From positions 70,431 through 134,430 of the forward strand of contig NZ_AWTC01000009.1 of assembly GCF_000497245.1 (NCBI RefSeq): a stretch of 64,000 nt of DNA, given 5' to 3'. The notes below the pieces were generated by a model. It worked only from the letters and a program-made list of their open reading frames with translations, ran no database searches and was not told the origin of the DNA. The translations under genes and the position numbers were made by a program. The number at the start of each line of letters is the position of its first letter. Within the stretch, counting starts at the first letter, position 1. The DNA comes from Sporolactobacillus laevolacticus DSM 442. GTDB taxonomy: Bacteria > Bacillota > Bacilli > Bacillales > Sporolactobacillaceae. Below, in pieces: positions 1 to 64,000 of the stretch.

Positions 1-303
1 AGAAGGTTCTTCTGCTAAAATCATGCACGTCCTGTGCATAACGCAGAAGTCACCGCATCCTGCGGAAGTTCTGTGTCAACTTGTTTCTACGCTCCTCGCG
101 TATTAACAGGAGAACTTCAACTAAGAGCGCGTACGTCCTGTACGCAACGTTGAAGTCACTACATCCTGTAGAAGTACAACTGGTGCTCGAAACTGCGTTT
201 CCTTGATCTTCGACGCCCAGGACGGGCTAGTGTCAGGCATGCCACAGAACGTGGCGTTTTGCCTGACCTCGGCCCTTTTTGTCCTCCTTTTTGAACAGAC
301 TCT
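1..303. repeat. Structured intergenic repeat, family A, copy 1 (left end outside window)
   Basis: This copy ends at the same sequence as the complete copy at 3905-4170; its right end is CTTTTTGAACAGACTCT (287-303). It holds two hairpin pairs. The first is ATGCAC(23-28)/GTGCAT(34-39) with loop gtcct, followed by CCGCA(53-57)/TGCGG(61-65) with loop tcc. The second is GCGTAC(129-134)/GTACGC(140-145) with loop gtcct, followed by CTACA(159-163)/TGTAG(167-171) with loop tcc. A nested stem, GTCAGGC...GCCTGAC around GCCAC/GTGGC, lies at about 232-276 and is absent from copy 2. The minus-strand open frame across it has no homology I recognise and is taken as spurious. Confidence 0.8.
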
Positions 304-468
304 AAAAGGCAGTTTTTCTAATACGCTCACAGAAAAACGTTAAAAAGAAACGGAATTTCGATAAAACGTATATGCTGGCTGTGATAGAATGAAAACGGAA
401 TGATTTGCAGTGTAACAGCGAGAGCGCTAAGTGTGATGATAACTATTTCAATGAAGGATGTGTGCTTA

Positions 469-1020
469 ATGGACGGATTAACCGAAAAGAAAAAGAGCTC
501 GAAAGAAATATTTAAGGGGAGAATTGTTCATTTGTTCGTTGACAACGTTCTCCTTCCGAATGGGCAGGAATCTACTCGAGAAGTGGTTAAGCACCCTGGG
601 GCAGTTGCTGTTATCGCAGTTAATAAAGAAGGAAAATTACTTCTGGTGAGACAATATCGATACCCTCTGGATGGCATTATTTACGAAATACCCGCCGGCA
701 AACTAGAGCCTGGCGAAAATCCGGATGACTCAGCACTGCGAGAATTAGAAGAAGAAACAGGCTGTCAATGTGAACGATTAGAAAAAATTGCTTCCTTTTA
801 TTCTTCACCTGGATTCTCCGATGAATTGCTGCATGTTTATTTTACCGATAGTTTGATTGAAGGAAAGCAGCATCTTGATCAAGACGAGTTCTTAGAAGTT
901 TGTGCGATTGATCTCAACGAAGCGATCAAAATGGTTGAGGATCATCGGATTTATGATGCTAAAACTGTGTATGCGGTTCAATACATGCAGCTCCGAGAGA
1001 ATCAGAACAAGCATAATTAA
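469..1020 (+). CDS. nudF: ADP-ribose pyrophosphatase, Nudix family
   Basis: This cytosolic enzyme hydrolyses ADP-ribose to AMP and ribose 5-phosphate. The 183-residue product has a complete Nudix box at residues 77-99 (GX5EX7REUXEEXG, with REL and EEETG), and the N-terminal beta domain resembles B. subtilis NudF (HPGAVAV at 42-48). The ATG at 469 was chosen over in-frame ATGs at 400, 436 and 454 because GAAGGA (456-461) sits at good spacing and the resulting N terminus matches the family length. A possible extended -10 (TGATAGAAT, 382-390) lies upstream. Position next to spoIIM and fur matches B. subtilis, except that mciZ is not present in the 92-bp gap that follows. Confidence 0.93.
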   Translation: MDGLTEKKKSSKEIFKGRIVHLFVDNVLLPNGQESTREVVKHPGAVAVIAVNKEGKLLLVRQYRYPLDGIIYEIPAGKLEPGENPDDSALRELEEETGCQCERLEKIASFYSSPGFSDELLHVYFTDSLIEGKQHLDQDEFLEVCAIDLNEAIKMVEDHRIYDAKTVYAVQYMQLRENQNKHN

Positions 1021-1029
1021 AGAGAACAG

Positions 1030-1101
1030 CCCGACTCTGTCATAGTTATCTGTATGAATCATAGAATAAGATTATAGATTTCAGATGATAGAGTAGTCGG
1101 G
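1030..1101 (+). promoter_or_regulatory. Inverted repeat whose right arm overlaps the spoIIM Shine-Dalgarno
   Basis: CCCGAC (1030-1035) pairs with GTCGGG (1096-1101), and TCTGTCAT (1036-1043) pairs with ATGATAGA (1085-1092) with one G-U pair, leaving a 3-nt bulge. The last GGG of the right arm is the start of the spoIIM ribosome-binding site GGGAGG (1099-1104). As RNA the hairpin could hold back SpoIIM translation. The pairing is visible; the role is inference. Confidence 0.45.
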
Positions 1102-1112
1102 AGGTCAGCGAG

Positions 1113-1745
1113 ATGATCGTAGAACGGGTGAAGAAGGCTTTGACTCAGCATATTGGAGATTATCTATCACTGTACACATTTGTTACGGGATTGTTGCTGA
1201 TGGGGATCATTTTCGGAGCGGTTGTTGTAAACTGTCTTTCCTATGAATCCAAAAGTGATCTTCTTCATTATTTGCAACAGTTTTTCGGCGAGTTAGCAAA
1301 GAATCAAATTGCAGATCCAAGAGCACTATTCAAAGAGAGTCTTTTTCATGATCTGCAATTCCTTATCCTGATCTGGGTACTTGGCCTATCCGTTATCGGT
1401 TTGCCGCTCATATTCCTGCTCATTTTTGTCAAAGGAATGTTTCTAGGTTTTACAGTGGGTTTTCTTGTCAGCCAGATGGGAATGAAGGGGTTAATGACAG
1501 TTCTTGTCAGCGTATTCCCGCAGAACCTACTTACAATACCTAATTATTTATTTTTGACTGTGCTTTCGGTAGCTTTCTCATTGAAGATGATCCGTCAGTT
1601 ATTGATGAAAACAAGAAAGCAGCCAATGCTGCCGCAATTTATCAGTTATGGCATTGTTTTAGCAAGTACGAGCTTAATCGCAGCTGCTGCTTCTGGTTAT
1701 GAGGCCTATGTATCACCGGCATTAATCCGACTTTTCATTTCATAA
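1113..1745 (+). CDS. spoIIM: Stage II sporulation protein M
   Basis: SpoIIM is a mother-cell membrane protein that works with SpoIID and SpoIIP in septal peptidoglycan removal and engulfment of the forespore. The 210-residue product is largely hydrophobic: one membrane segment near residues 22-42 and three or four more between about 85 and 205, as in the family. The start ATG lies 8 nt after GGGAGG. The gene lies between nudF and fur as in B. subtilis. An inverted repeat covers the ribosome-binding site (1030-1101). No convincing mother-cell promoter could be assigned. Confidence 0.93.
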   Translation: MIVERVKKALTQHIGDYLSLYTFVTGLLLMGIIFGAVVVNCLSYESKSDLLHYLQQFFGELAKNQIADPRALFKESLFHDLQFLILIWVLGLSVIGLPLIFLLIFVKGMFLGFTVGFLVSQMGMKGLMTVLVSVFPQNLLTIPNYLFLTVLSVAFSLKMIRQLLMKTRKQPMLPQFISYGIVLASTSLIAAAASGYEAYVSPALIRLFIS

Positions 1746-1817
1746 CTGTTTGACTTTCTGAATGAATGTGCCTATTTAAAAATAAAATAATTATAATTTG
1801 AAAGTAATTATATTCAA

Positions 1818-1846
1818 TTGACACTATTCTCAATAAGGATTATAAT
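1818..1846 (+). promoter_or_regulatory. Consensus sigma-A promoter upstream of fur
   Basis: TTGACA (1818-1823) and TATAAT (1841-1846) are perfect consensus hexamers separated by exactly 17 bp. The surrounding sequence is very AT-rich, and a degenerate Fur-like stretch (TGACACTATTCTCA) overlaps the spacer, which would allow autoregulation. The start of fur is 143 bp downstream; an inverted repeat CGGCAAC/GTTGCCG near 1925-1949 lies in the leader. Confidence 0.8.
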
Positions 1847-1988
1847 TTTCCTGTAAAAACCAGTGATCTGTTTGATAATGTGTTGCTTCTTCGGCAAATT
1901 TCATTCATGATCTCATATCATTGTCGGCAACCTTACATCATTGTTGCCGGTCTATTGATGGATTTGTTTTTGCGAAGGAGGGGCTTGT

Positions 1989-2489
1989 ATGGAAGGCAGA
2001 ATTAATCGGATCAAAAAGCAGCTTCATGCGCAAAAATACAAATTGACGCCCCAACGGGAAGCGACAGTCAGGGTCTTGTTGGAGAATGAGCAGGATCACC
2101 TCAGTGCTGAAGATGTTTACCTCCTTGTGAAGGAGAAAGCGCCTGAAATCGGACTAGCGACTGTATACAGAACTCTTGAATTATTATCCGAACTGAAAAT
2201 TGTTGACAAAATCAACTTTGGCGATGGCGTATCACGCTATGACCTTCGCCGTGAAGGTGCGAGCCACTTTCATCATCATCTTGTCTGTATTGAATGCGGT
2301 TCTGTGGATGAGATCCAGGAGGACCTGCTTGGAGAAGTGGAAAAAGTTGTTGAGCGAAAATGGCATTTTAAAGTTAAGGATCACAGACTGACTTTTCATG
2401 GCATTTGCCATCGTTGTCTGGAAAAACATGAGGAAGAAAATCGCCTGAATAAAGAAAAAGAATATGAACAGGAAACAGAGAAAGTGTAA
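1989..2489 (+). CDS. fur: Ferric uptake regulator
   Basis: Fur represses iron-uptake genes when loaded with ferrous iron. The 166-residue protein has the N-terminal winged helix (residues about 15-85, with LTPQRE and GLATVYRTLE), then the histidine-rich metal site HFHHHLVC, and two CxxC pairs (CIEC and CHRC) that would bind structural zinc. It is close to B. subtilis Fur over its whole length, with an extra acidic/basic C-terminal tail of about 15 residues. The ATG follows GAAGGAGG. A perfect sigma-A promoter lies 143 bp upstream and a terminator follows at 2503-2531, so it is probably monocistronic. Confidence 0.96.
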   Translation: MEGRINRIKKQLHAQKYKLTPQREATVRVLLENEQDHLSAEDVYLLVKEKAPEIGLATVYRTLELLSELKIVDKINFGDGVSRYDLRREGASHFHHHLVCIECGSVDEIQEDLLGEVEKVVERKWHFKVKDHRLTFHGICHRCLEKHEEENRLNKEKEYEQETEKV

Positions 2490-2502
2490 CCGTTATGAAA
2501 CC

Positions 2503-2531
2503 AACAGCCTGAGCTAATCAGACTGTTTTTT
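2503..2531 (+). terminator. Terminator after fur
   Basis: AACAG-C-CTGA (2503-2512) pairs with TCAG-A-CTGTT (2518-2527) with one mismatch and a 5-nt loop, followed by a run of T to 2531. Confidence 0.8.
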
Positions 2532-2735
2532 CATTGCCTAGCGGTATATTCATGCAGTTAGATAGATGCGGTCGGTTGCATAATGATCATCCGGCGCCAT
2601 CACTAGGTCACTTCCCCGCAAACATACATCGTAAGATTCATTCAAAAAAAAGTATACAAGCAGCATGTTTTCATTACTAAGCCTCATATGAATGATTAAT
2701 AACATATTCACTCATGGACAGGCGGGAATGTGAAA

Positions 2736-2981
2736 ATGAATGATTACATTAGAATAGGTATTGAATTTTTCAGAGTGCTGATTCTTTTTGCGGTGCTGAC
2801 AGCTGCTTTTTATTTGGGGATGACTTGGATGGACCATTATCAAGAAAGGGTTCATCGTTATGATGAGCCGGGATCTGGAGCGGTCAAAGTGAGTCAGGTC
2901 AGCGATGGACATGAAGGACTCTATTCTTGGAATGGGCATGACGTTTCGCGTTTATTTGAATTCTTAAGAGACGGAGAATAA
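2736..2981 (+). CDS. yqzK: YqzK-like DUF4227 small membrane protein
   Basis: The 81-residue protein has one hydrophobic segment near residues 9-27 and a polar C-terminal half; its size and position between fur and xerD match B. subtilis YqzK (DUF4227), whose function is unknown. The ATG at 2736 lies about 10 nt after AGGCGG and is preferred to the in-frame GTG at 2730, which is too close to that site. The stop is four bases before the xerD start, so the two are probably co-transcribed. The identification rests mainly on synteny and general character. Confidence 0.75.
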   Translation: MNDYIRIGIEFFRVLILFAVLTAAFYLGMTWMDHYQERVHRYDEPGSGAVKVSQVSDGHEGLYSWNGHDVSRLFEFLRDGE

Positions 2982-2985
2982 GAGA

Positions 2986-3882
2986 TTGAAGAAACAGTTA
3001 GATGATTTTTTATCTGTTCTGATTCAGGAACGTGGTCTATCTGAGAACACCATTGAAGCCTATCGAGGTGACTTATACCAATATCTTGATTTTTTAATAA
3101 AGAATACGGATTGCACAATATGGACGGATGTTACCGACTTGACTGTTATGAAGTATCTTTATTATTTGAAAGATCAGGGCAATGCAGCTTCAACACTTGC
3201 GAGAAAAGCGGCCGCGGTTCGCGGTTTTCATCGATACCTGTTGCGCAGTCACCAGGTGAATCACGATCCTTCCTTTAGCATGGATTTGCCAAAAGCAGAG
3301 AAGAAACCTTTGCCATCGATGCTTACTGTGAAACAAACGGAACAGCTCTTGGCGGCACCCGATACACAAACCGCGTTAGGAAGACGCGATAAAGCGATGA
3401 TGGAGGTTCTGTATGCAACGGGTATGCGTGTCTCAGAATGTATCCAATTAAATCGTGAAGATTTGAATCTTGAATTGGAATTTATCCGTTGTGTTGGTAA
3501 AAAGGGCAGTGAGCGAATTTTGCCTCTCAATCAGCCGGCGATTCAAGCACTTGAGTCTTATTTATCACTGAGTGATGAACCAAAGGAATCGCATTTGGGA
3601 CAGCCATTATTTATGAACCGATTGGATAATCGTTTGACGAGACAGGGCATTTGGAAGATCATCAAGCATTATGCAGAATTGGCTGATATTTCAATACAGA
3701 TGTCTCCAGAGACACTTCGCCATTCCCTCACTGCCCATTTACTGCAAAATGGAGCGGATTTGGAATTTGTTGATGAATTGATGGGACGAGCCAATAATTC
3801 TGCAGCGATGAGGTATCCTCGGCCTAATCGACTGCCACTGAAAGAAGTTTATGCACGCTTTCATCCTCGTGCACATTCATAG
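2986..3882 (+). CDS. xerD: XerD-like tyrosine recombinase lacking two catalytic histidines
   Basis: XerD with XerC resolves chromosome dimers at dif. The 298-residue protein has the N-terminal SAM-like core-binding domain (about 1-90) and the tyrosine recombinase domain (about 105-295). Arg in ATGMRVSE, the hairpin Lys in GKKGSER, Arg in TLRHS and the nucleophile Tyr in AMRYP are present. However, box II reads SPETLRHS where the family has SPHTLRH (His to Glu), and GHAD reads GRAN (second His to Arg). Both positions are catalytic in E. coli XerD (H244, H270). The frame is intact and the position next to yqzK is as in B. subtilis. TTG start with GGAG about 10 nt upstream. It may be a weak, repurposed or inactive recombinase. 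Confidence 0.88.
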   Translation: MKKQLDDFLSVLIQERGLSENTIEAYRGDLYQYLDFLIKNTDCTIWTDVTDLTVMKYLYYLKDQGNAASTLARKAAAVRGFHRYLLRSHQVNHDPSFSMDLPKAEKKPLPSMLTVKQTEQLLAAPDTQTALGRRDKAMMEVLYATGMRVSECIQLNREDLNLELEFIRCVGKKGSERILPLNQPAIQALESYLSLSDEPKESHLGQPLFMNRLDNRLTRQGIWKIIKHYAELADISIQMSPETLRHSLTAHLLQNGADLEFVDELMGRANNSAAMRYPRPNRLPLKEVYARFHPRAHS

Positions 3883-3904
3883 TACAATTGATGGGGATCA
3901 AATT

Positions 3905-4170
3905 AGAGGGTGTTCAAAAAGTCCGGGAAAAGGTAAGAAGGATCTTCTGCTAATAGCGTGCACGTCCTGTGCGCAACGCAGAAGTCACCACATCCTGTGG
4001 AAGTTCTGCGTCAACTTGTTTCTCCGCTCCTCACGTATTAACAGGGGAACTTCGACTAACAACACTCACGTCCTGTGAGTAACGTCGAAGTCGAAAGTAC
4101 GCTCTGGTGCTCGAAACGTCGTTTCCTTGTCCTTCTCGGCCCTTTTTGTCCTCCTTTTTGAACAGACTCT
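3905..4170. repeat. Structured intergenic repeat, family A, complete copy with terminal inverted repeats
   Basis: The ends AGAGGGTGTTCAAAAAG (3905-3921) and CTTTTTGAACAGACTCT (4154-4170) are inverted repeats matching at 15 of 17 positions. Inside, CTTCTGC(3944-3950)/GCAGAAG(3978-3984) encloses GCAC/GTGC with loop gtcct; a second hairpin CCACA(3988-3992)/TGTGG(3996-4000) has loop tcc. A further unit has outer stem ACTTCGAC(4049-4056)/GTCGAAGT(4084-4091) around ACTCAC/GTGAGT with loop gtcct. No coding content. It fills the xerD-pupG gap, where B. subtilis carries drm. Confidence 0.85.
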
Positions 4171-4194
4171 ATTACATAAATGGAGAGATGAAAA

Positions 4195-5004
4195 ATGAAG
4201 CCAATAGAAGAAGTAATGGAAGTAATTAAGAAAAAGACGAATCAATCACCGGTTATCGGACTAATACTTGGTTCCGGACTGGGGGATCTCGCTGAAGATA
4301 TTGAAGGCGCAGTAAACATTCCTTACCGTTCCCTTCCGCACTTTCCCGAACCGACAGTAAAGGGCCACAAAGGTCAGTTCGTGATCGGCAAACTCGAAGG
4401 AAAGACAGTAGTCGCCATGCAAGGACGTTATCATCACTATGAGGGCTATTCGCTTGCACAGGTAGCTTTCCCCGCCTATGTCATGAAGGCGATGGGTATT
4501 CAAAAGCTGATCGTTACCAATGCGTGCGGTGGCATCAATGTTGATTTCAATCCTGGCGATCTTATGCTGATTACCGATCATATCAATATGCTTGGTGACA
4601 GTCCGCTGATCGGGCCAAATGACGACGAGTGCGGTCCGCGTTTTCCGGATATGTCGCGGGCTTACGATCCAGAATTGATTCAAAAGGCAAAGGATGCTGC
4701 TTCTGCGCTCAACATTAATGTTCGTCAAGGCGTTTATCTTGCAACACACGGACCACAATACGAAACACCTGCCGAGATCCGGATGATGCGAGTGATGGGG
4801 GCAGATGCTGTCGGTATGTCAACTGTCCCTGAAGTCACAGCAGCTAGTCACATGGGTCTCAATGTACTTGGTATTTCCTGTATCACCAACATGGCATGCG
4901 GCATACTCGATCAACCACTTAATCATAAAGAAGTTATTGAAACAGCAAATCGTGTGAAAGCAGATTTTACAGCGCTGATCAAATCCATCATTCGTTCAAT
5001 ATAA
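4195..5004 (+). CDS. pupG: Purine nucleoside phosphorylase
   Basis: This cytosolic trimeric-type phosphorylase cleaves guanosine and inosine class nucleosides to the free base and ribose 1-phosphate in purine salvage. The 269-residue product shows the family's phosphate-binding GSGLG near residue 27, GRYHHYEGY, NACGGIN and the base-binding region HGPQYETPAEIR, with GMSTVPEV. Length is normal. In B. subtilis the partner phosphopentomutase gene drm lies directly upstream; here a repeat element occupies that place. The ATG follows GGAGAGATGAAAA. A strong terminator follows. Confidence 0.95.
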   Translation: MKPIEEVMEVIKKKTNQSPVIGLILGSGLGDLAEDIEGAVNIPYRSLPHFPEPTVKGHKGQFVIGKLEGKTVVAMQGRYHHYEGYSLAQVAFPAYVMKAMGIQKLIVTNACGGINVDFNPGDLMLITDHINMLGDSPLIGPNDDECGPRFPDMSRAYDPELIQKAKDAASALNINVRQGVYLATHGPQYETPAEIRMMRVMGADAVGMSTVPEVTAASHMGLNVLGISCITNMACGILDQPLNHKEVIETANRVKADFTALIKSIIRSI

Positions 5005-5014
5005 GAGTCATAGA

Positions 5015-5053
5015 CATAGAAAAAAGAGCCCCTACAGGGCTCTTTTTTCTATG
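5015..5053. terminator. Bidirectional terminator after pupG
   Basis: A 17-bp perfect stem runs from CATAGA...GAGCCC (5015-5031) to GGGCTC...CTATG (5037-5053) with a 5-nt loop; the A- and T-rich lower stem gives a T-run on either strand. It lies between pupG and the minus-strand ABC operon and can serve both. The 145 bp from 5054 to 5198 hold no gene I can support. Confidence 0.9.
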
Positions 5054-5198
5054 AATAGGTGCTGTTCAATTCTACTGTTGATTATGGTCCATATTTAGAG
5101 GTGCGAAATTTCACGTTGATCTACACTATCCTAAGGTTAAGGTGTTGTATGGTGTGTTTTCCAGCAATGAGCTGATTCTTGAAAAGACGTACCTGAAT

Positions 5199-6011
5199 TT
5201 AAAACAGAGTCAGATTGCCGGTTTCTTTTGCATGTTTTTCAGCATAACGCACAAGGATGAAGGAAGCGATGATGAGACATAGAAGAATCAGAAACAATTC
5301 AAGCAATGGCTGGAAAATAGCGCTCAAATTTTTGCCATCCAAAACGATTGACCTTAATATGTTCAGAACAAAAGTCAACGGAAAGGCGTATGCAATCATC
5401 TTTGCCCATAATGGAAAGGCCATGACCGGCATACGCACGCCTGAAAAAAAAGCCATCGGAGCCTCAAAGATTGTATAAAGGAAACCTGCATCACGTGAAA
5501 AGAGGAAGATTGTGTTCAAAAATCCGCCCCAAACAATTGCCGAAAGCATTAAAATAACTACAGCAATAGGAATCAGCCACCAATGAGCGACATGAAGACC
5601 ACCCATAAATAGGATTGTCAGCACTGCAAAAATTGAAAACAACCAAACCGCTTCGAGTAGATTGGCAGCTGCTCTGCTGAACATGACCAAGGTTCTTGGT
5701 GCTGGTGTCAGAAGAATTATTTCTAAGGTTCCTTGCTCGCGTTCATAACCCATCATCCATGCCGATTGCACAAGACTCCAGAAAAAGATATAGGCGAGGC
5801 ATCCTGTAATTAAAAATAGACCAAGCTTTTCAACAGGTACAAACCGTGAAAGCGGACTATCTTGGCCTAGATTAAACGGTTTGAACGCGTAATAGGAGTC
5901 AACAAATTGGATGACCGGCCATACGAAGAGTGAAAAGTACATCAATCGATTATTAAAATTATGACGATGGCTTTTTTTCATCTCTGCCCAAATCACATTA
6001 AGGAGATTCAT
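5199..6011 (-). CDS. ABC-2 type transporter permease (second permease of the operon)
   Basis: The 270-residue protein has six hydrophobic segments and the ABC-2 permease hallmark region (GYEREQGTLEIILLTPA at about 86-103), in which a charged loop precedes the typical LLTP turn. With the permease at 7010-7819 it would form a heterodimeric membrane channel driven by the ATPase at 6008-6994. Its start overlaps the ATPase stop by four bases (ATGA), which indicates translational coupling. Such exporters move drugs, lipids or small peptides; the substrate cannot be told from the sequence. Confidence 0.85.
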   Translation of the reverse strand: MNLLNVIWAEMKKSHRHNFNNRLMYFSLFVWPVIQFVDSYYAFKPFNLGQDSPLSRFVPVEKLGLFLITGCLAYIFFWSLVQSAWMMGYEREQGTLEIILLTPAPRTLVMFSRAAANLLEAVWLFSIFAVLTILFMGGLHVAHWWLIPIAVVILMLSAIVWGGFLNTIFLFSRDAGFLYTIFEAPMAFFSGVRMPVMAFPLWAKMIAYAFPLTFVLNILRSIVLDGKNLSAIFQPLLELFLILLCLIIASFILVRYAEKHAKETGNLTLF

Positions 6012-6994
6012 AGAAGCTCACGCTCCTCCGCGAGTCGAATGATTGCGTCCTCCAAATTGGGTTTCTTTGATTCAAGCCTAAGTAGATGAAAGTTTCGCTG
6101 GTGCGTGAGCGCAATAAATTGTGCAGTTAGATCAAAAGGCGCAGTCATATCTAATTGGGTTCCTTCATCCGTTTCGTTTTTTTGGGTATGAATGCCGCGA
6201 TTATCCAGTTCCTGCCGGAGCCATGTCCAATCTTCTTGCGTCAGCCGATCCATAACAACAAGCAGAATGCGGTCTTTAACGATGGTCTGTATAATTCGAG
6301 TTGGGGTATCGTGCAGGAGCAGGTGTCCTTTTTCTATAATATAGACGTGATCACATAATTCTTCGACCTCTTCCAAATAGTGGCTCGTCAGCAGAATGCC
6401 TTTATTTTTCTTCTTTGCGAGGTCCTTGACCATGCCTCGCAATTGGCGGGCGACAGGCGCATCTAGACCGAGTGTTGGTTCATCGAGAAACAAGTAGTCA
6501 GGATCATTAATTAGCCCGCGAGCAATCTGCAGCCGCTGTTTCATCCCTTTTGAGTAGCGTTCAACCGGCCGGTCTGCAGATTCAGCCAATCCTACTTTTT
6601 TGATTAATTCATCACATTGGTTTTTGAGTGCGGATCCGCGCAGGCCATACAGTCTGCCAAAATACATCAGATTTTCACGGGCACTGAGCCGCCAATAAAG
6701 CATTCGTTCCCCACCGGCAATCATATTAATGCGTCGCTTAATCGCTTCTGGTTGCTGGAGTGCATCGATTCCGTCAATCGAGAGTGTGCCGGAGGTTGGC
6801 GCGAGCAAGGTTGAGAGCATTTTAATCGTGGTCGTTTTTCCAGCCCCGTTCACACCAAGCAGTCCGACAATTTCTCCTCTTTTGATGGTCAAGTCAAGCC
6901 CGTTTACCGCTTTAATTTGTTGTTTTTTTCTGGCGAACCAACCACTTTTCTCCTTCATTGTGTAATATTTAACTAATTTTTTCGCTTCAAGCAT
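6008..6994 (-). CDS. ABC transporter ATP-binding protein (ABC-2 exporter)
   Basis: The 328-residue protein powers the two adjacent permeases. Visible motifs are Walker A GVNGAGKTT near residue 48, the signature YSKGMKQRL near 148, Walker B FLDEPTLGLD near 170 and the switch His in LTSHYLEE. A basic insert (GWFARKKQQIKAV, about 18-30) precedes the core, as in NodI/CcmA-like and YhaQ-like subunits. The C-terminal 90 residues are a regulatory extension. The start has a strong GAGGAGG site. It is the third gene of a four-gene minus-strand operon. Confidence 0.92.
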   Translation of the reverse strand: MLEAKKLVKYYTMKEKSGWFARKKQQIKAVNGLDLTIKRGEIVGLLGVNGAGKTTTIKMLSTLLAPTSGTLSIDGIDALQQPEAIKRRINMIAGGERMLYWRLSARENLMYFGRLYGLRGSALKNQCDELIKKVGLAESADRPVERYSKGMKQRLQIARGLINDPDYLFLDEPTLGLDAPVARQLRGMVKDLAKKKNKGILLTSHYLEEVEELCDHVYIIEKGHLLLHDTPTRIIQTIVKDRILLVVMDRLTQEDWTWLRQELDNRGIHTQKNETDEGTQLDMTAPFDLTAQFIALTHQRNFHLLRLESKKPNLEDAIIRLAEERELL

Positions 6995-7009
6995 GTCCGT
7001 TTCTCCTCC

Positions 7010-7819
7010 TCAGCCAAAATGTTTTTCAAACACAGATTTCTCCATTTGTTTTATGAAAATTATGCCAATAAAAAAGTAAAGAATACCTAGAGCAACTAAA
7101 AGTAATAGATTCTGTAGAATTGCAAAGGAGAGCTGAGCCTTGGTCATAACAGCCCGCATGAGATCAAGTCCATAATAGAGTGGCATTATTCTGCTCAGGC
7201 ACTGCATCCACTGAGGAAGGAATTCAGGCGGGAAACTGACACCACTCACGAGCATCATGACGACAAAAAGCGTGTTCTGAGTGATGTATGTATCACGAAA
7301 TGCAAGCATGAAACTGCCGAGAACAAGTGCTTGGGCAAAAATAGCAAAGCAGAAGGCGGCCAGGATTGGAATGAGAAGTGCAAGATGTGCGGAAACCAGA
7401 TTAAGGCCAAAGAACAGGCCAATACAAATAATGGTTACCCATTCAATCCCAGAGCGCATTAGTCCTTGAACAGCTGCACCTAAAAAATAGCCAAGTCTGG
7501 AAGATGGGGTGAGCAGCAGTGCTTCTAATGTACCTTCTCTCATTTCCGTGATCAGCATGCGGCTGACAATCATCAGTAACGAGACAGTAAACGAATTAAA
7601 AACACCGCCCATAATTACATAGGAGAGATAATCAGAAGTTCCCGTATAGCTGACGAATCGCTCGTTCAACTCTCCCTGAAAAATAAAGTGATAGGAAAGA
7701 AAAGCAAAAATGGTGATATAGACACCATCTAATATATGTCCAATGAAAAATGACCATGGATAAGCTCGGCGCATGGTGACGAGCTGTCGTTTAAAAGTTG
7801 CTGAAAAAGCGGTCCACAT
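7010..7819 (-). CDS. ABC-2 type transporter permease (first permease of the operon)
   Basis: The 269-residue protein has six predicted membrane segments and the ABC-2 signature region MREGTLEALLLTPSS (about 93-107). Its ATG overlaps the stop codon of the upstream regulator by one base, so translation is probably coupled. It is paralogous in layout to the permease at 5199-6011, which suggests a heterodimer rather than a duplicated pump. The transported substrate is unknown. Confidence 0.87.
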   Translation of the reverse strand: MWTAFSATFKRQLVTMRRAYPWSFFIGHILDGVYITIFAFLSYHFIFQGELNERFVSYTGTSDYLSYVIMGGVFNSFTVSLLMIVSRMLITEMREGTLEALLLTPSSRLGYFLGAAVQGLMRSGIEWVTIICIGLFFGLNLVSAHLALLIPILAAFCFAIFAQALVLGSFMLAFRDTYITQNTLFVVMMLVSGVSFPPEFLPQWMQCLSRIMPLYYGLDLMRAVMTKAQLSFAILQNLLLLVALGILYFFIGIIFIKQMEKSVFEKHFG

Positions 7820-8847
7820 TAATTATTCTCCCCTTTATCAAGTTTTGGACGATCAAAAAACTGATCCATGTCGACGCGAACCATTTCCAGTTCGCGCGCT
7901 TTTGTCTCATAAAAGACGTAGTGGCTGCTGCGCTGACTTTCAATTAGTCCGGATTCTTCAAGAATCCGGAGATGCTTGGAAACTGTTGCTTTGGCGAGTC
8001 CGATTTGTTCGGCCAGCTGTTGTGTGCAGTAAGGGTTGTAGAGCATAAGCTGAACCATTTGAAGCCGTGTCGGGTCGGAAAGCGCTTTGAGCTTATCCAG
8101 CAAATCCTTGGGTACACCATCCTGCTTTTCGGAAGCAGGGATGAAAAGCTGTTTCGCCACAATGATGTCAGGTGAGTCGACATCGATCAGCAGGTGCGGC
8201 GCGATAAATGTTGACGGAACGATTCTTATTGAATTCAGGTCATCATAATCGTATGTGTAGGTCCTAGCTTTCAGAAATTGAATGGAGTGATCGCCGACAA
8301 TGAACCGCGGATGAACCGCACTCAGAGTACCTACAGGATCTTTCTGAATGCCATCATTAAATTCATTGACCGAACGAATCAGCCAAGGTTCGATATGGTA
8401 GACCTCACGCGCGAAGAATGTTGTATGGTAGCTGTAAAGAAAACGGTAGAACGCTCTCCGATATTTTTTGGGGCGGCGAAGGATTTCCCGTTCATCGCGG
8501 TTCAACTGCCCGTGATCAAGAGCATATCGCGGACCAAGAATGAACTGAGTGAATGTGCGTTCATCGATGCAGTTCCACTTTTCAATCGAGTCTTCGACAA
8601 ATCGATTCTCGAAACCAAACGCTTCCTCGCAATCCATCACAAAGAACCAATCATCCGTAACTTTTCCAAAAAACAATAATAACTCATACATTTCAGGTGT
8701 CATCGTTTGCAGCACATCTTGTGCCCAGTTCAACCGCGTAAGATGATGCTCTGGATTCATTAAGACGTGCAGGCTCGTCAGTAATTCGCGGTAAGGCGAA
8801 TAGACAGCCCGAACATGTTTTCTCAACCATTGATTCAGAGTGTGCAT
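7819..8847 (-). CDS. ArsR-family winged-helix regulator with large N-terminal domain
   Basis: This probable repressor controls its own operon and the ABC-2 exporter downstream. The 342-residue protein has an N-terminal region of about 240 residues with no motif I recognise with certainty (similar in layout to DUF5937-type proteins) and a C-terminal ArsR-type helix-turn-helix (about 248-325: LKALSDPTRLQMVQLM, then AKATVSKHLRILEESGLI). No clear metal-binding cysteine pair is present, so metal sensing is unlikely. The ATG at 8847 is chosen because AGAGGAG lies 7 nt upstream; a longer frame to 8904 would run through the operator and lacks a ribosome-binding site. Confidence 0.85.
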   Translation of the reverse strand: MHTLNQWLRKHVRAVYSPYRELLTSLHVLMNPEHHLTRLNWAQDVLQTMTPEMYELLLFFGKVTDDWFFVMDCEEAFGFENRFVEDSIEKWNCIDERTFTQFILGPRYALDHGQLNRDEREILRRPKKYRRAFYRFLYSYHTTFFAREVYHIEPWLIRSVNEFNDGIQKDPVGTLSAVHPRFIVGDHSIQFLKARTYTYDYDDLNSIRIVPSTFIAPHLLIDVDSPDIIVAKQLFIPASEKQDGVPKDLLDKLKALSDPTRLQMVQLMLYNPYCTQQLAEQIGLAKATVSKHLRILEESGLIESQRSSHYVFYETKARELEMVRVDMDQFFDRPKLDKGENN

Positions 8848-8864
8848 GGCCATGCTCCTCTTTT

Positions 8865-8888
8865 TTGATTCGCTATTTAACGAATCAA
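8865..8888 (-). promoter_or_regulatory. Palindromic operator 1 of the ABC-exporter operon
   Basis: TTGATTCG (8865-8872) and CGAATCAA (8881-8888) form a perfect 8-bp inverted repeat with an 8-bp spacer, between the promoter and the start codon of the ArsR-type regulator. Its size and place fit a dimeric winged-helix repressor site; the role is inference. Confidence 0.55.
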
Positions 8889-8892
8889 ATGG

Positions 8893-8910
8893 ATAATTTT
8901 GCAAAATTAT
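8893..8910 (-). promoter_or_regulatory. Palindromic operator 2 of the ABC-exporter operon
   Basis: An 18-bp perfect palindrome (ATAATTTTGC and its complement) lies immediately downstream of the -10 box at 8916-8921, covering the expected transcription start. Bound repressor would block RNA polymerase. It does not resemble operator 1, so two different proteins, or one site and one hairpin, are possible. Confidence 0.55.
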
Positions 8911-8915
8911 TAAGT

Positions 8916-8944
8916 ATTATAGTGTTGGCCTATCAGGCTGTCAA
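8916..8944 (-). promoter_or_regulatory. Consensus sigma-A promoter of the ABC-exporter operon
   Basis: On the minus strand TTGACA (8944-8939) and TATAAT (8921-8916) are perfect hexamers separated by 17 bp. Such a strong promoter followed at once by palindromes suggests tight repression with high output on induction. Confidence 0.8.
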
Positions 8945-9015
8945 TATAAAATTTGGTAGGTTAACGGAACAGTTGCCTATTTAGGATATGAATCCCTTTT
9001 TTCTCTTAAAGTACC

Positions 9016-9044
9016 GTATAAAAGAGTTGTGCGTGGACAGAATG
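9016..9044 (+). promoter_or_regulatory. Candidate sigma-F promoter of dacF
   Basis: GTATA (9016-9020) and GGACAGAATG (9035-9044) match the sigma-F pattern GYATA / GGNNANANTR at every defined base. The spacer is 14 bp, one less than the usual 15. B. subtilis dacF is sigma-F dependent, which supports the call. The start codon is 29 bp downstream. Confidence 0.6.
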
Positions 9045-9072
9045 GTAAAGATCATAGTGAGGAGGTTATTGC

Positions 9073-10245
9073 ATGAAGGCTTTTTTTGTATGGGCGATCT
9101 GCGCAACTCTTCTTTTTTCTGCGTTTGTTCCGGCAACATCGGCATTTGCAGAAACGGAAGGAAAAGCAGACAAGGAGACTGGCAAACTGAAATCGGCAAT
9201 TGTCATAGAGGAGGAGACGGGAAAGATTCTTTATAAGGAAAATGAAAATAAAGAGCTTCCTCCTGCAAGTATGACAAAAGTCATGACGCTTCTCTTAATT
9301 TTTAAAGCGTTACAAGACCATCAGATTTCACTGAAAGATAAAGTGAACGTTAGTGAGCATGCCGCGTCCATGGGTGGATCGCAAGTCTTTCTTGAACCCG
9401 GTGAAACAATGACTGTGGACGAGATGTTGAAAGCAATCTGTATTGCCTCAGCGAACGATGCTTCGGTTGCTATGGCTGAGCATATTGCTGGATCCGATAA
9501 GGCGTTCGTTCAGAAAATGAATCAGGAAGCAAAGACACTTGGAATGACGCGTACACATTTTGAAAATCCGACCGGTCTTCCTCAATCTAATCATTACACA
9601 ACAGCACATGATATGGCCGTGATGGCGCGCGCACTTTTGAAATATGAGAAAGTTCTTCATTACACATCCAAATATGAAGATTATCTGCGTGAAAATACGG
9701 ATAAAAAATTCTGGCTCGTCAACACAAATAAACTGATCAAAACATATCCTGGTGCGGATGGTTTGAAAACCGGTTTTACAAATGAAGCAAAATATTGTCT
9801 AACTGCCACGGCTAAGAGAAATGGTATGCGAGTTGTTGCTGTTGTCATGGGTGCACCAACACCTAAAGAGCGAAACAAAGAAATCGCTGCACTTATGGAT
9901 CACGCATTTGCGGCCTACACAACCAAACCACTTTTAAGCAAAAATAAGATGGTAGCAATGGTCAAAGTTAATAAAGGTGACCACAGTCAAGTTCCGATCG
10001 TAACTGAAAAGCCTGCGGTACTTCTTTTGAAAAAAGGAGAAAATGTGAAGGGATTAAAAAAATCAGTAGAATTAAGTGGCAGGCTTCAGGCACCTATTAA
10101 GTCAGGGACGGTTGTTGGCTATTATATTGTAAAAAAGAAGGGGCGAGTCATTTCCCGGACACCGTTAATCATTAAAGAATCTGTGAAACAGGCTTCATGG
10201 TGGCAATTATTTAAACGAAGTGCAGGATCAATTCTGACACACTGA
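9073..10245 (+). CDS. dacF: D-alanyl-D-alanine carboxypeptidase DacF (sporulation PBP)
   Basis: This exported class C penicillin-binding protein trims pentapeptides and regulates peptidoglycan cross-linking in the spore. The 390-residue precursor has a signal peptide (about 1-26, ending AFA), the SxxK serine at residue 66 (SMTK), the SAN motif (SANDASVA) and KTG (LKTGFTNEA), then the PBP5-type C-terminal beta domain and an amphipathic anchor. The ATG follows GAGGAGG. It sits directly upstream of spoIIAA as in B. subtilis, with a good sigma-F-like promoter. The 192-bp gap to spoIIAA begins with an imperfect stem-loop (10255-10287). Confidence 0.93.
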   Translation: MKAFFVWAICATLLFSAFVPATSAFAETEGKADKETGKLKSAIVIEEETGKILYKENENKELPPASMTKVMTLLLIFKALQDHQISLKDKVNVSEHAASMGGSQVFLEPGETMTVDEMLKAICIASANDASVAMAEHIAGSDKAFVQKMNQEAKTLGMTRTHFENPTGLPQSNHYTTAHDMAVMARALLKYEKVLHYTSKYEDYLRENTDKKFWLVNTNKLIKTYPGADGLKTGFTNEAKYCLTATAKRNGMRVVAVVMGAPTPKERNKEIAALMDHAFAAYTTKPLLSKNKMVAMVKVNKGDHSQVPIVTEKPAVLLLKKGENVKGLKKSVELSGRLQAPIKSGTVVGYYIVKKKGRVISRTPLIIKESVKQASWWQLFKRSAGSILTH

Positions 10246-10305
10246 TCTTGAATTATTGGCAACAAAAAAGAACTTTTGCCGAATAAGCACTAGTTCTGTC
10301 AGTAG

Positions 10306-10333
10306 GCAGGAGTCACAGTAAGAAAGAGAGAAA
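10306..10333 (+). promoter_or_regulatory. Candidate sigma-H promoter of the spoIIA operon
   Basis: GCAGGAGTC (10306-10314) fits the core of the sigma-H -35 (RNAGGA) and AGAGAAA (10327-10333) fits RNNGAAT except for the last base, with a 12-bp spacer. In B. subtilis spoIIAA is read from a sigma-H promoter in the same dacF-spoIIAA gap. The match is partial. Confidence 0.4.
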
Positions 10334-10437
10334 CTAGTATCATGAATCATTAGATCACGATGATTTTAATTGATTCAATGAACAATTGGGGCGAATCTTG
10401 AAATTAACGATTCCGTTCAGGGAGGGAGAGTGCAGCA

Positions 10438-10788
10438 TTGAGTTTGAAAATGGATCTTGAAGTTAAGTATGGCGTGCTGTGTATCCGGCTTGAGGGCGAA
10501 CTTGATCATCATACCGCAGATGAGTTACGTGAAAGAGTCAATACGGTTATGGAAGAAGAAATGGTTCAACATATTTTGCTGAACTTAGGAAAATTAACAT
10601 TCATGGACAGTTCTGGGCTTGGAGTCATTCTTGGCCGTTACAAGCGCATTTCAGGATTGGGAGGAGAGATGGTGGTTTGTTCCATTTCTCCTGCTGTACG
10701 CAGATTGTTTGAGCTAAGCGGCATGTTTAAGATTATCCGTCTGGAAACGGATGAAGACTATGCGCTTCACACTCTGGGGGTGGCCTGA
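10438..10788 (+). CDS. spoIIAA: Anti-sigma-F factor antagonist SpoIIAA
   Basis: SpoIIAA releases sigma-F from SpoIIAB in the forespore when it is dephosphorylated by SpoIIE. The 116-residue STAS-domain protein has the phospho-acceptor motif FMDSSGLG with Ser58, and GELDHHTA near the N terminus. The TTG start is supported by GGGAGGGAG about 9 nt upstream and by the B. subtilis N terminus MSL. Its TGA stop directly abuts the spoIIAB ATG. First gene of spoIIAA-spoIIAB-sigF. Confidence 0.96.
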
Positions 10789-11229
10789 ATGAGAAATGAA
10801 ATGTCGCTAAATTTTTCAGCGATAAGTGAAAATGAGTCTTTTGCCAGGGTAACGGTTGCTGCATTTGTCGCACAGCTTGATCCAACTCTGGATGAACTGA
10901 CTGAAATTAAAACCGTAGTATCTGAAGCAGTAACGAATTGCATCATTCATGGTTATGAGAATAGTGGGGCAGGAAAAGTTGAAATAAACGCCTCAATTGA
11001 GGATGGACTGATCACATTGACCATCCGCGATCATGGCGTTGGCATTAAGGATGTTGAACAAGCGAAACAGCCGCTCTTTACGACGAAACCGGAATTGGAA
11101 AGATCCGGCATGGGATTCACCATTATGGAAAATTTCATGGATCATGTAACGATTGAAACGGAGGAAGGCAAGGGGACAACGATCATCATGACCAAGGAAA
11201 TCGCCCGTAACCGAGCAGTATGCAAATAG
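10789..11229 (+). CDS. spoIIAB: Anti-sigma-F factor and SpoIIAA kinase SpoIIAB
   Basis: SpoIIAB binds and inhibits sigma-F and phosphorylates SpoIIAA, giving compartment-specific sigma-F activity. The 146-residue protein has the GHKL ATPase fold: the N box with [11 protein letters not shown] (about 46-56), the G1 box DHGVGI and the G2 segment SGMGFTIM. It starts immediately after the spoIIAA stop. Length and sequence match the B. subtilis protein throughout. Confidence 0.96.
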
Positions 11230-11241
11230 GGAGACATGCAG

Positions 11242-12000
11242 ATGGAGCTTGATCGCAAAATGGCGTCTAAGGAACCGTTGCTTGATGATGAAGAAGTAAA
11301 GCAACTGATCAAAATGAGCCAGTCGGGAGATCATGACGCGCGTGATCGGCTTGTTCAGAAGAATATGCGGTTGGTCTGGTCAGTTGTGCAGCGATTTATC
11401 AACCGAGGTTACGAACCAGATGATCTTTTTCAGATTGGTTGCATTGGTTTGCTAAAATCAGTCGATAAATTTGATCTGTCTTATGATGTGCGTTTTTCAA
11501 CCTACGCTGTACCAATGATCATTGGTGAAATTCAAAGGTTTATCCGCGATGATGGCGCAGTTAAAGTCAGCCGTTCATTGAAAGAAACCGGGATAAAAGT
11601 TAGAAAAAAGAAGGACGAACTGTCGAAAAGCTTGGGACGAAATCCAACGGTTAGTGAACTGGCCGATGCGCTCGACCTGTCTCCTGAAGATATTGTTCTT
11701 TCACAAGAAGCTATTCGCGCGCCTTCATCTATTCACGAAACTGTATTTGAAAATGATGGAGATCCGATTACAATTCTAGATCAGATCTCTGATAACGAGA
11801 GCAGCAAATGGTTTGATAAAATGGTTGTGCGCGAAGCTGTTGAACAACTGAGCGATCGTGAAAAATTAATTGTGTATTTACGCTATTTCAAGGACCAAAC
11901 ACAAACAGAAGTCGCCGAAAGACTCGGCATTTCGCAAGTGCAAGTATCCAGGCTTGAGAAAAAAATACTCGAAGAAATAAAAAGCCAGATGGCCGAATAA
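11242..12000 (+). CDS. sigF: RNA polymerase sporulation sigma factor SigF
   Basis: Sigma-F is the first forespore-specific sigma factor. The 252-residue protein has region 2 (VVQRF through GEIQRFIRDDG), region 3 (VSRSLKETG onward) and region 4 (YFKDQTQTEVAERLGISQVQVSRLEKK), nearly identical to B. subtilis SigF. ATG 11242 is preferred to ATG 11236 because GGGAG lies 8 nt before it and only 2 nt before the other. The terminator stem overlaps the last codons and the stop, ending the operon. Confidence 0.96.
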   Translation: MELDRKMASKEPLLDDEEVKQLIKMSQSGDHDARDRLVQKNMRLVWSVVQRFINRGYEPDDLFQIGCIGLLKSVDKFDLSYDVRFSTYAVPMIIGEIQRFIRDDGAVKVSRSLKETGIKVRKKKDELSKSLGRNPTVSELADALDLSPEDIVLSQEAIRAPSSIHETVFENDGDPITILDQISDNESSKWFDKMVVREAVEQLSDREKLIVYLRYFKDQTQTEVAERLGISQVQVSRLEKKILEEIKSQMAE

Positions 12001-12022
12001 TCGGTCATCTGGCTTTGTTTTG
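11981..12022 (+). terminator. Terminator of the spoIIA operon
   Basis: AAAGCCAGATGGCCGA (11981-11996) pairs with the complement ending CATCTGGCTTT (12001-12016) with one mismatch and a 4-nt loop, followed by GTTTTG. The sigF stop codon lies in the loop. Confidence 0.85.
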
Positions 12023-12457
12023 TTACAAGATAAGAAAGCATAAAACTCTGGCACCAAAACTAGGATCAGCGGCATTACGTTCAAAAAGATTCATATTCAA
12101 ACACGGAAGTGCGAGACGCCTGCGGGAGTGCAGGTAGGCCACTGAAAAACTGTCGATTCTCAAAAAAACGAACTTTTTTGGGGGTCAAAAATGTCTCCCC
12201 ATATAGAAAACGTCGCTTAGAAGCGAATCTGAGAGCTCGTTTTTCATCTGCAAATTTTTGATTTTAAAATGTTGGACTTTTTCAGTGGCCTCAGTGCAGG
12301 CCAGGGGAGACCCCGCAGATGCTCGGTTGATCGAGGAGGCTCCCGGACTGCCCGCGGCAAGCGAGCAGCTGAAGTGTCGTTCAAGCACAAGATTGATGAT
12401 TCAAAGCTGCATATAGAGTGACAGCCAAGGACCAGGCGTAGCCTGGTTTTTCTCATG
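12023..12457. repeat. Intergenic repeat, family B, copy 1 (interrupted by a MITE)
   Basis: It shares most of its length with 61060-61340. It begins with ACAAGATAAGAAAG, passes through GTGCGAGACGCCTGCGG, GATCGAGGAGGCTCCCGGA and CTGCCCGCGGCAAGCGAGC, and ends with a hairpin CCAGGC-gta-GCCTGG followed by TTTTT (12432-12451), which looks like an intrinsic terminator. Similar GC-rich intergenic blocks occur in other Bacillaceae. The unit is non-coding on both strands. Removing the inserted MITE restores a sequence collinear with the other copy. Confidence 0.8.
12135..12292. mobile_element. 158-bp MITE with 14-bp inverted ends and 8-bp target duplication
   Basis: AGGCCACTGAAAAA (12136-12149) and its exact complement TTTTTCAGTGGCCT (12278-12291) form the ends. 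The direct repeat AGTGCAGG flanks it at 12127-12134 and 12293-12300, and the two families of sequence meet cleanly when one copy is removed. No transposase is encoded. The TIR sequence and 8-bp duplication recall IS1182-like elements, but that family call is a guess. Confidence 0.8.
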
Positions 12458-12757
12458 ACGGTTATATGAAGAGAAGGCGCCGACTTAACGATTATTGAAT
12501 CAAAAAGTACGACATATAGATCATATATATAGAGCTAGTACCAGCCGTTCTGTATAAAAAATTTATGGACATCATATAAGCACAGCTTCATTCTCACCTG
12601 TTTAAAACCTCTTCGAAATGAAAAACTCTATATTGTCTGCACTTCATTTGTTTACCTCCATAGCATTCCCAAGTCGATTAAATCGTTCACTGAGCATAAT
12701 TTACAGCACTTGGCAAATACTAAACTCCAGCATAGCAAGCGAAAGGAGTTTATCTGG
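12458..12757. other. Gene-free stretch upstream of spoVAC
   Basis: This 300-bp AT-rich stretch contains no open frame with a ribosome-binding site except the one leading into spoVAC. B. subtilis has spoVAA and spoVAB here; no remnant of either is readable. A sigma-G promoter is expected for the spoVA genes, but only an incomplete -10 (CATAATT at 12695-12701) was found without a matching -35. Confidence 0.6.
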
Positions 12758-13207
12758 ATGCTGAATGACCCGAAAAATTACAAAGAAAATGTAACTGCTT
12801 ATCAACCCAAAATCCCATATTTCATGAATTGCCTGAATGCCTTTTGGGTTGGGGGATTGATTAGTCTGATCGGACAAGGAATTCAAACTTTTTACATGTA
12901 TTTCTTTCACTTCTCGAAACAAGCGGCGGGAAATCCAACAGTGGCGACTTTGATTCTTATTTCTGCGTTAATGACTGGCTTTGGTGTCTATGACAAGGTC
13001 GCCAAATTCGCTGGTGCGGGAACTATTGTTCCGGTTACCGGGTTTGCTAATTCGATCACGAGCAGTGCGCTGGAACACAAAAGCGAGGGTATTGTGCTTG
13101 GTATTGCTACAAACTTGTTTCAACTTGCCGGAGAAGTCATTGTGTTTGGTGTTGTATCAGCTGCCGTTCTCGGAATCCTTCGCCTGTTTATAGAACAGAT
13201 TTTCTGA
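12758..13207 (+). CDS. spoVAC: Stage V sporulation protein AC
   Basis: SpoVAC is a forespore inner-membrane mechanosensitive-like channel component of the SpoVA complex, which moves calcium dipicolinate into the spore and releases it at germination. The 149-residue protein has three membrane segments with the family motifs AGNPT, LISALMTGFGVYDK and FAGAGTIVPVTGFANS. The ATG at 12758 is chosen because AAAGGAG lies 9 nt upstream; the frame extends back to 12710 but without a ribosome-binding site. spoVAD follows after 14 bp. Confidence 0.93.
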   Translation: MLNDPKNYKENVTAYQPKIPYFMNCLNAFWVGGLISLIGQGIQTFYMYFFHFSKQAAGNPTVATLILISALMTGFGVYDKVAKFAGAGTIVPVTGFANSITSSALEHKSEGIVLGIATNLFQLAGEVIVFGVVSAAVLGILRLFIEQIF

Positions 13208-13221
13208 AAAGGAGTGATCAT

Positions 13222-14241
13222 ATGAGTAAAGTAAGAAAACAGACTTGGCGATTTGATCATCCGATTTTCCTCGCGGCTACAGGTACTGTTGTCGGTCCAC
13301 TGGAATCGAAGGGACCGCTGTCCGGAAACTTTGACAAAGAGTATCAGCATCTCAATTGCGGAGAAAAGAGCTGGACAGAAGCAGAACGCGCACTGATGCG
13401 ACGCGCCATTGCGTTTTGTCTGGCCAAAGCTGGAAAATCTGAAGGCGATATCGACTTATTCCTGGCCGGGGATTTGATGGATCAGACGGTAACATCCAAC
13501 TTTCTTGCTCGGGAGAACCGAATTCCATTTCTCGGTATGTTCGGCGCCTGCTCGTCGTCTATGGAAACCTTGGCGGCGGGTGCACAGCTGGTTGACAGTG
13601 GATTTGCTGACAATGTTCTTTGTGCGGTCAGCAGCCACAATGCGACGGCGGAACGGCAATTTCGCTACCCGACAGAGTATGGCGGGCCATCCAAACTGAC
13701 TCAGACATTTACTGTAACAGGTGCCGGTGCAACGATCGTGACTAAAGAACCCGGGAAGGTCAGAGTGAAAGAAGCGACAATAGGAAGGGTCATTGACTGG
13801 GGCATTGATGATGCAAGTAATCTTGGCACGGCGATGGCGCCTGCCGCAGCCGATACGATTTGGACTCACTTTCAGGATACAGGGAGAAAGCCGGAAGATT
13901 ATGACATGGTTGTAACCGGAGATCTTTCGAGCGTTGGGTCACCGATCCTTAACGAACTCCTATTGGAAAAGGGATTAGATATTACAAATGTCCATCAGGA
14001 CTGCGGCACCATGATCTACACGCCTGATCAACCGGTTAACGCTGGAGGCAGTGGCTGCGCCTGCTCCGCAGTGGTTACATATGGGTATCTTTATAACCGT
14101 CTAGCTGAAGGCTCACTGAAAAGAGTGCTCGTTGTTGCGACAGGCGCATTGTTAAACAGCGCTACTCCGAAAGAAAAAGACACCATTCCATGTATTGCCC
14201 ATGCGGTTGTATTGGAATCAGCTAAGGAGGGACAGAGGTGA
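13222..14241 (+). CDS. spoVAD: Stage V sporulation protein AD
   Basis: SpoVAD is the soluble, membrane-associated SpoVA subunit that binds dipicolinic acid. The 339-residue protein has the thiolase/ketoacyl-synthase-like fold: the pseudo-active-site region [13 protein letters not shown] near residue 108, [14 protein letters not shown], and the glycine-rich GGSGCACSA segment. Length matches the family. The start follows AAAAGGAGTGATCAT. The last codons overlap the spoVAEb start (GTGA). Confidence 0.95.
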
Positions 14242-14588
14242 TATTTCTATATGCTTTTCTTGTTGGTGGGGCAATTTGTGTTGTCGGTCAGATTTTGATG
14301 GATGTATTTAAATTAACACCTGCACATGTTGTTGCCACATTTGTTGTGCTTGGTGCAGCACTGGATGTTTTTGGCATCTATGACCGTCTTATTGAGTTTG
14401 CCGGGGCCGGTGCGACGGTTCCGATTACAAGCTTTGGCCACTCTTTGTTGCACGGCGCGATGGCTGAAGGCCATGATCACGGCTATCTCGGGATTGCGAT
14501 GGGCATCTTTAAATTGACGTCCGCGGGGATCACATCAGCAATTTTATTCGGCTTCCTTGTTGCTCTTTTCTTCAAACCCAAGGGATAA
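14238..14588 (+). CDS. spoVAEb: Stage V sporulation protein AE (AEb type)
   Basis: This membrane protein of the SpoVA dipicolinate channel has 116 residues, three to four hydrophobic segments and the motifs [25 protein letters not shown] and FFKPKG, all as in B. subtilis SpoVAEb. The GTG start at 14238 overlaps the spoVAD stop by four bases and is preceded by AAGGAGG at 14223. The cytosolic spoVAEa subunit found in B. subtilis is not present between this gene and spoVAF. Confidence 0.93.
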
Positions 14589-14611
14589 GTACAGATTGAG
14601 GAGACACATGC

Positions 14612-16102
14612 ATGGAAAATCAAAAAGAAAAAAAAGCAATCAATGCTGATATTCTCGAAAACTCAGATGCGATGCAGCAAATCCTTGATTTCGGGCCACA
14701 TAATTTTGATATTGGCGTGCGTGAATTAAGTTTGCTTGGACGAGACAGCAGAATATACTATACAAATAGTTTGGTGGATACAAGCATCCTCGTCCAGATG
14801 ATGCGAGAATTCATGCGTCTCTCAAATAATAATTCAGGACAGGACCATGTTTTTCATGATATAAAACAGCATCTTGTTCATGAACAGGTTGAGGAAATAG
14901 AGACCATTGATGATGCCGTAGATAAAGTACTAACCGGCAGAATTGTGATTTTAATTGATGGTGAAACGAAAGGTCTTTGTATCGACCTTCGCCACTATCC
15001 GGGCAGGCAGCCGCAAGAGCCTGATGTTGAAAAAGTCGTCCGCGGATCAAAAGACGGCTTCACTGAGAATATTATTGAAAATTCGGGCCTGATCCGGAGA
15101 CGAATTCGGGATCCGCGCTTCCGTTGTGAAATAACACAAGTCGGTGTGCGTTCGAAAACAGATGTATGTATATGTTATTTGAAAGATGTCGCTAATCCTG
15201 GGTTGATTAAGACAATCAGAAAAGAACTAAAGTCGATTAATATTGATGGCATCCCGATGGCAGATAATGCAATTGAGGAATTCATCTTAAAACAAGGCTG
15301 GAATCCATTTCCGATGGTTCGCTATACAGGGCGCCCGGATGTGTCGGCAGCCCATCTGCTTGAAGGTCATGTGGTGATCATTACGGACACTTCGCCGAGT
15401 GTCATGATCTTGCCGACCACGCTCTTCCACCATATACAGCATGCGGAGGAATACCGACAAGTCACTGCGTCAGGCGCATTGCTGAGATGGTTTCGATTTA
15501 TTGCGATCCTATCATCTGTATTCCTCGTGCCATTATGGCTGCTGCTTGTACAGGATCATTTGCTGCCGGATTTTCTGAATTTTATCGGGCCCAACAACAA
15601 AAATTTTCACATTCCTTTACTTCTTCAAATACTGATCGCTGAGGTCGGGATTGAGACGCTACGGCTCGCTGCGATTCACACGCCTACATCTCTGTCAACT
15701 GCGCTTGGACTTATTGCTGCAGTGCTGGTCGGCCAAATCGCCATAGCGGCAGGTATTTTTGTCAACGAGGTTATCCTGTATACAGCAGTAGCGGCGATCG
15801 GGGGATTCGCGACACCTAGTTATGAGCTGCAGCTTGCTAATAAAATGGTACGGATTTTGCTCATACTTTCGGTCGGTCTTTTTCATGTTCCAGGTTTCAT
15901 GATCACTACAACTTTGTTTATTATCTATCTAGCCCATGTTCGTAATTTGAACACACCTTATTTATGGCCGTTTATTCCGTTTAACCCAATCGGGCTCTAC
16001 AACATTTTGATTCGGCGTGCTTTACCGACTTCAGTTATTCGGCCCAGCATCGTTCGTCCGCTTGATAAATATCGGCAGCCACCCAAGAGCAAGTCAAAAT
16101 GA
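14612..16102 (+). CDS. spoVAF: Stage V sporulation protein AF (GerA-family)
   Basis: SpoVAF resembles the A subunits of spore germinant receptors and accompanies the SpoVA channel; recent work on the family implicates it in amplifying germination. The 496-residue protein has a soluble N-terminal half with the GerA-family signature RRRIRDPRF and a C-terminal membrane domain from about residue 290 with five segments, ending in PTSVIRPSIVRP. Strong similarity to B. subtilis SpoVAF along the whole length. Last gene of spoVAC-D-Eb-F. Confidence 0.93.
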   Translation: MENQKEKKAINADILENSDAMQQILDFGPHNFDIGVRELSLLGRDSRIYYTNSLVDTSILVQMMREFMRLSNNNSGQDHVFHDIKQHLVHEQVEEIETIDDAVDKVLTGRIVILIDGETKGLCIDLRHYPGRQPQEPDVEKVVRGSKDGFTENIIENSGLIRRRIRDPRFRCEITQVGVRSKTDVCICYLKDVANPGLIKTIRKELKSINIDGIPMADNAIEEFILKQGWNPFPMVRYTGRPDVSAAHLLEGHVVIITDTSPSVMILPTTLFHHIQHAEEYRQVTASGALLRWFRFIAILSSVFLVPLWLLLVQDHLLPDFLNFIGPNNKNFHIPLLLQILIAEVGIETLRLAAIHTPTSLSTALGLIAAVLVGQIAIAAGIFVNEVILYTAVAAIGGFATPSYELQLANKMVRILLILSVGLFHVPGFMITTTLFIIYLAHVRNLNTPYLWPFIPFNPIGLYNILIRRALPTSVIRPSIVRPLDKYRQPPKSKSK

Positions 16103-16247
16103 AACTTGTCATTGATAGATAATCATGATACACTAGCACTAAATTTTGACCGTTAGAGAGAGAAACAGAGCATTGAAAATGACCTAACTGGACGGCTTGT
16201 AGGGCGTTCGGAGGTCGTTTTATTGTTCGAGGGGGAGGGGTGTTTTT

Positions 16248-17576
16248 TTGTACGGAACGCAGGCAATTAATGAAAAAGGGCATTTATGCATTGGCGGCGT
16301 GGATACAACTGATCTTGCCAAAGAATTCGGCACACCGCTTTATGTGTATGATACCGCATTAATCAAGGATAAAATTAATCAATTCAAAGAAGCATTCAGC
16401 CAATTTGAACACGTGGAGTGGCAAGTGGCTTACGCAAGCAAGGCCTTCTCTACAATCGCAATGATCCAGTTGATTGATGAACAGGGATTGTCTTTGGATG
16501 TTGTGTCTGGTGGCGAATTGTATACTGCTTTGAAGGCTGGCCTTTCACCGGACCGTATTCATTTTCATGGCAACAACAAATCTGTAAGCGAGCTTGCGAT
16601 GGCGCTTGATGCGAAGATCGGTGCTGTGATTGTTGATAATTTTTATGAGCTTGATTTACTGGAAACGATGTGTGCGGAACGCAATCAGGAAATAGCTGTA
16701 TTGCTTCGGGTCACGCCGGGTGTTGAGGCGCATACACATGAATTTATTATGACAGGTCAGGATGATTCTAAATTCGGCTTTAATTTAGATGACGGAATGG
16801 CAGAACGGGCAGTTAAACAAGCATTATCTTCGCCACATCTTGATTTGAAGGGCATTCATTCCCATATCGGTTCACAAATTTTTGAGACTGAAGGATTTGC
16901 TCGGGCCATAAAAATTATGGTTGGTCATATTGAGGCTTGGCATCGTAATTTTGGCTTTCAGTTGGAAGTGCTGAACGTTGGTGGAGGTTTTGGTATCCGC
17001 TATACAGACAGTGACCGACCGTTGCCGATCAAGCGTTATGTTGAAACGATTGTCCGTACGGCACAGGATGAGATAGCACGTCTTAATTTACACATGCCAG
17101 CGCTGTGGGTAGAGCCGGGGCGCTCAATTGTCGGTGAAGCGGGAACGACCCTGTATACTTCTGGGGCATTCAAGACAATTCCGGGAATCAGAAAATACCT
17201 TTCTGTAGACGGAGGAATGTCTGATAATATCAGACCGTCACTCTACCAGGCGCAGTATAAAGCGATCTGTGCGAATAAAGCCTTGGATTCAGCTGATACT
17301 CAGATGGCACTTGCTGGAAAGTGCTGTGAATCAGGCGATATTTTGATTAAAGAAGCAGTGTTGCCCGAATCATGTTCAAGTGGGGACTTGATCGCTGTTT
17401 TTTCAACCGGGGCTTATGGGTATTCCATGGCGAGCCACTATAACCGTATCCCAAATGCTGCGGTTGTATTCATTGAAGACGGAGAAGCAGCACTTGCTGT
17501 CAGAAGAGAAACCTATGATGACTTGATTCGCCAGGATGTAGCACTTGAAAAACTTTCTCAGCGTGATTCATATTAA
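16248..17576 (+). CDS. lysA: Diaminopimelate decarboxylase
   Basis: This PLP enzyme decarboxylates meso-diaminopimelate to L-lysine, the last step of lysine synthesis. The 442-residue protein is a fold-type III decarboxylase: PLP lysine in VAYASKAFS near residue 66, HFHGNNKS, glycine loop GGGFGIRY, and substrate residues in CCESGD and AYGYSMAS. The TTG start lies 7-8 nt after GGGGGAGGGG, and the N terminus then aligns with B. subtilis LysA. It follows the spoVA genes as in B. subtilis. No lysine riboswitch is visible in the 145 bp upstream. A terminator follows. Confidence 0.95.
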   Translation: MYGTQAINEKGHLCIGGVDTTDLAKEFGTPLYVYDTALIKDKINQFKEAFSQFEHVEWQVAYASKAFSTIAMIQLIDEQGLSLDVVSGGELYTALKAGLSPDRIHFHGNNKSVSELAMALDAKIGAVIVDNFYELDLLETMCAERNQEIAVLLRVTPGVEAHTHEFIMTGQDDSKFGFNLDDGMAERAVKQALSSPHLDLKGIHSHIGSQIFETEGFARAIKIMVGHIEAWHRNFGFQLEVLNVGGGFGIRYTDSDRPLPIKRYVETIVRTAQDEIARLNLHMPALWVEPGRSIVGEAGTTLYTSGAFKTIPGIRKYLSVDGGMSDNIRPSLYQAQYKAICANKALDSADTQMALAGKCCESGDILIKEAVLPESCSSGDLIAVFSTGAYGYSMASHYNRIPNAAVVFIEDGEAALAVRRETYDDLIRQDVALEKLSQRDSY

Positions 17577-17591
17577 GATAAAAGTTATTAC

Positions 17592-17611
17592 GGCGCTTCT
17601 AGCGCCTTTTT
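17592..17611 (+). terminator. Terminator after lysA
   Basis: GGCGC (17592-17596) pairs with GCGCC (17602-17606) with a 5-nt loop and is followed by TTTTTG. Confidence 0.8.
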
Positions 17612-17733
17612 GCCATTTATTCTTATGGAATTGATGCACGGTTTCTTACTTTTGGTTATAATATAGACTGTACTATTCATTCAGTGCGCAATATGTGAAG
17701 ATTTCGTTATCTCATAGTTATGAGGGGTTCAAA

Positions 17734-18111
17734 ATGCTGATTCGCTATAAAAAGAGTTATGAAAAGATAGCCATGGGTCTGCTGTCTTTTGTCCCGTCTG
17801 AGAAAGAGATAAAGCTGCTTCTGCAAACGATAAAAAAATACGAAGACGATGATAGCTGGCAGCTGTTCTTGTGGAAGGATGATGAAGATATACTGGGTGT
17901 AATCGGTATTCAGATGACTTCTGCCGATGAAGCAGTTATTGAGCATATCAGTGTCAATCCTTCTTATCGTGCCGAAGGTGTTGGCAAACGCATGATTCTG
18001 GCACTGGGCAAAATGCTTGGAGAAAAAATCCGGCTGAACCCGTCTCAGGTCATTCAGTCTTACTTTGATAAATGTTTTGAAGAAGACGAGGAAAAGGAAA
18101 CCAATCCGTAA
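17734..18111 (+). CDS. ribT: RibT-like GNAT acetyltransferase
   Basis: The 125-residue protein matches B. subtilis RibT, a GNAT-fold acetyltransferase of unknown substrate encoded at the end of the riboflavin operon there. The N terminus MLIRYKKSYEKIAMGLLSF and the acetyl-CoA loop region HISVNPSYRAEGVGKRM are clear. The ATG at 17734 is preferred because GAGGGG lies 7 nt before it and homologues begin here; the frame extends to 17695. No rib genes adjoin it, so here ribT stands alone between lysA and scpA. Confidence 0.88.
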   Translation: MLIRYKKSYEKIAMGLLSFVPSEKEIKLLLQTIKKYEDDDSWQLFLWKDDEDILGVIGIQMTSADEAVIEHISVNPSYRAEGVGKRMILALGKMLGEKIRLNPSQVIQSYFDKCFEEDEEKETNP

Positions 18112-18129
18112 AGATGGTTTCTTTTTTTT
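18097..18129 (+). terminator. Terminator after ribT
   Basis: GAAACCA (18097-18103) pairs with TGGTTTC (18115-18121), followed by eight T. The ribT stop lies in the loop. Confidence 0.85.
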
Positions 18130-18228
18130 GCTCTGCCCATGGTAGGTGGACGAAAAAAAGATCAATTCACGGAATACATGTTCTATGCTATGATAATGGC
18201 ATTAAGTTCGGAATCAGGGGGATAAAGC

Positions 18229-19017
18229 TTGGAATACAAAGTAAAAATCGATGCTTTTGAAGGTCCTCTTGATTTACTTCTGCATCTGATTAAAAAGCTT
18301 GAGATTGATATTTATGACATACCGGTTGCTGAAATAACAGATCAGTATTTGGATTTTATTCATCACATGCAAAAAATTGAACTAAATATAGCGAGTGAAT
18401 ACCTGCTCATGGCTGCAACATTAATTGCGATGAAAAGCAGAATGCTTCTTCCCAAACCAGAACTTGACGATGAAGACGGTGATGAGCCGTATGAAGATCC
18501 GGAAATGGCACGTGAAGCATTGATGCAGCAATTGATTGATTACCGACAGTTTAAGGAAGCAGCAGAAACACTGAAAATCAATGAAGGAGAACGGATGCAG
18601 CTATTTGCTAAGACGCCTTCTGATCTGAGCTCATTTGAAAATAATGATCTTACATCGATTCCTGTTTCAGGCAGGGCTACAGTTCATGATATGCTGCGTG
18701 CGTTCCAAAGGTTAATGCTGAAAAAGAAGCTAGAGCAGCCATTAAGTACAAAAATTGACCGGCAGATTTTGCCGATCGGCCATCAGATGAATAAGGTTAT
18801 GAATGAATTAAAGAGGGCGGACCATCCACTGTCTTTTCAATCCATTTTTTCCTACCCTGATCGGACACATTTCATTGTCACGTTTCTTGCCTTGCTTGAG
18901 CTAATGAAAATGAACGCTGTCATTTGCAGGCAAAGCGATAATTTTGATGACATACTGATCAATCTTGGAGAAGGAGCAGATGAATTTGAAGCCAGCGAAG
19001 ATCCATTCGATTATTGA
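18229..19017 (+). CDS. scpA: Segregation and condensation protein A
   Basis: ScpA is the kleisin that bridges the SMC heads and with ScpB forms the bacterial condensin needed for chromosome segregation. The 262-residue protein has the kleisin N-terminal region FEGPLDLLLHLIKKLEIDIYD split over residues 9-29, an acidic linker (DDEDGDEPYEDPE) and a C-terminal winged helix near residues 190-245. The TTG start is supported by AGGGGGA 6-8 nt upstream and by the homologous N terminus MEY. It overlaps scpB by 38 bases. Confidence 0.95.
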   Translation: MEYKVKIDAFEGPLDLLLHLIKKLEIDIYDIPVAEITDQYLDFIHHMQKIELNIASEYLLMAATLIAMKSRMLLPKPELDDEDGDEPYEDPEMAREALMQQLIDYRQFKEAAETLKINEGERMQLFAKTPSDLSSFENNDLTSIPVSGRATVHDMLRAFQRLMLKKKLEQPLSTKIDRQILPIGHQMNKVMNELKRADHPLSFQSIFSYPDRTHFIVTFLALLELMKMNAVICRQSDNFDDILINLGEGADEFEASEDPFDY

Positions 19018-19582
19018 GGGACTTCTTTACCTTACGGGTGAGGAAGGGCTGACGCTTGATCAAATTGGCAAGGTCCTTCCTGAATGCACCGGGCAGGAAA
19101 TTACGAATCTTGTTGAACAAATGAGAAAAGATTATGAAGAAAATGATGAGAGCGGATTGATGATTGTCGACCAACCAAACGGATTTAGATTGACGACAAA
19201 GCCGTTTATGGCTGATTACGCGGAAAAGTTCGCTGTCATTCCAAAGACTGCCCCATTATCACAGGCGGCTCTTGAAACGGTTGCGATCATCGCTTATAAG
19301 CAACCTGTTTCACGAATTGCTATCGAAGAGATCCGCGGTGTCAAATCTGAGCGTGCATTACAAACGTTAATGGTGAAAGGCCTTATCAAAGAAGTCGGAC
19401 GCGCCGAGGGCAGCGGACGAGCCATTCTCTATGGGATAACGCCTGTCTTTCTTGATTATTTTGGGCTGCACGATCTTAGTGAACTGCCGCCGCTATCTGA
19501 GATGATGAAGCATCAGAACGAGCAAATGGATGCATATGATCTGTTCTACGACCACTATAAGGAAACGATTAACGATTTATAA
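18980..19582 (+). CDS. scpB: Segregation and condensation protein B
   Basis: ScpB is a winged-helix dimer that binds the ScpA linker in the SMC-ScpAB condensin. The 200-residue protein has two winged-helix domains; the second carries the family signature LETVAIIAYKQPVSR, then IEEIRGVKSE and GRAEGSGRAILYG. ATG 18980 is preferred to the TTG at 18965, as GGAGAAGGAG lies just upstream, although the spacing is short. Translation is probably coupled to scpA. Confidence 0.94.
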   Translation: MNLKPAKIHSIIEGLLYLTGEEGLTLDQIGKVLPECTGQEITNLVEQMRKDYEENDESGLMIVDQPNGFRLTTKPFMADYAEKFAVIPKTAPLSQAALETVAIIAYKQPVSRIAIEEIRGVKSERALQTLMVKGLIKEVGRAEGSGRAILYGITPVFLDYFGLHDLSELPPLSEMMKHQNEQMDAYDLFYDHYKETINDL

Positions 19583-19644
19583 AAAGAGGCCGTGTCGTGC
19601 AGCGTTGTTGGATCATCAGGGGCTTCGTACTGGAGGAATCGAAC

Positions 19645-19968
19645 ATGTACGAGCATTTGAAAAAATATTGGAACCCTTTTATTGAAGACAACAGAAAGCA
19701 AGTCATTGTGTTTGGCTTACTCGCCCCGCTGCTTGTAGCTGTACCTTCACTGCTGGCTGTGATCATGGTACATGGTTCATTCGTCGCGGGAATCACTAAT
19801 TTTCTGCTCCTGTTCCTGTTCTTTATTCTTTTCGCAGTCATGCCAGTCATGTTTCTTTTTCTATCTGTTTATCGATCTCATAAATTTAGAATATCATGGG
19901 CGGTGATCTCAGGTTTCTTTTTCATTCTATGGTGTGTTATTTTTCAAATAGCTAAATTCTATTTTTAA
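19645..19968 (+). CDS. Hypothetical small membrane protein
   Basis: I do not recognise this gene. The 107-residue product has three strongly hydrophobic segments (about 20-42, 47-68 and 80-104), a charged N terminus and a short basic loop YRSHKFR between segments two and three. The ATG at 19645 lies 7 nt after GGAGG; the frame continues upstream to 19597 without a ribosome-binding site. It sits between scpB and a family A repeat, where B. subtilis has ypuI, to which it bears no resemblance. Its good ribosome-binding site supports a real gene. Confidence 0.65.
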   Translation: MYEHLKKYWNPFIEDNRKQVIVFGLLAPLLVAVPSLLAVIMVHGSFVAGITNFLLLFLFFILFAVMPVMFLFLSVYRSHKFRISWAVISGFFFILWCVIFQIAKFYF

Positions 19969-20024
19969 ACCGATGCGGTGATCGAAGGAATCATATTCTG
20001 CTTGTCCCGGCATAACTTGTTATT

Positions 20025-20135
20025 AAGGGTGTGTAAAAAGTCCGGGAAACGAAGTGATTTCGATCTCCGTATATTAATACTCTTTCGGTGGCCAGGCTCT
20101 CTTTGCCTGATCCTCCCGGTTCTTTTTTGCCCCTA
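20025..20135. repeat. Partial family A repeat
   Basis: The left end (20025-20049) matches the left end of the full copy at 3905 in all but about two positions (GGGTG, then AAAAAGTCCGGGAAA). The right inverted end and the gtcct hairpins are missing. It contains AGGC/GCCT around 20094-20109. It lies just upstream of dacB. Confidence 0.6.
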
Positions 20136-20168
20136 GCTAAAATAGTCTGATCTGGATCAGGACAGGGG

Positions 20169-21320
20169 ATGGAATTCGTGGGGATCTTGATAAAGAGAGC
20201 TTTATTTTTGCTGTTATGCCTGTTACTTGTTTTTTCTTTTTTTCCACGCGCGTCTCAAGCTGCTGAACCAGAGGTTTCTGCACAATCTGCAGTGCTTATC
20301 GATCAGTTATCTGGACGCGTATTATTTGATCATAATAGCCTCGAGAAGCTTCCGATTGCCAGCATTACGAAAGTTATGACCGCCATTCTTGCCATTGAAT
20401 CGGGAAAGCTTAATAAAACATTTACCGTCAGCCCGGAAGCATTGCGCACAGAAGGTTCCTCGATTTATCTAAAGGCTGGAGAAAAGATAAAACTCAAGGA
20501 TTTGGTGTATGGATTAATACTTCGTTCCGGAAATGATGCATCGCGAGCCATTGCTGAGGCGGTTGCAGGCAGTGAACCTGGTTTTGTCCTGATGATGAAT
20601 GAAAAAGCGCATGAACTCGGAATGACGAATTCCCATTTTACAAACCCAAATGGCCTTGAAAATCCAAATCATTATTCGACCGCATATGACATGGCGCTCT
20701 TGATGCGTTATGCGATGGGAAATGCCGAGTTCCGGAAAGTAGTTGGGACGAAGCTTCACCGCGTATCTGCAACCAACAAAGAGGGCATTCGTGTTTGGAA
20801 AAATAAAAATAAAATGCTCAGATTGTACAAATATGCGACCGGCGGAAAAACAGGATTTACGAAAAAGGCTAGACGAACACTGATTTCTACTGCTTCCAAA
20901 AATAATCTGGATTTGATAGCGGTGACTCTGAACGATGGGGATGACTGGAAAGATCATCAAGGCATGTTTGAATGGGCATTTGCTCATTTCAGGCCAGTGC
21001 AAGTGGCACGAAAAGGTAAATTAAAAGCCAAGGTCAACACATTTTATCAGGGACATTTATTCATACATCATTCTATTACGCTACCACTTTCCAAAGACGA
21101 GCAAAAATCGATTCGAAAAAAACTGATCTTGCTGAAACCGAAAAAAGAAAATAACTGGAAACCAGCTACACCGGCTGGACGTTTGGATATTACTCTGGAT
21201 CAGCAAAGACTTTCATCAATCCCTGTCTATTATCAACCGGAAAAGAAGCAGAAAAAAGGATTCTGGTCGCGGTTTAATGGCTTTCTACACGCCATCATAA
21301 CCGGAGAAGAAAGCCGGTAG
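20169..21320 (+). CDS. dacB: D-alanyl-D-alanine carboxypeptidase DacB (spore cortex PBP5*)
   Basis: DacB is made in the mother cell and lowers cortex peptidoglycan cross-linking. The 383-residue precursor has a signal peptide (about 5-31), the SxxK serine at residue 65 (SITK), the SGN motif (RSGNDASRA) and KTG (GGKTGFTKKA), then a C-terminal beta domain and basic tail. The ATG is the longest frame; GTG 20178 is a possible alternative with similar spacing to AGGGGA. spmA starts 5 bases after the stop, as in B. subtilis. A sigma-E promoter is expected, but the upstream repeat fragment hides any clear match. Confidence 0.92.
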   Translation: MEFVGILIKRALFLLLCLLLVFSFFPRASQAAEPEVSAQSAVLIDQLSGRVLFDHNSLEKLPIASITKVMTAILAIESGKLNKTFTVSPEALRTEGSSIYLKAGEKIKLKDLVYGLILRSGNDASRAIAEAVAGSEPGFVLMMNEKAHELGMTNSHFTNPNGLENPNHYSTAYDMALLMRYAMGNAEFRKVVGTKLHRVSATNKEGIRVWKNKNKMLRLYKYATGGKTGFTKKARRTLISTASKNNLDLIAVTLNDGDDWKDHQGMFEWAFAHFRPVQVARKGKLKAKVNTFYQGHLFIHHSITLPLSKDEQKSIRKKLILLKPKKENNWKPATPAGRLDITLDQQRLSSIPVYYQPEKKQKKGFWSRFNGFLHAIITGEESR

Positions 21321-21325
21321 ACGTT

Positions 21326-21919
21326 ATGATTAATATTATTTGGGTAGCGCTGTTCCTGATCGGTATGGGCTATGCAGCTGTGAATGGAACGATGGACAAA
21401 GTTAATAAAGAACTATTTGACTCGGCATCGGCAGGCATTCAGATCTGTATCGGCCTGATCAGTATTTTAATTTTTTGGCTTGGGTTAATGAAGATTGCGG
21501 AGAAGTCAGGTTTGCTCGAGAAGTTAAGCAATGTATTTAAACCAGTCATGAAATGGATTTTTCCCGAAGTGCCTCCGGATCATCCGGCAATGGGCTATAT
21601 TTTGTCCAATACGATCTCCAATTTATTCGGACTGGGCAATGCTGCAACGCCAATGGGTATTAAAGCGATGGAAGAGCTGAAAAAGCTGAACGGCGGACGA
21701 AATACACCGAGCCGCTCAATGATCACATTGCTAGCTTTAAATACATCCGGACTGACACTGATTCCCACGACTGTGATCGCGATCCGCATGCAGAACCATG
21801 CCAGTTCACCAACAGATATTGTTGGACCGACATTAATTGCGACGTGCTGCACGACACTGGCCGCACTTGTGATCGACCGCTATTTTTACCATCGGCGGAA
21901 ACGAAAGGGGAGAAAATAA
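21326..21919 (+). CDS. spmA: Spore maturation protein A
   Basis: SpmA is a membrane protein needed with SpmB for full spore core dehydration. The 197-residue product has about five hydrophobic segments and belongs to the nucleoside-recognition (Gate) domain family, with motifs ISNLFGLGNAATPMGIKAM near residue 93 and TSGLTLIPTT. It lies between dacB and spmB, one base from spmB, so the three form one operon. Confidence 0.94.
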   Translation: MINIIWVALFLIGMGYAAVNGTMDKVNKELFDSASAGIQICIGLISILIFWLGLMKIAEKSGLLEKLSNVFKPVMKWIFPEVPPDHPAMGYILSNTISNLFGLGNAATPMGIKAMEELKKLNGGRNTPSRSMITLLALNTSGLTLIPTTVIAIRMQNHASSPTDIVGPTLIATCCTTLAALVIDRYFYHRRKRKGRK

Positions 21920-21920
21920 T

Positions 21921-22451
21921 ATGGCTGCTGTCACCACAATTTCCACTTGGCTGGTTCCCTGCCTGATCGCCTTTATTCTGCTGTATGGAACTATTAAGAA
22001 GGTGCCATCATATGAGGCATTCGTCGAGGGAGGAAAAGAAGGCTTTTCGCTTGCTGTATCGATTATGCCGTTTCTAGTGGGGATGCTGGCTGCTGTCGGC
22101 GTTTTTCGAGCATCCGGGGCAATGGATGCACTCGTTCATCTTTTACAGCCATTACTCTCTGCTGTTGGTTTTCCTGCACAGGTTGTGCCATTAGCACTGC
22201 TTCGACCAATATCTGGAACAGGAGCTCTGGGCTTGATGGCAGACCTAATTCGCACATACGGTGCAGATAGTTTTATTGGAAGACTTGCATCGGTCATGCA
22301 AGGCAGTACAGACACTACTTTCTATGTGGTTACCGTCTATTTTGGTGCTGTTGGTATTCACCGCATTGGTGACGCTCTTAAAGTTGGATTGTTGGCGGAT
22401 TTATGCGGTGTCATTTGCGCCGTATGGATCGTAACTCTCGTTTTCGGTTGA
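21921..22451 (+). CDS. spmB: Spore maturation protein B
   Basis: SpmB is the second Gate-domain membrane protein of the pair and acts with SpmA and DacB in spore core dehydration. The 176-residue protein has five hydrophobic segments and the motifs YEAFVEGGKEGF, RPISGTGALGLM and MQGSTDTTFY, all typical. It starts one base after the spmA stop. The following 145 bp to rluB contain no terminator that I can see. Confidence 0.94.
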   Translation: MAAVTTISTWLVPCLIAFILLYGTIKKVPSYEAFVEGGKEGFSLAVSIMPFLVGMLAAVGVFRASGAMDALVHLLQPLLSAVGFPAQVVPLALLRPISGTGALGLMADLIRTYGADSFIGRLASVMQGSTDTTFYVVTVYFGAVGIHRIGDALKVGLLADLCGVICAVWIVTLVFG

Positions 22452-22596
22452 AAAGTTTAGTGAAAGTAAAGTGAAGTGGGCTGCTGCACATCCGGCGGCT
22501 TGTTGTCGTTGAAGAAATATTGTGTACAGAAAGTGAATAAAAAATGAAACTTGAGAAAACATTTTTGTCGCGGTATGATAACTTTGAGGTGGAAGG

Positions 22597-23319
22597 ATGG
22601 AACGATTACAGAAAGTCATTGCCCGGGCAGGGCTAGCTTCACGAAGAAAAGCTGAGCAACTCATTTTGGATGGTAAAGTTCAGGTTAACGGCCAGACGGT
22701 AAAAGAGCTTGGCACGAAGGTTTCAAACAATGATAAGGTAACGGTTAATGGCGTCCCGATCGATAAAGAACCGCTTGTTTATTATTTGTTTTACAAACCA
22801 ACGGGCGTAATCTCGAGTGTGAAGGATGATCGCAACAGAACGACGGTTGTCGATTTCTTCAAACATGTACCGGAACGAATTTTTCCAGTCGGACGTCTGG
22901 ATTATGACACGTCAGGAGCGCTTTTGCTGACGAATGATGGAGAGCTTGCTAACCGACTGATGCATCCAAGTTTTGAATTTGACAAAACGTACATAGCAAA
23001 TGTTACACCAATTCCAACAAATGACCAATTGCGTCAACTTGCCATGGGTATCCGGCTTGAGGACGGCATGACGGCAAAAGCTCGTGTGCAATTACTCGCT
23101 TCGGATAAAGAGAAGAAGACGGCTTCTGTTCAGATGACGATTCACGAAGGGCGGAACAGGCAAGTGCGCCGCATGTTCTCCGCGCTCCATCTTCATGTGC
23201 GTAAACTAAAGCGAGAACGTTACGGATTTCTAAGCCTTAACGGACTGCATCCTGGCGAGAGCCGTGAGTTGAAACCGCATGAAGTGAAAACGTTGATGCA
23301 CAATACACGGTCAACTTAA
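22597..23319 (+). CDS. rluB: 23S rRNA pseudouridine synthase B
   Basis: RluB isomerises uridine in helix 80 of 23S rRNA (E. coli U2605). The 240-residue protein has an N-terminal S4 RNA-binding domain (MERLQKVIARAGLASRRKAEQ split over 1-21) and the RsuA-type catalytic domain with the active Asp in GRLDYDTSGALLLTNDG near residue 103 and GRNRQVRRMF near the end. The ATG follows GAGGTGGAAGG. Position after spmB matches B. subtilis, where resABC follow; those genes are missing here. Confidence 0.94.
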   Translation: MERLQKVIARAGLASRRKAEQLILDGKVQVNGQTVKELGTKVSNNDKVTVNGVPIDKEPLVYYLFYKPTGVISSVKDDRNRTTVVDFFKHVPERIFPVGRLDYDTSGALLLTNDGELANRLMHPSFEFDKTYIANVTPIPTNDQLRQLAMGIRLEDGMTAKARVQLLASDKEKKTASVQMTIHEGRNRQVRRMFSALHLHVRKLKRERYGFLSLNGLHPGESRELKPHEVKTLMHNTRST

Positions 23320-23385
23320 TAATTTATGCTGTATTTTTTAAAGAAATTGTTTAAAATAAGACATAGGATTGACACATATAAAAAG

Positions 23386-23594
23386 AAAGTTGTATTTTGT
23401 AAAGGCTTTGTTAAATGATTTTACTGATTTTTGACCATCAAACATGATTCACGAAGCCCTATGAGAGAAAAAGCACTTGCTCCATGTGGCTTTATGGGAA
23501 ACGTGTACCTTGAAGCATGGTGTTGGGCATACGAGACGCATTTTACACGTTAATTCAAAAATCATCCGTTTAACACCTCTACGAATACAACTTT
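23386..23594. mobile_element. 209-bp MITE-like element at the missing resABC position
   Basis: The ends AAAGTTGTATT (23386-23396) and AATACAACTTT (23584-23594) are perfect inverted repeats, continued inward by TTAAA/TTTAA (23411-23415, 23569-23573) and GATTTTTGA/TCAAAAATC (23426-23434, 23555-23563). TAAAAAG occurs directly to the left (23379-23385) and two bases from the right end (23597-23603), a possible 7-bp target duplication. No protein is encoded. The remaining sequence of the 438-bp rluB-resD gap holds no readable resA, resB or resC remnant. Confidence 0.65.
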
Positions 23595-23757
23595 TGTAAA
23601 AAGAATGAACTTACGCAATTATTTGTTTTAGAATCGCGCTGCGTTTTGTTTTCAGCAAGCGGGATCGTCAAGAAGATTGAAATCACTTATCTTGAAGAAA
23701 GATCGAATTAATGAAAGAGAGATTATAAAGGATTTGGTCGGAAAAGGGAGGATCTGG

Positions 23758-24480
23758 ATGGAAGAGAAGAAAGCGGCGGTTTTGGTTGTTGATGATGAAG
23801 AAAGAATTCGTAAACTTCTTAAAATGTATCTTGAAAGGGAAAACTATGTGATCGATGAAGCCGGAGACGGAGAAACAGCTCTCCAAATGGCTTTGGATAA
23901 AGATTATGATTTAATCCTGCTTGACTTAATGCTGCCGGGAATGGACGGCGTTGAGGTTTGTGAGAAATTGCGAGAGGCAAAGGCAACACCAGTGATCATG
24001 TTGACTGCGAAAGGTGAGGAAGCCAACCGCGTTCAAGGCTTTGAAGTAGGTACAGATGATTACATTGTGAAACCGTTTAGCCCGCGTGAAGTTGTGCTTA
24101 GAGTGAAAGCACTGCTCCGCCGCTCGTCAAAAACGAAGTTCTTGGAAACAGAAACGACAACGAAGAACGTTATCGTGTTCCCACATCTGATGATTGATCA
24201 TGATGCGCACCGCGTAAAGGTCGATCAGCGCGAAGTCAACTTGACTCCAAAGGAATATGAGTTGCTTTACTACCTTGCTCAGAATCCTGATAAAGTTTTT
24301 TCTCGTGAACAGTTGCTCAAGGATGTCTGGAACTATGAATTTTTTGGCGATTTAAGAACGGTTGACACTCATGTGAAACGACTTAGAGAGAAACTGAATC
24401 GAGTTTCGGAAGAAGCTGCAGAGATGATTGTAACTGTGTGGGGCGTTGGTTATAAAATTGAGGTTGATTCCGCGACATGA
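23758..24480 (+). CDS. resD: Response regulator ResD
   Basis: ResD is an OmpR/PhoB-type regulator that in B. subtilis turns on anaerobic respiration and cytochrome genes in response to ResE. The 240-residue protein has the receiver domain with phospho-acceptor Asp56 (LLDLMLPGMDG), Thr and Lys of the switch (MLTAKG, VKPFSPRE), and a C-terminal winged helix (about 145-235, with LTPKEYELL and VDTHVKRLREKL). ATG 23758 follows GGGAGGA at good spacing and gives the length of B. subtilis ResD. It overlaps resE by four bases. The usual upstream resABC are absent. Confidence 0.9.
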   Translation: MEEKKAAVLVVDDEERIRKLLKMYLERENYVIDEAGDGETALQMALDKDYDLILLDLMLPGMDGVEVCEKLREAKATPVIMLTAKGEEANRVQGFEVGTDDYIVKPFSPREVVLRVKALLRRSSKTKFLETETTTKNVIVFPHLMIDHDAHRVKVDQREVNLTPKEYELLYYLAQNPDKVFSREQLLKDVWNYEFFGDLRTVDTHVKRLREKLNRVSEEAAEMIVTVWGVGYKIEVDSAT

Positions 24481-26273
24481 TTTGGAGAAGTATTATCGGC
24501 AAGCTTTGGGCAACAATTATTGCGATTGTGACCATTGTGCTGCTGTTTCTAACGCTTTTTCTTCTCCAATTCTTTGAAAACAGTAATATACAGCAAGCAG
24601 ATCAGCAGATGGAGAAAATTGGGGTTAAAGCCGGGCTTTTGCTTGAACATGCCAAGGGTAGCAACGTAGAGGATACACTGCTCTCAATATCTGACATTGC
24701 AGATGTCTATGATGCTGATTACGTTTTGATCGTGAACGATCAAGTTTGGAGTGGCCCAAAAAAGAGTGCTATGGCAGGCTTAAATCGCCGTTTTTTTGAA
24801 ACGGATGCGACACTCCGGCAGGCTCTGACAAATAATAGAACAGCCAATAAAATTGGCAATTTTAAGATGACCACCAATCATGTGAAAAAGAATCAGCGAC
24901 TGCTCATTGTAGGCGTTCCTGTCCGAACTTCTTCAGGTGAACATGGAGCAGTGTACGTCATCCAGCCTGTCCAAATTGCTCAGAATGCATTAGACCAATC
25001 GAAGAAATTGATCTATCTTTGTGCGGGCTTGTCGATATTGCTCACTACCTTTTTTGCTTTTTTTCTATCCACAAGGATTGGATCGCCGCTGCGAAGAATG
25101 AGAAAAGCAGCACTACAAGTGGCGTTAGGCAATTTTGACATCACGGTTCCGGTAATCACACGCGACGAGGTGGGTGATCTCGCTGTCGCTTTTAATAATA
25201 TGAGAGAAAAACTCAAAGCGAATATGACCGCGCTTAATCAAGAAAAAGAGCAGCTAGCGGGAATTCTACAAAATATGGCAGACGGCGTGCTTTTGATTGA
25301 CACAAAAGCAAAAATCGTGGCCAGTAATCCACCAGCTGAGCACTTTGTTTACTCTTGGAACTATGAACATGATCATGACCCCGCTCAAATTCAGACACCA
25401 GATGATCTTCGTGACCTTCTGCTTGAAGTCTCTGAGGACGGTGTTCAGAAAATGCGGGAAATCAGTGTTCAGGGGCGTATATGGGTAGTCATTATGAAAC
25501 CGCTCTATGATCAAAATAAGATCAGAGGCGCTGTGGCTGTACTGCGGGACATGACTGAAGAACGGCATAACGACCAAATGATTAAAAGTTTTGTCGCTAA
25601 TGTCAGCCATGAACTGAGAACTCCAATTTCAATGATGCAAGGATATAGTGAAGCGATCATTGACGATATTGCGGAGAGTGCTCAAGAGAAAAAAGACATG
25701 GCGCAAATCATTCTAGATGAGTCTCAACGGATGGGGCGACTTGTCAATGAGCTGCTTGATCTGGCAAAATTGGAAACCGGTCATTTTCAACTTGATCGAC
25801 GTAACATAGAACTTGGAGATTTCTTCCGTCATGTGGTTACGAAATTCAGTAATTTGGTGAATGATGCCGGTATCCGGCTGCAGGCAAACATTGATCTGGT
25901 TGATGGAAAGACATTCCTATTAGACCCGGACAGAGTGGAGCAAGTCATGACCAATCTGATTGATAATGCCATTCGCCATACACGCAAGGACGGTGTTGTT
26001 GCCGTTGAGGCACGCTTTGAGGATGAACTGCTTCATATTTTTGTCCGTGACTCAGGTGTCGGCATCGCGCAGGAGGACATCCCATTTGTATTCGAACGCT
26101 TCTATAAAGCAGACAAAGCGCGTACAAGAGGTAAGGCCGGTACCGGGCTTGGGCTGGCAATTGCGAAGCATATTGTTGAAGCACATGGTGGAGAAATAAG
26201 TGTCAACAGTATAAAAGGCGAAGGAACCACATTTCAATTTACGCTATCGCAGGATAAAGCGTCAGATAGATGA
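24477..26273 (+). CDS. resE: Sensor histidine kinase ResE
   Basis: ResE phosphorylates and dephosphorylates ResD in response to oxygen limitation and nitric oxide. The 598-residue protein has an N-terminal membrane segment (about 10-32), an extracytoplasmic sensor of about 140 residues, a second membrane segment (about 178-200), HAMP (200-255), PAS (about 260-365), HisKA with His378 (NVSHELRTP) and the GHKL ATPase with DRVEQVMTNLIDNAIRHT, DSGVGI and GTGLGLAIAKHI. Length is normal. A bidirectional terminator shared with fer follows. Confidence 0.9.
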   Translation: MIWRSIIGKLWATIIAIVTIVLLFLTLFLLQFFENSNIQQADQQMEKIGVKAGLLLEHAKGSNVEDTLLSISDIADVYDADYVLIVNDQVWSGPKKSAMAGLNRRFFETDATLRQALTNNRTANKIGNFKMTTNHVKKNQRLLIVGVPVRTSSGEHGAVYVIQPVQIAQNALDQSKKLIYLCAGLSILLTTFFAFFLSTRIGSPLRRMRKAALQVALGNFDITVPVITRDEVGDLAVAFNNMREKLKANMTALNQEKEQLAGILQNMADGVLLIDTKAKIVASNPPAEHFVYSWNYEHDHDPAQIQTPDDLRDLLLEVSEDGVQKMREISVQGRIWVVIMKPLYDQNKIRGAVAVLRDMTEERHNDQMIKSFVANVSHELRTPISMMQGYSEAIIDDIAESAQEKKDMAQIILDESQRMGRLVNELLDLAKLETGHFQLDRRNIELGDFFRHVVTKFSNLVNDAGIRLQANIDLVDGKTFLLDPDRVEQVMTNLIDNAIRHTRKDGVVAVEARFEDELLHIFVRDSGVGIAQEDIPFVFERFYKADKARTRGKAGTGLGLAIAKHIVEAHGGEISVNSIKGEGTTFQFTLSQDKASDR

Positions 26274-26292
26274 CCTTTTCACAATCATCCAG

Positions 26293-26340
26293 AACAAAAA
26301 GAGGATTGAAGCCATTTGATAAGCTTCAATCCTCTTTGTT
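26293..26340. terminator. Bidirectional terminator between resE and fer
   Basis: AACAAAAAGAGGATTGAAGC (26293-26312) pairs with its near-perfect complement (26323-26340) across a 10-nt loop. The A-rich and T-rich ends make it usable on both strands for these convergent genes. Confidence 0.85.
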
Positions 26341-26358
26341 GAGGTTTAATTTAGATTC

Positions 26359-26652
<294 letters not shown>

Positions 26653-26796
26653 TCATCGAACTTAGCCTCCTAATTTTAATGAAGCTGCTCATTTTTTTCA
26701 ATAGGGATCAAGCGGCCAGTCGTTAACATTTGTCGAAACATGTCTTAAAAAAAGGTAAAATAAAGATAAGGTTAAGAAGCAGAGGATGGATGGCTC

Positions 26797-27882
26797 GTGG
26801 AATACCGTTACGCAATCATCTTATATCTTGTCAATCAATTCCGAGGTGAACGCACCATTTCCGGCATCTATCACCTTTTGAAAGGCAAAAAATCATCACA
26901 AAGCATTCAAGATAGTTTTCTCTTTCACGTTGAACCTTTCTTCCATTCCTGTGAGGATTTGGATCGCCGTGACTTCAAAGCATTGATCGACGAATGCATG
27001 AGCCGCAGATGGATAAGCTCTCCGGAACAAGACAGCCAACGTTTTGTCCTTTCTTCAGAGGGAGAGCGTGTGTTTTCCAGACTGGATGGACATCTTTTGA
27101 CTCCGGAAGGGCTCAACTTCACTGAACAAGTGAATGAGGAGAGCCGTTTTTGGCTGAAGCTCCAACTTATGGTTCAAACACTTTCAGCGCTGCTTTACCA
27201 CCAGAGGGCTTTTCTTCCGATTACCCGACAGCCATCAGTTACTGAAAGTGTTCGCCGCTGCATCATGGAGGCTTCACTCGGCCGCAGTAAATTGGCCGCT
27301 TATTTTTATCGCGAACTCGTTTATTTCTTGCAACGGTGTCCTGCGTCGGAAGCAGAACTTTTGACCGCACAATTAACCGGATATAAAATGTCGGGACTGA
27401 CCGTCAAACAGATAGCTGAGCTTACGGGAAAAGATGAGTATGAATGTCGCATTCTCTTTAAATCTGCACTGCGACGATTGATGAGAGAAATCGCTGAATT
27501 TCCGAATTATTATCCATACACTGGACGTTTGCTGATTGTTAAAAAAAGCGCCTTGTCTTTATCCGCGGAGGAAACATTGAAACTGATAAGGAGCGGTTTG
27601 TCGCTTCACGAAGTGGCAAAGAAAAGGCGTTTGTCCCAAAGTACGGTTGAAGACCATCTCGTTGAAATTGCACTAAAAGATCGAACGATTGACATGTCCA
27701 ATTACCTTTCTGATCGTTTGGAAAAACAGATTCTTGAGGCGGCGAGTGAAGCGAAAACAAAGCAACTGAAACCGATTAAGAAGTTGCTTTTGGATCGGGC
27801 AAGCTATTTTCAAATTCGTCTCGCTTTGGCGAAGGAAGCTGTACGTAGAGGAGAAGATCCTAATGGGACGACTGATGAATGA
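26797..27882 (+). CDS. ypbB: YpbB, RecQ-associated helix-turn-helix protein
   Basis: The 361-residue protein matches B. subtilis YpbB in size and place just upstream of recS. Its function is not established; the C-terminal 100 residues form the helicase-associated helix-turn-helix seen at the end of many RecQ proteins (SAEETLKLIRSGLSLHEVAKKR, then SQSTVEDHL). Because RecS lacks that domain, YpbB may supply it in trans; this is inference. GTG start with AGAGGA upstream. Its last 20 bases overlap recS. Confidence 0.85.
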   Translation: MEYRYAIILYLVNQFRGERTISGIYHLLKGKKSSQSIQDSFLFHVEPFFHSCEDLDRRDFKALIDECMSRRWISSPEQDSQRFVLSSEGERVFSRLDGHLLTPEGLNFTEQVNEESRFWLKLQLMVQTLSALLYHQRAFLPITRQPSVTESVRRCIMEASLGRSKLAAYFYRELVYFLQRCPASEAELLTAQLTGYKMSGLTVKQIAELTGKDEYECRILFKSALRRLMREIAEFPNYYPYTGRLLIVKKSALSLSAEETLKLIRSGLSLHEVAKKRRLSQSTVEDHLVEIALKDRTIDMSNYLSDRLEKQILEAASEAKTKQLKPIKKLLLDRASYFQIRLALAKEAVRRGEDPNGTTDE

Positions 27883-29410
27883 CCATGAATCAGACTTGAT
27901 TGCCCAAGCACGGGACATTTTGAAAAAGAAGTTTGGATACGATCAGTTTCGAAGCGGTCAACAGCAGGTGATTCAAGAAGTGCTGAGCGGCCATGATGTC
28001 TTTGCGATGATGCCAACGGGAAGCGGAAAGTCGATTTGTTATGAGGTTCCGGGCTATCTTCTTGAAGGGATCGTGCTGATCATTTCTCCATTGCTGTCCT
28101 TAATGGAGGATCAGGTCAACCAATTAAGGGAGATTGGTGAGAAGAATGTACGAGCACTGAATGGGTTGATGCATCCTGAGGAACGTTCACGAGTGCTGGC
28201 GCATCTACGAGATATACGATTCTTGTTCATTTCTCCGGAAATGCTCCGGCAACACTCAGTACTTACTGCATTAAGTCGGGTGAAGTTGTCATTGTTTGTC
28301 GTGGATGAGGCACATTGCGTGTCGCAATGGGGACATGACTTTCGACCTGATTATCTCTATCTTGCCGAAATCAGGTCGCATTTAGGGAACCCCGCCTGTC
28401 TGGCTGTTACAGCGACGGCGGATGAACGAGTAAGAGAGGATATTGTACGTTCACTTGATTTGAGAGCAGTCAACTATGTATTGATGAGTGTTGATCGCCG
28501 CAACATCGCCTTAGCGGTTCACAAGGTCAAAAGTAGTGAGGAGAAAATTGAGGAGCTGTGCAAGCTACTAAGTAAGGTGCAATTGCCTGGGATCGTCTAT
28601 TGTGCAGGGCGTGACTGGACAGAAAAAATTGCAGATATTATTCGCCAGAAACTCGGTTTACGCACAGCTTTCTACCATGGCGGGATGGAAGCTGTTGACC
28701 GGAGAAAAATTCAAAATCAGTTTCTTGACGGCCAATTGGATCTTTTATGCTGTACAAATGCGTTCGGAATGGGGATAAATAAACCGGATATCCGTTTAGT
28801 TGTTCACTTTCATTTCCCAGCTACAATGAATGCCTACCTGCAGGAAATCGGACGTGCCTCCCGAGATGGCAAGCAAGGACTCGCCATCCTATACTACGCT
28901 GAACAAGATGAACACTATCCGCTCGGATTTATTGACGCAAATTTTCCTGATGACACGCTGCTCCGACAAGTACTGAGAGAGTTGGATCAAGGATTGTTGA
29001 AATTGGAAAAGAAAGAAACATTTCTAACTTCGCTCCAAGATCGAGGCGCAAGTGAGACAGCGGCCCGTTTTATCTTTGAAAATGTTCGCTTCGTTACACG
29101 GGGAATGAATTATTCATCCATTTTTGAGGAGTGCCGGAAGAAGATTACTGAGCGCCGATCGGTCCAATTGAATGAGTTATCAATGATGAAGCGTTATCTG
29201 AACAGTACAACATGCAGAAGAGCATTTTATCTTTCTGTATATAATGAATCGCAAAGCGAGAAACTGGATCTTTGCTGTGATCAATGCGGACTTAGTCTTG
29301 AGGCTTTTGAGCGAGCGTGTCCGCAAACTTCTGACGTGCATCCAGAACAAACTCTTGATTGGCATCAGAGGCTGGCAACGATTTTTAGAGAAAGTGAGCG
29401 AGATATTTGA
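27863..29410 (+). CDS. recS: RecQ-family ATP-dependent DNA helicase RecS
   Basis: RecS is a 3'-5' helicase of the RecQ family acting at stalled forks and in repair. The 515-residue protein has helicase motif I MPTGSGKS near residue 50, DEAH box VVDEAHCVSQWGHDFRPDY, TATA motif, motif V/VI GMGINKPDIR and QEIGRASRDG, and a zinc-binding region with CRRAF...CCDQCG near residues 437-460. The HRDC domain is absent, as in RecS. The start overlaps ypbB and follows GAGGAG. Confidence 0.93.
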   Translation: MGRLMNDHESDLIAQARDILKKKFGYDQFRSGQQQVIQEVLSGHDVFAMMPTGSGKSICYEVPGYLLEGIVLIISPLLSLMEDQVNQLREIGEKNVRALNGLMHPEERSRVLAHLRDIRFLFISPEMLRQHSVLTALSRVKLSLFVVDEAHCVSQWGHDFRPDYLYLAEIRSHLGNPACLAVTATADERVREDIVRSLDLRAVNYVLMSVDRRNIALAVHKVKSSEEKIEELCKLLSKVQLPGIVYCAGRDWTEKIADIIRQKLGLRTAFYHGGMEAVDRRKIQNQFLDGQLDLLCCTNAFGMGINKPDIRLVVHFHFPATMNAYLQEIGRASRDGKQGLAILYYAEQDEHYPLGFIDANFPDDTLLRQVLRELDQGLLKLEKKETFLTSLQDRGASETAARFIFENVRFVTRGMNYSSIFEECRKKITERRSVQLNELSMMKRYLNSTTCRRAFYLSVYNESQSEKLDLCCDQCGLSLEAFERACPQTSDVHPEQTLDWHQRLATIFRESERDI

Positions 29411-29997
29411 ATGAAACAAACAAAGATCTGACCAATAATGAGATTCGCAAGTCCCTATATTTGTCACAAGGACTTCTTCTCAGCATCTCAGTTGGCTTGA
29501 TTATCTTTTTTGGAAAAGAACTACCACTAATGAATTGGTATCGAATTGATGGGAAGATATGTCTTATAGGTATTTGTGCCGGCATCGCGATGGTCTGGAT
29601 TCAGAACTTTGCCGAACGTTGGATACCAGAAAATTGGCAGGACGATGATGGTATCAATGAACGTTTGTTCCAAGCTTTTCGCTTGCCGGTTTTAATTTTC
29701 GTCATGATCGGAGTGGCAATCATTGAAGAAGTGCTTTTCCGAGGCTTAATGCAACACTTTGTTGGCTATGTCGCAGCAAGCCTTCTTTTCGCTTTAATTC
29801 ATTTCAGGTATGTCAGAAAACCTTTATTACTCGCTACAGTAATGCTCTTCAGTTTCTGTCTTGGCTGGCTGTATATCCGGACAGGCAGTCTCGCGGCACC
29901 AGTTATTGCCCACTTCATAATTAATGCGTTGCCTGCGCTAATCTATAAATGGAATGGCAACCGGGGAAACGGTCAAAGGAACCCAGGACGTGAATAA
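29407..29997 (+). CDS. ypbD: CPBP-family intramembrane glutamic protease YpbD
   Basis: The 196-residue membrane protein belongs to the CAAX/Abi (CPBP) protease family. The catalytic EExxxR motif reads EEVLFRG (near residue 112), followed by HF.YVRKP and a final motif AHFIINALPA near the C terminus. Five or six hydrophobic segments are visible. The TTG start overlaps the recS stop by four bases (TTGA), so it is probably coupled; the nearby ATG at 29411 is in another frame. Position matches B. subtilis ypbD. Substrate unknown. Confidence 0.85.
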   Translation: MNETNKDLTNNEIRKSLYLSQGLLLSISVGLIIFFGKELPLMNWYRIDGKICLIGICAGIAMVWIQNFAERWIPENWQDDDGINERLFQAFRLPVLIFVMIGVAIIEEVLFRGLMQHFVGYVAASLLFALIHFRYVRKPLLLATVMLFSFCLGWLYIRTGSLAAPVIAHFIINALPALIYKWNGNRGNGQRNPGRE

Positions 29998-30068
29998 TCG
30001 GATCAAGGAATGGATTGTCCTATTTTGATCATCACGCTCATAACTTATTATGAGAGAGGTGATCGGCG

Positions 30069-30527
30069 ATGTCGCTCCAGGCATTTCGTGATAATGGGCA
30101 GATTCCTAGTATCACATATACTATTTTGACGGAACTCATCAAGCGCAAACAAAAGAAAAATACATGGAAACGAAGAGAGGCGGTGGCTAGTCTAAGTTTG
30201 ATCGCCTGCTGCGGCAGCTTGATCCTTTATGTCTTCTTTTTTCATCCGGAAAGTCTCTCCTCCATGAAGGGCTTTCATACATTGATCAGTCGACCCGGAG
30301 TTTTGTTGATCCTGTTTCTCTCTGTTTTGTTTATCATAGTTTTTATATTCTGCCGGGGCGAACGAGAAGACGCTGAAGATGATTTTGATGATCTGCGTGA
30401 TGAGGTAATTGATCGCACAGATGAGCTTTGGCTTAAGGAACAGGTCGATTTCAAAGGTGATTCTGCTCGCTACGTAATAATGAATTACCTGAAAAAAGAA
30501 TTTGATATTAACCTGTTTTATAAGTAA
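30069..30527 (+). CDS. ypbF: YpbF-like DUF2663 membrane protein
   Basis: The 152-residue protein has two hydrophobic segments (about 41-60 and 77-94), a basic N-terminal third and an acidic stretch EDAEDDFDDLRDE before a predicted helix. Size, topology and position agree with B. subtilis YpbF, whose function is unknown. The ATG follows GAGAGGTGATCGGCG. ypbE, which lies next to it in B. subtilis, is absent. A terminator follows. Confidence 0.8.
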   Translation: MSLQAFRDNGQIPSITYTILTELIKRKQKKNTWKRREAVASLSLIACCGSLILYVFFFHPESLSSMKGFHTLISRPGVLLILFLSVLFIIVFIFCRGEREDAEDDFDDLRDEVIDRTDELWLKEQVDFKGDSARYVIMNYLKKEFDINLFYK

Positions 30528-30543
30528 TTGCTATTCATAAAGA

Positions 30544-30575
30544 TGGCTGCTTCGCGATGAGACGTGAAGCAGCCA
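30544..30575. terminator. Terminator between ypbF and cotJC
   Basis: TGGCTGCTTC (30544-30553) pairs perfectly with GAAGCAGCCA (30566-30575) across a 12-nt loop. A T-rich stretch follows on the plus strand after a gap; it separates two convergent genes and could act on both. Confidence 0.6.
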
Positions 30576-30600
30576 AATATTAATTGTTTTTTCGTCAGAA

Positions 30601-31167
30601 TCAGAACACTTTCTTTTTGTTTTGTTCTTCCTTGAGCAGCTCAACGGCTTCGCGAAACCGTTGCGAGTGAATGATTTCACGTTCACGAAGGAAACCAAGG
30701 GAATCATTAATCAGCGGGTCATCGGAGATATTAATAATCCATTGATAGGTGGAACGTGCTTTTTCTTCAGCCGCAATGTCTTCATACAAATCGGCAATCG
30801 GATCGCCTTTGGATTGAATGGGCATGTCGAACTTTTGACCGGCTGCGTTATGGTAATAAACTGATTTTCCATGATCGACATAATGCTCGCCAAGGCCTGC
30901 TTCTTTTAGTTGTTCAGGTGTTGCATCCTTAGTTAACTTGTAAACCATTGTGGCAATCATTTCCAAGTGTGCGAATTCTTCTGTGCCGATATCATTAAGC
31001 AAGCCCATAACTCGACTAGGTATCGTGTAACGCTGATTCAAATAACGGAGCGCAGCGGCAAGCTCGCCATCAGCGCCTCCGTACTGTTCGATCAGGAACT
31101 TTGCCATTTTAGGGTTGCAGATTCCTACTCGGACAGGGTATTGAAGTTTCTTTTCATAATACCACAC
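30601..31167 (-). CDS. cotJC: Spore coat protein CotJC (manganese catalase family)
   Basis: CotJC is an inner-coat protein with the manganese-catalase ferritin-like fold. The 188-residue protein has the paired carboxylate/histidine metal motifs GTEEFAHLEM near residue 62, EDIAAEEKARSTYQ near 130 and REREIIHSQRF near 163. It is the last gene of cotJA-cotJB-cotJC on the minus strand. In B. subtilis the cotJ operon is elsewhere; here it is inserted between ypbF and ypbG. Confidence 0.94.
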   Translation of the reverse strand: MWYYEKKLQYPVRVGICNPKMAKFLIEQYGGADGELAAALRYLNQRYTIPSRVMGLLNDIGTEEFAHLEMIATMVYKLTKDATPEQLKEAGLGEHYVDHGKSVYYHNAAGQKFDMPIQSKGDPIADLYEDIAAEEKARSTYQWIINISDDPLINDSLGFLREREIIHSQRFREAVELLKEEQNKKKVF

Positions 31168-31206
31168 AAATGTCCGCCTCCTCGTTTATCAGTCAGGGAA
31201 TAGAGG

Positions 31207-31476
31207 TTAGACTTGCCACGGCCAAGGTGTGTCTATCCATTGCCACGGATAGGCAGAAAGACTATGGCCAAACTGTCTGAGCGGGCCGTATTTTGCTTCG
31301 AAAGTTTCGCGAAGTTCGGCACTTTTCTTCGCCGCTGAATTAAATTGTTTAAGTGCTTCTAAGTCATCGGGATGTGTATCAAGATAAAGAGTCAGTTCTA
31401 CAAGCGTGAAGTCAATGGCCTGGAGCGATTTCAGATCGGAATAATAACTCTCTGGCACTTGTTTTGGCTCAGCCAT
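31207..31476 (-). CDS. cotJB: Spore coat protein CotJB
   Basis: CotJB is a small coat protein needed with CotJA for coat assembly of CotJC. The 89-residue product has the family features LQAIDFTLVELTLYLDTHP and the C-terminal YPWQWIDTPWPWQ. The ATG at 31476 lies about 8 nt after AGAGGGAT; the frame runs further to 31566 without a suitable site. It overlaps cotJA by eight bases. Confidence 0.92.
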   Translation of the reverse strand: MAEPKQVPESYYSDLKSLQAIDFTLVELTLYLDTHPDDLEALKQFNSAAKKSAELRETFEAKYGPLRQFGHSLSAYPWQWIDTPWPWQV

Positions 31477-31705
31477 TTGTGTCAATCCCTCTTTTCTTAA
31501 GCAAATATGGATTCGTATACGGGGTATAGAGCCCCGGCCATAAGGTGCCATGCGCGAGCGCTTCAAAAGGCGAAAATTGTTCCATACCCCTCGGTTGGAA
31601 ACCTAGATAGAGCTGTACTGGTGTCTCATAGGAGACAGGACTGAGTGGCGGGCAAGGATCCATAGGACTGACATAAGGTGAATACCATTTTCTAGATGTA
31701 GCCAA
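31469..31705 (-). CDS. cotJA: Spore coat protein CotJA
   Basis: CotJA is the first gene of the cotJ operon and a small inner-coat component. The 78-residue product has MDPCPPLSP, the conserved block FQPRGMEQFSPFEALAHGTLW and a C-terminal TPYTNPY. The start is TTG at 31705, placed 7 nt after the very strong AAAGGAGG. A sigma-E-like promoter lies 42 bp upstream. Confidence 0.92.
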   Translation of the reverse strand: MATSRKWYSPYVSPMDPCPPLSPVSYETPVQLYLGFQPRGMEQFSPFEALAHGTLWPGLYTPYTNPYLLKKRGIDTNG

Positions 31706-31746
31706 GAAGAAACCTCCTTTCAGTCATTCATGTGAATTCATCATCT

Positions 31747-31776
31747 TTTTATATGCCAGTTCTGCTTGTACATAGA
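31747..31776 (-). promoter_or_regulatory. Candidate sigma-E promoter of cotJABC
   Basis: On the minus strand GTCTATG (31776-31770) and CATATAAA (31754-31747) are separated by 15 bp, resembling the sigma-E pattern KMATATT / CATACAHT with several mismatches. B. subtilis cotJ is sigma-E dependent. Confidence 0.4.
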
Positions 31777-31907
31777 CCGAAACCTTATAAATACGTTTAA
31801 TTTTTGATTCTCAATGTCTTATAATCCGACACTCATGCGAATTGTTTATGACGTCTCTTAATGGGACGGGATCGTTCAATGTAATTTAAAGTGTGGAGTG
31901 ATTTCAT

Positions 31908-32672
31908 TTGTCCTTTCTCTACTTAATATTGGTACCGATTACATTAGTGCTGCTTACCTATATGTTTCTTGAAGGACGAATGAACCGTTTGATTCCGTTG
32001 GAATTGAAAATAAGCGGTTTGCCTGATCCTTTTGATGGAAAAACCATCTTTTTTATCTCAGATATTCATCGTCGTCTCATTTCCGAACAATGGCTCGACT
32101 CCTTTGAACAAAAGGCAGATTATATCGTAATTGGCGGAGATCTCACTGAGAGAGGTGTGTCGTTTTCAAGAGTGCGTGAAAATGTAAAACGACTTACAGA
32201 GCGCGGTCCGGTTTTCTTTGTATGGGGTAACCATGACTGGGATGCAGGTCCTGATCAAGTTGCGCGTATTTTAGAAGAATTTCAGGTAACTATTTTGAAC
32301 AACTCCACGCATGTATTAGAGGAGAACAACAGCTTTCTAAATTTGTCGGGTGTTAACGATTCTACAAGACATTATGATGATCTTGCCAAGACGCTTGCTT
32401 CGAGAAGGCTATTTGCTCCAACTATCCTTTTAAGCCACAACCCTGATATCCAGAAGAAGTTGAATAGATCGATGGATATCGATTATGTTATTTCAGGACA
32501 CACACATAGTGGACAAATCAACGTGTTTGGCTATACGTTGAAAGAAAAAGCTGGGGTAAAAAGACATGGATTTGGAACACTAATCATCAGCAGCGGTTAT
32601 GGAACAACCAAGCTTCCGCTCCGTTTAGGAGCGAAGCCTGACGCGCTGATGCTTAGGTTAACAAAGAAGTAA
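31908..32672 (+). CDS. ypbG: Metallophosphoesterase YpbG
   Basis: The 254-residue protein has one N-terminal membrane anchor (about 2-20) and a calcineurin-like phosphoesterase domain: metal motifs SDIHRR near residue 47, GGDLTERG, GNHDWD near 108, SHNPDI and the final GHTHSGQ near 197. It corresponds to B. subtilis YpbG; the substrate is unknown. In the usual motif SDIH is followed by a metal-binding region that is intact here. TTG start with GGAGTGA 7 nt upstream. Confidence 0.87.
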   Translation: MSFLYLILVPITLVLLTYMFLEGRMNRLIPLELKISGLPDPFDGKTIFFISDIHRRLISEQWLDSFEQKADYIVIGGDLTERGVSFSRVRENVKRLTERGPVFFVWGNHDWDAGPDQVARILEEFQVTILNNSTHVLEENNSFLNLSGVNDSTRHYDDLAKTLASRRLFAPTILLSHNPDIQKKLNRSMDIDYVISGHTHSGQINVFGYTLKEKAGVKRHGFGTLIISSGYGTTKLPLRLGAKPDALMLRLTKK

Positions 32673-32901
32673 AGCCTTTGATAAGTGTAAAAGCATGTAC
32701 ATTTTTCACATTGCGTTGTATACTACACTCAAGTCTTTTGTTCGCTGGCTGTTAAGCGAAACCGGCTTGTCTTTCGTGGTCTGAGTGATAAACAAACTCT
32801 AGACAGGAGACACCGAAATATGCCGAGATCATATAATTATAGTAAAAGTCTGCGGCGGTGCAAAGAAAAGATTAGGCTGGACGGCAAGGAGGACATTTGC
32901 G

Positions 32902-33522
32902 ATGCGATTGGAACGTTTAAATGGTGACAGGATCAAAATATTCCTGACTTTTGACGATCTCAAAGAACGCGGCATTACAAAAGAAGATATGTGGCACGAC
33001 TTGCCGAGGGTTGAGAAACTTTTCCGCGATATGATGCTAGAAGCGGACGATGAGCTTGGTTTTGAAGCGTCTGGACCGATTGATGTTGAAGTCTTTTCAC
33101 TCCCGGCACAGGGAATGGTCGTTATCGTTTCCAAGGGTAGAAACGATCGTGACGATGATTCAGATGAAGAATTTGAAGATGACGATGATTTTATTCAGAT
33201 GCAAGTCACATTGGATGAGAGCCAGGACGTTCTTTATCAGTTTGAGCAGTTTGATGATGTGATTGCTTTGTCGAAAACGCTTCACGATCTGAACATTAAG
33301 ACAGGAAGCTTGTTTCTTTATGAGAATAAATATTATATCCACTTTGATGAAAATCATCTGAGCGATGAGCTTGATCTCGAAACGCTTGTCGCCGTACTTG
33401 CCGAGTTTGGCAATACATCCACGATTACTATTTATAGATTAGAGGAGTATGGAAAACTCCTGATGAAGGATAATGCGATTTCAGAAATCTACAGATACTT
33501 TATTAAAGCTCCGCATGCCTGA
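32902..33522 (+). CDS. mecB: MecA-family ClpC adaptor YpbH (MecB)
   Basis: MecA and its paralogue YpbH/MecB bring substrates to the ClpCP protease; in B. subtilis they affect competence and sporulation. The 206-residue protein has the N-terminal substrate domain MRLERLNGDRIKIFLT, an acidic linker DRDDDSDEEFEDDDD (about 80-96) and the C-terminal ClpC-binding domain ending TITIYRLEEYGKLLMKDNA. Position between ypbG and gudB identifies it as the YpbH branch. ATG about 8 nt after AAGGAGG. The stop lies within the terminator loop. Confidence 0.88.
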   Translation: MRLERLNGDRIKIFLTFDDLKERGITKEDMWHDLPRVEKLFRDMMLEADDELGFEASGPIDVEVFSLPAQGMVVIVSKGRNDRDDDSDEEFEDDDDFIQMQVTLDESQDVLYQFEQFDDVIALSKTLHDLNIKTGSLFLYENKYYIHFDENHLSDELDLETLVAVLAEFGNTSTITIYRLEEYGKLLMKDNAISEIYRYFIKAPHA

Positions 33523-33537
33523 TCACGCGGGGCTTTT
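33505..33537 (+). terminator. Terminator after mecB
   Basis: AAAGCTCCGC (33505-33514) pairs with GCGGGGCTTT (33527-33536) with one G-U pair and a 12-nt loop that contains the mecB stop; a short T-run follows. Confidence 0.75.
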
Positions 33538-33687
33538 CATTGCCAGCCGCTGAGTCCGAATGCACGGCTCAAATTGTTCTTAATAATTATTATGCATGAA
33601 CATCTCTCCACATGAATGAAATAGGAGATAAAATAGATTAATACATGGTCAAAAGTATTCGGAAAGAAAATAGAAAGGACGATTTTT

Positions 33688-34956
33688 GTGTCGGTTTATC
33701 ATCAGGACTATATGATGAAACACGAACAATGTCTGACTTCAGTTCGCTCACTTATTCAGCAATCTTTATCAGAACTGGGCTATTCAGAAGATGTTTTTGA
33801 GCTTTTGATCGAGCCCCAACGCACACTTGCTGTCAGAATACCAGTCAAAATGGATAATGGACATGTCAGGGTCTTTTCGGGATATCGCGTCCAGCATAGT
33901 TTTTCCGTCGGACCGACAAAGGGCGGCGTACTTTTTCATCCTGAAGTATCCGAGCCACAGATGAAAGCACTGTCCATTATGAATGGCTTGAAAAACGGAT
34001 TGCTCAACATTCCCTTTGGCGGTGCGAAAGGTGGCGTGATTTGTGAGCCTAGAGAATTGTCATTTCGGGAACTCGAACTGCTAAGCAGAGGTTACATACA
34101 AGCGATTAGTTCTATGATTGGACCTTATCAAGACATACCTGCTCCAGATGTTTTTACCAATTCACAAGTGATGGCCTGGATGATGGACGAATACAGCAAG
34201 CTTTGCCCTGATCAGTCTGCCGGGTTTATTACAGGAAAGCCTATCGTGCTTGGGGGACTTAAAAGCCGTGAAAATTCCGCAGGTCGCGGCATTGTCTTGT
34301 TTATATCTGAAGCCGCCCGAAAAAAAGGAATTGATTTAAATGGTGCAACTGCGATCGTGCAGGGATTCGGTTCATTAGGCAGCTATGTCGCAAAGTCCTT
34401 GTCCGATTCAGGTGTGACCATTACGGGACTTTCCGATGCCTATGGAGCAGTGTATAATGCTTCCGGTCTTGATATGGATTCGCTTATTGAATGTCGTGAT
34501 AGTTTTGGAACGATTACGAAGCTCTATAAACATACGTTGACAAGTCAGGAACTCATTGAAAAACCATGTGACATTATGGTACTCGCTGCAGTCGAAAATC
34601 AGATTGATGAGAAGAACGTGACAACGATTAAGAGCAAGATTGTGATTGAAGCTGCAGATGGGGCGGTATCGGACGAAGCAGCAGATCGAATGATACAGAA
34701 CGGTATTTTGTTCATTCCGGAAATTCTGACAAGTTCCGGCGATATGACTTCTTCTTATATCGAGTGGGCGCAAAACAGGCAAGGGCTTATATGGAGCAAA
34801 GAGGAAGGCGAAATGAGGGTTCGACAAATATTGGCGGATGCTTTTTTAAGAATCCACGAGATAGCCGAAGAACGCCAAATCTCGATGAAAGCGGCCGCCT
34901 GCATTGCGGGCGTTTACAAAATGGCAGAATCCGCACGTATTCGAGGATGGTTCTAG
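33688..34956 (+). CDS. gudB: Glutamate dehydrogenase (GudB locus), divergent
   Basis: By position and overall similarity this is the NAD-type glutamate dehydrogenase GudB, which interconverts glutamate and 2-oxoglutarate. The 422-residue protein keeps the catalytic lysines (GPTKGG, GLKNGL, GGAKGG), the catalytic Asp in PAPDV and the Rossmann motif GFGSLGSY. Several otherwise conserved spots differ: AQHND is VQHSF, EAANGPTT reads EAADGAVS, and GGVTVSYFEW reads GDMTSSYIEW. It may have altered activity or be regulatory. GTG start; AGAAAGGACG upstream. In B. subtilis gudB also follows ypbH. Confidence 0.82.
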   Translation: MSVYHQDYMMKHEQCLTSVRSLIQQSLSELGYSEDVFELLIEPQRTLAVRIPVKMDNGHVRVFSGYRVQHSFSVGPTKGGVLFHPEVSEPQMKALSIMNGLKNGLLNIPFGGAKGGVICEPRELSFRELELLSRGYIQAISSMIGPYQDIPAPDVFTNSQVMAWMMDEYSKLCPDQSAGFITGKPIVLGGLKSRENSAGRGIVLFISEAARKKGIDLNGATAIVQGFGSLGSYVAKSLSDSGVTITGLSDAYGAVYNASGLDMDSLIECRDSFGTITKLYKHTLTSQELIEKPCDIMVLAAVENQIDEKNVTTIKSKIVIEAADGAVSDEAADRMIQNGILFIPEILTSSGDMTSSYIEWAQNRQGLIWSKEEGEMRVRQILADAFLRIHEIAEERQISMKAAACIAGVYKMAESARIRGWF

Positions 34957-35000
34957 AACCCTATGTTAGGGATAATTTTTATAAATTGAATCATTTGAAG

Positions 35001-35031
35001 CGGCTATGACTTGATCATAGTCGTTTTTTTT
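35001..35031 (+). terminator. Terminator after gudB
   Basis: CGGCTATGA (35001-35009) pairs with TCATAGTCG (35015-35023) with one G-U pair and a 5-nt loop, followed by eight T. Confidence 0.85.
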
Positions 35032-35220
35032 CTTGAACTTTTTTCGCATCTCTGATGTATTGTATCTTCGATCATAATAATTTTTTGACATCAACCTAAC
35101 TTAAAGATCAGGAATGTATAATCCGAACTTTTCTTGGAAACATAAACCTGATTTCAGAGCTTAGCGTAACCACATGTACTATTGAGTGGTTTTATGCGTA
35201 CTCAAGGGAGGATTAAGTCA

Positions 35221-36057
35221 TTGAGAAAACGACTGATTCGAGACTTTTGCACTGCTATTCTCGCATCTGTCTTGCTTTTTCAGGCCGGAGCGGCTGATGC
35301 ATTTTCAAATCGGGTAATTATGAGAGGTGATACCGGAGAGGATGTTGTCGAGCTTCAAGCGCGTCTTCAATATTCGAGTTTTTATAAGGGGAAAATTGAT
35401 GGGGCGTTTGGGTATGGGACATACTGGGCGCTTCGAAATTTTCAGTATCAGTTTGGATTGCCGGTGGATGGTATGGCAGGAAGTCTCACCAAACTAAAAC
35501 TAACAAAAGCCTCTCAGTATGATCGTGAATTTGTTCTACGTAATTTACGAGAGGGTAACGAGTTTACTTATTACGGAGGCGTGCCTCTGAATCAACAGGT
35601 GAAAAAGAAAGCAAAAAATCCTTCCAGTAGCGGAGGTGGAACCAGCAAACCACCACAACAAGGAAAGGGAAATTACACGATAGATAATCTTCCGCAGGGC
35701 TATTCAAAGTCAGATGTCAACCTGATGGCAAATGCTGTCTATGGTGAGTCGCGAGGTGAGCCGTATATCGGTCAGGTTGCTGTCTCTGCTGTCATTATTA
35801 ATCGTGTTGCTGATCCGCGCTTTCCGAATAATATTTCAGATGTTATCTTTCAGCCAGGAGCTTTTACAGCGGTTGCCGATGGACAAATTTGGCTAACACC
35901 TAATGATGTGGCTAAGAGAGCAGTCATGGATGCAATCAATGGCTGGGACCCGTCGAATGGCGCGCTTTATTATTTTAATCCGGAAACAGCAACCTCGGCT
36001 TGGATTTGGTCGAGACCGCAAATCGGCAAGATCGGAAAGCACATATTTTGTAAATAA
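35221..36057 (+). CDS. sleB: Spore cortex-lytic enzyme SleB
   Basis: SleB is the lytic transglycosylase that degrades muramic-lactam cortex at germination. The 278-residue precursor has a signal peptide (about 1-30), an N-terminal PG_binding_1 domain with the repeat core (GDTGEDVVELQARL), a Ser/Gly/Pro-rich linker and the C-terminal Hydrolase_2 domain with the catalytic Glu in VYGESRGEP, followed by SAVIINRV. The TTG at 35221 is chosen since GGGAGG lies 8 nt before it and the signal peptide begins here; the frame extends to 35182. ypeB follows 12 bp downstream. Confidence 0.94.
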   Translation: MRKRLIRDFCTAILASVLLFQAGAADAFSNRVIMRGDTGEDVVELQARLQYSSFYKGKIDGAFGYGTYWALRNFQYQFGLPVDGMAGSLTKLKLTKASQYDREFVLRNLREGNEFTYYGGVPLNQQVKKKAKNPSSSGGGTSKPPQQGKGNYTIDNLPQGYSKSDVNLMANAVYGESRGEPYIGQVAVSAVIINRVADPRFPNNISDVIFQPGAFTAVADGQIWLTPNDVAKRAVMDAINGWDPSNGALYYFNPETATSAWIWSRPQIGKIGKHIFCK

Positions 36058-36069
36058 GGGGGGACGCGC

Positions 36070-37398
36070 ATGAAACGCCGAACGTGGGTTGTTGTACTGT
36101 CGGTTGTGGCGGCAGCACTTCTGATTGGTCTTGGTGTCTGGGGCTATCAGGAGCATCAAATGAAAAAAGCGGTGATGATCTCTGCGGAAAATCACTATCA
36201 GCAAGCATTTCACGAATTGACTTATTATGTGGATTCACTAGAAGAATCTTTGGGAATGTCACTTGCCATGCAATCACGTGAGACCATGAGGCCGCAGCTT
36301 GTGGAAACATGGAGACTAAGTGCGCTCGCTCATGCTGCAGCAAACGAATTGCCTTTAACCTTGCTACCATTTAACCGGACTAACGAATTTCTCTCCCATG
36401 TTGGGGAATTCACCTATAATACGGGCGTGAAAACAACAAATGATCGCCCGCTCAGCAAAAAGGAATATAAAAGTCTACAGAAACTCTATAAAGAGTCCAT
36501 GTCTATACGGGATGGATTAAGAGATGTGCAGGCAAAGGTGATGGCCCAACATTTGCATTGGATGGACGTAGAATGGGTACTTAAAGGCAAGAAGGAGAAT
36601 CAGGACAATCAAGTCGTCGACGGCATGAAACGTATCAATGTGCAGGCAACCGATTATACACAGAGCTTCAGCCCGGAAAACCCAAAAAACGTTGTGCTGG
36701 AAAAGAAGAAAATTAATCCCATGAAAGGGCCGATTGTCTCTCGACAGCAGGCAGTTGCCAATTTAAAAAAATGGATGGCCCTCCCAAGAGCAAAGATAAT
36801 TAAGATCAATGAGACAGGCAAAGGATCGAATACTCCTGCCTATGAAATAACTCTGAAAGATCATGGGAGAACATTAAATGCGTCAGTGACAAAAAAGGGC
36901 GGGCATGTGATTTGGTTTCTATTTGAACGAACAATCCGCAAAGAACATCTGAATCTCTATGAGGCTTCTCAAAAATCAGCTGTGTTTTTAAAAAGGCATG
37001 ATTTGAAAAATATGGAGTTAACCAAAAGAAACAAATATAATGGGGTCGCTGTTCTTACTTATGTATTTAGAAAAAATAATGTACGTGTCTACCCAGCATC
37101 AATGCGAATAAAAGTAGCTCTTGATAATGGCGAGATTATTGCATTTGACCAGACCGATTATCTATTTAATAAATACGATAATGTGCCGCTTAAACCGAAA
37201 CTTTCAGAACGCGAAGCCAGAAAAAAGTTAAACTCAAATTTAAAGATACAAGAGATGAATCTCGCTGTGTTTCAAAATCCGCTGCTCAAAAATGTACTTT
37301 GCTATGAGTTTTTTGCCACCAGAGATCACGATACGTATCGTGTCATGCTTAATGCTGATAATGGCGATCAGGAAAAAATCGAGCTGCTTAGAGAGTAA
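36070..37398 (+). CDS. ypeB: Germination protein YpeB
   Basis: YpeB is co-expressed with SleB, localises it to the spore and keeps it inactive until germination. The 442-residue protein has an N-terminal membrane anchor (about 5-24), a long helical N-terminal domain (to about 210) and three PepSY-like repeats in the C-terminal half, with ISRQQA-type starts at SRQQAVANLKKW near residue 223 and a last repeat near LSEREARKKL. The ATG follows AGGGGGG. Its stop codon is the first part of a 44-bp direct repeat. Confidence 0.93.
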   Translation: MKRRTWVVVLSVVAAALLIGLGVWGYQEHQMKKAVMISAENHYQQAFHELTYYVDSLEESLGMSLAMQSRETMRPQLVETWRLSALAHAAANELPLTLLPFNRTNEFLSHVGEFTYNTGVKTTNDRPLSKKEYKSLQKLYKESMSIRDGLRDVQAKVMAQHLHWMDVEWVLKGKKENQDNQVVDGMKRINVQATDYTQSFSPENPKNVVLEKKKINPMKGPIVSRQQAVANLKKWMALPRAKIIKINETGKGSNTPAYEITLKDHGRTLNASVTKKGGHVIWFLFERTIRKEHLNLYEASQKSAVFLKRHDLKNMELTKRNKYNGVAVLTYVFRKNNVRVYPASMRIKVALDNGEIIAFDQTDYLFNKYDNVPLKPKLSEREARKKLNSNLKIQEMNLAVFQNPLLKNVLCYEFFATRDHDTYRVMLNADNGDQEKIELLRE

Positions 37399-37439
37399 GG
37401 TTCATCTTGAACATGACTTTGCTGAACCAAGTCTTCTAA
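37396..37439. repeat. 44-bp direct repeat, copy 1
   Basis: It begins at the ypeB stop codon (TAAGG) and ends GTCTTCTAA. The second copy lies 114 bp further on and differs by one inserted T. The two flank a segment with a family A hairpin pair. Confidence 0.9.
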
Positions 37440-37491
37440 CACTCGTCATTAGAGAAAAAAGAATAAAGAAAGGAGGAAACAAGTGTAAGTG

Positions 37492-37544
37492 GTCGGATAA
37501 AACGCCACGTCCTGTGGCATATCCGACATTAGGTCATCCTGACC
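37492..37544. repeat. Solo family A hairpin pair between ypeB and ypfA
   Basis: Outer stem GTCGGAT(37492-37498)/ATCCGAC(37521-37527) encloses GCCAC(37504-37508)/GTGGC(37514-37518) with loop gtcct; it is followed by GGTCA(37532-37536)/TGACC(37540-37544) with loop tcc. The loops and their order match those of the family A copies at 1-303 and 3905-4170, while the stem sequences are different. Confidence 0.75.
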
Positions 37545-37552
37545 GTCACGAC

Positions 37553-37597
37553 TAAGGTTCATCTTTGAACATGACTTTGCTGAACCAAGTCTTCTAA
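37553..37597. repeat. 44-bp direct repeat, copy 2
   Basis: This is a near-exact copy of 37396-37439 with one extra T. It contains the duplicated ypeB stop triplet but no coding sequence. It lies 94 bp before the ypfA start. Confidence 0.9.
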
Positions 37598-37690
37598 TGT
37601 ATAATGAGGTTTAGATGTGAGACTTTTGGCACAAACTGCCAAGCCTGCTATTCGTGATTTGATACTTAAGATCAGTTCGGGGGAATGGTC

Positions 37691-38389
37691 ATGAAATTGA
37701 AAATCGGCGAAACACTGATTCTCGAACAAAAAGATGACCAGAATCAGATCACGCGGTTTCGGTGCAAGATTGCCGAAGTAAAAGAGAGCGCGCTGTTAAT
37801 TGATTATCCAATTGATGAAAAAACAGGAAAAACACCAATTTTTATCAACGGTATGGCTTTTATGGCCACATATATTGTAGATAATCAAGCGTTTCGTTTC
37901 CAAACGACTTTTGTTCACCGGATTGCCGGTCAGATTCCGTTAATGTTGATGAGCTTCGATGGCGAGGAAAATATGGTAGAGATCCAGCGCAGAAATTTTG
38001 TCAGAGTGGAAGCAAATGTTGATATCGCCATTCATTCTTTGAATGAAGCGTTTCATCCATTCACGACACTGACCAGTGATGTTGGCGGCGGCGGGATACT
38101 AATCCTTTTGCCAGACCATGCAGAAGTAAGTGAGGAGGATATGGTGGAATCCTGGATAAGCCTGCCTATGACAACCGGATCTTATCAATATATCAGGATA
38201 CGAGGAATTGTCGTTCGTATTTTTATGGACAGGCTCACATCAAGCAAGCGAGCATCAATTCAGTTTCTACCGCAAACGGAAAGAGAGCGGCAGCCGATTA
38301 TCCGTTTCTGCTTTGAAAAACAGCTCGAGGCTAGGAAAAAGCTGTTGGATTTGGAGTCACGAAGACAACATGACTCTAGTCGGCTATAA
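37691..38389 (+). CDS. ypfA: PilZ-domain cyclic-di-GMP receptor YpfA
   Basis: B. subtilis YpfA (MotI/DgrA) binds cyclic-di-GMP and inhibits flagellar rotation by acting on MotA. The 232-residue protein has an N-terminal YcgR-like domain (1-95) and a C-terminal PilZ domain (about 97-215) with the RRNFVR ligand motif. The second motif, usually DxSxxG, reads SDVGGGG, so the serine is replaced by glycine. ATG 37691 lies 6 nt after GGGGGA and is preferred to ATG 37685. ypfB, its small neighbour in B. subtilis, is not present. Confidence 0.88.
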   Translation: MKLKIGETLILEQKDDQNQITRFRCKIAEVKESALLIDYPIDEKTGKTPIFINGMAFMATYIVDNQAFRFQTTFVHRIAGQIPLMLMSFDGEENMVEIQRRNFVRVEANVDIAIHSLNEAFHPFTTLTSDVGGGGILILLPDHAEVSEEDMVESWISLPMTTGSYQYIRIRGIVVRIFMDRLTSSKRASIQFLPQTERERQPIIRFCFEKQLEARKKLLDLESRRQHDSSRL

Positions 38390-38461
38390 AGCTGAATGAA
38401 TATAATCTGAACGGATCTTTTTTTCAAGAAATAGATAAGATAGATGGGAGTATGCACGTAC

Positions 38462-39139
38462 ATGGAGAGGTTATTTCAAGTAGCAATCGACGGTCCTGCC
38501 GCAGCTGGGAAAAGTACAGTGGCCAAGATTGCTGCAAAGACTTTGGGGTTTGTTTATATTGATACGGGAGCGATGTACCGCTCGCTCACATATAAAGCCT
38601 TGATGACAGGAACAGACATAAATGATGGTCATCAACTTAAACAATTGTTGGATCAGACTGAAATTGAACTTGTTCAAGAGGGTAACGGTCAGAAAGTCTA
38701 CGTAGACGGCACTGACGTCACAGACCGCATCCGCTATCCAGACGTATCTGAACATGTGTCACTCGTTTCTTCTTTCGAGGAAGTCAGAATGGAAATGGTC
38801 AGCCGTCAGAGAAAACTAGCCGCATCATGCAGTGTTGTTATGGACGGGCGAGACATCGGCACGCATGTACTTCCGAAAGCTCAAGTGAAAATATTTTTGA
38901 TCGCGTCAGTTGATGAACGAGCCATCCGAAGATATAAGGAAGAGGAACTGAAGGGAAGACATCCGTCTATTGAATCATTAAGGGAAGCTATTGCTCTTAG
39001 AGACAAGAAAGATATGGAACGTGAGGTTTCTCCACTTGTCAAAGCAGAAGATGCGATTGCACTTGATACAACTTCATTAAGTATTGAAGAAGTCGTTAAA
39101 AAAATTCTTCAGCTTGTAAAGGAGAAACAGTTATCTTGA
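38462..39139 (+). CDS. cmk: Cytidylate kinase
   Basis: Cmk phosphorylates CMP and dCMP to the diphosphates. The 225-residue protein has the P-loop IDGPAAAGKST near residue 9, DTGAMYR, the CMP-binding insert and MDGRDIGTHVLP, then the lid region RRYKEEELKGR and the closing EREVSPLVKAEDAI. ATG 38462 gives the family N terminus (MERLFQVAIDG); an in-frame ATG at 38444 is overlapped by the GGGAG site. The stop overlaps the plsC start by four bases. Confidence 0.94.
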   Translation: MERLFQVAIDGPAAAGKSTVAKIAAKTLGFVYIDTGAMYRSLTYKALMTGTDINDGHQLKQLLDQTEIELVQEGNGQKVYVDGTDVTDRIRYPDVSEHVSLVSSFEEVRMEMVSRQRKLAASCSVVMDGRDIGTHVLPKAQVKIFLIASVDERAIRRYKEEELKGRHPSIESLREAIALRDKKDMEREVSPLVKAEDAIALDTTSLSIEEVVKKILQLVKEKQLS

Positions 39140-39735
39140 ATCTCTATCCAATTGGAAAGCCGCTTGTAAAAATCTTTTATCATTTGTTTTTCAGAATTAC
39201 TGTAATCGGAAGCGAAAATATTCCCAAGCAGGGCGGCGTGCTGATCTGCAGCAATCACTTATCCAATTTCGATCCGCCATTCATTGGGGTGTCGATTACC
39301 CGGGCGCTAAGCTTTATCGCTAAATCAGAACTTTTTAAAGTCCCTGTTTTAGGTGTGCTTCTGAGGCATCTGAATTCTTTTCCAGTTAGGCGAGGCGAGG
39401 GTGACAGAGGCGCGATCCGCATGGCACTTAAACTGATCCGGGAAGGACACGCTTTACTGCTCTTTCCGGAAGGGCATCGTAATTTAAATCAGGATGCTCC
39501 GCTTAAACAAGGGCTCTCAGGTGCAGGCTTTTTTGCATTAAAAACGGATGCTGTTGTGGTACCTTGCGCAATTATTGGCCGATACAAATTCAGAAGCAAG
39601 ATGAAAATTGTTTTCGGTAAGCCTGTGGATACAATGGCTATGAAAAATCAGAAGCTGAAATCATCTGAGGCAAGCACGGTGATCATGAGGCGGATTCAGG
39701 CATTGCTCGATGAGCACGCAGGTCCAACTGCTTGA
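39136..39735 (+). CDS. plsC: 1-acyl-sn-glycerol-3-phosphate acyltransferase PlsC
   Basis: PlsC transfers the second acyl chain to lysophosphatidic acid, making phosphatidic acid at the membrane. The 199-residue protein has the catalytic NHX4D motif (NHLSNFD near residue 39), VRRGEGDRGAI, the substrate-binding FPEGHR near 115 and a final VPCAIIG. TTG start overlapping the cmk stop (TTGA), with GGAG about 11 nt upstream. cmk-plsC-rpsA clustering is common in Bacillales, and plsY lies 3 kb further on in the same window. Confidence 0.92.
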   Translation: MNLYPIGKPLVKIFYHLFFRITVIGSENIPKQGGVLICSNHLSNFDPPFIGVSITRALSFIAKSELFKVPVLGVLLRHLNSFPVRRGEGDRGAIRMALKLIREGHALLLFPEGHRNLNQDAPLKQGLSGAGFFALKTDAVVVPCAIIGRYKFRSKMKIVFGKPVDTMAMKNQKLKSSEASTVIMRRIQALLDEHAGPTA

Positions 39736-39808
39736 CAAAAGCGTCTATTTGTAAGAAGTTATGAGTAGGATATTTTCTCGTTTGGTTAATTAAAGGAGGT
39801 CCCGGAGA

Positions 39809-40963
39809 ATGGTTGAAGAAGTAAATCACGAAATGGCGTCTTTCGATGCATTAAGTGTTGGAGATGTAGTCAGTGGTAAAGTAACTAAAGTAGAAGAAAA
39901 ACATGCGTTAGTTGATGTTGGATATAAAGTAGACGGCATACTGCCTATTAGCGAACTTTCAAGCCTACATGTTGAGAAAGTCTCTGACCTGCTTCACGAA
40001 GGCGATGAAGTCAGTGTGAAGGTAACGAAATTGGAAGACGACGAACTCGTTCTGTCCAAGAGAGAAGTCGATGCAGACAGATCCTGGGGCGATTTGGAAA
40101 CAAAGTTTAACGAAAAGACAACGTTCTCTGTTGAAATTGCTGATGTCGTTAAGGGTGGACTAGTGGTCGACTTAGGCGTGCGCGGATTTATTCCGGCTTC
40201 ACTGGTTGAACGCCATTTTGTTGAAGACTTCAGTGATTATAAAGGAAAACCTCTTGATGTAAAAATCGTTGAACTTGATCGTGAGAAGCGAAAAGTGATC
40301 TTGTCTCACCGTGCGGTTTTGGATGAAGAAGCGGATAAGAAGAAAGTGGAGACTCTGCAGGGCATTAAAGAAGGTGCCGTGCTTGAAGGCACTGTTCAAC
40401 GCCTGACAGACTTTGGCGTTTTTGTAGACATCGGCGGGGTTGATGGGCTTGTTCATATTTCACAACTTGCCCACTATCACGTTGAGACTCCATCTGAGGT
40501 TGTATCGGAAGGCGATAAAGTCAAGGTCAAAGTTCTCGCCGTTGATCCTGAAAATGAAAGAATCTCACTTTCCATTAAAGCAACTCAACCAGGTCCTTGG
40601 GAAACTGCGAAAACGAAGATTCACGGTGGAGATGTTCTTGACGGAACAGTTAAGAGACTTGTTCCATTTGGCGCATTTGTTGAGCTCATTCCAGGTGTTG
40701 AAGGCTTAGTCCACATTTCGGAAATATCTCATGAACACATTGGTACTCCTGAAGAAGTGCTGACTGAAGGTCAATCGATCAAAGTCAAGGTGCTGGATGT
40801 CAATGCCGACGAACAGCGCGTATCACTGAGCATTAAGTCGCTCGAAGAACCAAAAGTGGAAAAACACACGGAACAGCCTCAAGAAACACCTGAAATTGAA
40901 GAAGCAACATCCGGATTTTCACTTGGCGATATGATTGGCGATCAATTGAAAAAGTATAAATAA
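39809..40963 (+). CDS. rpsA: S1-type ribosomal protein homologue (YpfD)
   Basis: The 384-residue protein has four S1 RNA-binding repeats (about 14-83, 101-165, 186-255 and 272-341), each with the G-x-V/F ... VDVG or VDLG ... GL/FIP pattern, e.g. GVFVDIGGVDGLVHISQL and GAFVELIPGVEGLVHISE. Bacillus homologues have four repeats instead of the six of E. coli S1, and the protein is not an essential ribosomal protein there. The C-terminal tail is acidic. The ATG follows AAAGGAGGT at good spacing. Confidence 0.92.
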   Translation: MVEEVNHEMASFDALSVGDVVSGKVTKVEEKHALVDVGYKVDGILPISELSSLHVEKVSDLLHEGDEVSVKVTKLEDDELVLSKREVDADRSWGDLETKFNEKTTFSVEIADVVKGGLVVDLGVRGFIPASLVERHFVEDFSDYKGKPLDVKIVELDREKRKVILSHRAVLDEEADKKKVETLQGIKEGAVLEGTVQRLTDFGVFVDIGGVDGLVHISQLAHYHVETPSEVVSEGDKVKVKVLAVDPENERISLSIKATQPGPWETAKTKIHGGDVLDGTVKRLVPFGAFVELIPGVEGLVHISEISHEHIGTPEEVLTEGQSIKVKVLDVNADEQRVSLSIKSLEEPKVEKHTEQPQETPEIEEATSGFSLGDMIGDQLKKYK

Positions 40964-40982
40964 CAAAATGATTGGTGATTAT

Positions 40983-41034
40983 AGAAGCGGAAAATGATGG
41001 GAGAACTACTCTACTTCCTTCCTTTTCCGCTTCT
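40983..41034 (+). terminator. Possible terminator after rpsA
   Basis: AGAAGCGGAAAA (40983-40994) pairs perfectly with TTTTCCGCTTCT (41023-41034) across a 28-nt loop. It is not followed by a long T-run, so it may be an RNA end-protecting hairpin instead of a strong terminator. Confidence 0.55.
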
Positions 41035-41248
41035 TCAAGGCTACAGTCAAAATCTCTTGTCATTCGGCAGTATGCGGTCGTGTAAAGCCGGGAATAACAG
41101 AGATAGATGAGTAGTCGCAATGTAAGATTTCATCTTTGAACCTCTCCTGTTAAAGGAAAGGTTTATTTTATGCAAATACTAATGTATAAAAGACAAGAGA
41201 TTAGCGGTATCTAGTATAAGAAAAACTAAGGCTCAGCCGGAGTCAAAG

Positions 41249-41272
41249 ACTTGGATTCGCCAAGTTTTTCTT
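41249..41272 (+). terminator. Terminator-like hairpin in the rpsA-der gap
   Basis: ACTTGG (41249-41254) pairs with CCAAGT (41260-41265) with a 5-nt loop, followed by TTTTCTTT. An alternative longer pairing of AAGAAAAACT (41218-41227) with AGTTTTTCTT (41263-41272) would exclude it. The 439-bp gap has no open frame; B. subtilis yphA is absent. Two exclusive structures 210-285 bp after rpsA suggest a short transcript or attenuator in this gap. Confidence 0.6.
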
Positions 41273-41289
41273 TATGCTAAGAATAAGCG

Positions 41290-41317
41290 TTGACAGGCAG
41301 GGCATTAAAAATATTAG
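41290..41317 (+). promoter_or_regulatory. Candidate promoter of der-plsY-gpsA
   Basis: TTGACA (41290-41295) is a perfect -35; TATTAG (41312-41317) after a 16-bp spacer is a fair -10. An inverted repeat ATTTTGCAC ... GTGTGTAAAAT spans about 41319-41350 just downstream. Confidence 0.5.
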
Positions 41318-41402
41318 ACATTTTGCACGATCACTGGAGTGTGTAAAATGGATGATAAGACATCGCCTGCTTTGTCAGGATTAGTGTTGAAGGAGGAGCA
41401 AT

Positions 41403-42719
41403 ATGTCTAAACCCACGATAGCTATTGTCGGCAGGCCGAATGTCGGCAAATCGACCCTGTTCAATCGTATTGTCGGTGGTCGTATGGCCATTGTAGAGGA
41501 CAAACCAGGGGTGACCCGTGACCGTTTATATGGGAACGGATCATGGCTGAATTATGAATTTCATGTGATTGACACAGGTGGTATCGAAATTGGTGATGAG
41601 CCTCTGTTGGCACAGATGCGCGCTCAGGCCGAAATTGCTGTAGATGAGTCTGACGTCATTCTATTCATTGTTGATGGTAAAACAGGGGTGACGGATGCAG
41701 ATGAAGCAGTTGCACATCTTTTAAGACGTTCAAAGAAGCACGTTGTCCTTGGGGTCAATAAGCTGGATAATTTTAAACAACGCGAACAAATGTATGAGTT
41801 TTATTCACTAGGTCTTGGCGAACCTTATGCGATATCTTGCGCACATGGGCTCGGTATTGGTGATCTGCTCGATGCGGTAACCGCAAAATTTCCATACATC
41901 GAAACGGAGGATGAAGATGATGGCGCCATCCGCTTCGCTTTAATTGGGCGACCGAACGTCGGCAAATCTTCACTAGTCAATACGATTTTAGGCAAAGAAC
42001 GGGTGATTGTCAGTGATATTGCCGGGACAACGCGTGACGCAATTGATACCCCGTTTACAAGAGATGGGCAGAATTTTGTTATTGTGGATACGGCTGGCAT
42101 AAGAAGGCGCGGCAGGGTCTATGAGAAAACGGAAAAATACAGCGTTTTGCGCGCACAGCGTTCGATTGAAGAGTCGGATGTCGTACTTGTGTTAATCAAT
42201 GGTGAAGAAGGTATTATCGAACAGGATAAAAAAATTGCCGGTTACGCCCATGATGCGGGTAGAGCAATCGTCATTGTCGTTAATAAATGGGACGCCGTTG
42301 AAAAAGACGGGAAGACAATGGACAAATTCAAAAAGAAAATCCGCGAGCAATTTCAGTTTATTGACTATGCGCCGATTGTTTTTCTATCCGCTTTAACCGG
42401 CAGTCGGGTTGACCAGATTTTGCCTGTGATTCAGCAAGTGGCGGAAAATCATAGCTTGCGTGTGCAGACAAGCTTGCTCAACGATTGTATTATGGATACG
42501 GTTGCAATGACGCCGCCTCCGTCAGACAAAGGAAAACGGCTTAAAATATACTACACCACCCAGGTCGCGGTGCGACCGCCTGTCTTTGTACTGTTTGTCA
42601 ATGATCCGGAACTCTTGCACTTTTCCTATGTGCGGCATGTCGAAAACCGGATTCGGGAAACGTTTGGTTTCGTTGGAACGCCAATCAAGATTTTATCACG
42701 CAAGAAGAATGAGAAGTAA
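41403..42719 (+). CDS. der: Ribosome-associated GTPase Der (EngA)
   Basis: Der is an essential GTPase for assembly of the 50S subunit. The 438-residue protein has two tandem GTPase domains, each with GRPNVGKS (near residues 10 and 183), DTGG/DTAG and NKLD/NKWD, followed by a C-terminal KH-like domain with [19 protein letters not shown]. The ATG follows AAGGAGGAGCAAT. It begins the der-plsY-gpsA cluster, as in many Bacillales. Confidence 0.96.
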
Positions 42720-42736
42720 GAGGGGATGTTCGAACA

Positions 42737-43339
42737 ATGCTGATCGCACTTTCGATAATAATTTCTTATTTGATTGGCTCAATTAGCTTCAGCTATTTAA
42801 TCACAAAAAAAATCAAAAAGATTGATATTCGCAAAACTGGGAGTGGTAACGCAGGAGCAACGAATACAATGCGAGTCCTTGGTACGAAGTGGGCTGTCGG
42901 TGTCTTGCTTCTTGATGTTATAAAAGGCATCGTTTGTGTGTTGATTGCCAGAGCGATAGGTCTGCCTGAATGGGCTGTTGCCTTTTCCGGGTTGGCCGCG
43001 ATTGTTGGCCACGATTTTCCCGTATATTTTGGTTTTAAAGGCGGCAAGGGCGTTGCAACGACGATCGGTGTATTTTTTATGATTATGCCGCTATATGCGC
43101 TTATCGCCGGTGTATTGACAATCCTGATCATTGCGATTACTCGTTTTGTTTCCTTAGGATCGCTATTTTTCCTTTTACTGACACCTGTCCTTGGTTGGTT
43201 CTTTAACGACTATTCCGCCGGAGTTCTAATCATTGCTTTTTTAATTTCGATTCTTGCTTATTACCAACACCGGGCAAATATCGTCCGTCTAATTCACGGC
43301 AAGGAAAACAAGCTTGGACATAAAAAAATACAGGCTTAA
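42737..43339 (+). CDS. plsY: Acyl-phosphate:glycerol-3-phosphate acyltransferase PlsY
   Basis: PlsY makes lysophosphatidic acid from acyl-phosphate and glycerol 3-phosphate in the membrane. The 200-residue protein has five to seven hydrophobic segments and all three conserved loops: SGNAGATN near residue 36, GHDFPVYFGFKGGKGVATT near 90 and YQHRANIVRL near the end. GpsA, encoded just downstream, supplies the glycerol 3-phosphate, so the pair serves one pathway with plsC. Confidence 0.95.
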   Translation: MLIALSIIISYLIGSISFSYLITKKIKKIDIRKTGSGNAGATNTMRVLGTKWAVGVLLLDVIKGIVCVLIARAIGLPEWAVAFSGLAAIVGHDFPVYFGFKGGKGVATTIGVFFMIMPLYALIAGVLTILIIAITRFVSLGSLFFLLLTPVLGWFFNDYSAGVLIIAFLISILAYYQHRANIVRLIHGKENKLGHKKIQA

Positions 43340-43377
43340 TGATACTTATTGAAAGTCTTGCTGAAGGAGGCAGTGCG

Positions 43378-44424
43378 ATGAAGAAAGTAGCAGTTATTGG
43401 CGCAGGAAGCTGGGGTACCGCACTTTCAATGGTTCTGGCGGATAACGGTTACAAAGTTTCACTTTGGAGCCATAGAAAAGAACAGGCAGATGAGATTCTG
43501 AATGAGCATACGAACGAGAAGTATCTTCCCGGTGTCGTTCTCTCTGACCGGATCGAAGGAACAAGCCAATTAGGTAACGCACTTGATCAGGCTGCGGCGA
43601 TATTGCTCGTTGTTCCCGCTAAGGCAATGAGGGATGTTCTTCGTCAAATAAAAAGTAGTTTGAAACAGCCTGTGCTGTTTATTCATGGCGTAAAGGGAAT
43701 CGAGCCAGGATCGTTTAAAAGGATGTCTGAGGTGATCGAGGAAGAGATACCTGAGACATTGAGAACGGCTGTGGTTGTCCTTTCAGGGCCAAGTCACGCT
43801 GAGGAAGTCTCGCTTAGGCATCCAACAACAGTCGCTGTTGCATCCTCAAATCTTGAAGCTGCGAAAAAAGCGCAGGATCTCTTCTTCAACCACTATTTTC
43901 GTGTCTATACCAATGAAGATACGGTTGGTGTCGAAATTGGCGGCGCATTGAAAAATATCATTGCGCTAGGTGCAGGAATATTGGACGGCCTTGGATACGG
44001 TGACAACGCTAAAGCAGCGCTCATTACGAGAGGTCTCGCTGAAATATCCAGACTTGGAACGAAAATGGGGGCGCATCCTTTAACGTTCATAGGTTTAACG
44101 GGTATGGGCGATTTGATCGTCACCTGTACCAGTATCCACAGCAGGAACTGGAGAGCCGGTAATTTACTTGGCAAAGGTGAAAAGCTGGATGCTGTATTAC
44201 AACAGATGGGCATGGTTGTTGAAGGTGTCCGGACTGCTGAGGCCGCAAATGCACTCGCACTTAAAATGAACATTGAAATGCCGATTACCGCGGCTATTTA
44301 TCAGGTGCTGTTCGATGGAAAACACCCGAAAGACGCAGTTGATGAGCTGATGGATCGTGACAAGAAAGATGAGATTGCTCCGCTTTCACACAGTCTTGCT
44401 GAAAAAATCGTTCGAGAGCAGTAA
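43378..44424 (+). CDS. gpsA: Glycerol-3-phosphate dehydrogenase [NAD(P)+]
   Basis: GpsA reduces dihydroxyacetone phosphate to sn-glycerol 3-phosphate for phospholipid synthesis. The 348-residue protein has the Rossmann motif VIGAGSWGTAL near residue 5, SGPSHAEEV, the catalytic Lys in GALKNIIALGAGI near 193 and the substrate residues in NWRAGNLLG. The ATG at 43378 lies 7 nt after AAGGAGG; the frame is open back to 43339. It probably shares a transcript with der and plsY. Confidence 0.95.
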   Translation: MKKVAVIGAGSWGTALSMVLADNGYKVSLWSHRKEQADEILNEHTNEKYLPGVVLSDRIEGTSQLGNALDQAAAILLVVPAKAMRDVLRQIKSSLKQPVLFIHGVKGIEPGSFKRMSEVIEEEIPETLRTAVVVLSGPSHAEEVSLRHPTTVAVASSNLEAAKKAQDLFFNHYFRVYTNEDTVGVEIGGALKNIIALGAGILDGLGYGDNAKAALITRGLAEISRLGTKMGAHPLTFIGLTGMGDLIVTCTSIHSRNWRAGNLLGKGEKLDAVLQQMGMVVEGVRTAEAANALALKMNIEMPITAAIYQVLFDGKHPKDAVDELMDRDKKDEIAPLSHSLAEKIVREQ

Positions 44425-44490
44425 GCTTTGGCACACCGTTTCTTTTTTCTGCATACCATGTAGGGAATGCAGGGAAAAGGAGGACGTTCA

Positions 44491-44754
44491 TTGGATTCCA
44501 ATAATCCTTTTTTTGATAACATTGAAAAGAAGACGAACGTGAAGAAAGAGGATATCCTTGAGATAGCCAATTCAGTATCAAACGCTGATTTCAGCGATCC
44601 TAAGGTGGTCAGGGACCTGATTGCCAGGATTGGGAGCACGGCGGGGGTTCCGGTTTCAAAAGAAAAGGAAGAGGCAATTGTGAAAGCCATTACCTCTGGC
44701 AATATGCCAAGCAGCTTCTCATCTTTGTCAAAAATTTTTGGCCCAAAACATTAG
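44491..44754 (+). CDS. Stage VI sporulation protein F-like
   Basis: The 87-residue protein resembles the SpoVIF family (B. subtilis YjcC), which acts late in coat maturation: NNPFFDNIEKKTNV at the N terminus, then DILEIANSVSNADFSD and a C-terminal SSLSKIF. The TTG at 44491 lies 7 nt after AAAAGGAGG and gives the family N terminus; an ATG at 44467 has no site. In B. subtilis the gene after gpsA is yphE, a different family. Function here is inferred from the family. Confidence 0.75.
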   Translation: MDSNNPFFDNIEKKTNVKKEDILEIANSVSNADFSDPKVVRDLIARIGSTAGVPVSKEKEEAIVKAITSGNMPSSFSSLSKIFGPKH

Positions 44755-44855
44755 TATTGGGCCGTCGTCAGCGACAAACGAAGTAGGAATAGCATAATTT
44801 ATAGGTGCGTCAATCATTCTGCAAGAGCTGAAAGGCGTGGAAGGATTTAGTCAAA

Positions 44856-44892
44856 CGGGAGAAAACATTTATGTTTTCCCCCGCTTTTTTTT
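44856..44892 (+). terminator. Terminator after the SpoVIF-like gene
   Basis: CGGGAGAAAAC (44856-44866) pairs with GTTTTCCCCCG (44873-44883) with one mismatch and a 6-nt loop, then C and eight T. The remaining gap up to spoIVA contains only the sigma-E promoter. Confidence 0.85.
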
Positions 44893-45005
44893 ATATTACA
44901 GGCATAAAAAAACAATTGGACAATATTTTAATAGGGATAGGCGGTTGAAAAATCGGCTGCTGGTCCAGTTTTGAATAGATCGCTTTGGAAAGTCCAATTT
45001 TATTG

Positions 45006-45033
45006 GCATATTCAATGGACAAAGTCATATGTT
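45006..45033 (+). promoter_or_regulatory. Sigma-E promoter of spoIVA
   Basis: GCATATT (45006-45012) matches the sigma-E -35 KMATATT exactly; CATATGTT (45026-45033) matches the -10 CATACAHT at 6 of 8 bases, with a 13-bp spacer. B. subtilis spoIVA is sigma-E dependent. Confidence 0.7.
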
Positions 45034-45079
45034 AAGAACGATCACCGAGGTAATTTAGTGCAGAAGGAGGAGCGGGAGG

Positions 45080-46576
45080 GTGCCAACTTTGGAAAAACTT
45101 GAACGAGTGGACATTTTTAAGGACATTGCTGAACGAACCGGCGGAGATATTTATTTGGGCGTTGTCGGGGCCGTCCGAACCGGGAAATCGACATTTATCA
45201 AGAAATTCATGGAACTCGTAGTTTTGCCGAATATTGAAGATGAGGCAGATCGCGTACGTGCGAAGGATGAATTGCCTCAAAGCGCAGCGGGCAAACAGAT
45301 TATGACGACAGAGCCCAAATTTATTCCCAATCACGCGGTAAAAGTAACCGTAGAGGAGGGGCTTGATGTCAATATCCGGGTGGTCGATTGTGTCGGCTAT
45401 GCCGTCAAAGGAGCAAAAGGTTTTGAAGATGAGAATGGCCCGCGCATGGTGCACACTCCATGGTATGATGAACCCATTCCGTTCCAGGAAGCAGCGGAAA
45501 TCGGGACTCGCAAAGTCATTCAAGAGCATTCAACGCTGGGTGTTGTCATTACGACCGACGGATCCATCGGTGAAATTGGCCGTGATGATTATGTGGAAGC
45601 GGAGGAACGGATTGTCGATGAACTGAAAGAGGTTGGAAAACCGTTCATCCTGATCATCAATTCCACGCATCCTTATCATCCGGAGACTGAAGCTCTGAGA
45701 AAGGAAATGTCTGAGAAGTATGATATTCCGGTGCTCGCGCAAAGCGTGGAGAACATGACGGAACATGACATCAATAACATATTACGGGAAGCGTTGTTTG
45801 AATTTCCTGTTCTTGAAGTGAATGTTAACCTGCCAAGTTGGGTCATGGTGCTGAAGGATGAGCACTGGCTGAGGAAGAGTTACGAAGATGCAGTCAAAGA
45901 AACGGTGAAAGATATTAAGCGTCTCCGTGATGTCGACCGGGTTGTTGGCACTTTTGGCCAATACGATTTCATCGAAAACGCACAGCTCTCAGGTATTGAG
46001 ATGGGCAAAGGAACCGCTGAAATTGACCTCTTCGCGCCGGATAATCTCTATGATCAAGTGCTCAAAGAAGTGGTTGGTGTTGAGATTCGAGGTAAAGATC
46101 ATCTGCTTCAACTGATGCAGGAATTTGCTCATGCAAAAAGAGAGTACGACCAGGTCGCCGATGCCCTCAAGATGGTCAAACAGACTGGCTATGGTATCGC
46201 AGCTCCATCAATCAGTGATATGAGTCTTGATGAACCTGAGATTATCAAGCAAGGTTCGCGCTTCGGTGTTCGCTTGAAGGCTGTCGCTCCATCGATTCAT
46301 ATGATCAAAGTTGATGTCGAGTCGGAATTTGCACCAATCATCGGTACAGAAAAACAGAGTGAAGAACTTGTCCGTTATTTAATGCAAGACTTTGAGGATG
46401 ATCCGTTATCCATTTGGAACTCTGATATTTTCGGAAGGTCACTCAACTCCATCGTTCGCGAAGGCATTTCAGCAAAACTCGCGCAGATGCCTGAGAACGC
46501 GCGATATAAGCTGAAAGAGACATTGGAGCGCATCATCAATGAAGGTTCCGGAGGCTTAATCGCCATTATTCTATAA
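45080..46576 (+). CDS. spoIVA: Stage IV sporulation protein A (coat basement ATPase)
   Basis: SpoIVA binds the forespore through SpoVM and polymerises with ATP hydrolysis into the base of the coat. The 498-residue protein has the Walker A GAVRTGKST near residue 30, VDCVGYAVKGAKG, TTDGSIG and a nearly invariant C-terminal region ending GSGGLIAIIL. The GTG at 45080 is 9 nt after AAGGAGG; a TTG three codons on follows GGGAGG and is an alternative that would bring the N terminus closer to B. subtilis. Confidence 0.95.
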   Translation: MPTLEKLERVDIFKDIAERTGGDIYLGVVGAVRTGKSTFIKKFMELVVLPNIEDEADRVRAKDELPQSAAGKQIMTTEPKFIPNHAVKVTVEEGLDVNIRVVDCVGYAVKGAKGFEDENGPRMVHTPWYDEPIPFQEAAEIGTRKVIQEHSTLGVVITTDGSIGEIGRDDYVEAEERIVDELKEVGKPFILIINSTHPYHPETEALRKEMSEKYDIPVLAQSVENMTEHDINNILREALFEFPVLEVNVNLPSWVMVLKDEHWLRKSYEDAVKETVKDIKRLRDVDRVVGTFGQYDFIENAQLSGIEMGKGTAEIDLFAPDNLYDQVLKEVVGVEIRGKDHLLQLMQEFAHAKREYDQVADALKMVKQTGYGIAAPSISDMSLDEPEIIKQGSRFGVRLKAVAPSIHMIKVDVESEFAPIIGTEKQSEELVRYLMQDFEDDPLSIWNSDIFGRSLNSIVREGISAKLAQMPENARYKLKETLERIINEGSGGLIAIIL

Positions 46577-46603
46577 GGCTAGTACAGCCAGCCATTGAAG
46601 AAC

Positions 46604-46630
46604 AAGATCCCATCTTAAGGGGTCTTTTTT
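46604..46630 (+). terminator. Terminator after spoIVA
   Basis: AAGATCCC (46604-46611) pairs with GGGGTCTT (46619-46626) with one G-U pair and a 7-nt loop, and T continues to 46630. A short tandem AAATGTTGATG lies just downstream (46640-46663). Confidence 0.8.
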
Positions 46631-46811
46631 CTTAGGCTTAAATGTTGATGTTAAATGTTGATGAAGATAGCAGGAACCAAAAATGAAAGCTATAACTTAA
46701 CAGGGGAAAATCTGTTGACGTGTTTTTGCAACAGATAAAGACAACGACCATTATTTTTAGGCCAAATAGGGTTAAAAAGCCGTAGATATGGCAATATTTT
46801 TATAAAAGCTG

Positions 46812-46840
46812 TTGAAATCTTCCATCACATCGTATATGAT
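46812..46840 (+). promoter_or_regulatory. Sigma-A promoter of hbs
   Basis: TTGAAA (46812-46817) and TATGAT (46835-46840) are separated by 17 bp. The gene starts 65 bp downstream, after a leader with a hairpin. Confidence 0.7.
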
Positions 46841-46867
46841 AAGCGTTGTTGATGTTTCATCCAGCGC

Positions 46868-46890
46868 AAAAAGGGAGTTATTCCTTTTTT
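46868..46890 (+). promoter_or_regulatory. Leader hairpin just before the hbs ribosome-binding site
   Basis: AAAAAGG (46868-46874) pairs with CCTTTTT (46883-46889), loop of 8 nt, and AAGGAGG follows at 46891. The short stem ends in a T-run and could act as a weak attenuator or a stabiliser; function is inference. Confidence 0.4.
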
Positions 46891-46905
46891 AAGGAGGTGA
46901 AAGTG

Positions 46906-47178
46906 TTGAATAAGACTGAATTGATTACTGCGGTTGCGGAATCTGCTGAACTGTCAAAAAAAGATGCTACAAAAGCGGTTGATTCTGTCCTGTCAACGAT
47001 TGCCGACGCTTTAAAGAGCGGAAGCAAAGTTCAATTAATCGGATTTGGCAACTTTGAAGTTCGCGAACGTTCTGCTCGCAAAGGTCGCAATCCTCAAACG
47101 GGCGAAGAAATCGAAATCAGCGCAAGCAAAGTTCCAGCATTTAAACCTGGTAAAGCATTGAAAGAAGCCGTCCAATGA
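46906..47178 (+). CDS. hbs: DNA-binding protein HU
   Basis: HU is the main nucleoid-associated protein. The 90-residue product matches B. subtilis HBsu: MNKTELI at the N terminus (from TTG), [14 protein letters not shown]-like helix, the DNA-binding arm [21 protein letters not shown] and the closing [10 protein letters not shown]. The TTG at 46906 is chosen because AAGGAGG lies 8 nt upstream and it gives exactly the family start; the GTG one codon before is only 5 nt from it. Monocistronic with its own promoter and terminator. Confidence 0.96.
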
Positions 47179-47208
47179 TCTGCAATTACATAGGACGTAC
47201 GTAAGCGG

Positions 47209-47235
47209 GAGCCATCCATAGGGATGGCTCTTTTT
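47209..47235 (+). terminator. Terminator after hbs
   Basis: GAGCCATCC (47209-47217) pairs perfectly with GGATGGCTC (47222-47230) with a 4-nt loop, followed by TTTTT. Confidence 0.9.
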
Positions 47236-47467
47236 GAATGATCATCAACGCTCTCTCACTGTAACTTTTGAATAAATATTTGGTTAAGGTCAACTTTTCT
47301 TTATTTTTATGTTGGCCTATGCTAGAATTTTTTACTAGGACAAGTGAACAGCGATTACATAGTTATTTTAAGAAAGCATGGGAATAAATGCGCACACAAA
47401 TGATATTTGTATAAAGGTGTGTTAACGATTTGTTCTTGCGGGCAGGATAGATTGGGAGGCAGCATCT

Positions 47468-48031
47468 GTGAATGTGGATCACGAGAAAATAGAGAAAGCC
47501 GTTAGGATGATTCTCGAAGCGATTGGAGAAAATCCTGACCGAAACGGGCTTCTAGAGACACCTCAACGTGTAGCGCGAATGTATGAAGAGATTTTCCAAG
47601 GAATGCGGCAGGATCCGAAAGCATATTTGTCGAAGACTTTTGATGAAGCTCACGAGGAACTAGTGCTCGTTAAAGATATTCCATTCTACTCAATGTGTGA
47701 GCATCACCTGGTTCCCTTTTTTGGAAAGGCTCATGTGGGATACATACCTAGAGGCGGACGTGTGACCGGACTTAGTAAGTTGGCACGAGCCGTCGAAGCG
47801 GTCGCCAAAAGGCCGCAGCTTCAGGAACGGCTAACGACCGAAGTAGCGGATAGCATTGTTGAGACATTGCGGCCGTACGGCGTAATCGTTGTTGTTGAAG
47901 CGGAACATATGTGTATGACGATGCGTGGTGTCAAAAAACCCGGTGCGAAAACCATTACTTCGGCAGTTCGAGGTGTCTTCCAGAAGGATTCGACAGCAAG
48001 AGCAGAAGCGATGTCATTAATTAATCATTAA
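47468..48031 (+). CDS. folE: GTP cyclohydrolase I
   Basis: FolE (MtrA in B. subtilis) converts GTP to dihydroneopterin triphosphate, the first step of folate synthesis. The 187-residue protein has the zinc ligands in [18 protein letters not shown] near residue 77 and in [13 protein letters not shown], and the active-site stretch [12 protein letters not shown] start after GGGAGG. It is followed by mtrB as in B. subtilis. A hairpin AGGTCAAC/GTTGGCCT (about 47287-47317) lies upstream. Confidence 0.95.
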
Positions 48032-48058
48032 TCCATATCGGAAAGCGGGGAGCTGTTG

Positions 48059-48289
48059 ATGGAATTGAGAAACGAAGAGGTATTGGGCGATTATTTTGTG
48101 ATTAAAGCAGAAGCGGACGGAGTTAATGTGATCGGCTTGACTCGAGGATCTGAAACACGTTTCTTTCACACGGAAAAGCTGGATAAAGGTGAAGTGATGA
48201 TTGCCCAGTTCACGGAACACACCTCGGCAATAAAGGTACATGGGAAAGCAACCATTCAGACCAAGCATGGTACGATAACATCAGAATGA
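48059..48289 (+). CDS. mtrB: trp RNA-binding attenuation protein (TRAP)
   Basis: TRAP is an 11-subunit ring that, loaded with tryptophan, binds GAG/UAG repeats in the trp leader. The 76-residue protein matches B. subtilis MtrB through [12 protein letters not shown] and [13 protein letters not shown]. Of the KKR residues that contact RNA, the two lysines (EKLDKG and AIKV) are kept, but the arginine (B. subtilis R58) is His: KVHGK for KVRGE. The ATG at 48059 is 6 nt after GGGGAG; a TTG lies one codon upstream. Its target leader lies in the same window at 52401. Confidence 0.93.
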
Positions 48290-48374
48290 AGGTACACTGT
48301 CCTGTAACTGCCATGGAAACGTTTCATGACTTTGGACAAGTTGATTGTTGACTATTTGCATGGGAGGTACTGTA

Positions 48375-49139
48375 TTGTCGATCAATGAAGAAGTGGAGTT
48401 GGTCTATCATCAGCTTTTGGATGAGCTGAATCACCCATATGTTCATAAAATATTACCAAAACCCTCGATTGATCGGGATAAACTCATGATCTATTACTTA
48501 ATGTTTCGAAATATAGAATCAAGAGTTGTTGCCGGTGCTTGCGCAAAGAGTATTATGGTTGCGGAAATAGGGCTGGGCACTCATGAAACAATGACTGTTC
48601 GTAAGCTGGACGAGAAAGATTCAGTCAAGAAAAGGCAATTGACTGTACTGTCTGGAGACTTTTACAGTGCTCTTTACTATTATTCACTCGCGCGACAATC
48701 GAAGCTGGATGTTGTCAAATGGGTTGCACAGGCTATTCAAGTTTTTAATGCTAGAAAATGCGATTTCTCTTATTCAAAATATAGTCTGGATTGGACTCAA
48801 ACTGTAGAAGCTGTTAAGAAAATTGAGAGCGCTCTAGTGGCAAAAATTGCCGTACAATTAGGGCATGAACATTTTATCCCGTATCTGAGTGATTTTTTTC
48901 TTATTAAAAGGCTTGTTGTTGAAAGAAAAATTCAAGATGCCCCAGATTACTCGGGTTACTTTTCACGAAATACCAATGGTACATCTGTTCATTTCGTAGA
49001 AAAGCTTGATAGCGAAATCAAAATGAACGTGTCGCGCTTTTTTGAAGTATTGAAAAAAACGGATAAACACTCTGAATTGCTTTCACAGGTTCTTGAATAC
49101 CTGAATGGGAGAATGGGACAGATTGCTGAATTGCGTTAA
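48375..49139 (+). CDS. hepS: Heptaprenyl diphosphate synthase component I
   Basis: HepS is the small, non-catalytic subunit that with HepT makes the heptaprenyl chain of menaquinone-7. The 254-residue protein shows the family pattern with HPYVHKILPKPSIDRDKL near the N terminus and RQLTVLSGDFYSALYY near residue 95. The TTG at 48375 is 7 nt after GGGAGG; the frame begins earlier at 48345 without a site. hepS-menG-hepT order is as in B. subtilis. Confidence 0.88.
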   Translation: MSINEEVELVYHQLLDELNHPYVHKILPKPSIDRDKLMIYYLMFRNIESRVVAGACAKSIMVAEIGLGTHETMTVRKLDEKDSVKKRQLTVLSGDFYSALYYYSLARQSKLDVVKWVAQAIQVFNARKCDFSYSKYSLDWTQTVEAVKKIESALVAKIAVQLGHEHFIPYLSDFFLIKRLVVERKIQDAPDYSGYFSRNTNGTSVHFVEKLDSEIKMNVSRFFEVLKKTDKHSELLSQVLEYLNGRMGQIAELR

Positions 49140-49156
49140 AGAAAGGATTTTCAAGG

Positions 49157-49882
49157 ATGATGGATCAGGAAGAAAAACACGAGAAGGTTCATCGTGTTTT
49201 CCAAAAAATTTATAGAAAATACGACGCGATGAATTCACTGATCAGTTTCAACCGCCATAAAGCTTGGCGTCGAAAAGCGAATCAGATTGTTTCAGCTGAA
49301 AAAGGCGACCATGTGATCGATGTTTGTTGCGGCACTGGTGATTGGACGATTTCGCTTGCAGAAGCGGTTGGTCCAGAGGGAAGCGTGGTCGGCTTGGATT
49401 TCAGTGATAATATGCTGAAAATCGCCAATTCGAAAAAGGAAGCATCTCAACTGGAAAACGTGATTCTGGTTAATGGAGACGCGATGAGCATTCCTTATGA
49501 AGAAGGATCATTCGATCGAGCGACCATTGGTTTCGGTTTGAGAAATGTTCCGGACTACTTAACTGTTTTGAAGGAAATCAACCGAGTGCTGCGGCCAGGG
49601 GGAACGCTTGTCTGTATGGAAACCTCACAAACAAAAATCCCTGTGTACCGCCAACTTTATCTTTTTTATTTTCGAATCATCATGCCACTTCTTGGCAAAC
49701 TCTTTGCGGGGAGTTACAAGGAATACGCTTGGCTCAACGAGTCTGCTTCTAAGTTTCCAGATCAGGAAACGTTAACAGGGCTTTTCGTGAATGCAGGGTT
49801 TGAACAGGTTTCAGTCAATTCTTTGATGGGCGGTATTGCAGCCATTCATTCGGCAAGGAAACCGGTCATTATTAATAAGTAA
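49157..49882 (+). CDS. menG: Demethylmenaquinone methyltransferase
   Basis: MenG methylates demethylmenaquinone with S-adenosylmethionine, the last step of menaquinone synthesis. The 241-residue class I methyltransferase has the SAM motif VIDVCCGTGDWT near residue 53, GLDFSDNML, and the UbiE/MenG signature GFGLRNVPD near 120 and RVLRPGG. Two ATG codons in tandem (49157, 49160) both lie after GAAAGGA; the first is used. Located between hepS and hepT. Confidence 0.94.
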   Translation: MMDQEEKHEKVHRVFQKIYRKYDAMNSLISFNRHKAWRRKANQIVSAEKGDHVIDVCCGTGDWTISLAEAVGPEGSVVGLDFSDNMLKIANSKKEASQLENVILVNGDAMSIPYEEGSFDRATIGFGLRNVPDYLTVLKEINRVLRPGGTLVCMETSQTKIPVYRQLYLFYFRIIMPLLGKLFAGSYKEYAWLNESASKFPDQETLTGLFVNAGFEQVSVNSLMGGIAAIHSARKPVIINK

Positions 49883-49944
49883 GCCCATGAATGAAACAAG
49901 GTGGAATGAACAGTTATAACGGATGGCAACGAAAGGTGAAAGAG

Positions 49945-50913
49945 ATGACCCTGTCCAGAATTTATAGTGAACAAAAAAGAAACTTAAAAATGATTGAAAA
50001 AAGATTGGAATCTGTGCTTAAAACCTCACATCCAATCCTGAGCGAAGCGTCACTAGAACTTCTTAAAGCAGGGGGAAAGCGAATTCGACCGCTGCTGACA
50101 CTGCTTTGTGCTCAGTATGGGGATCCTGATCGAAGAGAGGTCATGGATTCTGCAGTCATGCTTGAATTGATTCACATGGCTTCGCTCGTTCATGACGATG
50201 TTGTTGATGATTCTGAGCTACGACGAGGCAAGCCGACGGTTAAGGCAAAATGGGATAATAGAGTAGCCATGTTTACCGGCGATTATATTTTTGCGAAAGC
50301 AATTGAACTGATCTCAGATTTTAAGAATCCGGAAGTGCATCTCAGTATTTCAAAAGTGATTCGCGATCTTAGCTTAGGTGAGATTGACCAGATTAAGGAA
50401 CTTTATAACTGGAAACAGAATTTACGCGTCTATCTGAGGAGAATTAAGCGCAAAACAGCACTGCTAATGGCGCTCAGCTGTCAGCTGGGGGCGCTCGCAT
50501 CCGGCTGTTCATCATATGTAGCTATGAAACTCTTCTATTTTGGTTATTATATGGGTATGAGTTACCAAATTACTGATGACATTCTTGATTTTGTCGGGAC
50601 AGAAAAGCAGCTTGGCAAGCCGGCAGGCGGGGACTTGAAAAACGGGAATATCACTTTGCCAACGTTTTTTGCCTTGAATACATTCGGCTTGCGTGAATCT
50701 ATTCTTCAAGTGCTTGAGACAGATCATCCGGACGCGGAGACTTGGGCACAAGTGATACAATCTATACGCGATTCCGGGGCAATTCAAGCATCTGAACGCT
50801 TAAGTGACGCCTATCTGCGCAAGGGTCAGGAAATTTTGGATCGGCTACCGCAACAAAGGGTTACGCGTTCATTGAAGGAGATAGCAAATTATATTGGAAC
50901 AAGAAACTATTAA
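49945..50913 (+). CDS. hepT: Heptaprenyl diphosphate synthase component II
   Basis: HepT is the catalytic trans-prenyltransferase subunit. The 322-residue protein has GGKRIRP near residue 42, the first Asp-rich motif LVHDDVVDDSELRRG near 79 and the second ITDDILDFVG near 210. ATG 49945 gives the family N terminus and follows GAAAGGTG; the frame is open back to 49891. It completes a menaquinone block that is kept although cytochrome-c genes are gone from this region. Confidence 0.93.
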   Translation: MTLSRIYSEQKRNLKMIEKRLESVLKTSHPILSEASLELLKAGGKRIRPLLTLLCAQYGDPDRREVMDSAVMLELIHMASLVHDDVVDDSELRRGKPTVKAKWDNRVAMFTGDYIFAKAIELISDFKNPEVHLSISKVIRDLSLGEIDQIKELYNWKQNLRVYLRRIKRKTALLMALSCQLGALASGCSSYVAMKLFYFGYYMGMSYQITDDILDFVGTEKQLGKPAGGDLKNGNITLPTFFALNTFGLRESILQVLETDHPDAETWAQVIQSIRDSGAIQASERLSDAYLRKGQEILDRLPQQRVTRSLKEIANYIGTRNY

Positions 50914-51003
50914 ATAAGCTGTATGCGAACTTTCTTCACGAAAGTAGGCTTGCCTGGTTACTGCAAACAGACGGTCAGCATGGCTTTGGGGGGCATGATG
51001 AAG

Positions 51004-51426
51004 ATGGAGAGAACATTCTTGATGGTCAAACCGGATGCTGTGAGAAGAGGCTTGATCGGCAGTATTATCGCACGTTTTGAAGCAAAAGGATTTAAAATGG
51101 TTGCCGGAAAACTGATGCAAATTTCTGACGAACTGGTTAAGAAACACTATTACGAGCATGAAGGCAGGCCCTACTATCAAGATCTCACTACCTTTATGAC
51201 GTCAGGACCGGTTTTCGCGATGGTTTGGGAAGGCGAAGATGTTATCAAACTCTCAAGATTTATGATGGGCTCGACGGATCCAGAAAAAGCGGCACCAGGA
51301 ACTATTCGCGGGGATTATGCGACCCGGATGAACCGCAACGTTATTCATGGTTCCGACTCTCCTGAAAATGCAGAACGCGAAATTCATTTGTTTTTCGATG
51401 AGCGCGAATTTGTAATTAATAAGTGA
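51004..51426 (+). CDS. ndk: Nucleoside diphosphate kinase
   Basis: Ndk transfers the gamma-phosphate from ATP to nucleoside diphosphates. The 140-residue protein has the start [25 protein letters not shown] and the active-site His in NVIHGSDS near residue 114. The ATG at 51004 gives the standard family N terminus; GGGGGG lies about 10 nt upstream. ATG codons at 50995 and 50998 are in frame and closer to that site. It follows hepT and precedes cheR as in B. subtilis. Confidence 0.94.
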
Positions 51427-51460
51427 TTCAGACTATGAATAGCGGGTTGGGGAAAAGCAG

Positions 51461-52249
51461 ATGAACGAAACAATCGATCAAGACTATGAACAATTTAAAC
51501 GACTGTTCTTTCAGCTTACCGGCATTAATTTGTCTTTATATAAAGAGGAACAAATGAAACGCCGCCTGAATTCGCTCAGATTGAGGAAAGAGATCCCTTC
51601 ATTTGTAGATTATTTTCACCAGCTGAAAGATAATAAACATTTGCTAGACGAGTTTTTAAGCAGAATGACGATTAACGTGACTGAATTTTTTCGAAATCGA
51701 TCAAGATGGGATATCCTAGGGGGAAAAATTCAAGAATTAGCATCGTCCGGAAAACGGTTGAATGTTTGGAGTGCAGCGTGTTCAACGGGAGAAGAACCTT
51801 ACTCCTTGGCTTTGCTGCTCAGCAAGTACATGCCGCAATTGAATTTTTCGATTGTCGCAACTGACATCGATCGAAGAGTTCTGGATCAAGCAAGAACGGG
51901 TGCTTACTTAGAAAAAGCGATTGAACCGCTGAATCCGGATGAACGGCAGCAGTTTACGCAAAAAGGCATGCTTTATTATGTAAATCCGCGACTGAAGCAA
52001 ACGATTCAGTTTCTTCAGCATGATCTCCTACGTGATCCAAGTCCAGGAACTTTCGACTTGATTGTTTGCCGTAATGTGTTAATCTACTTTACCGAAGATG
52101 GAAAAAAGAAAATCTATCACAAATTTAGTGATGCATTACAGCCAAATGGGATTCTGTTTGTTGGGAGTACGGAGCAGATCTTTAACGCATCCACTTATCA
52201 TTTGCGATCGACTGAAACTTTTTTTTATGAAAAGACAAATAATGAGTGA
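51461..52249 (+). CDS. cheR: Chemotaxis protein methyltransferase CheR
   Basis: CheR methylates glutamates of chemoreceptors with S-adenosylmethionine. The 262-residue protein has the N-terminal CheR_N helical domain (about 8-60), then the catalytic domain with MTINVTEFFRN, the SAM loop SAACSTGEEPYSLA near residue 106, ATDID and VCRNVLIYF near 205. Its presence implies a motile, chemotactic cell. In B. subtilis aroF, aroB, aroH and trpE follow; here the trp leader comes next. Confidence 0.94.
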   Translation: MNETIDQDYEQFKRLFFQLTGINLSLYKEEQMKRRLNSLRLRKEIPSFVDYFHQLKDNKHLLDEFLSRMTINVTEFFRNRSRWDILGGKIQELASSGKRLNVWSAACSTGEEPYSLALLLSKYMPQLNFSIVATDIDRRVLDQARTGAYLEKAIEPLNPDERQQFTQKGMLYYVNPRLKQTIQFLQHDLLRDPSPGTFDLIVCRNVLIYFTEDGKKKIYHKFSDALQPNGILFVGSTEQIFNASTYHLRSTETFFYEKTNNE

Positions 52250-52300
52250 CACGCATAAGTGGTTCAGCTCATTTTATTTGTTGAAAGCAACCAACCGCAA

Positions 52301-52329
52301 TTGACAGAAGTTGCAGACTTGATTATGAT
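52301..52329 (+). promoter_or_regulatory. Sigma-A promoter of the trp operon
   Basis: TTGACA (52301-52306) and TATGAT (52324-52329) are separated by 17 bp. Transcription would begin near 52336, giving a leader of about 240 nt. Confidence 0.8.
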
Positions 52330-52362
52330 GAGAATACGCTATTAGTTTGTTAGCTAATGGCT

Positions 52363-52393
52363 GGTCGGATGGCACCGCAGGGTGCGATCGGCC
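52363..52393 (+). promoter_or_regulatory. 5' stem-loop of the trp leader
   Basis: GGTCG (52363-52367) pairs with CGGCC (52389-52393) and GCACC (52372-52376) with GGTGC (52381-52385), separated by an internal loop and closed by gcag. It lies 8 nt before the TRAP site, as does the 5' stem-loop that assists TRAP binding in B. subtilis. Confidence 0.65.
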
Positions 52394-52400
52394 AAAGTTA

Positions 52401-52441
52401 GAGATGAGAAAAGTGAATGAGCAGAGTTGAGAAGAGCTGAG
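52401..52441 (+). promoter_or_regulatory. TRAP-binding site of the trp leader
   Basis: GAG triplets occur at 52401, 52406, 52419, 52424, 52429, 52434 and 52439. Five-nucleotide spacing (GAGNN) is kept throughout the last five, with one 13-nt gap after the second. This is the pattern bound by the TRAP ring. B. subtilis has eleven GAG/UAG triplets; seven are clear here. Confidence 0.9.
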
Positions 52442-52468
52442 GGTTACCCACAATTATTGCCATTACAC

Positions 52469-52493
52469 CCACAGGACTTCACCTGTGGTTTTT
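52469..52493 (+). terminator. Attenuator terminator of the trp operon
   Basis: CCACAGG (52469-52475) pairs perfectly with CCTGTGG (52482-52488) with a 6-nt loop, followed by TTTTT. It lies between the TRAP site and trpD. The competing antiterminator could not be worked out with confidence. Confidence 0.85.
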
Positions 52494-52548
52494 GTGTATC
52501 TGGCCTTTTATAGAGATATATCCCCTCTTTTGACACTCACACCCGCTC

Positions 52549-52567
52549 ATTCCTCAAAATGAGGAGT
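52549..52567 (+). promoter_or_regulatory. Hairpin covering the trpD Shine-Dalgarno
   Basis: ATTCCTC (52549-52555) pairs with GAGGAGT (52561-52567), one G-U pair, loop aaaat. GAGGAG is the ribosome-binding site for the ATG at 52575. It recalls the Shine-Dalgarno-blocking hairpin of the B. subtilis trpE leader; control by TRAP is inference. Confidence 0.55.
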
Positions 52568-52574
52568 GGAGCCC

Positions 52575-53600
52575 ATGTTTCAAGAAAAGTTAAAAGATTT
52601 AGTAGCAGGAAAAAAATTGTCGGAACAAGAAGCCGCAGCGATGATGGATGAAATTATGGAAGGAAAGGCATCTTCAAGCCAGATCGCCGCTTTTCTATCC
52701 CTTTTAAGCATGAGGGGTGAAACAGTAGAAGAATTGGCGGGATCTGTACGCAGTATGCGCGCACATGCCAAACCGCTTCATTATGCCTTTCCTGTGCTTG
52801 ACATTGTCGGTACCGGTGGGGATGGAACCGCGACATTCAATATTTCAACAGCCTCAGCTATCCTTCTTTCCGCACTTGGCGTCAATGTAGCAAAGCATGG
52901 CAACCGCTCTGTGTCTTCTACTAGCGGGGCTGCTGACGTGCTGGAAGCTTTGGAAATTGATATTCAGTCGACTCCGGAACTTGCAGCTTCTTTGCTTGAC
53001 CGTACACATATGTGTTTCCTCTTTGCACCGCTTTACCATGCCTCAATGAAATACGCAATCGAGCCTCGAAAAGCTTTGGGATTCAGAACTATATTTAATA
53101 TGCTTGGCCCACTGACCAATCCGGCTGGAGCGCAGCGGCAGTTACTGGGCGTTTACAGCAAGCCGCTTGCTGAAATATATGCTCAGGCGATCGTCAAGCT
53201 CGGGACAGAGCGGACGCTTGTCGTTACCGGAGAAGACGGAATGGATGAACTGACAATCGCCGGACGCACGGACGCTTTTTTGATTGAAAATGGCAAGATA
53301 ACCACCTTCACCATTACCCCTGAGGAAGTCGGTCTAAACTCCGGCAGACTGGAAGATATTCAAGTCGAGAACCCAAAAGAAAGTGCCGAATTAATCGAGG
53401 CTGTTTTCTCTGGAAATACGAAAAATGCGACGGCGATAAATGCCGTACTTCTGAATGCCGGCGCTGGTCTGTTTGTTGCCGGAAGAACAAGCTCGATCGC
53501 TGAAGGTGTCCATGAAGCGAGAGAAGCGATTAATACAGGAGCGGGACTTGATCAGCTCAATCTGATGCGCCGCCAAACTAAGGAAGCTGCTCATGCCTGA
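52575..53600 (+). CDS. trpD: Anthranilate phosphoribosyltransferase
   Basis: TrpD couples anthranilate to PRPP, the second step of tryptophan synthesis. The 341-residue protein has the PRPP-binding DIVGTGGDGTATFN near residue 76, KHGNRSVSSTSGAADVLE near 103 and RKALGFRTIFNMLGPLTNP. The ATG at 52575 is 8 nt after AGGAG; a GTG at 52566 is inside that site. It is the first gene of the operon: trpE, first in B. subtilis, is absent between the leader and trpD. The last eight bases overlap trpC. Confidence 0.95.
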   Translation: MFQEKLKDLVAGKKLSEQEAAAMMDEIMEGKASSSQIAAFLSLLSMRGETVEELAGSVRSMRAHAKPLHYAFPVLDIVGTGGDGTATFNISTASAILLSALGVNVAKHGNRSVSSTSGAADVLEALEIDIQSTPELAASLLDRTHMCFLFAPLYHASMKYAIEPRKALGFRTIFNMLGPLTNPAGAQRQLLGVYSKPLAEIYAQAIVKLGTERTLVVTGEDGMDELTIAGRTDAFLIENGKITTFTITPEEVGLNSGRLEDIQVENPKESAELIEAVFSGNTKNATAINAVLLNAGAGLFVAGRTSSIAEGVHEAREAINTGAGLDQLNLMRRQTKEAAHA

Positions 53601-54387
53601 GTCCATACTTAATCGCATTCTGCAGACTAAATTGGAAGAGTTGGCGGTTTTTAAGATGCCGGAGATAACCAGAGAAAAAGGACACTATTCTCTGAAAAAA
53701 GCACTGGATAATTCGAATCATGAATTGGGGCTAATAGCTGAAATCAAGCAGGCTTCGCCATCGAAAGGTGTATTCGCCCGCAGCATCAATGCAACGAGTG
53801 TTGCGCAATCTTACGAAAGAGCCGGTGCTGACGCGATCAGCGTTTTGACCGATCGCACTTATTTTCACGGATCGATTGAAAACCTGATAAAAGCTACAAA
53901 CAACGTGCAACTGCCTGTACTCCGAAAAGACTTCATTATTGATGAACGGCAAATTGAAGAAGCCAATCGTTGCGGTGCTGATGCTATCCTGCTGATTGCC
54001 GCAGCACTTGATCCGCAGAAACTGCATGACCTGTACTTGGCGGCGAAAGCAAGAGGACTTGAATCGTTGGTCGAGGTGCATAGTACCGATGAAGCTGAGC
54101 GGGTTCTACGGGTATTCACTCCGGAAATAATGGGCATTAACAACCGGAACCTTAACACATTTGAAACGCGTCTGGCTGTCACGGAAGCTGTCGGTAAATC
54201 AATACCTGAGGAAGTGCTCATGGTTAGTGAATCCGGTGTTCATACGGCAGAAGATGTTCGTTTTCTTCGTAATCATCGGGCAAGAGCAGCACTTGTCGGC
54301 GAAGCATTGATTTGTTCGGATTCCCCAGAGCATAAAATTCGCGAATTGTTTGGTGAGGTTGTGAGAAACAATGCGTCCCTTGCTTAA
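53593..54387 (+). CDS. trpC: Indole-3-glycerol phosphate synthase
   Basis: TrpC closes the indole ring, converting CdRP to indole-3-glycerol phosphate. The 264-residue TIM barrel has the family signature LIAEIKQASPSKG near residue 46, LRKDFIIDE near 111, IGINNRNL-type INNRNLNTFE near 180 and VSESGVHTAEDV. It overlaps trpD at its 5' end and trpF at its 3' end, so translation of the cluster is coupled. Confidence 0.95.
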   Translation: MPESILNRILQTKLEELAVFKMPEITREKGHYSLKKALDNSNHELGLIAEIKQASPSKGVFARSINATSVAQSYERAGADAISVLTDRTYFHGSIENLIKATNNVQLPVLRKDFIIDERQIEEANRCGADAILLIAAALDPQKLHDLYLAAKARGLESLVEVHSTDEAERVLRVFTPEIMGINNRNLNTFETRLAVTEAVGKSIPEEVLMVSESGVHTAEDVRFLRNHRARAALVGEALICSDSPEHKIRELFGEVVRNNASLA

Positions 54388-55042
54388 ATTTTGCGGCAAT
54401 CATTCCTATGAGGATCTGAAATTAACGGCTTCAAGCAAAGCAGATTTTATTGGCTTCATTTTTACTGAAAAGAGCCGTCGGACAGTCTCAGCTGCACAAG
54501 CAGCAGGCTGGCTTGAACAGCTTGGAACAGTCCTCAAAAAGAAAATGGTCGGTGTATTTGCCAACGATTCACTTGAACAGGTTAAACTCGTGATCAAGAC
54601 AGTGCCGCTTGACATTGTGCAGCTTCACGGAAGCGAGACACCGCGACAAACCGCGGCAATAAAACAGTCGTTAGGCTTGCCTGTATGGAAGGCGCTCCAT
54701 CATGGAGCAGATACACTTCAACAGATGCGCCGGTATGATGGCTTAGCAGACGGTTTTGTCATTGACACTAAGGTAAACGGGCAGCTTGGCGGAACGGGTG
54801 TTTCCTTTGATTGGACAGCTGTTCCGGACTATATGCGCGAGGCTAAGCGCCAGCGCGTTCCCTGCCTGATCGCCGGTGGAGTGACGCCTGATAATATTGA
54901 TGCACTGCTCAACTATCAGCCCATGGGCATAGATCTTGCTTCAGGTATTGAACGGGCATTTCACAAAGACAGTGAACAAATTCGGAAAATTGAAGAAAAG
55001 GTGTGGATGAATCGTGATCAGACAACCTCAACTGGAGGATAA
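54371..55042 (+). CDS. trpF: Phosphoribosylanthranilate isomerase
   Basis: TrpF performs the Amadori rearrangement of phosphoribosylanthranilate to CdRP. The 223-residue TIM barrel has the N-terminal [10 protein letters not shown] (acid/base Cys as in the family), [17 protein letters not shown] near residue 82 and the C-terminal phosphate site [10 protein letters not shown] and GIDLASGIE. It overlaps trpC by 17 bases and trpB by 29 bases. Confidence 0.94.
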
Positions 55043-56243
55043 ATTCAGGATAGATGAAAAATGCAGATACGGAAAATTTGGGGGAAGATATGTTCCGGAA
55101 ACATTGATGCATGCGCTCCTGGAACTTGAGCAGGGCTTTAAAGACGCGATCAATGATCCATCATTTTTGCATGAATATCACCAGATCCTTCATGATTATT
55201 CAGGCCGACCGACTCCGGTTACCCATTGCGAGCGGCTTAGCACGAAGATCGGAGGCGCGCAAATTTACTTGAAACGTGAAGACTTGAACCATACCGGCGC
55301 CCACAAGATCAACAATGCCGTTGGGCAGGCGCTGCTCGCTCGTAGGATGGGAAAAAAGCGGATCATTGCTGAGACTGGCGCCGGTCAGCACGGTGTAGCC
55401 TCGGCGACCGTAGCGGCATACTTTGGCATGCCATGCAAAGTGTTCATGGGAGCTGTTGACGTGGAGCGCCAGGCACTGAATGTTTTTCGAATGAAGCTGC
55501 TCGGTGCCGAAGTTGTTCCGGTGCACTCCGGTAATGGTACTTTAAAGGATGCAGTTAATGAAGTGCTTCGTTACTGGGCCGCAAATGTTGAAGATACTGC
55601 TTATATTGATGGTTCCGTGGTTGGACCGCACCCTTATCCAATGATTGTTCGTGATTTTCAGCGCATTATCGGCGATGAGGCAAGAGAACAAATGATACAG
55701 AAAGTCGGCAAGCTACCGGATGCCGCTTTTGCCTGTGTCGGAGGAGGCAGTAACGCAATGGGACTGTTCACTGCATTTCTCAAAGATCCTGTTCAGCTCT
55801 TTGGCGCTGAAGCCGGCGGAAAAGGGACGGATACAGATGAACATGCGGCTACATTAACAAAGGGTAGTGTCGGTATTGTACACGGTATGAAAACCTACCT
55901 ACTTCAAGATCAGAACGGTCAGATCATAGAACCGTATTCTATTTCAGCTGGGCTGGACTATCCGGGAATCGGACCGGAACATGCCTACCTTGCTGATTCA
56001 GGACGAGCAATTTATGAAGCAATTACCGACGATGAAGCTGTGGATGCACTCATTGAGTTATCCGAATTAGAAGGAATTTTACCTGCTTTGGAAAGCGCAC
56101 ACGGACTCGCTTTGGCAATGAAGAAGACTAAGACCATGAACCCGAATCAGACTGTACTCGTTTGCTTGTCGGGCCGTGGCGACAAAGATGTGCAGACCAT
56201 ACTTCACGTGATGGAAGATAGGAACGGAGGGATTGCACAATGA
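55014..56243 (+). CDS. trpB: Tryptophan synthase beta subunit
   Basis: TrpB condenses indole with L-serine on PLP to give tryptophan. The 409-residue protein has the PLP lysine in [14 protein letters not shown] near residue 96, GAGQHGVA, and the phosphate loop [10 protein letters not shown] near 243. The GTG start at 55014 overlaps trpF and lies after AAGGTG. It ends in an ATGA overlap with trpA, as expected for two subunits of one complex. Confidence 0.96.
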
Positions 56244-57058
56244 CAGCCAGAATGAGCGAATACGTAAATAAGAAAAAAGATATGATGTTTATACCCTTTA
56301 TCACTGCAGGCGATCCGAACAAAGAGGCAACAATTGAACTAGCTCTGATGCTTGAGTCTGCCGGAGCAAACGCGCTTGAGCTTGGCATTCCGTATTCTGA
56401 TCCTCTCGCCGATGGTCCTGTGATCCAGAAAGCATCGAAAAGAGCGCTTGAACATGGCATGACTTTGCGCCAAGCGATGCGGCTTGTAAAAGAAATGCGT
56501 GACAATGGCCTGAAAATACCTGTTATTATATTTACTTATGCAAATCTTTTGCTGCAGTTAGGAACGGATACTTTTTTCCAAGAGGCAAAGGAGAACGAAA
56601 TCGACGGTTTGCTTGTTCCTGATCTCCCTTACGAAGAGAGCAGAGCGCTTGCCAAAACTTGTGATGAACAGGCGATTAGTTTGATTTCACTTGTTGCCCC
56701 GACGACATCAGACCGCAGGCTTCAAGCAATCTGTTCTGAGGCACAAGGCTTTGTATATTGTGTATCGTCACTCGGCGTAACAGGAGTAAGGAAAACGTTT
56801 CACCCAGACGTTTTTCCTTTTCTGGAGCGTGTCAGAAAGGTGTGCGATCTACCGATTGCAGTCGGGTTCGGTATCTCATCAAGAGAACAAGTCGTGGAAC
56901 TTGAACACCATGCCGACGGATTTATCGTTGGAAGTGCCATTGTTTCGCAAATCGGACAGAGAGCAGACCAACTGGCAGATCCCAAATCGCGCCATTCTGC
57001 CCTGAACGAAATCAAGCAAGTGCTTTGCAAATCGCTGCTTATTAAGTCGATCGTCTAA
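56240..57058 (+). CDS. trpA: Tryptophan synthase alpha subunit
   Basis: TrpA cleaves indole-3-glycerol phosphate and channels indole to TrpB. The 272-residue TIM barrel has the catalytic Glu in [15 protein letters not shown] near residue 48, the catalytic Asp in VPDLPYEES near 128 and the phosphate site [11 protein letters not shown]. It ends the trpDCFBA cluster. hisC, tyrA and aroE, which follow in B. subtilis, are missing; a terminator follows. Confidence 0.95.
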
Positions 57059-57114
57059 GTAAAAGAAGCGAAGAATGTGCTTAGTTACTTTAACATTTTA
57101 ATAGTGACAATCAG

Positions 57115-57148
57115 CCTTGCCTGTTATCACTGACGGCAAGGTTTTTTT
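57115..57148 (+). terminator. Terminator of the trp operon
   Basis: CCTTGCC (57115-57121) pairs perfectly with GGCAAGG (57135-57141) across a 13-nt loop, followed by seven T. Confidence 0.85.
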
Positions 57149-57249
57149 CGTGATTTAATCTCCAAAATCAGTAGTTTGTTGATACGGGCTTAACAAAGGG
57201 TTATCACGTTCGGTGATTCATCTCATTTTATCAATGACAGTTGTCGTTC

Positions 57250-57278
57250 TTGAAGTTATCAGCTAAGTTGATTATGAT
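57250..57278 (+). promoter_or_regulatory. Sigma-A promoter of ypiA
   Basis: TTGAAG (57250-57255) and TATGAT (57273-57278) are separated by 17 bp, 48 bp before the ypiA start. Confidence 0.65.
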
Positions 57279-57325
57279 GTCAAGAGAAGATGAATGTTCG
57301 GCTTATATTGGGAGGAATAGATGAC

Positions 57326-58582
57326 ATGCATGATTTAGAGACAGCAAACGCTTTACTTGAAAGTGGTCAGACCGATGAAGGAGTGAAAGTTCTTCAGGAC
57401 ATTCTGAAAAAGGGTGACGATCACGAACAGTTTGGCGTAGCATCCATCTATCAACAATTCGGTTTTCTTGATGAGGCAGAAAAGGTTTATGATGCATTGA
57501 TCAAACGCTTTCCTAATGAAAGTGAACTCATTCTGCAGTTATCCGAATTGCTGATTGATAAAAATGAGGAATCACGCGCAATAAACTATTTGCAGCGCAT
57601 CCATCCTTTGGATGAGAATTACCTGAGTGCTCAGGTAATGCTTGCGGATCTCTATCAAATGGAAGGTCTGAATGAAGTCGCTGAACATAAACTCATTGCC
57701 GCGCTTAAGCTTTCACCTCATCAACATGTGTTAATTCTCGCGCTTGGCGAGCTTTATCTGGCTACAGGCGAAGCAAGCAAGGCTGTTGACTGTTTGATGG
57801 AAGTTAAAGACGATCCAGAGCTTGTTGGTCAGAATATAAACCTGAAACTTGCAGAGGCTCTTAGCCTAAGCGGAAACTTTGAAGCGGCGCTTCAGGAATA
57901 CGAAAAAGGACTGAAGCAGGAAAAAACTCTTGACGCACTGTTTGGTTATGCGGTAACGGCGATGCGTGTTCACGATCACAAGAAAGCAATAAAAGCTCTG
58001 GAAACATTAAAAAACATGGATCCTGGGTATAGTACACTTTATCATGTGCTGGCAGAGGCTTATGAACATGAAGGCCAGTTTGATCAAGCACTGGAAACAG
58101 TGGAAGCCGGACTTGAACAAGATGAATATAATGAGCGATTGTATGAGAGTGCCGGAAGATTAGCTGCTAAAACGCATCAGAATAAAAAAGCAGTCGAATA
58201 TTTCAAAAAGTGCTTAGAACGAAATCCGGAAAACATGGCGGCTTTGACCCAACTTGTTGAATTATATGTACAGGATGAGGACTATGATACAGTTATCAGT
58301 CTTTTATCTACTTTAGAGATTGATGATCCAATGCTGCTCTGGTTCCTTGCCACAGCTTATAACCAAACCGATGAATTGACGAAAGCTGCAGAATTGTATG
58401 AAACTTGCCACCGACATTTTGCTTCTAATCCGGATTTTCTTCAGGAGTATGGTGAATTTCTAAGAGAGATTGGAAAAATGAAAGAGGGGCTCGTCTTGCT
58501 GGAGCAAGCGGCTAAGTTAAGTCCCGAAAATCAGGATCTTGCTGCATTTGTCGAACGAATCAGGCAGGATGAACACGAATGA
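57326..58582 (+). CDS. ypiA: TPR-repeat protein YpiA
   Basis: The 418-residue protein consists of about eleven tetratricopeptide-like helix pairs (for example DEAEKVYDALIKRFP, EVAEHKLIAALKLSP, AVEYFKKCLERNPENM), with no other domain and no signal peptide, so it is a cytosolic scaffold. It matches B. subtilis YpiA in length and position between the trp region and ypiB; its biochemical role is unknown. ATG 57326 lies about 8 nt after GGGAGGA; the frame is open to 57290. Confidence 0.88.
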   Translation: MHDLETANALLESGQTDEGVKVLQDILKKGDDHEQFGVASIYQQFGFLDEAEKVYDALIKRFPNESELILQLSELLIDKNEESRAINYLQRIHPLDENYLSAQVMLADLYQMEGLNEVAEHKLIAALKLSPHQHVLILALGELYLATGEASKAVDCLMEVKDDPELVGQNINLKLAEALSLSGNFEAALQEYEKGLKQEKTLDALFGYAVTAMRVHDHKKAIKALETLKNMDPGYSTLYHVLAEAYEHEGQFDQALETVEAGLEQDEYNERLYESAGRLAAKTHQNKKAVEYFKKCLERNPENMAALTQLVELYVQDEDYDTVISLLSTLEIDDPMLLWFLATAYNQTDELTKAAELYETCHRHFASNPDFLQEYGEFLREIGKMKEGLVLLEQAAKLSPENQDLAAFVERIRQDEHE

Positions 58583-58636
58583 ACGGCGAATAACATAACT
58601 ACCAAGATTTGATGGTTTTTGGGGAGGGATCGCAGG

Positions 58637-59185
58637 ATGGAACAGATGGTATCAAATGTGCAGAAGAAAACGTTTCTTCGTTGGATTTTGGATCGTCATC
58701 TGCTGACTAACCGTGAAATAATCTGGCTGCTTCATTATTTGATGAGCAATGACCAACTACTGGGCATAATTCATATAGTTGATGATGTAGCGCGTTGCAA
58801 TCGATTGATCACGATTGCAGCCCCCCGAAATGATGGGCTCGTTTTCCGTTATATAAAGGCTACTGTTGAAACAAATGATCCGGAAAAAGCGTTTCATGAT
58901 TTGCGGATGAATCAGCAGGAAGATGTTTATCTGGAACTAGACATTGAAGCAGTACGTCGATCACCTATATATTTCTCTGTTTTGGAGGAGAACCCGAACA
59001 GCGCCATTGATGTTCATGAAAAATACGGCCATATGGCGGAGCATGCAACGAATGAAGCGGAGCGAATTTTCATCACGGAACGCTTGAATCAGGCGATCAA
59101 TGAAGCACTTGATAATGGAGATGAAACATTATTTTATACGTTGACTAAGCAGTTGAATGAGGTAAAGAAGAATAATCTCAAATAA
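58637..59185 (+). CDS. ypiB: YpiB family protein (UPF0302)
   Basis: The 182-residue soluble protein matches B. subtilis YpiB in length, place and sequence character, with the N-terminal [23 protein letters not shown] and a C-terminal helical region [20 protein letters not shown] that resembles the IDEAL domain. Function is not established. The ATG at 58637 is 9 nt after GGGAGG. ypiF and qcrABC, which follow in B. subtilis, are absent; ypjB comes next. Confidence 0.87.
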
Positions 59186-59343
59186 CTAGCTCTGTCAATA
59201 CCAAATGTTATTAATTACAGTGTTGCATATATTTGTTCTCAAATCCCACGTTATAATCAAGTAATTTATGGCAAATAGCGGCCGGTCTACTCTTGTCCTT
59301 CTTTTCATATAGTTTCATCAAGGAGTAAAAGGGAGGACAAACG

Positions 59344-60123
59344 ATGAAAGCCAAGCTATTTGCCATTTTATTCTGCTTTATTCTTTTTTTAGTGTTCCCT
59401 GCACAAGGATATGCAGAAAATAACCGGAATGTCGTGAAAGATCAAGCTGAGAATCTGGTGAATCTGTCTGACCGGGTGTTCCAGTATACAGATGCGAATC
59501 AAGATACAGCAGCAGCCAGTCTTATTAATGAACTGGACAAACAATGGAATACTGCTGCACCGTACTATTCGGAGAGAGACAAGCACGTTGTGGATGCTGC
59601 GATGATAAAGCTAAAGCTATTGCTGAATTCCGATGGAGATCAAAGTGAGAAGGTTGATGCGGCGGTCTCACTTCGTCTGTGTTTTGACGCGTTGCAATCG
59701 GACGGTCAACCTCTATGGAAAAGTCTGCATTCAGAAGTGCTTTCTCCAGTGATTAAGATGAAAAATGCGCTGAAAGATAAAGATAACGATCGCTTTCAAA
59801 GTACATTAAATCATTTTCTGGATGAGTACGCAATGATCTATCCTGCAATGATGATTGACGGTCAGCCGGATGCGATCAATCTTGTGGATAAACGAATCAC
59901 CAGTTTCACGGATAAACGGCTGCTCGATGTGAAAGCAAGCTCGAGAATACGCCAGCTTAACTCGATTGAAACTGAACTAAATCAAGTGTTTGAACAAGCA
60001 TCGAATCAACAAGAAGATCTGATAACACTTGCGGCGATTATTGGAGGCCTCGTTCTATCAGTGCTTGCGTACGCTTCCTGGAGAAGATTTTTGGCTGAAC
60101 GTGTGCGCAGAAGAACACGGTAA
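59344..60123 (+). CDS. ypjB: Sporulation protein YpjB
   Basis: The 259-residue protein has a signal peptide (about 1-25, ending GYA), a helical extracytoplasmic domain and one C-terminal membrane segment (about 228-246) with a basic tail RRFLAERVRRRTR, the layout of B. subtilis YpjB, which is linked to sporulation with unknown function. The ATG follows GGGAGGACAAACG. It ends the B. subtilis-like synteny in this window. Confidence 0.82.
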   Translation: MKAKLFAILFCFILFLVFPAQGYAENNRNVVKDQAENLVNLSDRVFQYTDANQDTAAASLINELDKQWNTAAPYYSERDKHVVDAAMIKLKLLLNSDGDQSEKVDAAVSLRLCFDALQSDGQPLWKSLHSEVLSPVIKMKNALKDKDNDRFQSTLNHFLDEYAMIYPAMMIDGQPDAINLVDKRITSFTDKRLLDVKASSRIRQLNSIETELNQVFEQASNQQEDLITLAAIIGGLVLSVLAYASWRRFLAERVRRRTR

Positions 60124-60148
60124 AACAAAAAAATATTTTCTTGAAATT

Positions 60149-60177
60149 TTGACAAAAATACGAAGTTTGACTAAACT
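60149..60177 (+). promoter_or_regulatory. Candidate promoter of the YugP-like peptidase gene
   Basis: TTGACA (60149-60154) and TAAACT (60172-60177) are separated by 17 bp; the -35 is perfect, the -10 weaker. The start codon is about 140 bp downstream. Confidence 0.45.
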
Positions 60178-60315
60178 TGACTATATAGGAGACTGTTCGA
60201 GAATAGGTTAATGGCCAGACGAACACAATATGCCTTATTAGCATGGGCATATCATTCAGAGTCATTTTCTTTGAACTTGAACATTTTCAATATGAGCAGT
60301 CTTGGAGGAATGTGC

Positions 60316-60996
60316 ATGATCCAATACCTGATTTATTTGGCCGTGTTAATGCTGATCCCTCTTTGGGCGCAAATGCGAGTTCGTTCTACGTATTCACAGT
60401 ATTCAGAGGTCAGTAATTCAACCGGAATGAACGGTGCCCAGACAGCAAGGAAGATTCTGGATGCCAATGGTTTGTATGATGTTACCGTGAAGGAAGTGGC
60501 AGGGTCATTAACCGACCACTATGATCCACGGGACAAATCTGTGAATTTGTCAACTGATATTTATCACGGCGCCTCAATTGCCGGAACTGCTGTCGCGGCG
60601 CACGAAGTCGGTCACGCGATTCAGGATGCGAATGATTATACATTCATGCGTGTCAGGAGCGCTCTTGTTCCTGTTGCCAACCTTGGATCAAATCTTTCTT
60701 ACATTCTGATCATTGCAGGTATGTTGTTTGGTGCCTTGCAGCTTGCAACGCTTGGCGTGATTTTTTTCGCGGCAGCCGTACTGTTTCAATTGGTGACACT
60801 GCCTGTTGAATTTGACGCATCCGGTCGTGCTTTAAAACAAATTGTGTCACTTGGTATTGTTCAGGATGATGAACAAAAATTGGCCAGAAAAGTGCTCTCT
60901 GCAGCAGCCATGACCTATGTTGCTGCAGCTTTAGTATCGGTGATGGAACTTGTTCGTTTTATCCTGATGATTACAATGTCCAATCGTGAAGAATAA
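60316..60996 (+). CDS. YugP-type membrane zinc metallopeptidase
   Basis: The 226-residue protein has an N-terminal membrane segment, a metal motif HEVGH near residue 97 (AVAAHEVGHAIQDAN), and two or three further hydrophobic segments at 117-165 and near the C terminus. It resembles B. subtilis YugP and the Zn-peptidase family 2; substrate unknown. ATG 60316 is 7 nt after GGAGG; the open frame runs back to 60211 without a site. In B. subtilis yugP is elsewhere, so the neighbourhood differs here. Confidence 0.85.
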   Translation: MIQYLIYLAVLMLIPLWAQMRVRSTYSQYSEVSNSTGMNGAQTARKILDANGLYDVTVKEVAGSLTDHYDPRDKSVNLSTDIYHGASIAGTAVAAHEVGHAIQDANDYTFMRVRSALVPVANLGSNLSYILIIAGMLFGALQLATLGVIFFAAAVLFQLVTLPVEFDASGRALKQIVSLGIVQDDEQKLARKVLSAAAMTYVAAALVSVMELVRFILMITMSNREE

Positions 60997-61021
60997 GGTA
61001 AGCCCAAAAAGAAGAACGATC

Positions 61022-61058
61022 AAAAAACCGTTTTCCGTAATAGGGGAGCGGTTTTTTT
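61022..61058 (+). terminator. Terminator after the YugP-like gene
   Basis: CCGTTTTCC (61028-61036) pairs with GGGGAGCGG (61043-61051) with G-U pairs, extended by A6 against a T7 run. Confidence 0.8.
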
Positions 61059-61059
61059 C

Positions 61060-61340
61060 ACAAGATAAGAAAGTGTATAAAATTTTGAATGAATTCAGAA
61101 TTCATATCAGCGGCGTAATGCGGAAAAAATTCTGATTCAAACACGAAAGTGCGAGACGCCTGCGGAGCGATCCCGTTGATCGCAGACCAAAGGGAACCCG
61201 CAGATGCTAAGTTGATCGAGGAGGCTCCCGGACTGCCCGCGGCAAGCGAGCAGCTGAAGTGTCATTCAAGCACAAGATTCATGATTCAAAGCCGCATATA
61301 GAGTGACAGGAATGGACCAGGCGTAACCTGGTTTTTCTAA
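61060..61340. repeat. Intergenic repeat, family B, copy 2
   Basis: It is collinear with 12023-12457 without the nested MITE. It begins with ACAAGATAAGAAAG, carries GTGCGAGACGCCTGCGG, GATCGAGGAGGCTCCCGGA and CTGCCCGCGGCAAGCGAGC, and ends with CCAGG (61317-61321)/CCTGG (61327-61331) followed by TTTTT, like a terminator. It is non-coding and fills the gap before the queT promoter. Confidence 0.8.
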
Positions 61341-61358
61341 CAGTGTAAAGAAAATAAA

Positions 61359-61386
61359 TTGACAAAAATTCTTTTTAGATTACAAT
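61359..61386 (+). promoter_or_regulatory. Sigma-A promoter of queT
   Basis: TTGACA (61359-61364) and TACAAT (61381-61386), spacer 16 bp. Transcription would begin near 61393, about 18 nt before the riboswitch. Confidence 0.7.
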
Positions 61387-61410
61387 AAAATAGTTTGAGC
61401 ATACTGCTTA

Positions 61411-61453
61411 CGTGGTTCGAAACCATCCCACGTTTATCAAAAAACTAAGGAGG
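61411..61453 (+). ncRNA. PreQ1-I riboswitch upstream of queT
   Basis: P1 is CGTGG (61411-61415) with CCACG (61428-61432); the loop carries TTCGAAACCATC, and the A-rich tail AAAAAACTAAGGAGG (61439-61453) would fold back to complete the H-type pseudoknot. The tail runs into the AAGGAGG ribosome-binding site, so preQ1 binding would block translation. The fold and the downstream queuosine-precursor transporter fit class I preQ1 switches. Confidence 0.88.
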
Positions 61454-61462
61454 AGTTTTTTA

Positions 61463-61948
61463 ATGAAACTCAGATCGCTTGCGGTCAATGCCATTTTAGC
61501 GGCGCTGTATATTGTGCTGACTTTCTTCCTTCAGCCCATCAGTTTTTCGGCTATTCAATTCCGGATCGCAGAGATGCTTAATCATCTCATTGTTTTTAAT
61601 AAGAAATATTTTTGGGGAATCATTTGCGGTGTCTTTATTGGCAATCTATTCTTTTCGCCAATGCTTCCTTATGACTTGATTTTTGGTACGGGGCAATCGG
61701 TGCTTGCTTTATTGATCACGATGTTTGTATCGAAGTTTGTCACAAATATCTGGGCTCGGATGATAATCAATACGGGGATTTTTACGGTCACCATGTGTAT
61801 TATAGCCTGGGAATTGGCGATCGTATTCCATATGCCGTTCCTGTGGACTTGGCTGACTGTCGCGATTGGCGAGTGCGCAGTAATGCTCGTTGGCGCGCCG
61901 ATCATGTATGCAATCAATCGTCGTGTCTCGTTTGAAAAATTGATATAA
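61463..61948 (+). CDS. queT: QueT-family queuosine precursor transporter
   Basis: QueT is the substrate-binding S component of an ECF transporter for a queuosine precursor. The 161-residue protein has about five membrane segments and the family features PISFSAIQFRIAEMLNHL near residue 25 and GVFIGNLFFSPMLPYDLIFGTGQS near 55. The ATG at 61463 lies 9 nt after the AAGGAGG, which is also the end of the preQ1 riboswitch; the frame extends back to 61412 through the aptamer. The energising ECF subunits are not in this window. Confidence 0.9.
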   Translation: MKLRSLAVNAILAALYIVLTFFLQPISFSAIQFRIAEMLNHLIVFNKKYFWGIICGVFIGNLFFSPMLPYDLIFGTGQSVLALLITMFVSKFVTNIWARMIINTGIFTVTMCIIAWELAIVFHMPFLWTWLTVAIGECAVMLVGAPIMYAINRRVSFEKLI

Positions 61949-61960
61949 GTCAGAAAGAAA

Positions 61961-61988
61961 TAAAAAAAGCATCCGCGGATGCTTTTTT
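61961..61988. terminator. Bidirectional terminator between queT and the DUF915 gene
   Basis: AAAAAAAGCATC (61961-61972) and GATGCTTTTTTT (61977-61988) are perfect complements around CGCG. It serves queT on the plus strand and probably the convergent hydrolase gene. Confidence 0.9.
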
Positions 61989-62863
61989 TATTTTGGACTG
62001 ATATGCCACAAGAAACCGGCGATCAGCCGGTCCACCTGAGGGTTTTCATGGAGCTGGCTATGTTGGGCACTTGGCCCGTAAACGATCTTCTCAGAGTAAT
62101 GGGCCCGATTAAAGAAGTAGCGTCCAAAAAATGCACTCTGCAGCGGCACGACACCGTCGCCTTCTTGTGGATTATGTATTTCACCAGCTATCGCAAGGAC
62201 AACCAAATCCTTCGGAAGACGTTTTCGATTCTGATAGAGTGAGCTTCTTTGTTTTAATTCGTCTATAGTATAATCCGCTTCATTCTGCGGGCCATTGATC
62301 CAATCAAACGGTGCTGCTATGGCTACATATTTCTCAACCTTTGGGTATTTATCCGGGTGATCAATCTGTTCTAGATAGCAAGTAAACGCCTTTCCACCCA
62401 TTGAATGGGAAACAACATTCACACGCTTGATGCCCTCTTCTTTTTTGAGCGTACGAAAGACATTGATTAACCAACTCGCCTGTTTCTCCATTGATTCATG
62501 GTTATCCATAAACAATACTTGAATTAAAGGTATTTTTTCGTTGGTTAGTTTGCCGGAAATAGTAATCGCTCCATTTGGCGCAACTTTGACAACCATCCCC
62601 CGTTGCGGGCCATCGTAATTGCTTGATAATCGCTGAAACATGGTGCGGAATGAACGTTCAGAACCCTTCCACCCATGTATAAAAACAGTTGGGATGTGCT
62701 GCTTTGAATGATCCTCTATCTTACTCTCATGCTCTGCAGACGTAATCGGTTCGATCCTGGTTTTACTCACCTTATCTCCATGCACCCTGCCGAAGAATAG
62801 GTAAGAAGAGATCGCAATAAGCACGACGGCACCAAAAAGGATGAGCATTCGTTTTGTTTTCAT
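61988..62863 (-). CDS. DUF915-type alpha/beta hydrolase, membrane anchored
   Basis: The 291-residue protein has an N-terminal signal-anchor (about 5-25) and an extracytoplasmic alpha/beta-hydrolase fold of the DUF915 type: oxyanion region FIHGWKGSERS near residue 61, nucleophile Ser in NVVSHSMGGK near 153, Asp in EGDGVVPLQS near 238 and His in AQHSQLHENP near 269. It is probably an esterase or lipase of unknown substrate. The ATG is preceded by GGAG within an inverted repeat at 62865-62896. Confidence 0.83.
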   Translation of the reverse strand: MKTKRMLILFGAVVLIAISSYLFFGRVHGDKVSKTRIEPITSAEHESKIEDHSKQHIPTVFIHGWKGSERSFRTMFQRLSSNYDGPQRGMVVKVAPNGAITISGKLTNEKIPLIQVLFMDNHESMEKQASWLINVFRTLKKEEGIKRVNVVSHSMGGKAFTCYLEQIDHPDKYPKVEKYVAIAAPFDWINGPQNEADYTIDELKQRSSLYQNRKRLPKDLVVLAIAGEIHNPQEGDGVVPLQSAFFGRYFFNRAHYSEKIVYGPSAQHSQLHENPQVDRLIAGFLWHISPK

Positions 62864-62864
62864 T

Positions 62865-62896
62865 TAATAACACTCCAAATTAAGTGAATGTTATTA
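62865..62896 (-). promoter_or_regulatory. Inverted repeat around the DUF915 gene ribosome-binding site
   Basis: TAATAACA (62865-62872) and TGTTATTA (62889-62896) are perfect complements with a 16-bp spacer that contains the minus-strand GGAG. It could be an operator or an RNA hairpin that exposes or hides the ribosome-binding site; the role is inference. Confidence 0.45.
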
Positions 62897-62957
62897 GCAT
62901 AGCGCAAAAAGAACATCTTTAAAACTGTTTCTTGCTCCTATAAGTTAAAAACGTTCA

Positions 62958-62966
62958 TGGTATAAT
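62958..62966 (+). promoter_or_regulatory. Extended -10 promoter of ypcP
   Basis: TGGTATAAT gives a perfect TATAAT (62961-62966) with the upstream TG of extended -10 promoters. No good -35 is seen at the expected distance. Confidence 0.55.
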
Positions 62967-62997
62967 GAAGTAAGATTACATGAAGAGGGGCGTTTTT

Positions 62998-63915
62998 TTG
63001 GCAAACCAACCGCAACTATTGCTTGTGGACGGTATGGCTTTGCTGTTTCGAGCATTTTATGCGACAGCGCCATCCGGCCAGTTTATGTTTAACGACCAAG
63101 GTATCCCTACAAATGGTGTACAAGGCTTTCTTCGGCATCTTCTGCTTGCGATTGAGAACAGGAAGCCAACGCATGTCGCAGTATGTTGGGATATGGGGAA
63201 TAAAACGTTTCGCCACAAGCTATTTGACGGCTACAAGGCGAACCGCTCGGCACCACCAGTGGAAATGGTCCCTCAATTCGATTTAGCAAAAGAAATGATT
63301 GATGCCTTTGGGATTCCTAATATAGGTGTAGCCGGCTTTGAGGCAGATGATTGCATCGGCACACTAGCAAAACATGCGCAGCAAGAAGCCGATATATCAA
63401 TTGTAACCGGAGACAGAGATCTGCTGCAGTTACTGGATCAGCGGATTAATGTGGACCTGCTCCAGAAAGGTTACGGAAACTATCGCAGTTATACGGAACA
63501 AGCTTTTTGTCAGCATTATGGCGTGTCACCACAACAATTTATTGATGTTAAAGCATTAATGGGTGATTCTAGTGACGGCTACCCAGGTGTGCATGGAATT
63601 GGTGAAAAAACAGCTATGAAACTGATTAAGCAATTCGGAAGCATCGAGTTGATGCTCGACAATCTGGAGCTGCTTCCAAAAGGACAGAAAATGAAGATCA
63701 GCACAGATTTAGACATGCTTCACTTATCGCGCAAACTCGCCAAAATTAATTGTCATGCACCGGTGACGCTAAATTTTGACGAAGCGTCTTATCAAGGCGT
63801 CCAAGATTCATTTGTAGAGAAAGTTAATACACTTGGAATGAAACTTGTGAAGTACGATCTTGTTCAGTTGCGCTGGAAACAAATGGAGCTTGATCATTCT
63901 GGCAGCGGTATGTAA
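62998..63915 (+). CDS. ypcP: 5'-3' exonuclease YpcP (ExoA-like)
   Basis: This stand-alone 5' nuclease resembles the N-terminal domain of DNA polymerase I and takes part in RNA primer removal and repair. The 305-residue protein has the metal motifs LLVDGMALLFRAFYA near residue 8, FEADDCIGTLA near 117, TGDRDLLQLL near 136 and the helix-hairpin-helix MGDSSDGYPGVHGIGEKTA near 188. The TTG at 62998 is chosen because GAGGGG lies about 7 nt upstream; ATG 62980 precedes that site. A terminator follows. Confidence 0.92.
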   Translation: MANQPQLLLVDGMALLFRAFYATAPSGQFMFNDQGIPTNGVQGFLRHLLLAIENRKPTHVAVCWDMGNKTFRHKLFDGYKANRSAPPVEMVPQFDLAKEMIDAFGIPNIGVAGFEADDCIGTLAKHAQQEADISIVTGDRDLLQLLDQRINVDLLQKGYGNYRSYTEQAFCQHYGVSPQQFIDVKALMGDSSDGYPGVHGIGEKTAMKLIKQFGSIELMLDNLELLPKGQKMKISTDLDMLHLSRKLAKINCHAPVTLNFDEASYQGVQDSFVEKVNTLGMKLVKYDLVQLRWKQMELDHSGSGM

Positions 63916-63954
63916 AATCAATGGTAATAAGTATAAAACGGTTTCAAAAAGAAG

Positions 63955-63987
63955 ACAGTCTTTTTTAGAGAAAGACTGCCTTTTTTT
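63955..63987 (+). terminator. Terminator after ypcP
   Basis: ACAGTCTTT (63955-63963) pairs with AAAGACTGC (63971-63979), with one end mismatch and a 7-nt loop, followed by seven T (63981-63987). Confidence 0.8.
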
Positions 63988-64000
63988 AGAATAAACTATT

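Follow-up and report, generated by a model that had tools for sequence, protein, structure and literature searches.

Bacillaceae-1 (RF01690) two-hairpin modules of a MITE-like element in Sporolactobacillus laevolacticus as candidate mobile CsrA-binding RNA

The two-hairpin units that recur in a 64,000-nucleotide stretch of Sporolactobacillus laevolacticus DSM 442 (contig NZ_AWTC01000009.1, positions 70,431 to 134,430; this whole stretch is called the window below) belong to the Rfam family RF01690, Bacillaceae-1 RNA, and in this genome many such units sit as modules in a short repeat with the features of a miniature inverted-repeat transposable element (MITE). Genomes that contain such modules nearly always encode CsrA, and we consider it somewhat likely, from the sequence comparisons presented here, that the modules are mobile CsrA-binding RNA units read on the strand opposite to Rfam's. 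The reverse strand of RF01690 was already proposed as a CsrA-binding RNA in 2014 (PMC4333381). What is new here is the modular mobile carrier, the tie to csrA across genomes and the controlled strand count; a survey of titles and abstract openings, with most subscription journals outside its scope, returned neither a published description of the carrier MITE nor a published test of the CsrA proposal.

A search with the Rfam covariance model finds five units in the window above the RF01690 gathering cut-off of 35 bits, all on the + strand, and their E-values within the single 64 kb window (2.3e-09 to 0.0014) place them above chance. These units, an inverted one that falls just short of the cut-off, and the elements and genes around them are as follows.

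1..302, + strand: right part of MITE-like copy 1, with a terminal inverted repeat (TIR) at both ends of the copy and a TAAAA duplication on both sides (L040)
3..66, + strand: RF01690 module with hairpins A and B, 57.9 bits
105..172, + strand: RF01690 module, 60.2 bits
214..277 (C9:70644-70707), - strand: RF01690-like module, inverted, in the third slot of copy 1, 34.9 bits, narrowly below the cut-off of 35
2986-3882, + strand: tyrosine recombinase gene, XerC/D-like, adjoining copy 2 (Pfam and ORFs)
3906..4169, + strand: MITE-like copy 2, with TIRs and the flanks AATTA and TATTA, alike at 4 of 5 positions
3906..3921, + strand: left TIR of copy 2 (inverted-repeat search)
3934..4001, + strand: RF01690 module with both hairpins, 63.7 bits, E 2.3e-09
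4040..4094, + strand: RF01690 module with the outer stem and hairpin A only, 41.5 bits
4154..4169, - strand: right TIR of copy 2 (inverted-repeat search)
4195-5004, + strand: nucleoside phosphorylase gene, adjoining copy 2 (Pfam and ORFs)
37481..37545, + strand: single RF01690 module flanked by 33-nt direct repeats, 38.9 bits

The family identity of these units is certain. A preliminary description of the window had held that no named family of this layout was known, which is wrong, as the units score above the RF01690 cut-off; it had also called for a comparison with Rfam and listed a match to a known family as the outcome that would speak against it, and that comparison, now run, returned exactly such a match. 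A new, nameless family is thereby ruled out. The description of the units themselves fared better. Hairpin A with its loop GTCCT and hairpin B lie where they had been placed, the loop of B being ATCCT, which shortens to TCC when its A and T are taken as paired, and the second unit of copy 2 indeed lacks hairpin B (4040-4094 contains hairpin A and the outer stem). All three places named for the repeats contain units; the extent given for copy 1 was incomplete, as the window edge cuts it, and its additional inverted module at 214-277 had been missed. The RUCCU loops and compensatory stems by which RF01690 is recognized are found in the units, with the hairpin A-only unit at 4040-4094 as the exception. 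A PreQ1 riboswitch (RF00522, + strand, 40.9 bits against a cut-off of 39) lies elsewhere in the window, at 61406-61454.

Copy 1 starts at C9:70336, 95 bp upstream of the window, and ends at window position 302, with an exact 5-bp target duplication, TAAAA, whose right-hand copy occupies 303-307. In copy 2, the inverted repeat 3904-3921/4154-4171 is 89% complementary; the TIRs that had been reported for this full copy are correct and are backed by the 5-bp target duplications of sister copies. The ORF list contains no ORF of 100 aa inside copy 2. A consensus scan of 3800-4300 found no promoter, and the one terminator-like site in this region (0.2 expected), on the reverse strand at 4081-4063, is the second module's hairpin A. 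The third copy is organized differently: its lone module lies between identical 33-nt direct repeats (37407-37439 and 37565-37597, spacing 158), and no terminal repeats of the copy 1 and copy 2 kind are visible in the sequence around the unit. A 31-nt form of this flanking repeat was found only at 37556-37586 when the window was searched with up to 3 mismatches.

Across the S. laevolacticus genome (3.59 Mb, 32 contigs) there are 74 RF01690 matches, 69 of them over the cut-off, at 42 loci. One unit is present at 21 loci, two at 12, three at 7 and four at 2, with the counts being approximate where neighbouring matches overlap at an N (C9:70366/70429 and C8:85204/85267). Tandem modules may be collapsed at these Ns, near C9 70430 and near C8 85268. 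The other four-unit locus, C1:179943-180304 (L053), is enclosed by a single pair of carrier ends. Module orientations are mixed at 10 of the 42 loci, and the loops of the model-found units read RTCCT in 62 of 68 cases for hairpin A and in 63 of 67 for hairpin B.

Each unit consists of an outer stem that encloses hairpin A followed by hairpin B, and the stems are kept by compensatory change. We built a gap-free alignment from 63 of 103 units in relatives that fit this layout, those left out having mostly a 65-nt layout or being near copies. Standard pairs make up 96.5% of its 1008 cells, compared with 71.6% after shuffling; part of this value, like the constancy of the loops, is built in, as RTCCT loops and a threshold number of Watson-Crick pairs in the stems were required when the units were chosen. 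The covariation score of the alignment is 0.641, versus 0.167 when shuffled and 0.04-0.10 when slid, and changes on both sides occur at 14 of 16 pairs, a number reached by 2 of 500 shuffles. The number of pair types shows no excess over shuffles (186/500). The comparison was repeated with only the loops and spacing fixed, leaving out the closing pairs and taking the better of two registers for the outer stem in both groups. Among the matches listed, stems A, B and outer are Watson-Crick paired at 97%, 89% and 82% in Bacillus-related records (47 matches in 42 records), as opposed to 38%, 32% and 36% in records of other groups (38 matches in 38 records). The stem filter was passed by 39 of these 47 Bacillus-related matches and by 0 of the 38 others, again among the matches listed; the 38 other-group records, out of 80 listed, are chance matches, none of which passes. 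This loops-and-spacing-only test, together with the RTCCT counts given above, bears out the earlier observation of near-constant loops beside stems that vary yet stay paired, and the covariation score and the contrast in pairing with other phyla support its reading as selection on base-paired structure.

The carrier was recognized by its ends, GAGGGTGTTCAAAAAG at the left and CTTTTTGAACAGACTC at the right, one of each being found in 26 of 40 fetched stretches with 156-417 bp between TIR ends. Exact 5-bp duplications flank 10 of these 26 elements (shuffled mean 1.4, maximum 5 in 2000 shuffles), and the flanks are alike at 4 or more of 5 positions in 16 of the 26 (shuffled mean 6.7). The same carrier, with one module and TATTA on both flanks, occurs in a Sporolactobacillus shoreicorticis record (L112). 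We call the carrier MITE-like because of its terminal inverted repeats and 5-bp target duplications; it is a non-autonomous element with many copies in the S. laevolacticus genome. Neither an autonomous insertion sequence nor an autonomous partner with the same TIR was seen when the ORFs at 7 further TIR sites were inspected by eye; one of these sites, L336, proved to contain a short TIR pair. An alignment of ten carrier copies, in which row L070 aligns poorly, reveals a common scaffold with three module slots, one close to each end and one midway between them; the module close to the right end is inverted. Individual elements contain from none to four modules. About 17 short carrier copies lie at sites without an RF01690 match in this genome, and the five empty copies that were fetched and paired are each 156 bp long. 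Across nine slot-1 copies, nucleotide diversity is 0.000 in the outer stem, 0.04-0.09 in the loops, 0.08-0.15 in the A and B stems and 0.10-0.13 in the scaffold. Module and scaffold values thus overlap, and these nine copies give no sign of purifying selection on the modules after insertion.

The module also occurs in other surroundings. A second apparent carrier, with AAAAGCGGAAGCGCC-like left and GCCTCCGACAAGCATAAGAC-like right sequences, was seen in a flank comparison around many units of a 64-nt layout in other records (L090, L101, L102, L122, L170, L195 and others). Given that the flanks differ among the MITE, this AAAAGCGGAAGCGCC/GCCTCCGACAAGCATAAGAC carrier and the 33-nt direct repeats of copy 3, we infer that the module predates each of its carriers. 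In a scan of 104 viral stretches, unit-like matches were found in three (L265, L296 and L306). The match in L265 looks like chance; the full module layout is present on the viral-classed IMG/VR contigs L296 and L306, with three units on the latter, and these units may lie in prophage flanks.

The link to CsrA begins with the loops. On the reverse strand they read C-AGGAY-G, most often 5' ACAGGAYGU, which is near the CsrA consensus RUACARGGAUGU with its GGA within a hairpin loop (review, PMC7652899); the reverse-strand loop is one base shorter than the SELEX site, between ACA and GGA. CsrA is a homodimer (PMC4333381), and csrA is present in the S. laevolacticus genome. Among 397 genomes sampled from the same order, 198 contain RF01690, 375 contain csrA and 195 contain both. 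In Fisher tests that treat relatives as independent, so that co-occurrence is confounded by descent with phylogeny only partly controlled, this corresponds to RF01690 in 195 of 375 csrA+ versus 3 of 22 csrA- genomes (p 6e-4), the 22 csrA- genomes including G357 (confirmed) and G376 (by absence from the csrA matches). A class-wide sample of 348 genomes, which shares genomes with the order sample and like it was searched for RF01690 with stricter filters, gives 76 with RF01690, 207 with csrA and 73 with both, or 73 of 207 csrA+ versus 3 of 141 csrA- genomes (p 7e-16). Outside the order, RF01690 is found in 11 of 26 families having csrA versus 0 of up to 17 families without a csrA+ genome in the sample (p 0.0014). 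Within Gottfriedia, it is found in 2 of 3 csrA+ genomes (26, 55 and 0 matches) versus 0 of 10 csrA- genomes (p 0.038), and in each of the genera g87 and g59 a single csrA- genome is without RF01690, which its csrA+ congeners contain. In g54, g148, g191 and g201, one csrA- genome each does contain it. The six csrA- genomes with RF01690 are G034 (2 matches), G052 (10), G053 (6), G476 (1), G580 (7) and G643 (1). A relaxed search of G034, G052 and G053, extended to E 10, gave no csrA match above the cut-off; in G476, which is in 420 contigs, the absence of csrA is possibly due to an assembly gap. RF01690 counts vary widely among relatives, up to at least 12 per genome. In Gottfriedia (G207 and G296; L368-L427), 38 of 60 stretches have RTCGT in place of RTCCT as the loop of hairpin B, such that the CsrA-like motif is lost from their B; hairpin A keeps RTCCT in 51 of the 60 fetched stretches.

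According to PMC4333381, the discoverers of RF01690 were unsure of the strand adopted by Rfam, and the reverse complement fits the CsrA-binding motif. Wobble pairs bear on this choice, as G-T is a wobble on Rfam's strand and A-C corresponds to a G-U wobble on the reverse strand. When only the loops are fixed and the outer stem is counted without its end pair, the 47 Bacillus-related matches among the matches listed contain 25 A-C versus 5 G-T (p 3e-4), contributed by 19 and 4 records, respectively; requiring also TA before the loop leaves 14 versus 2 among the matches listed. The control from other phyla is even, with 62 A-C versus 56 G-T among the matches listed (p 0.65). The filtered 63 units give 23 versus 2, with 12 of the A-C at the end pair. 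The lean is weaker in other sets, and the sets overlap: 39 further pattern loci with TA required give 5 versus 3 (p 0.73), and 134 filtered units that include the S. laevolacticus genome give 30 versus 16 (p 0.054), or 25 versus 15 when distinct states are counted (p 0.15). By group, A-C versus G-T counts are 14/9 in S. laevolacticus, 16/6 in pattern-picked and 0/2 in model-picked units, 3/1 in Gottfriedia, where only 8 units passed the layout filter, and 3/0 in the csrA- exceptions. All three units that were folded have shuffle z-scores in favour of the + strand, although free energy is lower on the reverse strand in two of them. The gene context is neutral: as called by a simple ORF caller, the genes flanking 93 classed loci are opposite to the unit at 34, on the same strand at 30, convergent at 13 and divergent at 16, apart from 6 loci inside ORFs, 1 mixed locus and loci without an ORF on one side. 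A 3' UTR element with a fixed strand was rejected, given the lack of orientation bias in these loci. Overall, the wobble counts lean to the reverse strand.

CsrA binding best explains the loop letters, the pairing of hairpins (CsrA being a homodimer), the link to csrA and the uneven wobble counts. The functional RNA would be read from the strand opposite to Rfam's, with C-AGGAY-G loops, and the paired GGA hairpins of one module would bind a CsrA dimer. Transcribed modules could act as CsrA decoys or as CsrA sites placed in the transcripts where they land, and transposition would change the number of CsrA sites per genome.

The hairpins could instead act as DNA, as a single-stranded or cruciform substrate in the spreading of the element, with no role as RNA and with only well-paired copies able to move. 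Only 25 of the 1008 cells in the filtered set are wobbles, whichever the sense, and so few are unusual in an RNA stem; the orientation of the units is unbiased relative to genes, both orientations are present at 10 of 42 loci, and the module is carried by differing flanking repeats, all of which speaks for such a mechanism. However, the carrier has TIRs and target duplications of the kind that DDE transposases make, and the hairpins are not needed for its movement, as numerous 156-bp copies have no RF01690 match. A DNA substrate also leaves unexplained the csrA link, the uneven wobbles and the agreement of the loop letters with a known RNA-binding site. Both the csrA link and the wobble asymmetry lean towards RNA rather than a DNA cruciform, and we regard this alternative as unlikely.

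Less likely again is an RNA read from Rfam's own strand, with RUCCU loops and an AAGGA 5' of the outer stem that pairs with a loop to form a pseudoknot or switch. In relatives, 90 units show a conserved AAGGA directly 5' of the outer stem (A 74%, G 76%, G 92% and A 85% at -5 to -2), its AGGA is complementary to UCCU, and the shuffle z-scores are lower for the + strand in all three units. Against this, G-T pairs are scarce (5 versus 25 A-C with the loops alone fixed, the control being 56 versus 62, among the matches listed), and complementarity between AAGGA and the loops exists on both strands. Covariation provides no test of this pairing, because the loops hardly vary. CsrA binding gives no account of the AAGGA. 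Finally, it is improbable that the repeats are plainly selfish, with functionless passenger modules and a csrA link from shared ancestry only: the overlapping module and scaffold diversity of the nine slot-1 copies, the six csrA- genomes that keep units and the widely differing match numbers would suit such passengers, but compensatory change across genera needs selection somewhere, and the module recurs with different flanking repeats.

If the modules are indeed CsrA-binding units, a broader picture can be offered tentatively, as one that may well prove mistaken. MITEs with zero to four two-hairpin modules at fixed slots would form a CsrA decoy of Gram-positive bacteria that is both mobile and modular. 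Alongside FliW, the dose of CsrA-binding RNA would be set by transposition and by the gain or loss of modules, and genomes lacking csrA would have lost their modules or never acquired any. A regulator's decoy RNA would then be spread by transposable repeats. A review notes that joint action of FliW and sRNAs on CsrA has yet to be established or excluded for any species (PMC7652899). BSGatlas lists 8 Bacillaceae-1 RNAs in B. subtilis that were absent from earlier B. subtilis resources, so that this species has at least 8 copies (PMC8208703). With RF01690 in 195 of 375 csrA+ genomes of the order and these copies in B. subtilis, the question of FliW and sRNAs becomes testable in a laboratory strain.

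The window units share with the described Bacillaceae-1 RNA the two hairpins, the RUCCU loops, scores exceeding the curated cut-off and occurrence in many Bacillus-related genera; Rfam types the family as 'Gene; sRNA', whereas many of the copies described here are carried, in either orientation, as modules of a mobile repeat. The carrier resembles MITEs such as RUP of Streptococcus pneumoniae in being short and gene-free, with TIRs, AT-rich target duplications and many copies, and differs in that its duplications are 5-bp and no autonomous partner was seen at the 7 further TIR sites. In BOX elements of S. pneumoniae, which are also repeats, the number of internal modules (boxB) varies, as it does in the carrier. 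This likeness is one of layout only: the host is another, the sequence presumably so, and the modules of the carrier belong to an RNA family with two hairpins. CsrA-binding sRNAs of the CsrB/RsmZ type have several hairpins with GGA in the loop, as the modules have in pairs on their reverse strand; they are known from Gammaproteobacteria as sRNA genes (PMC4333381), whereas here the putative binders are many short modules scattered over the genome.
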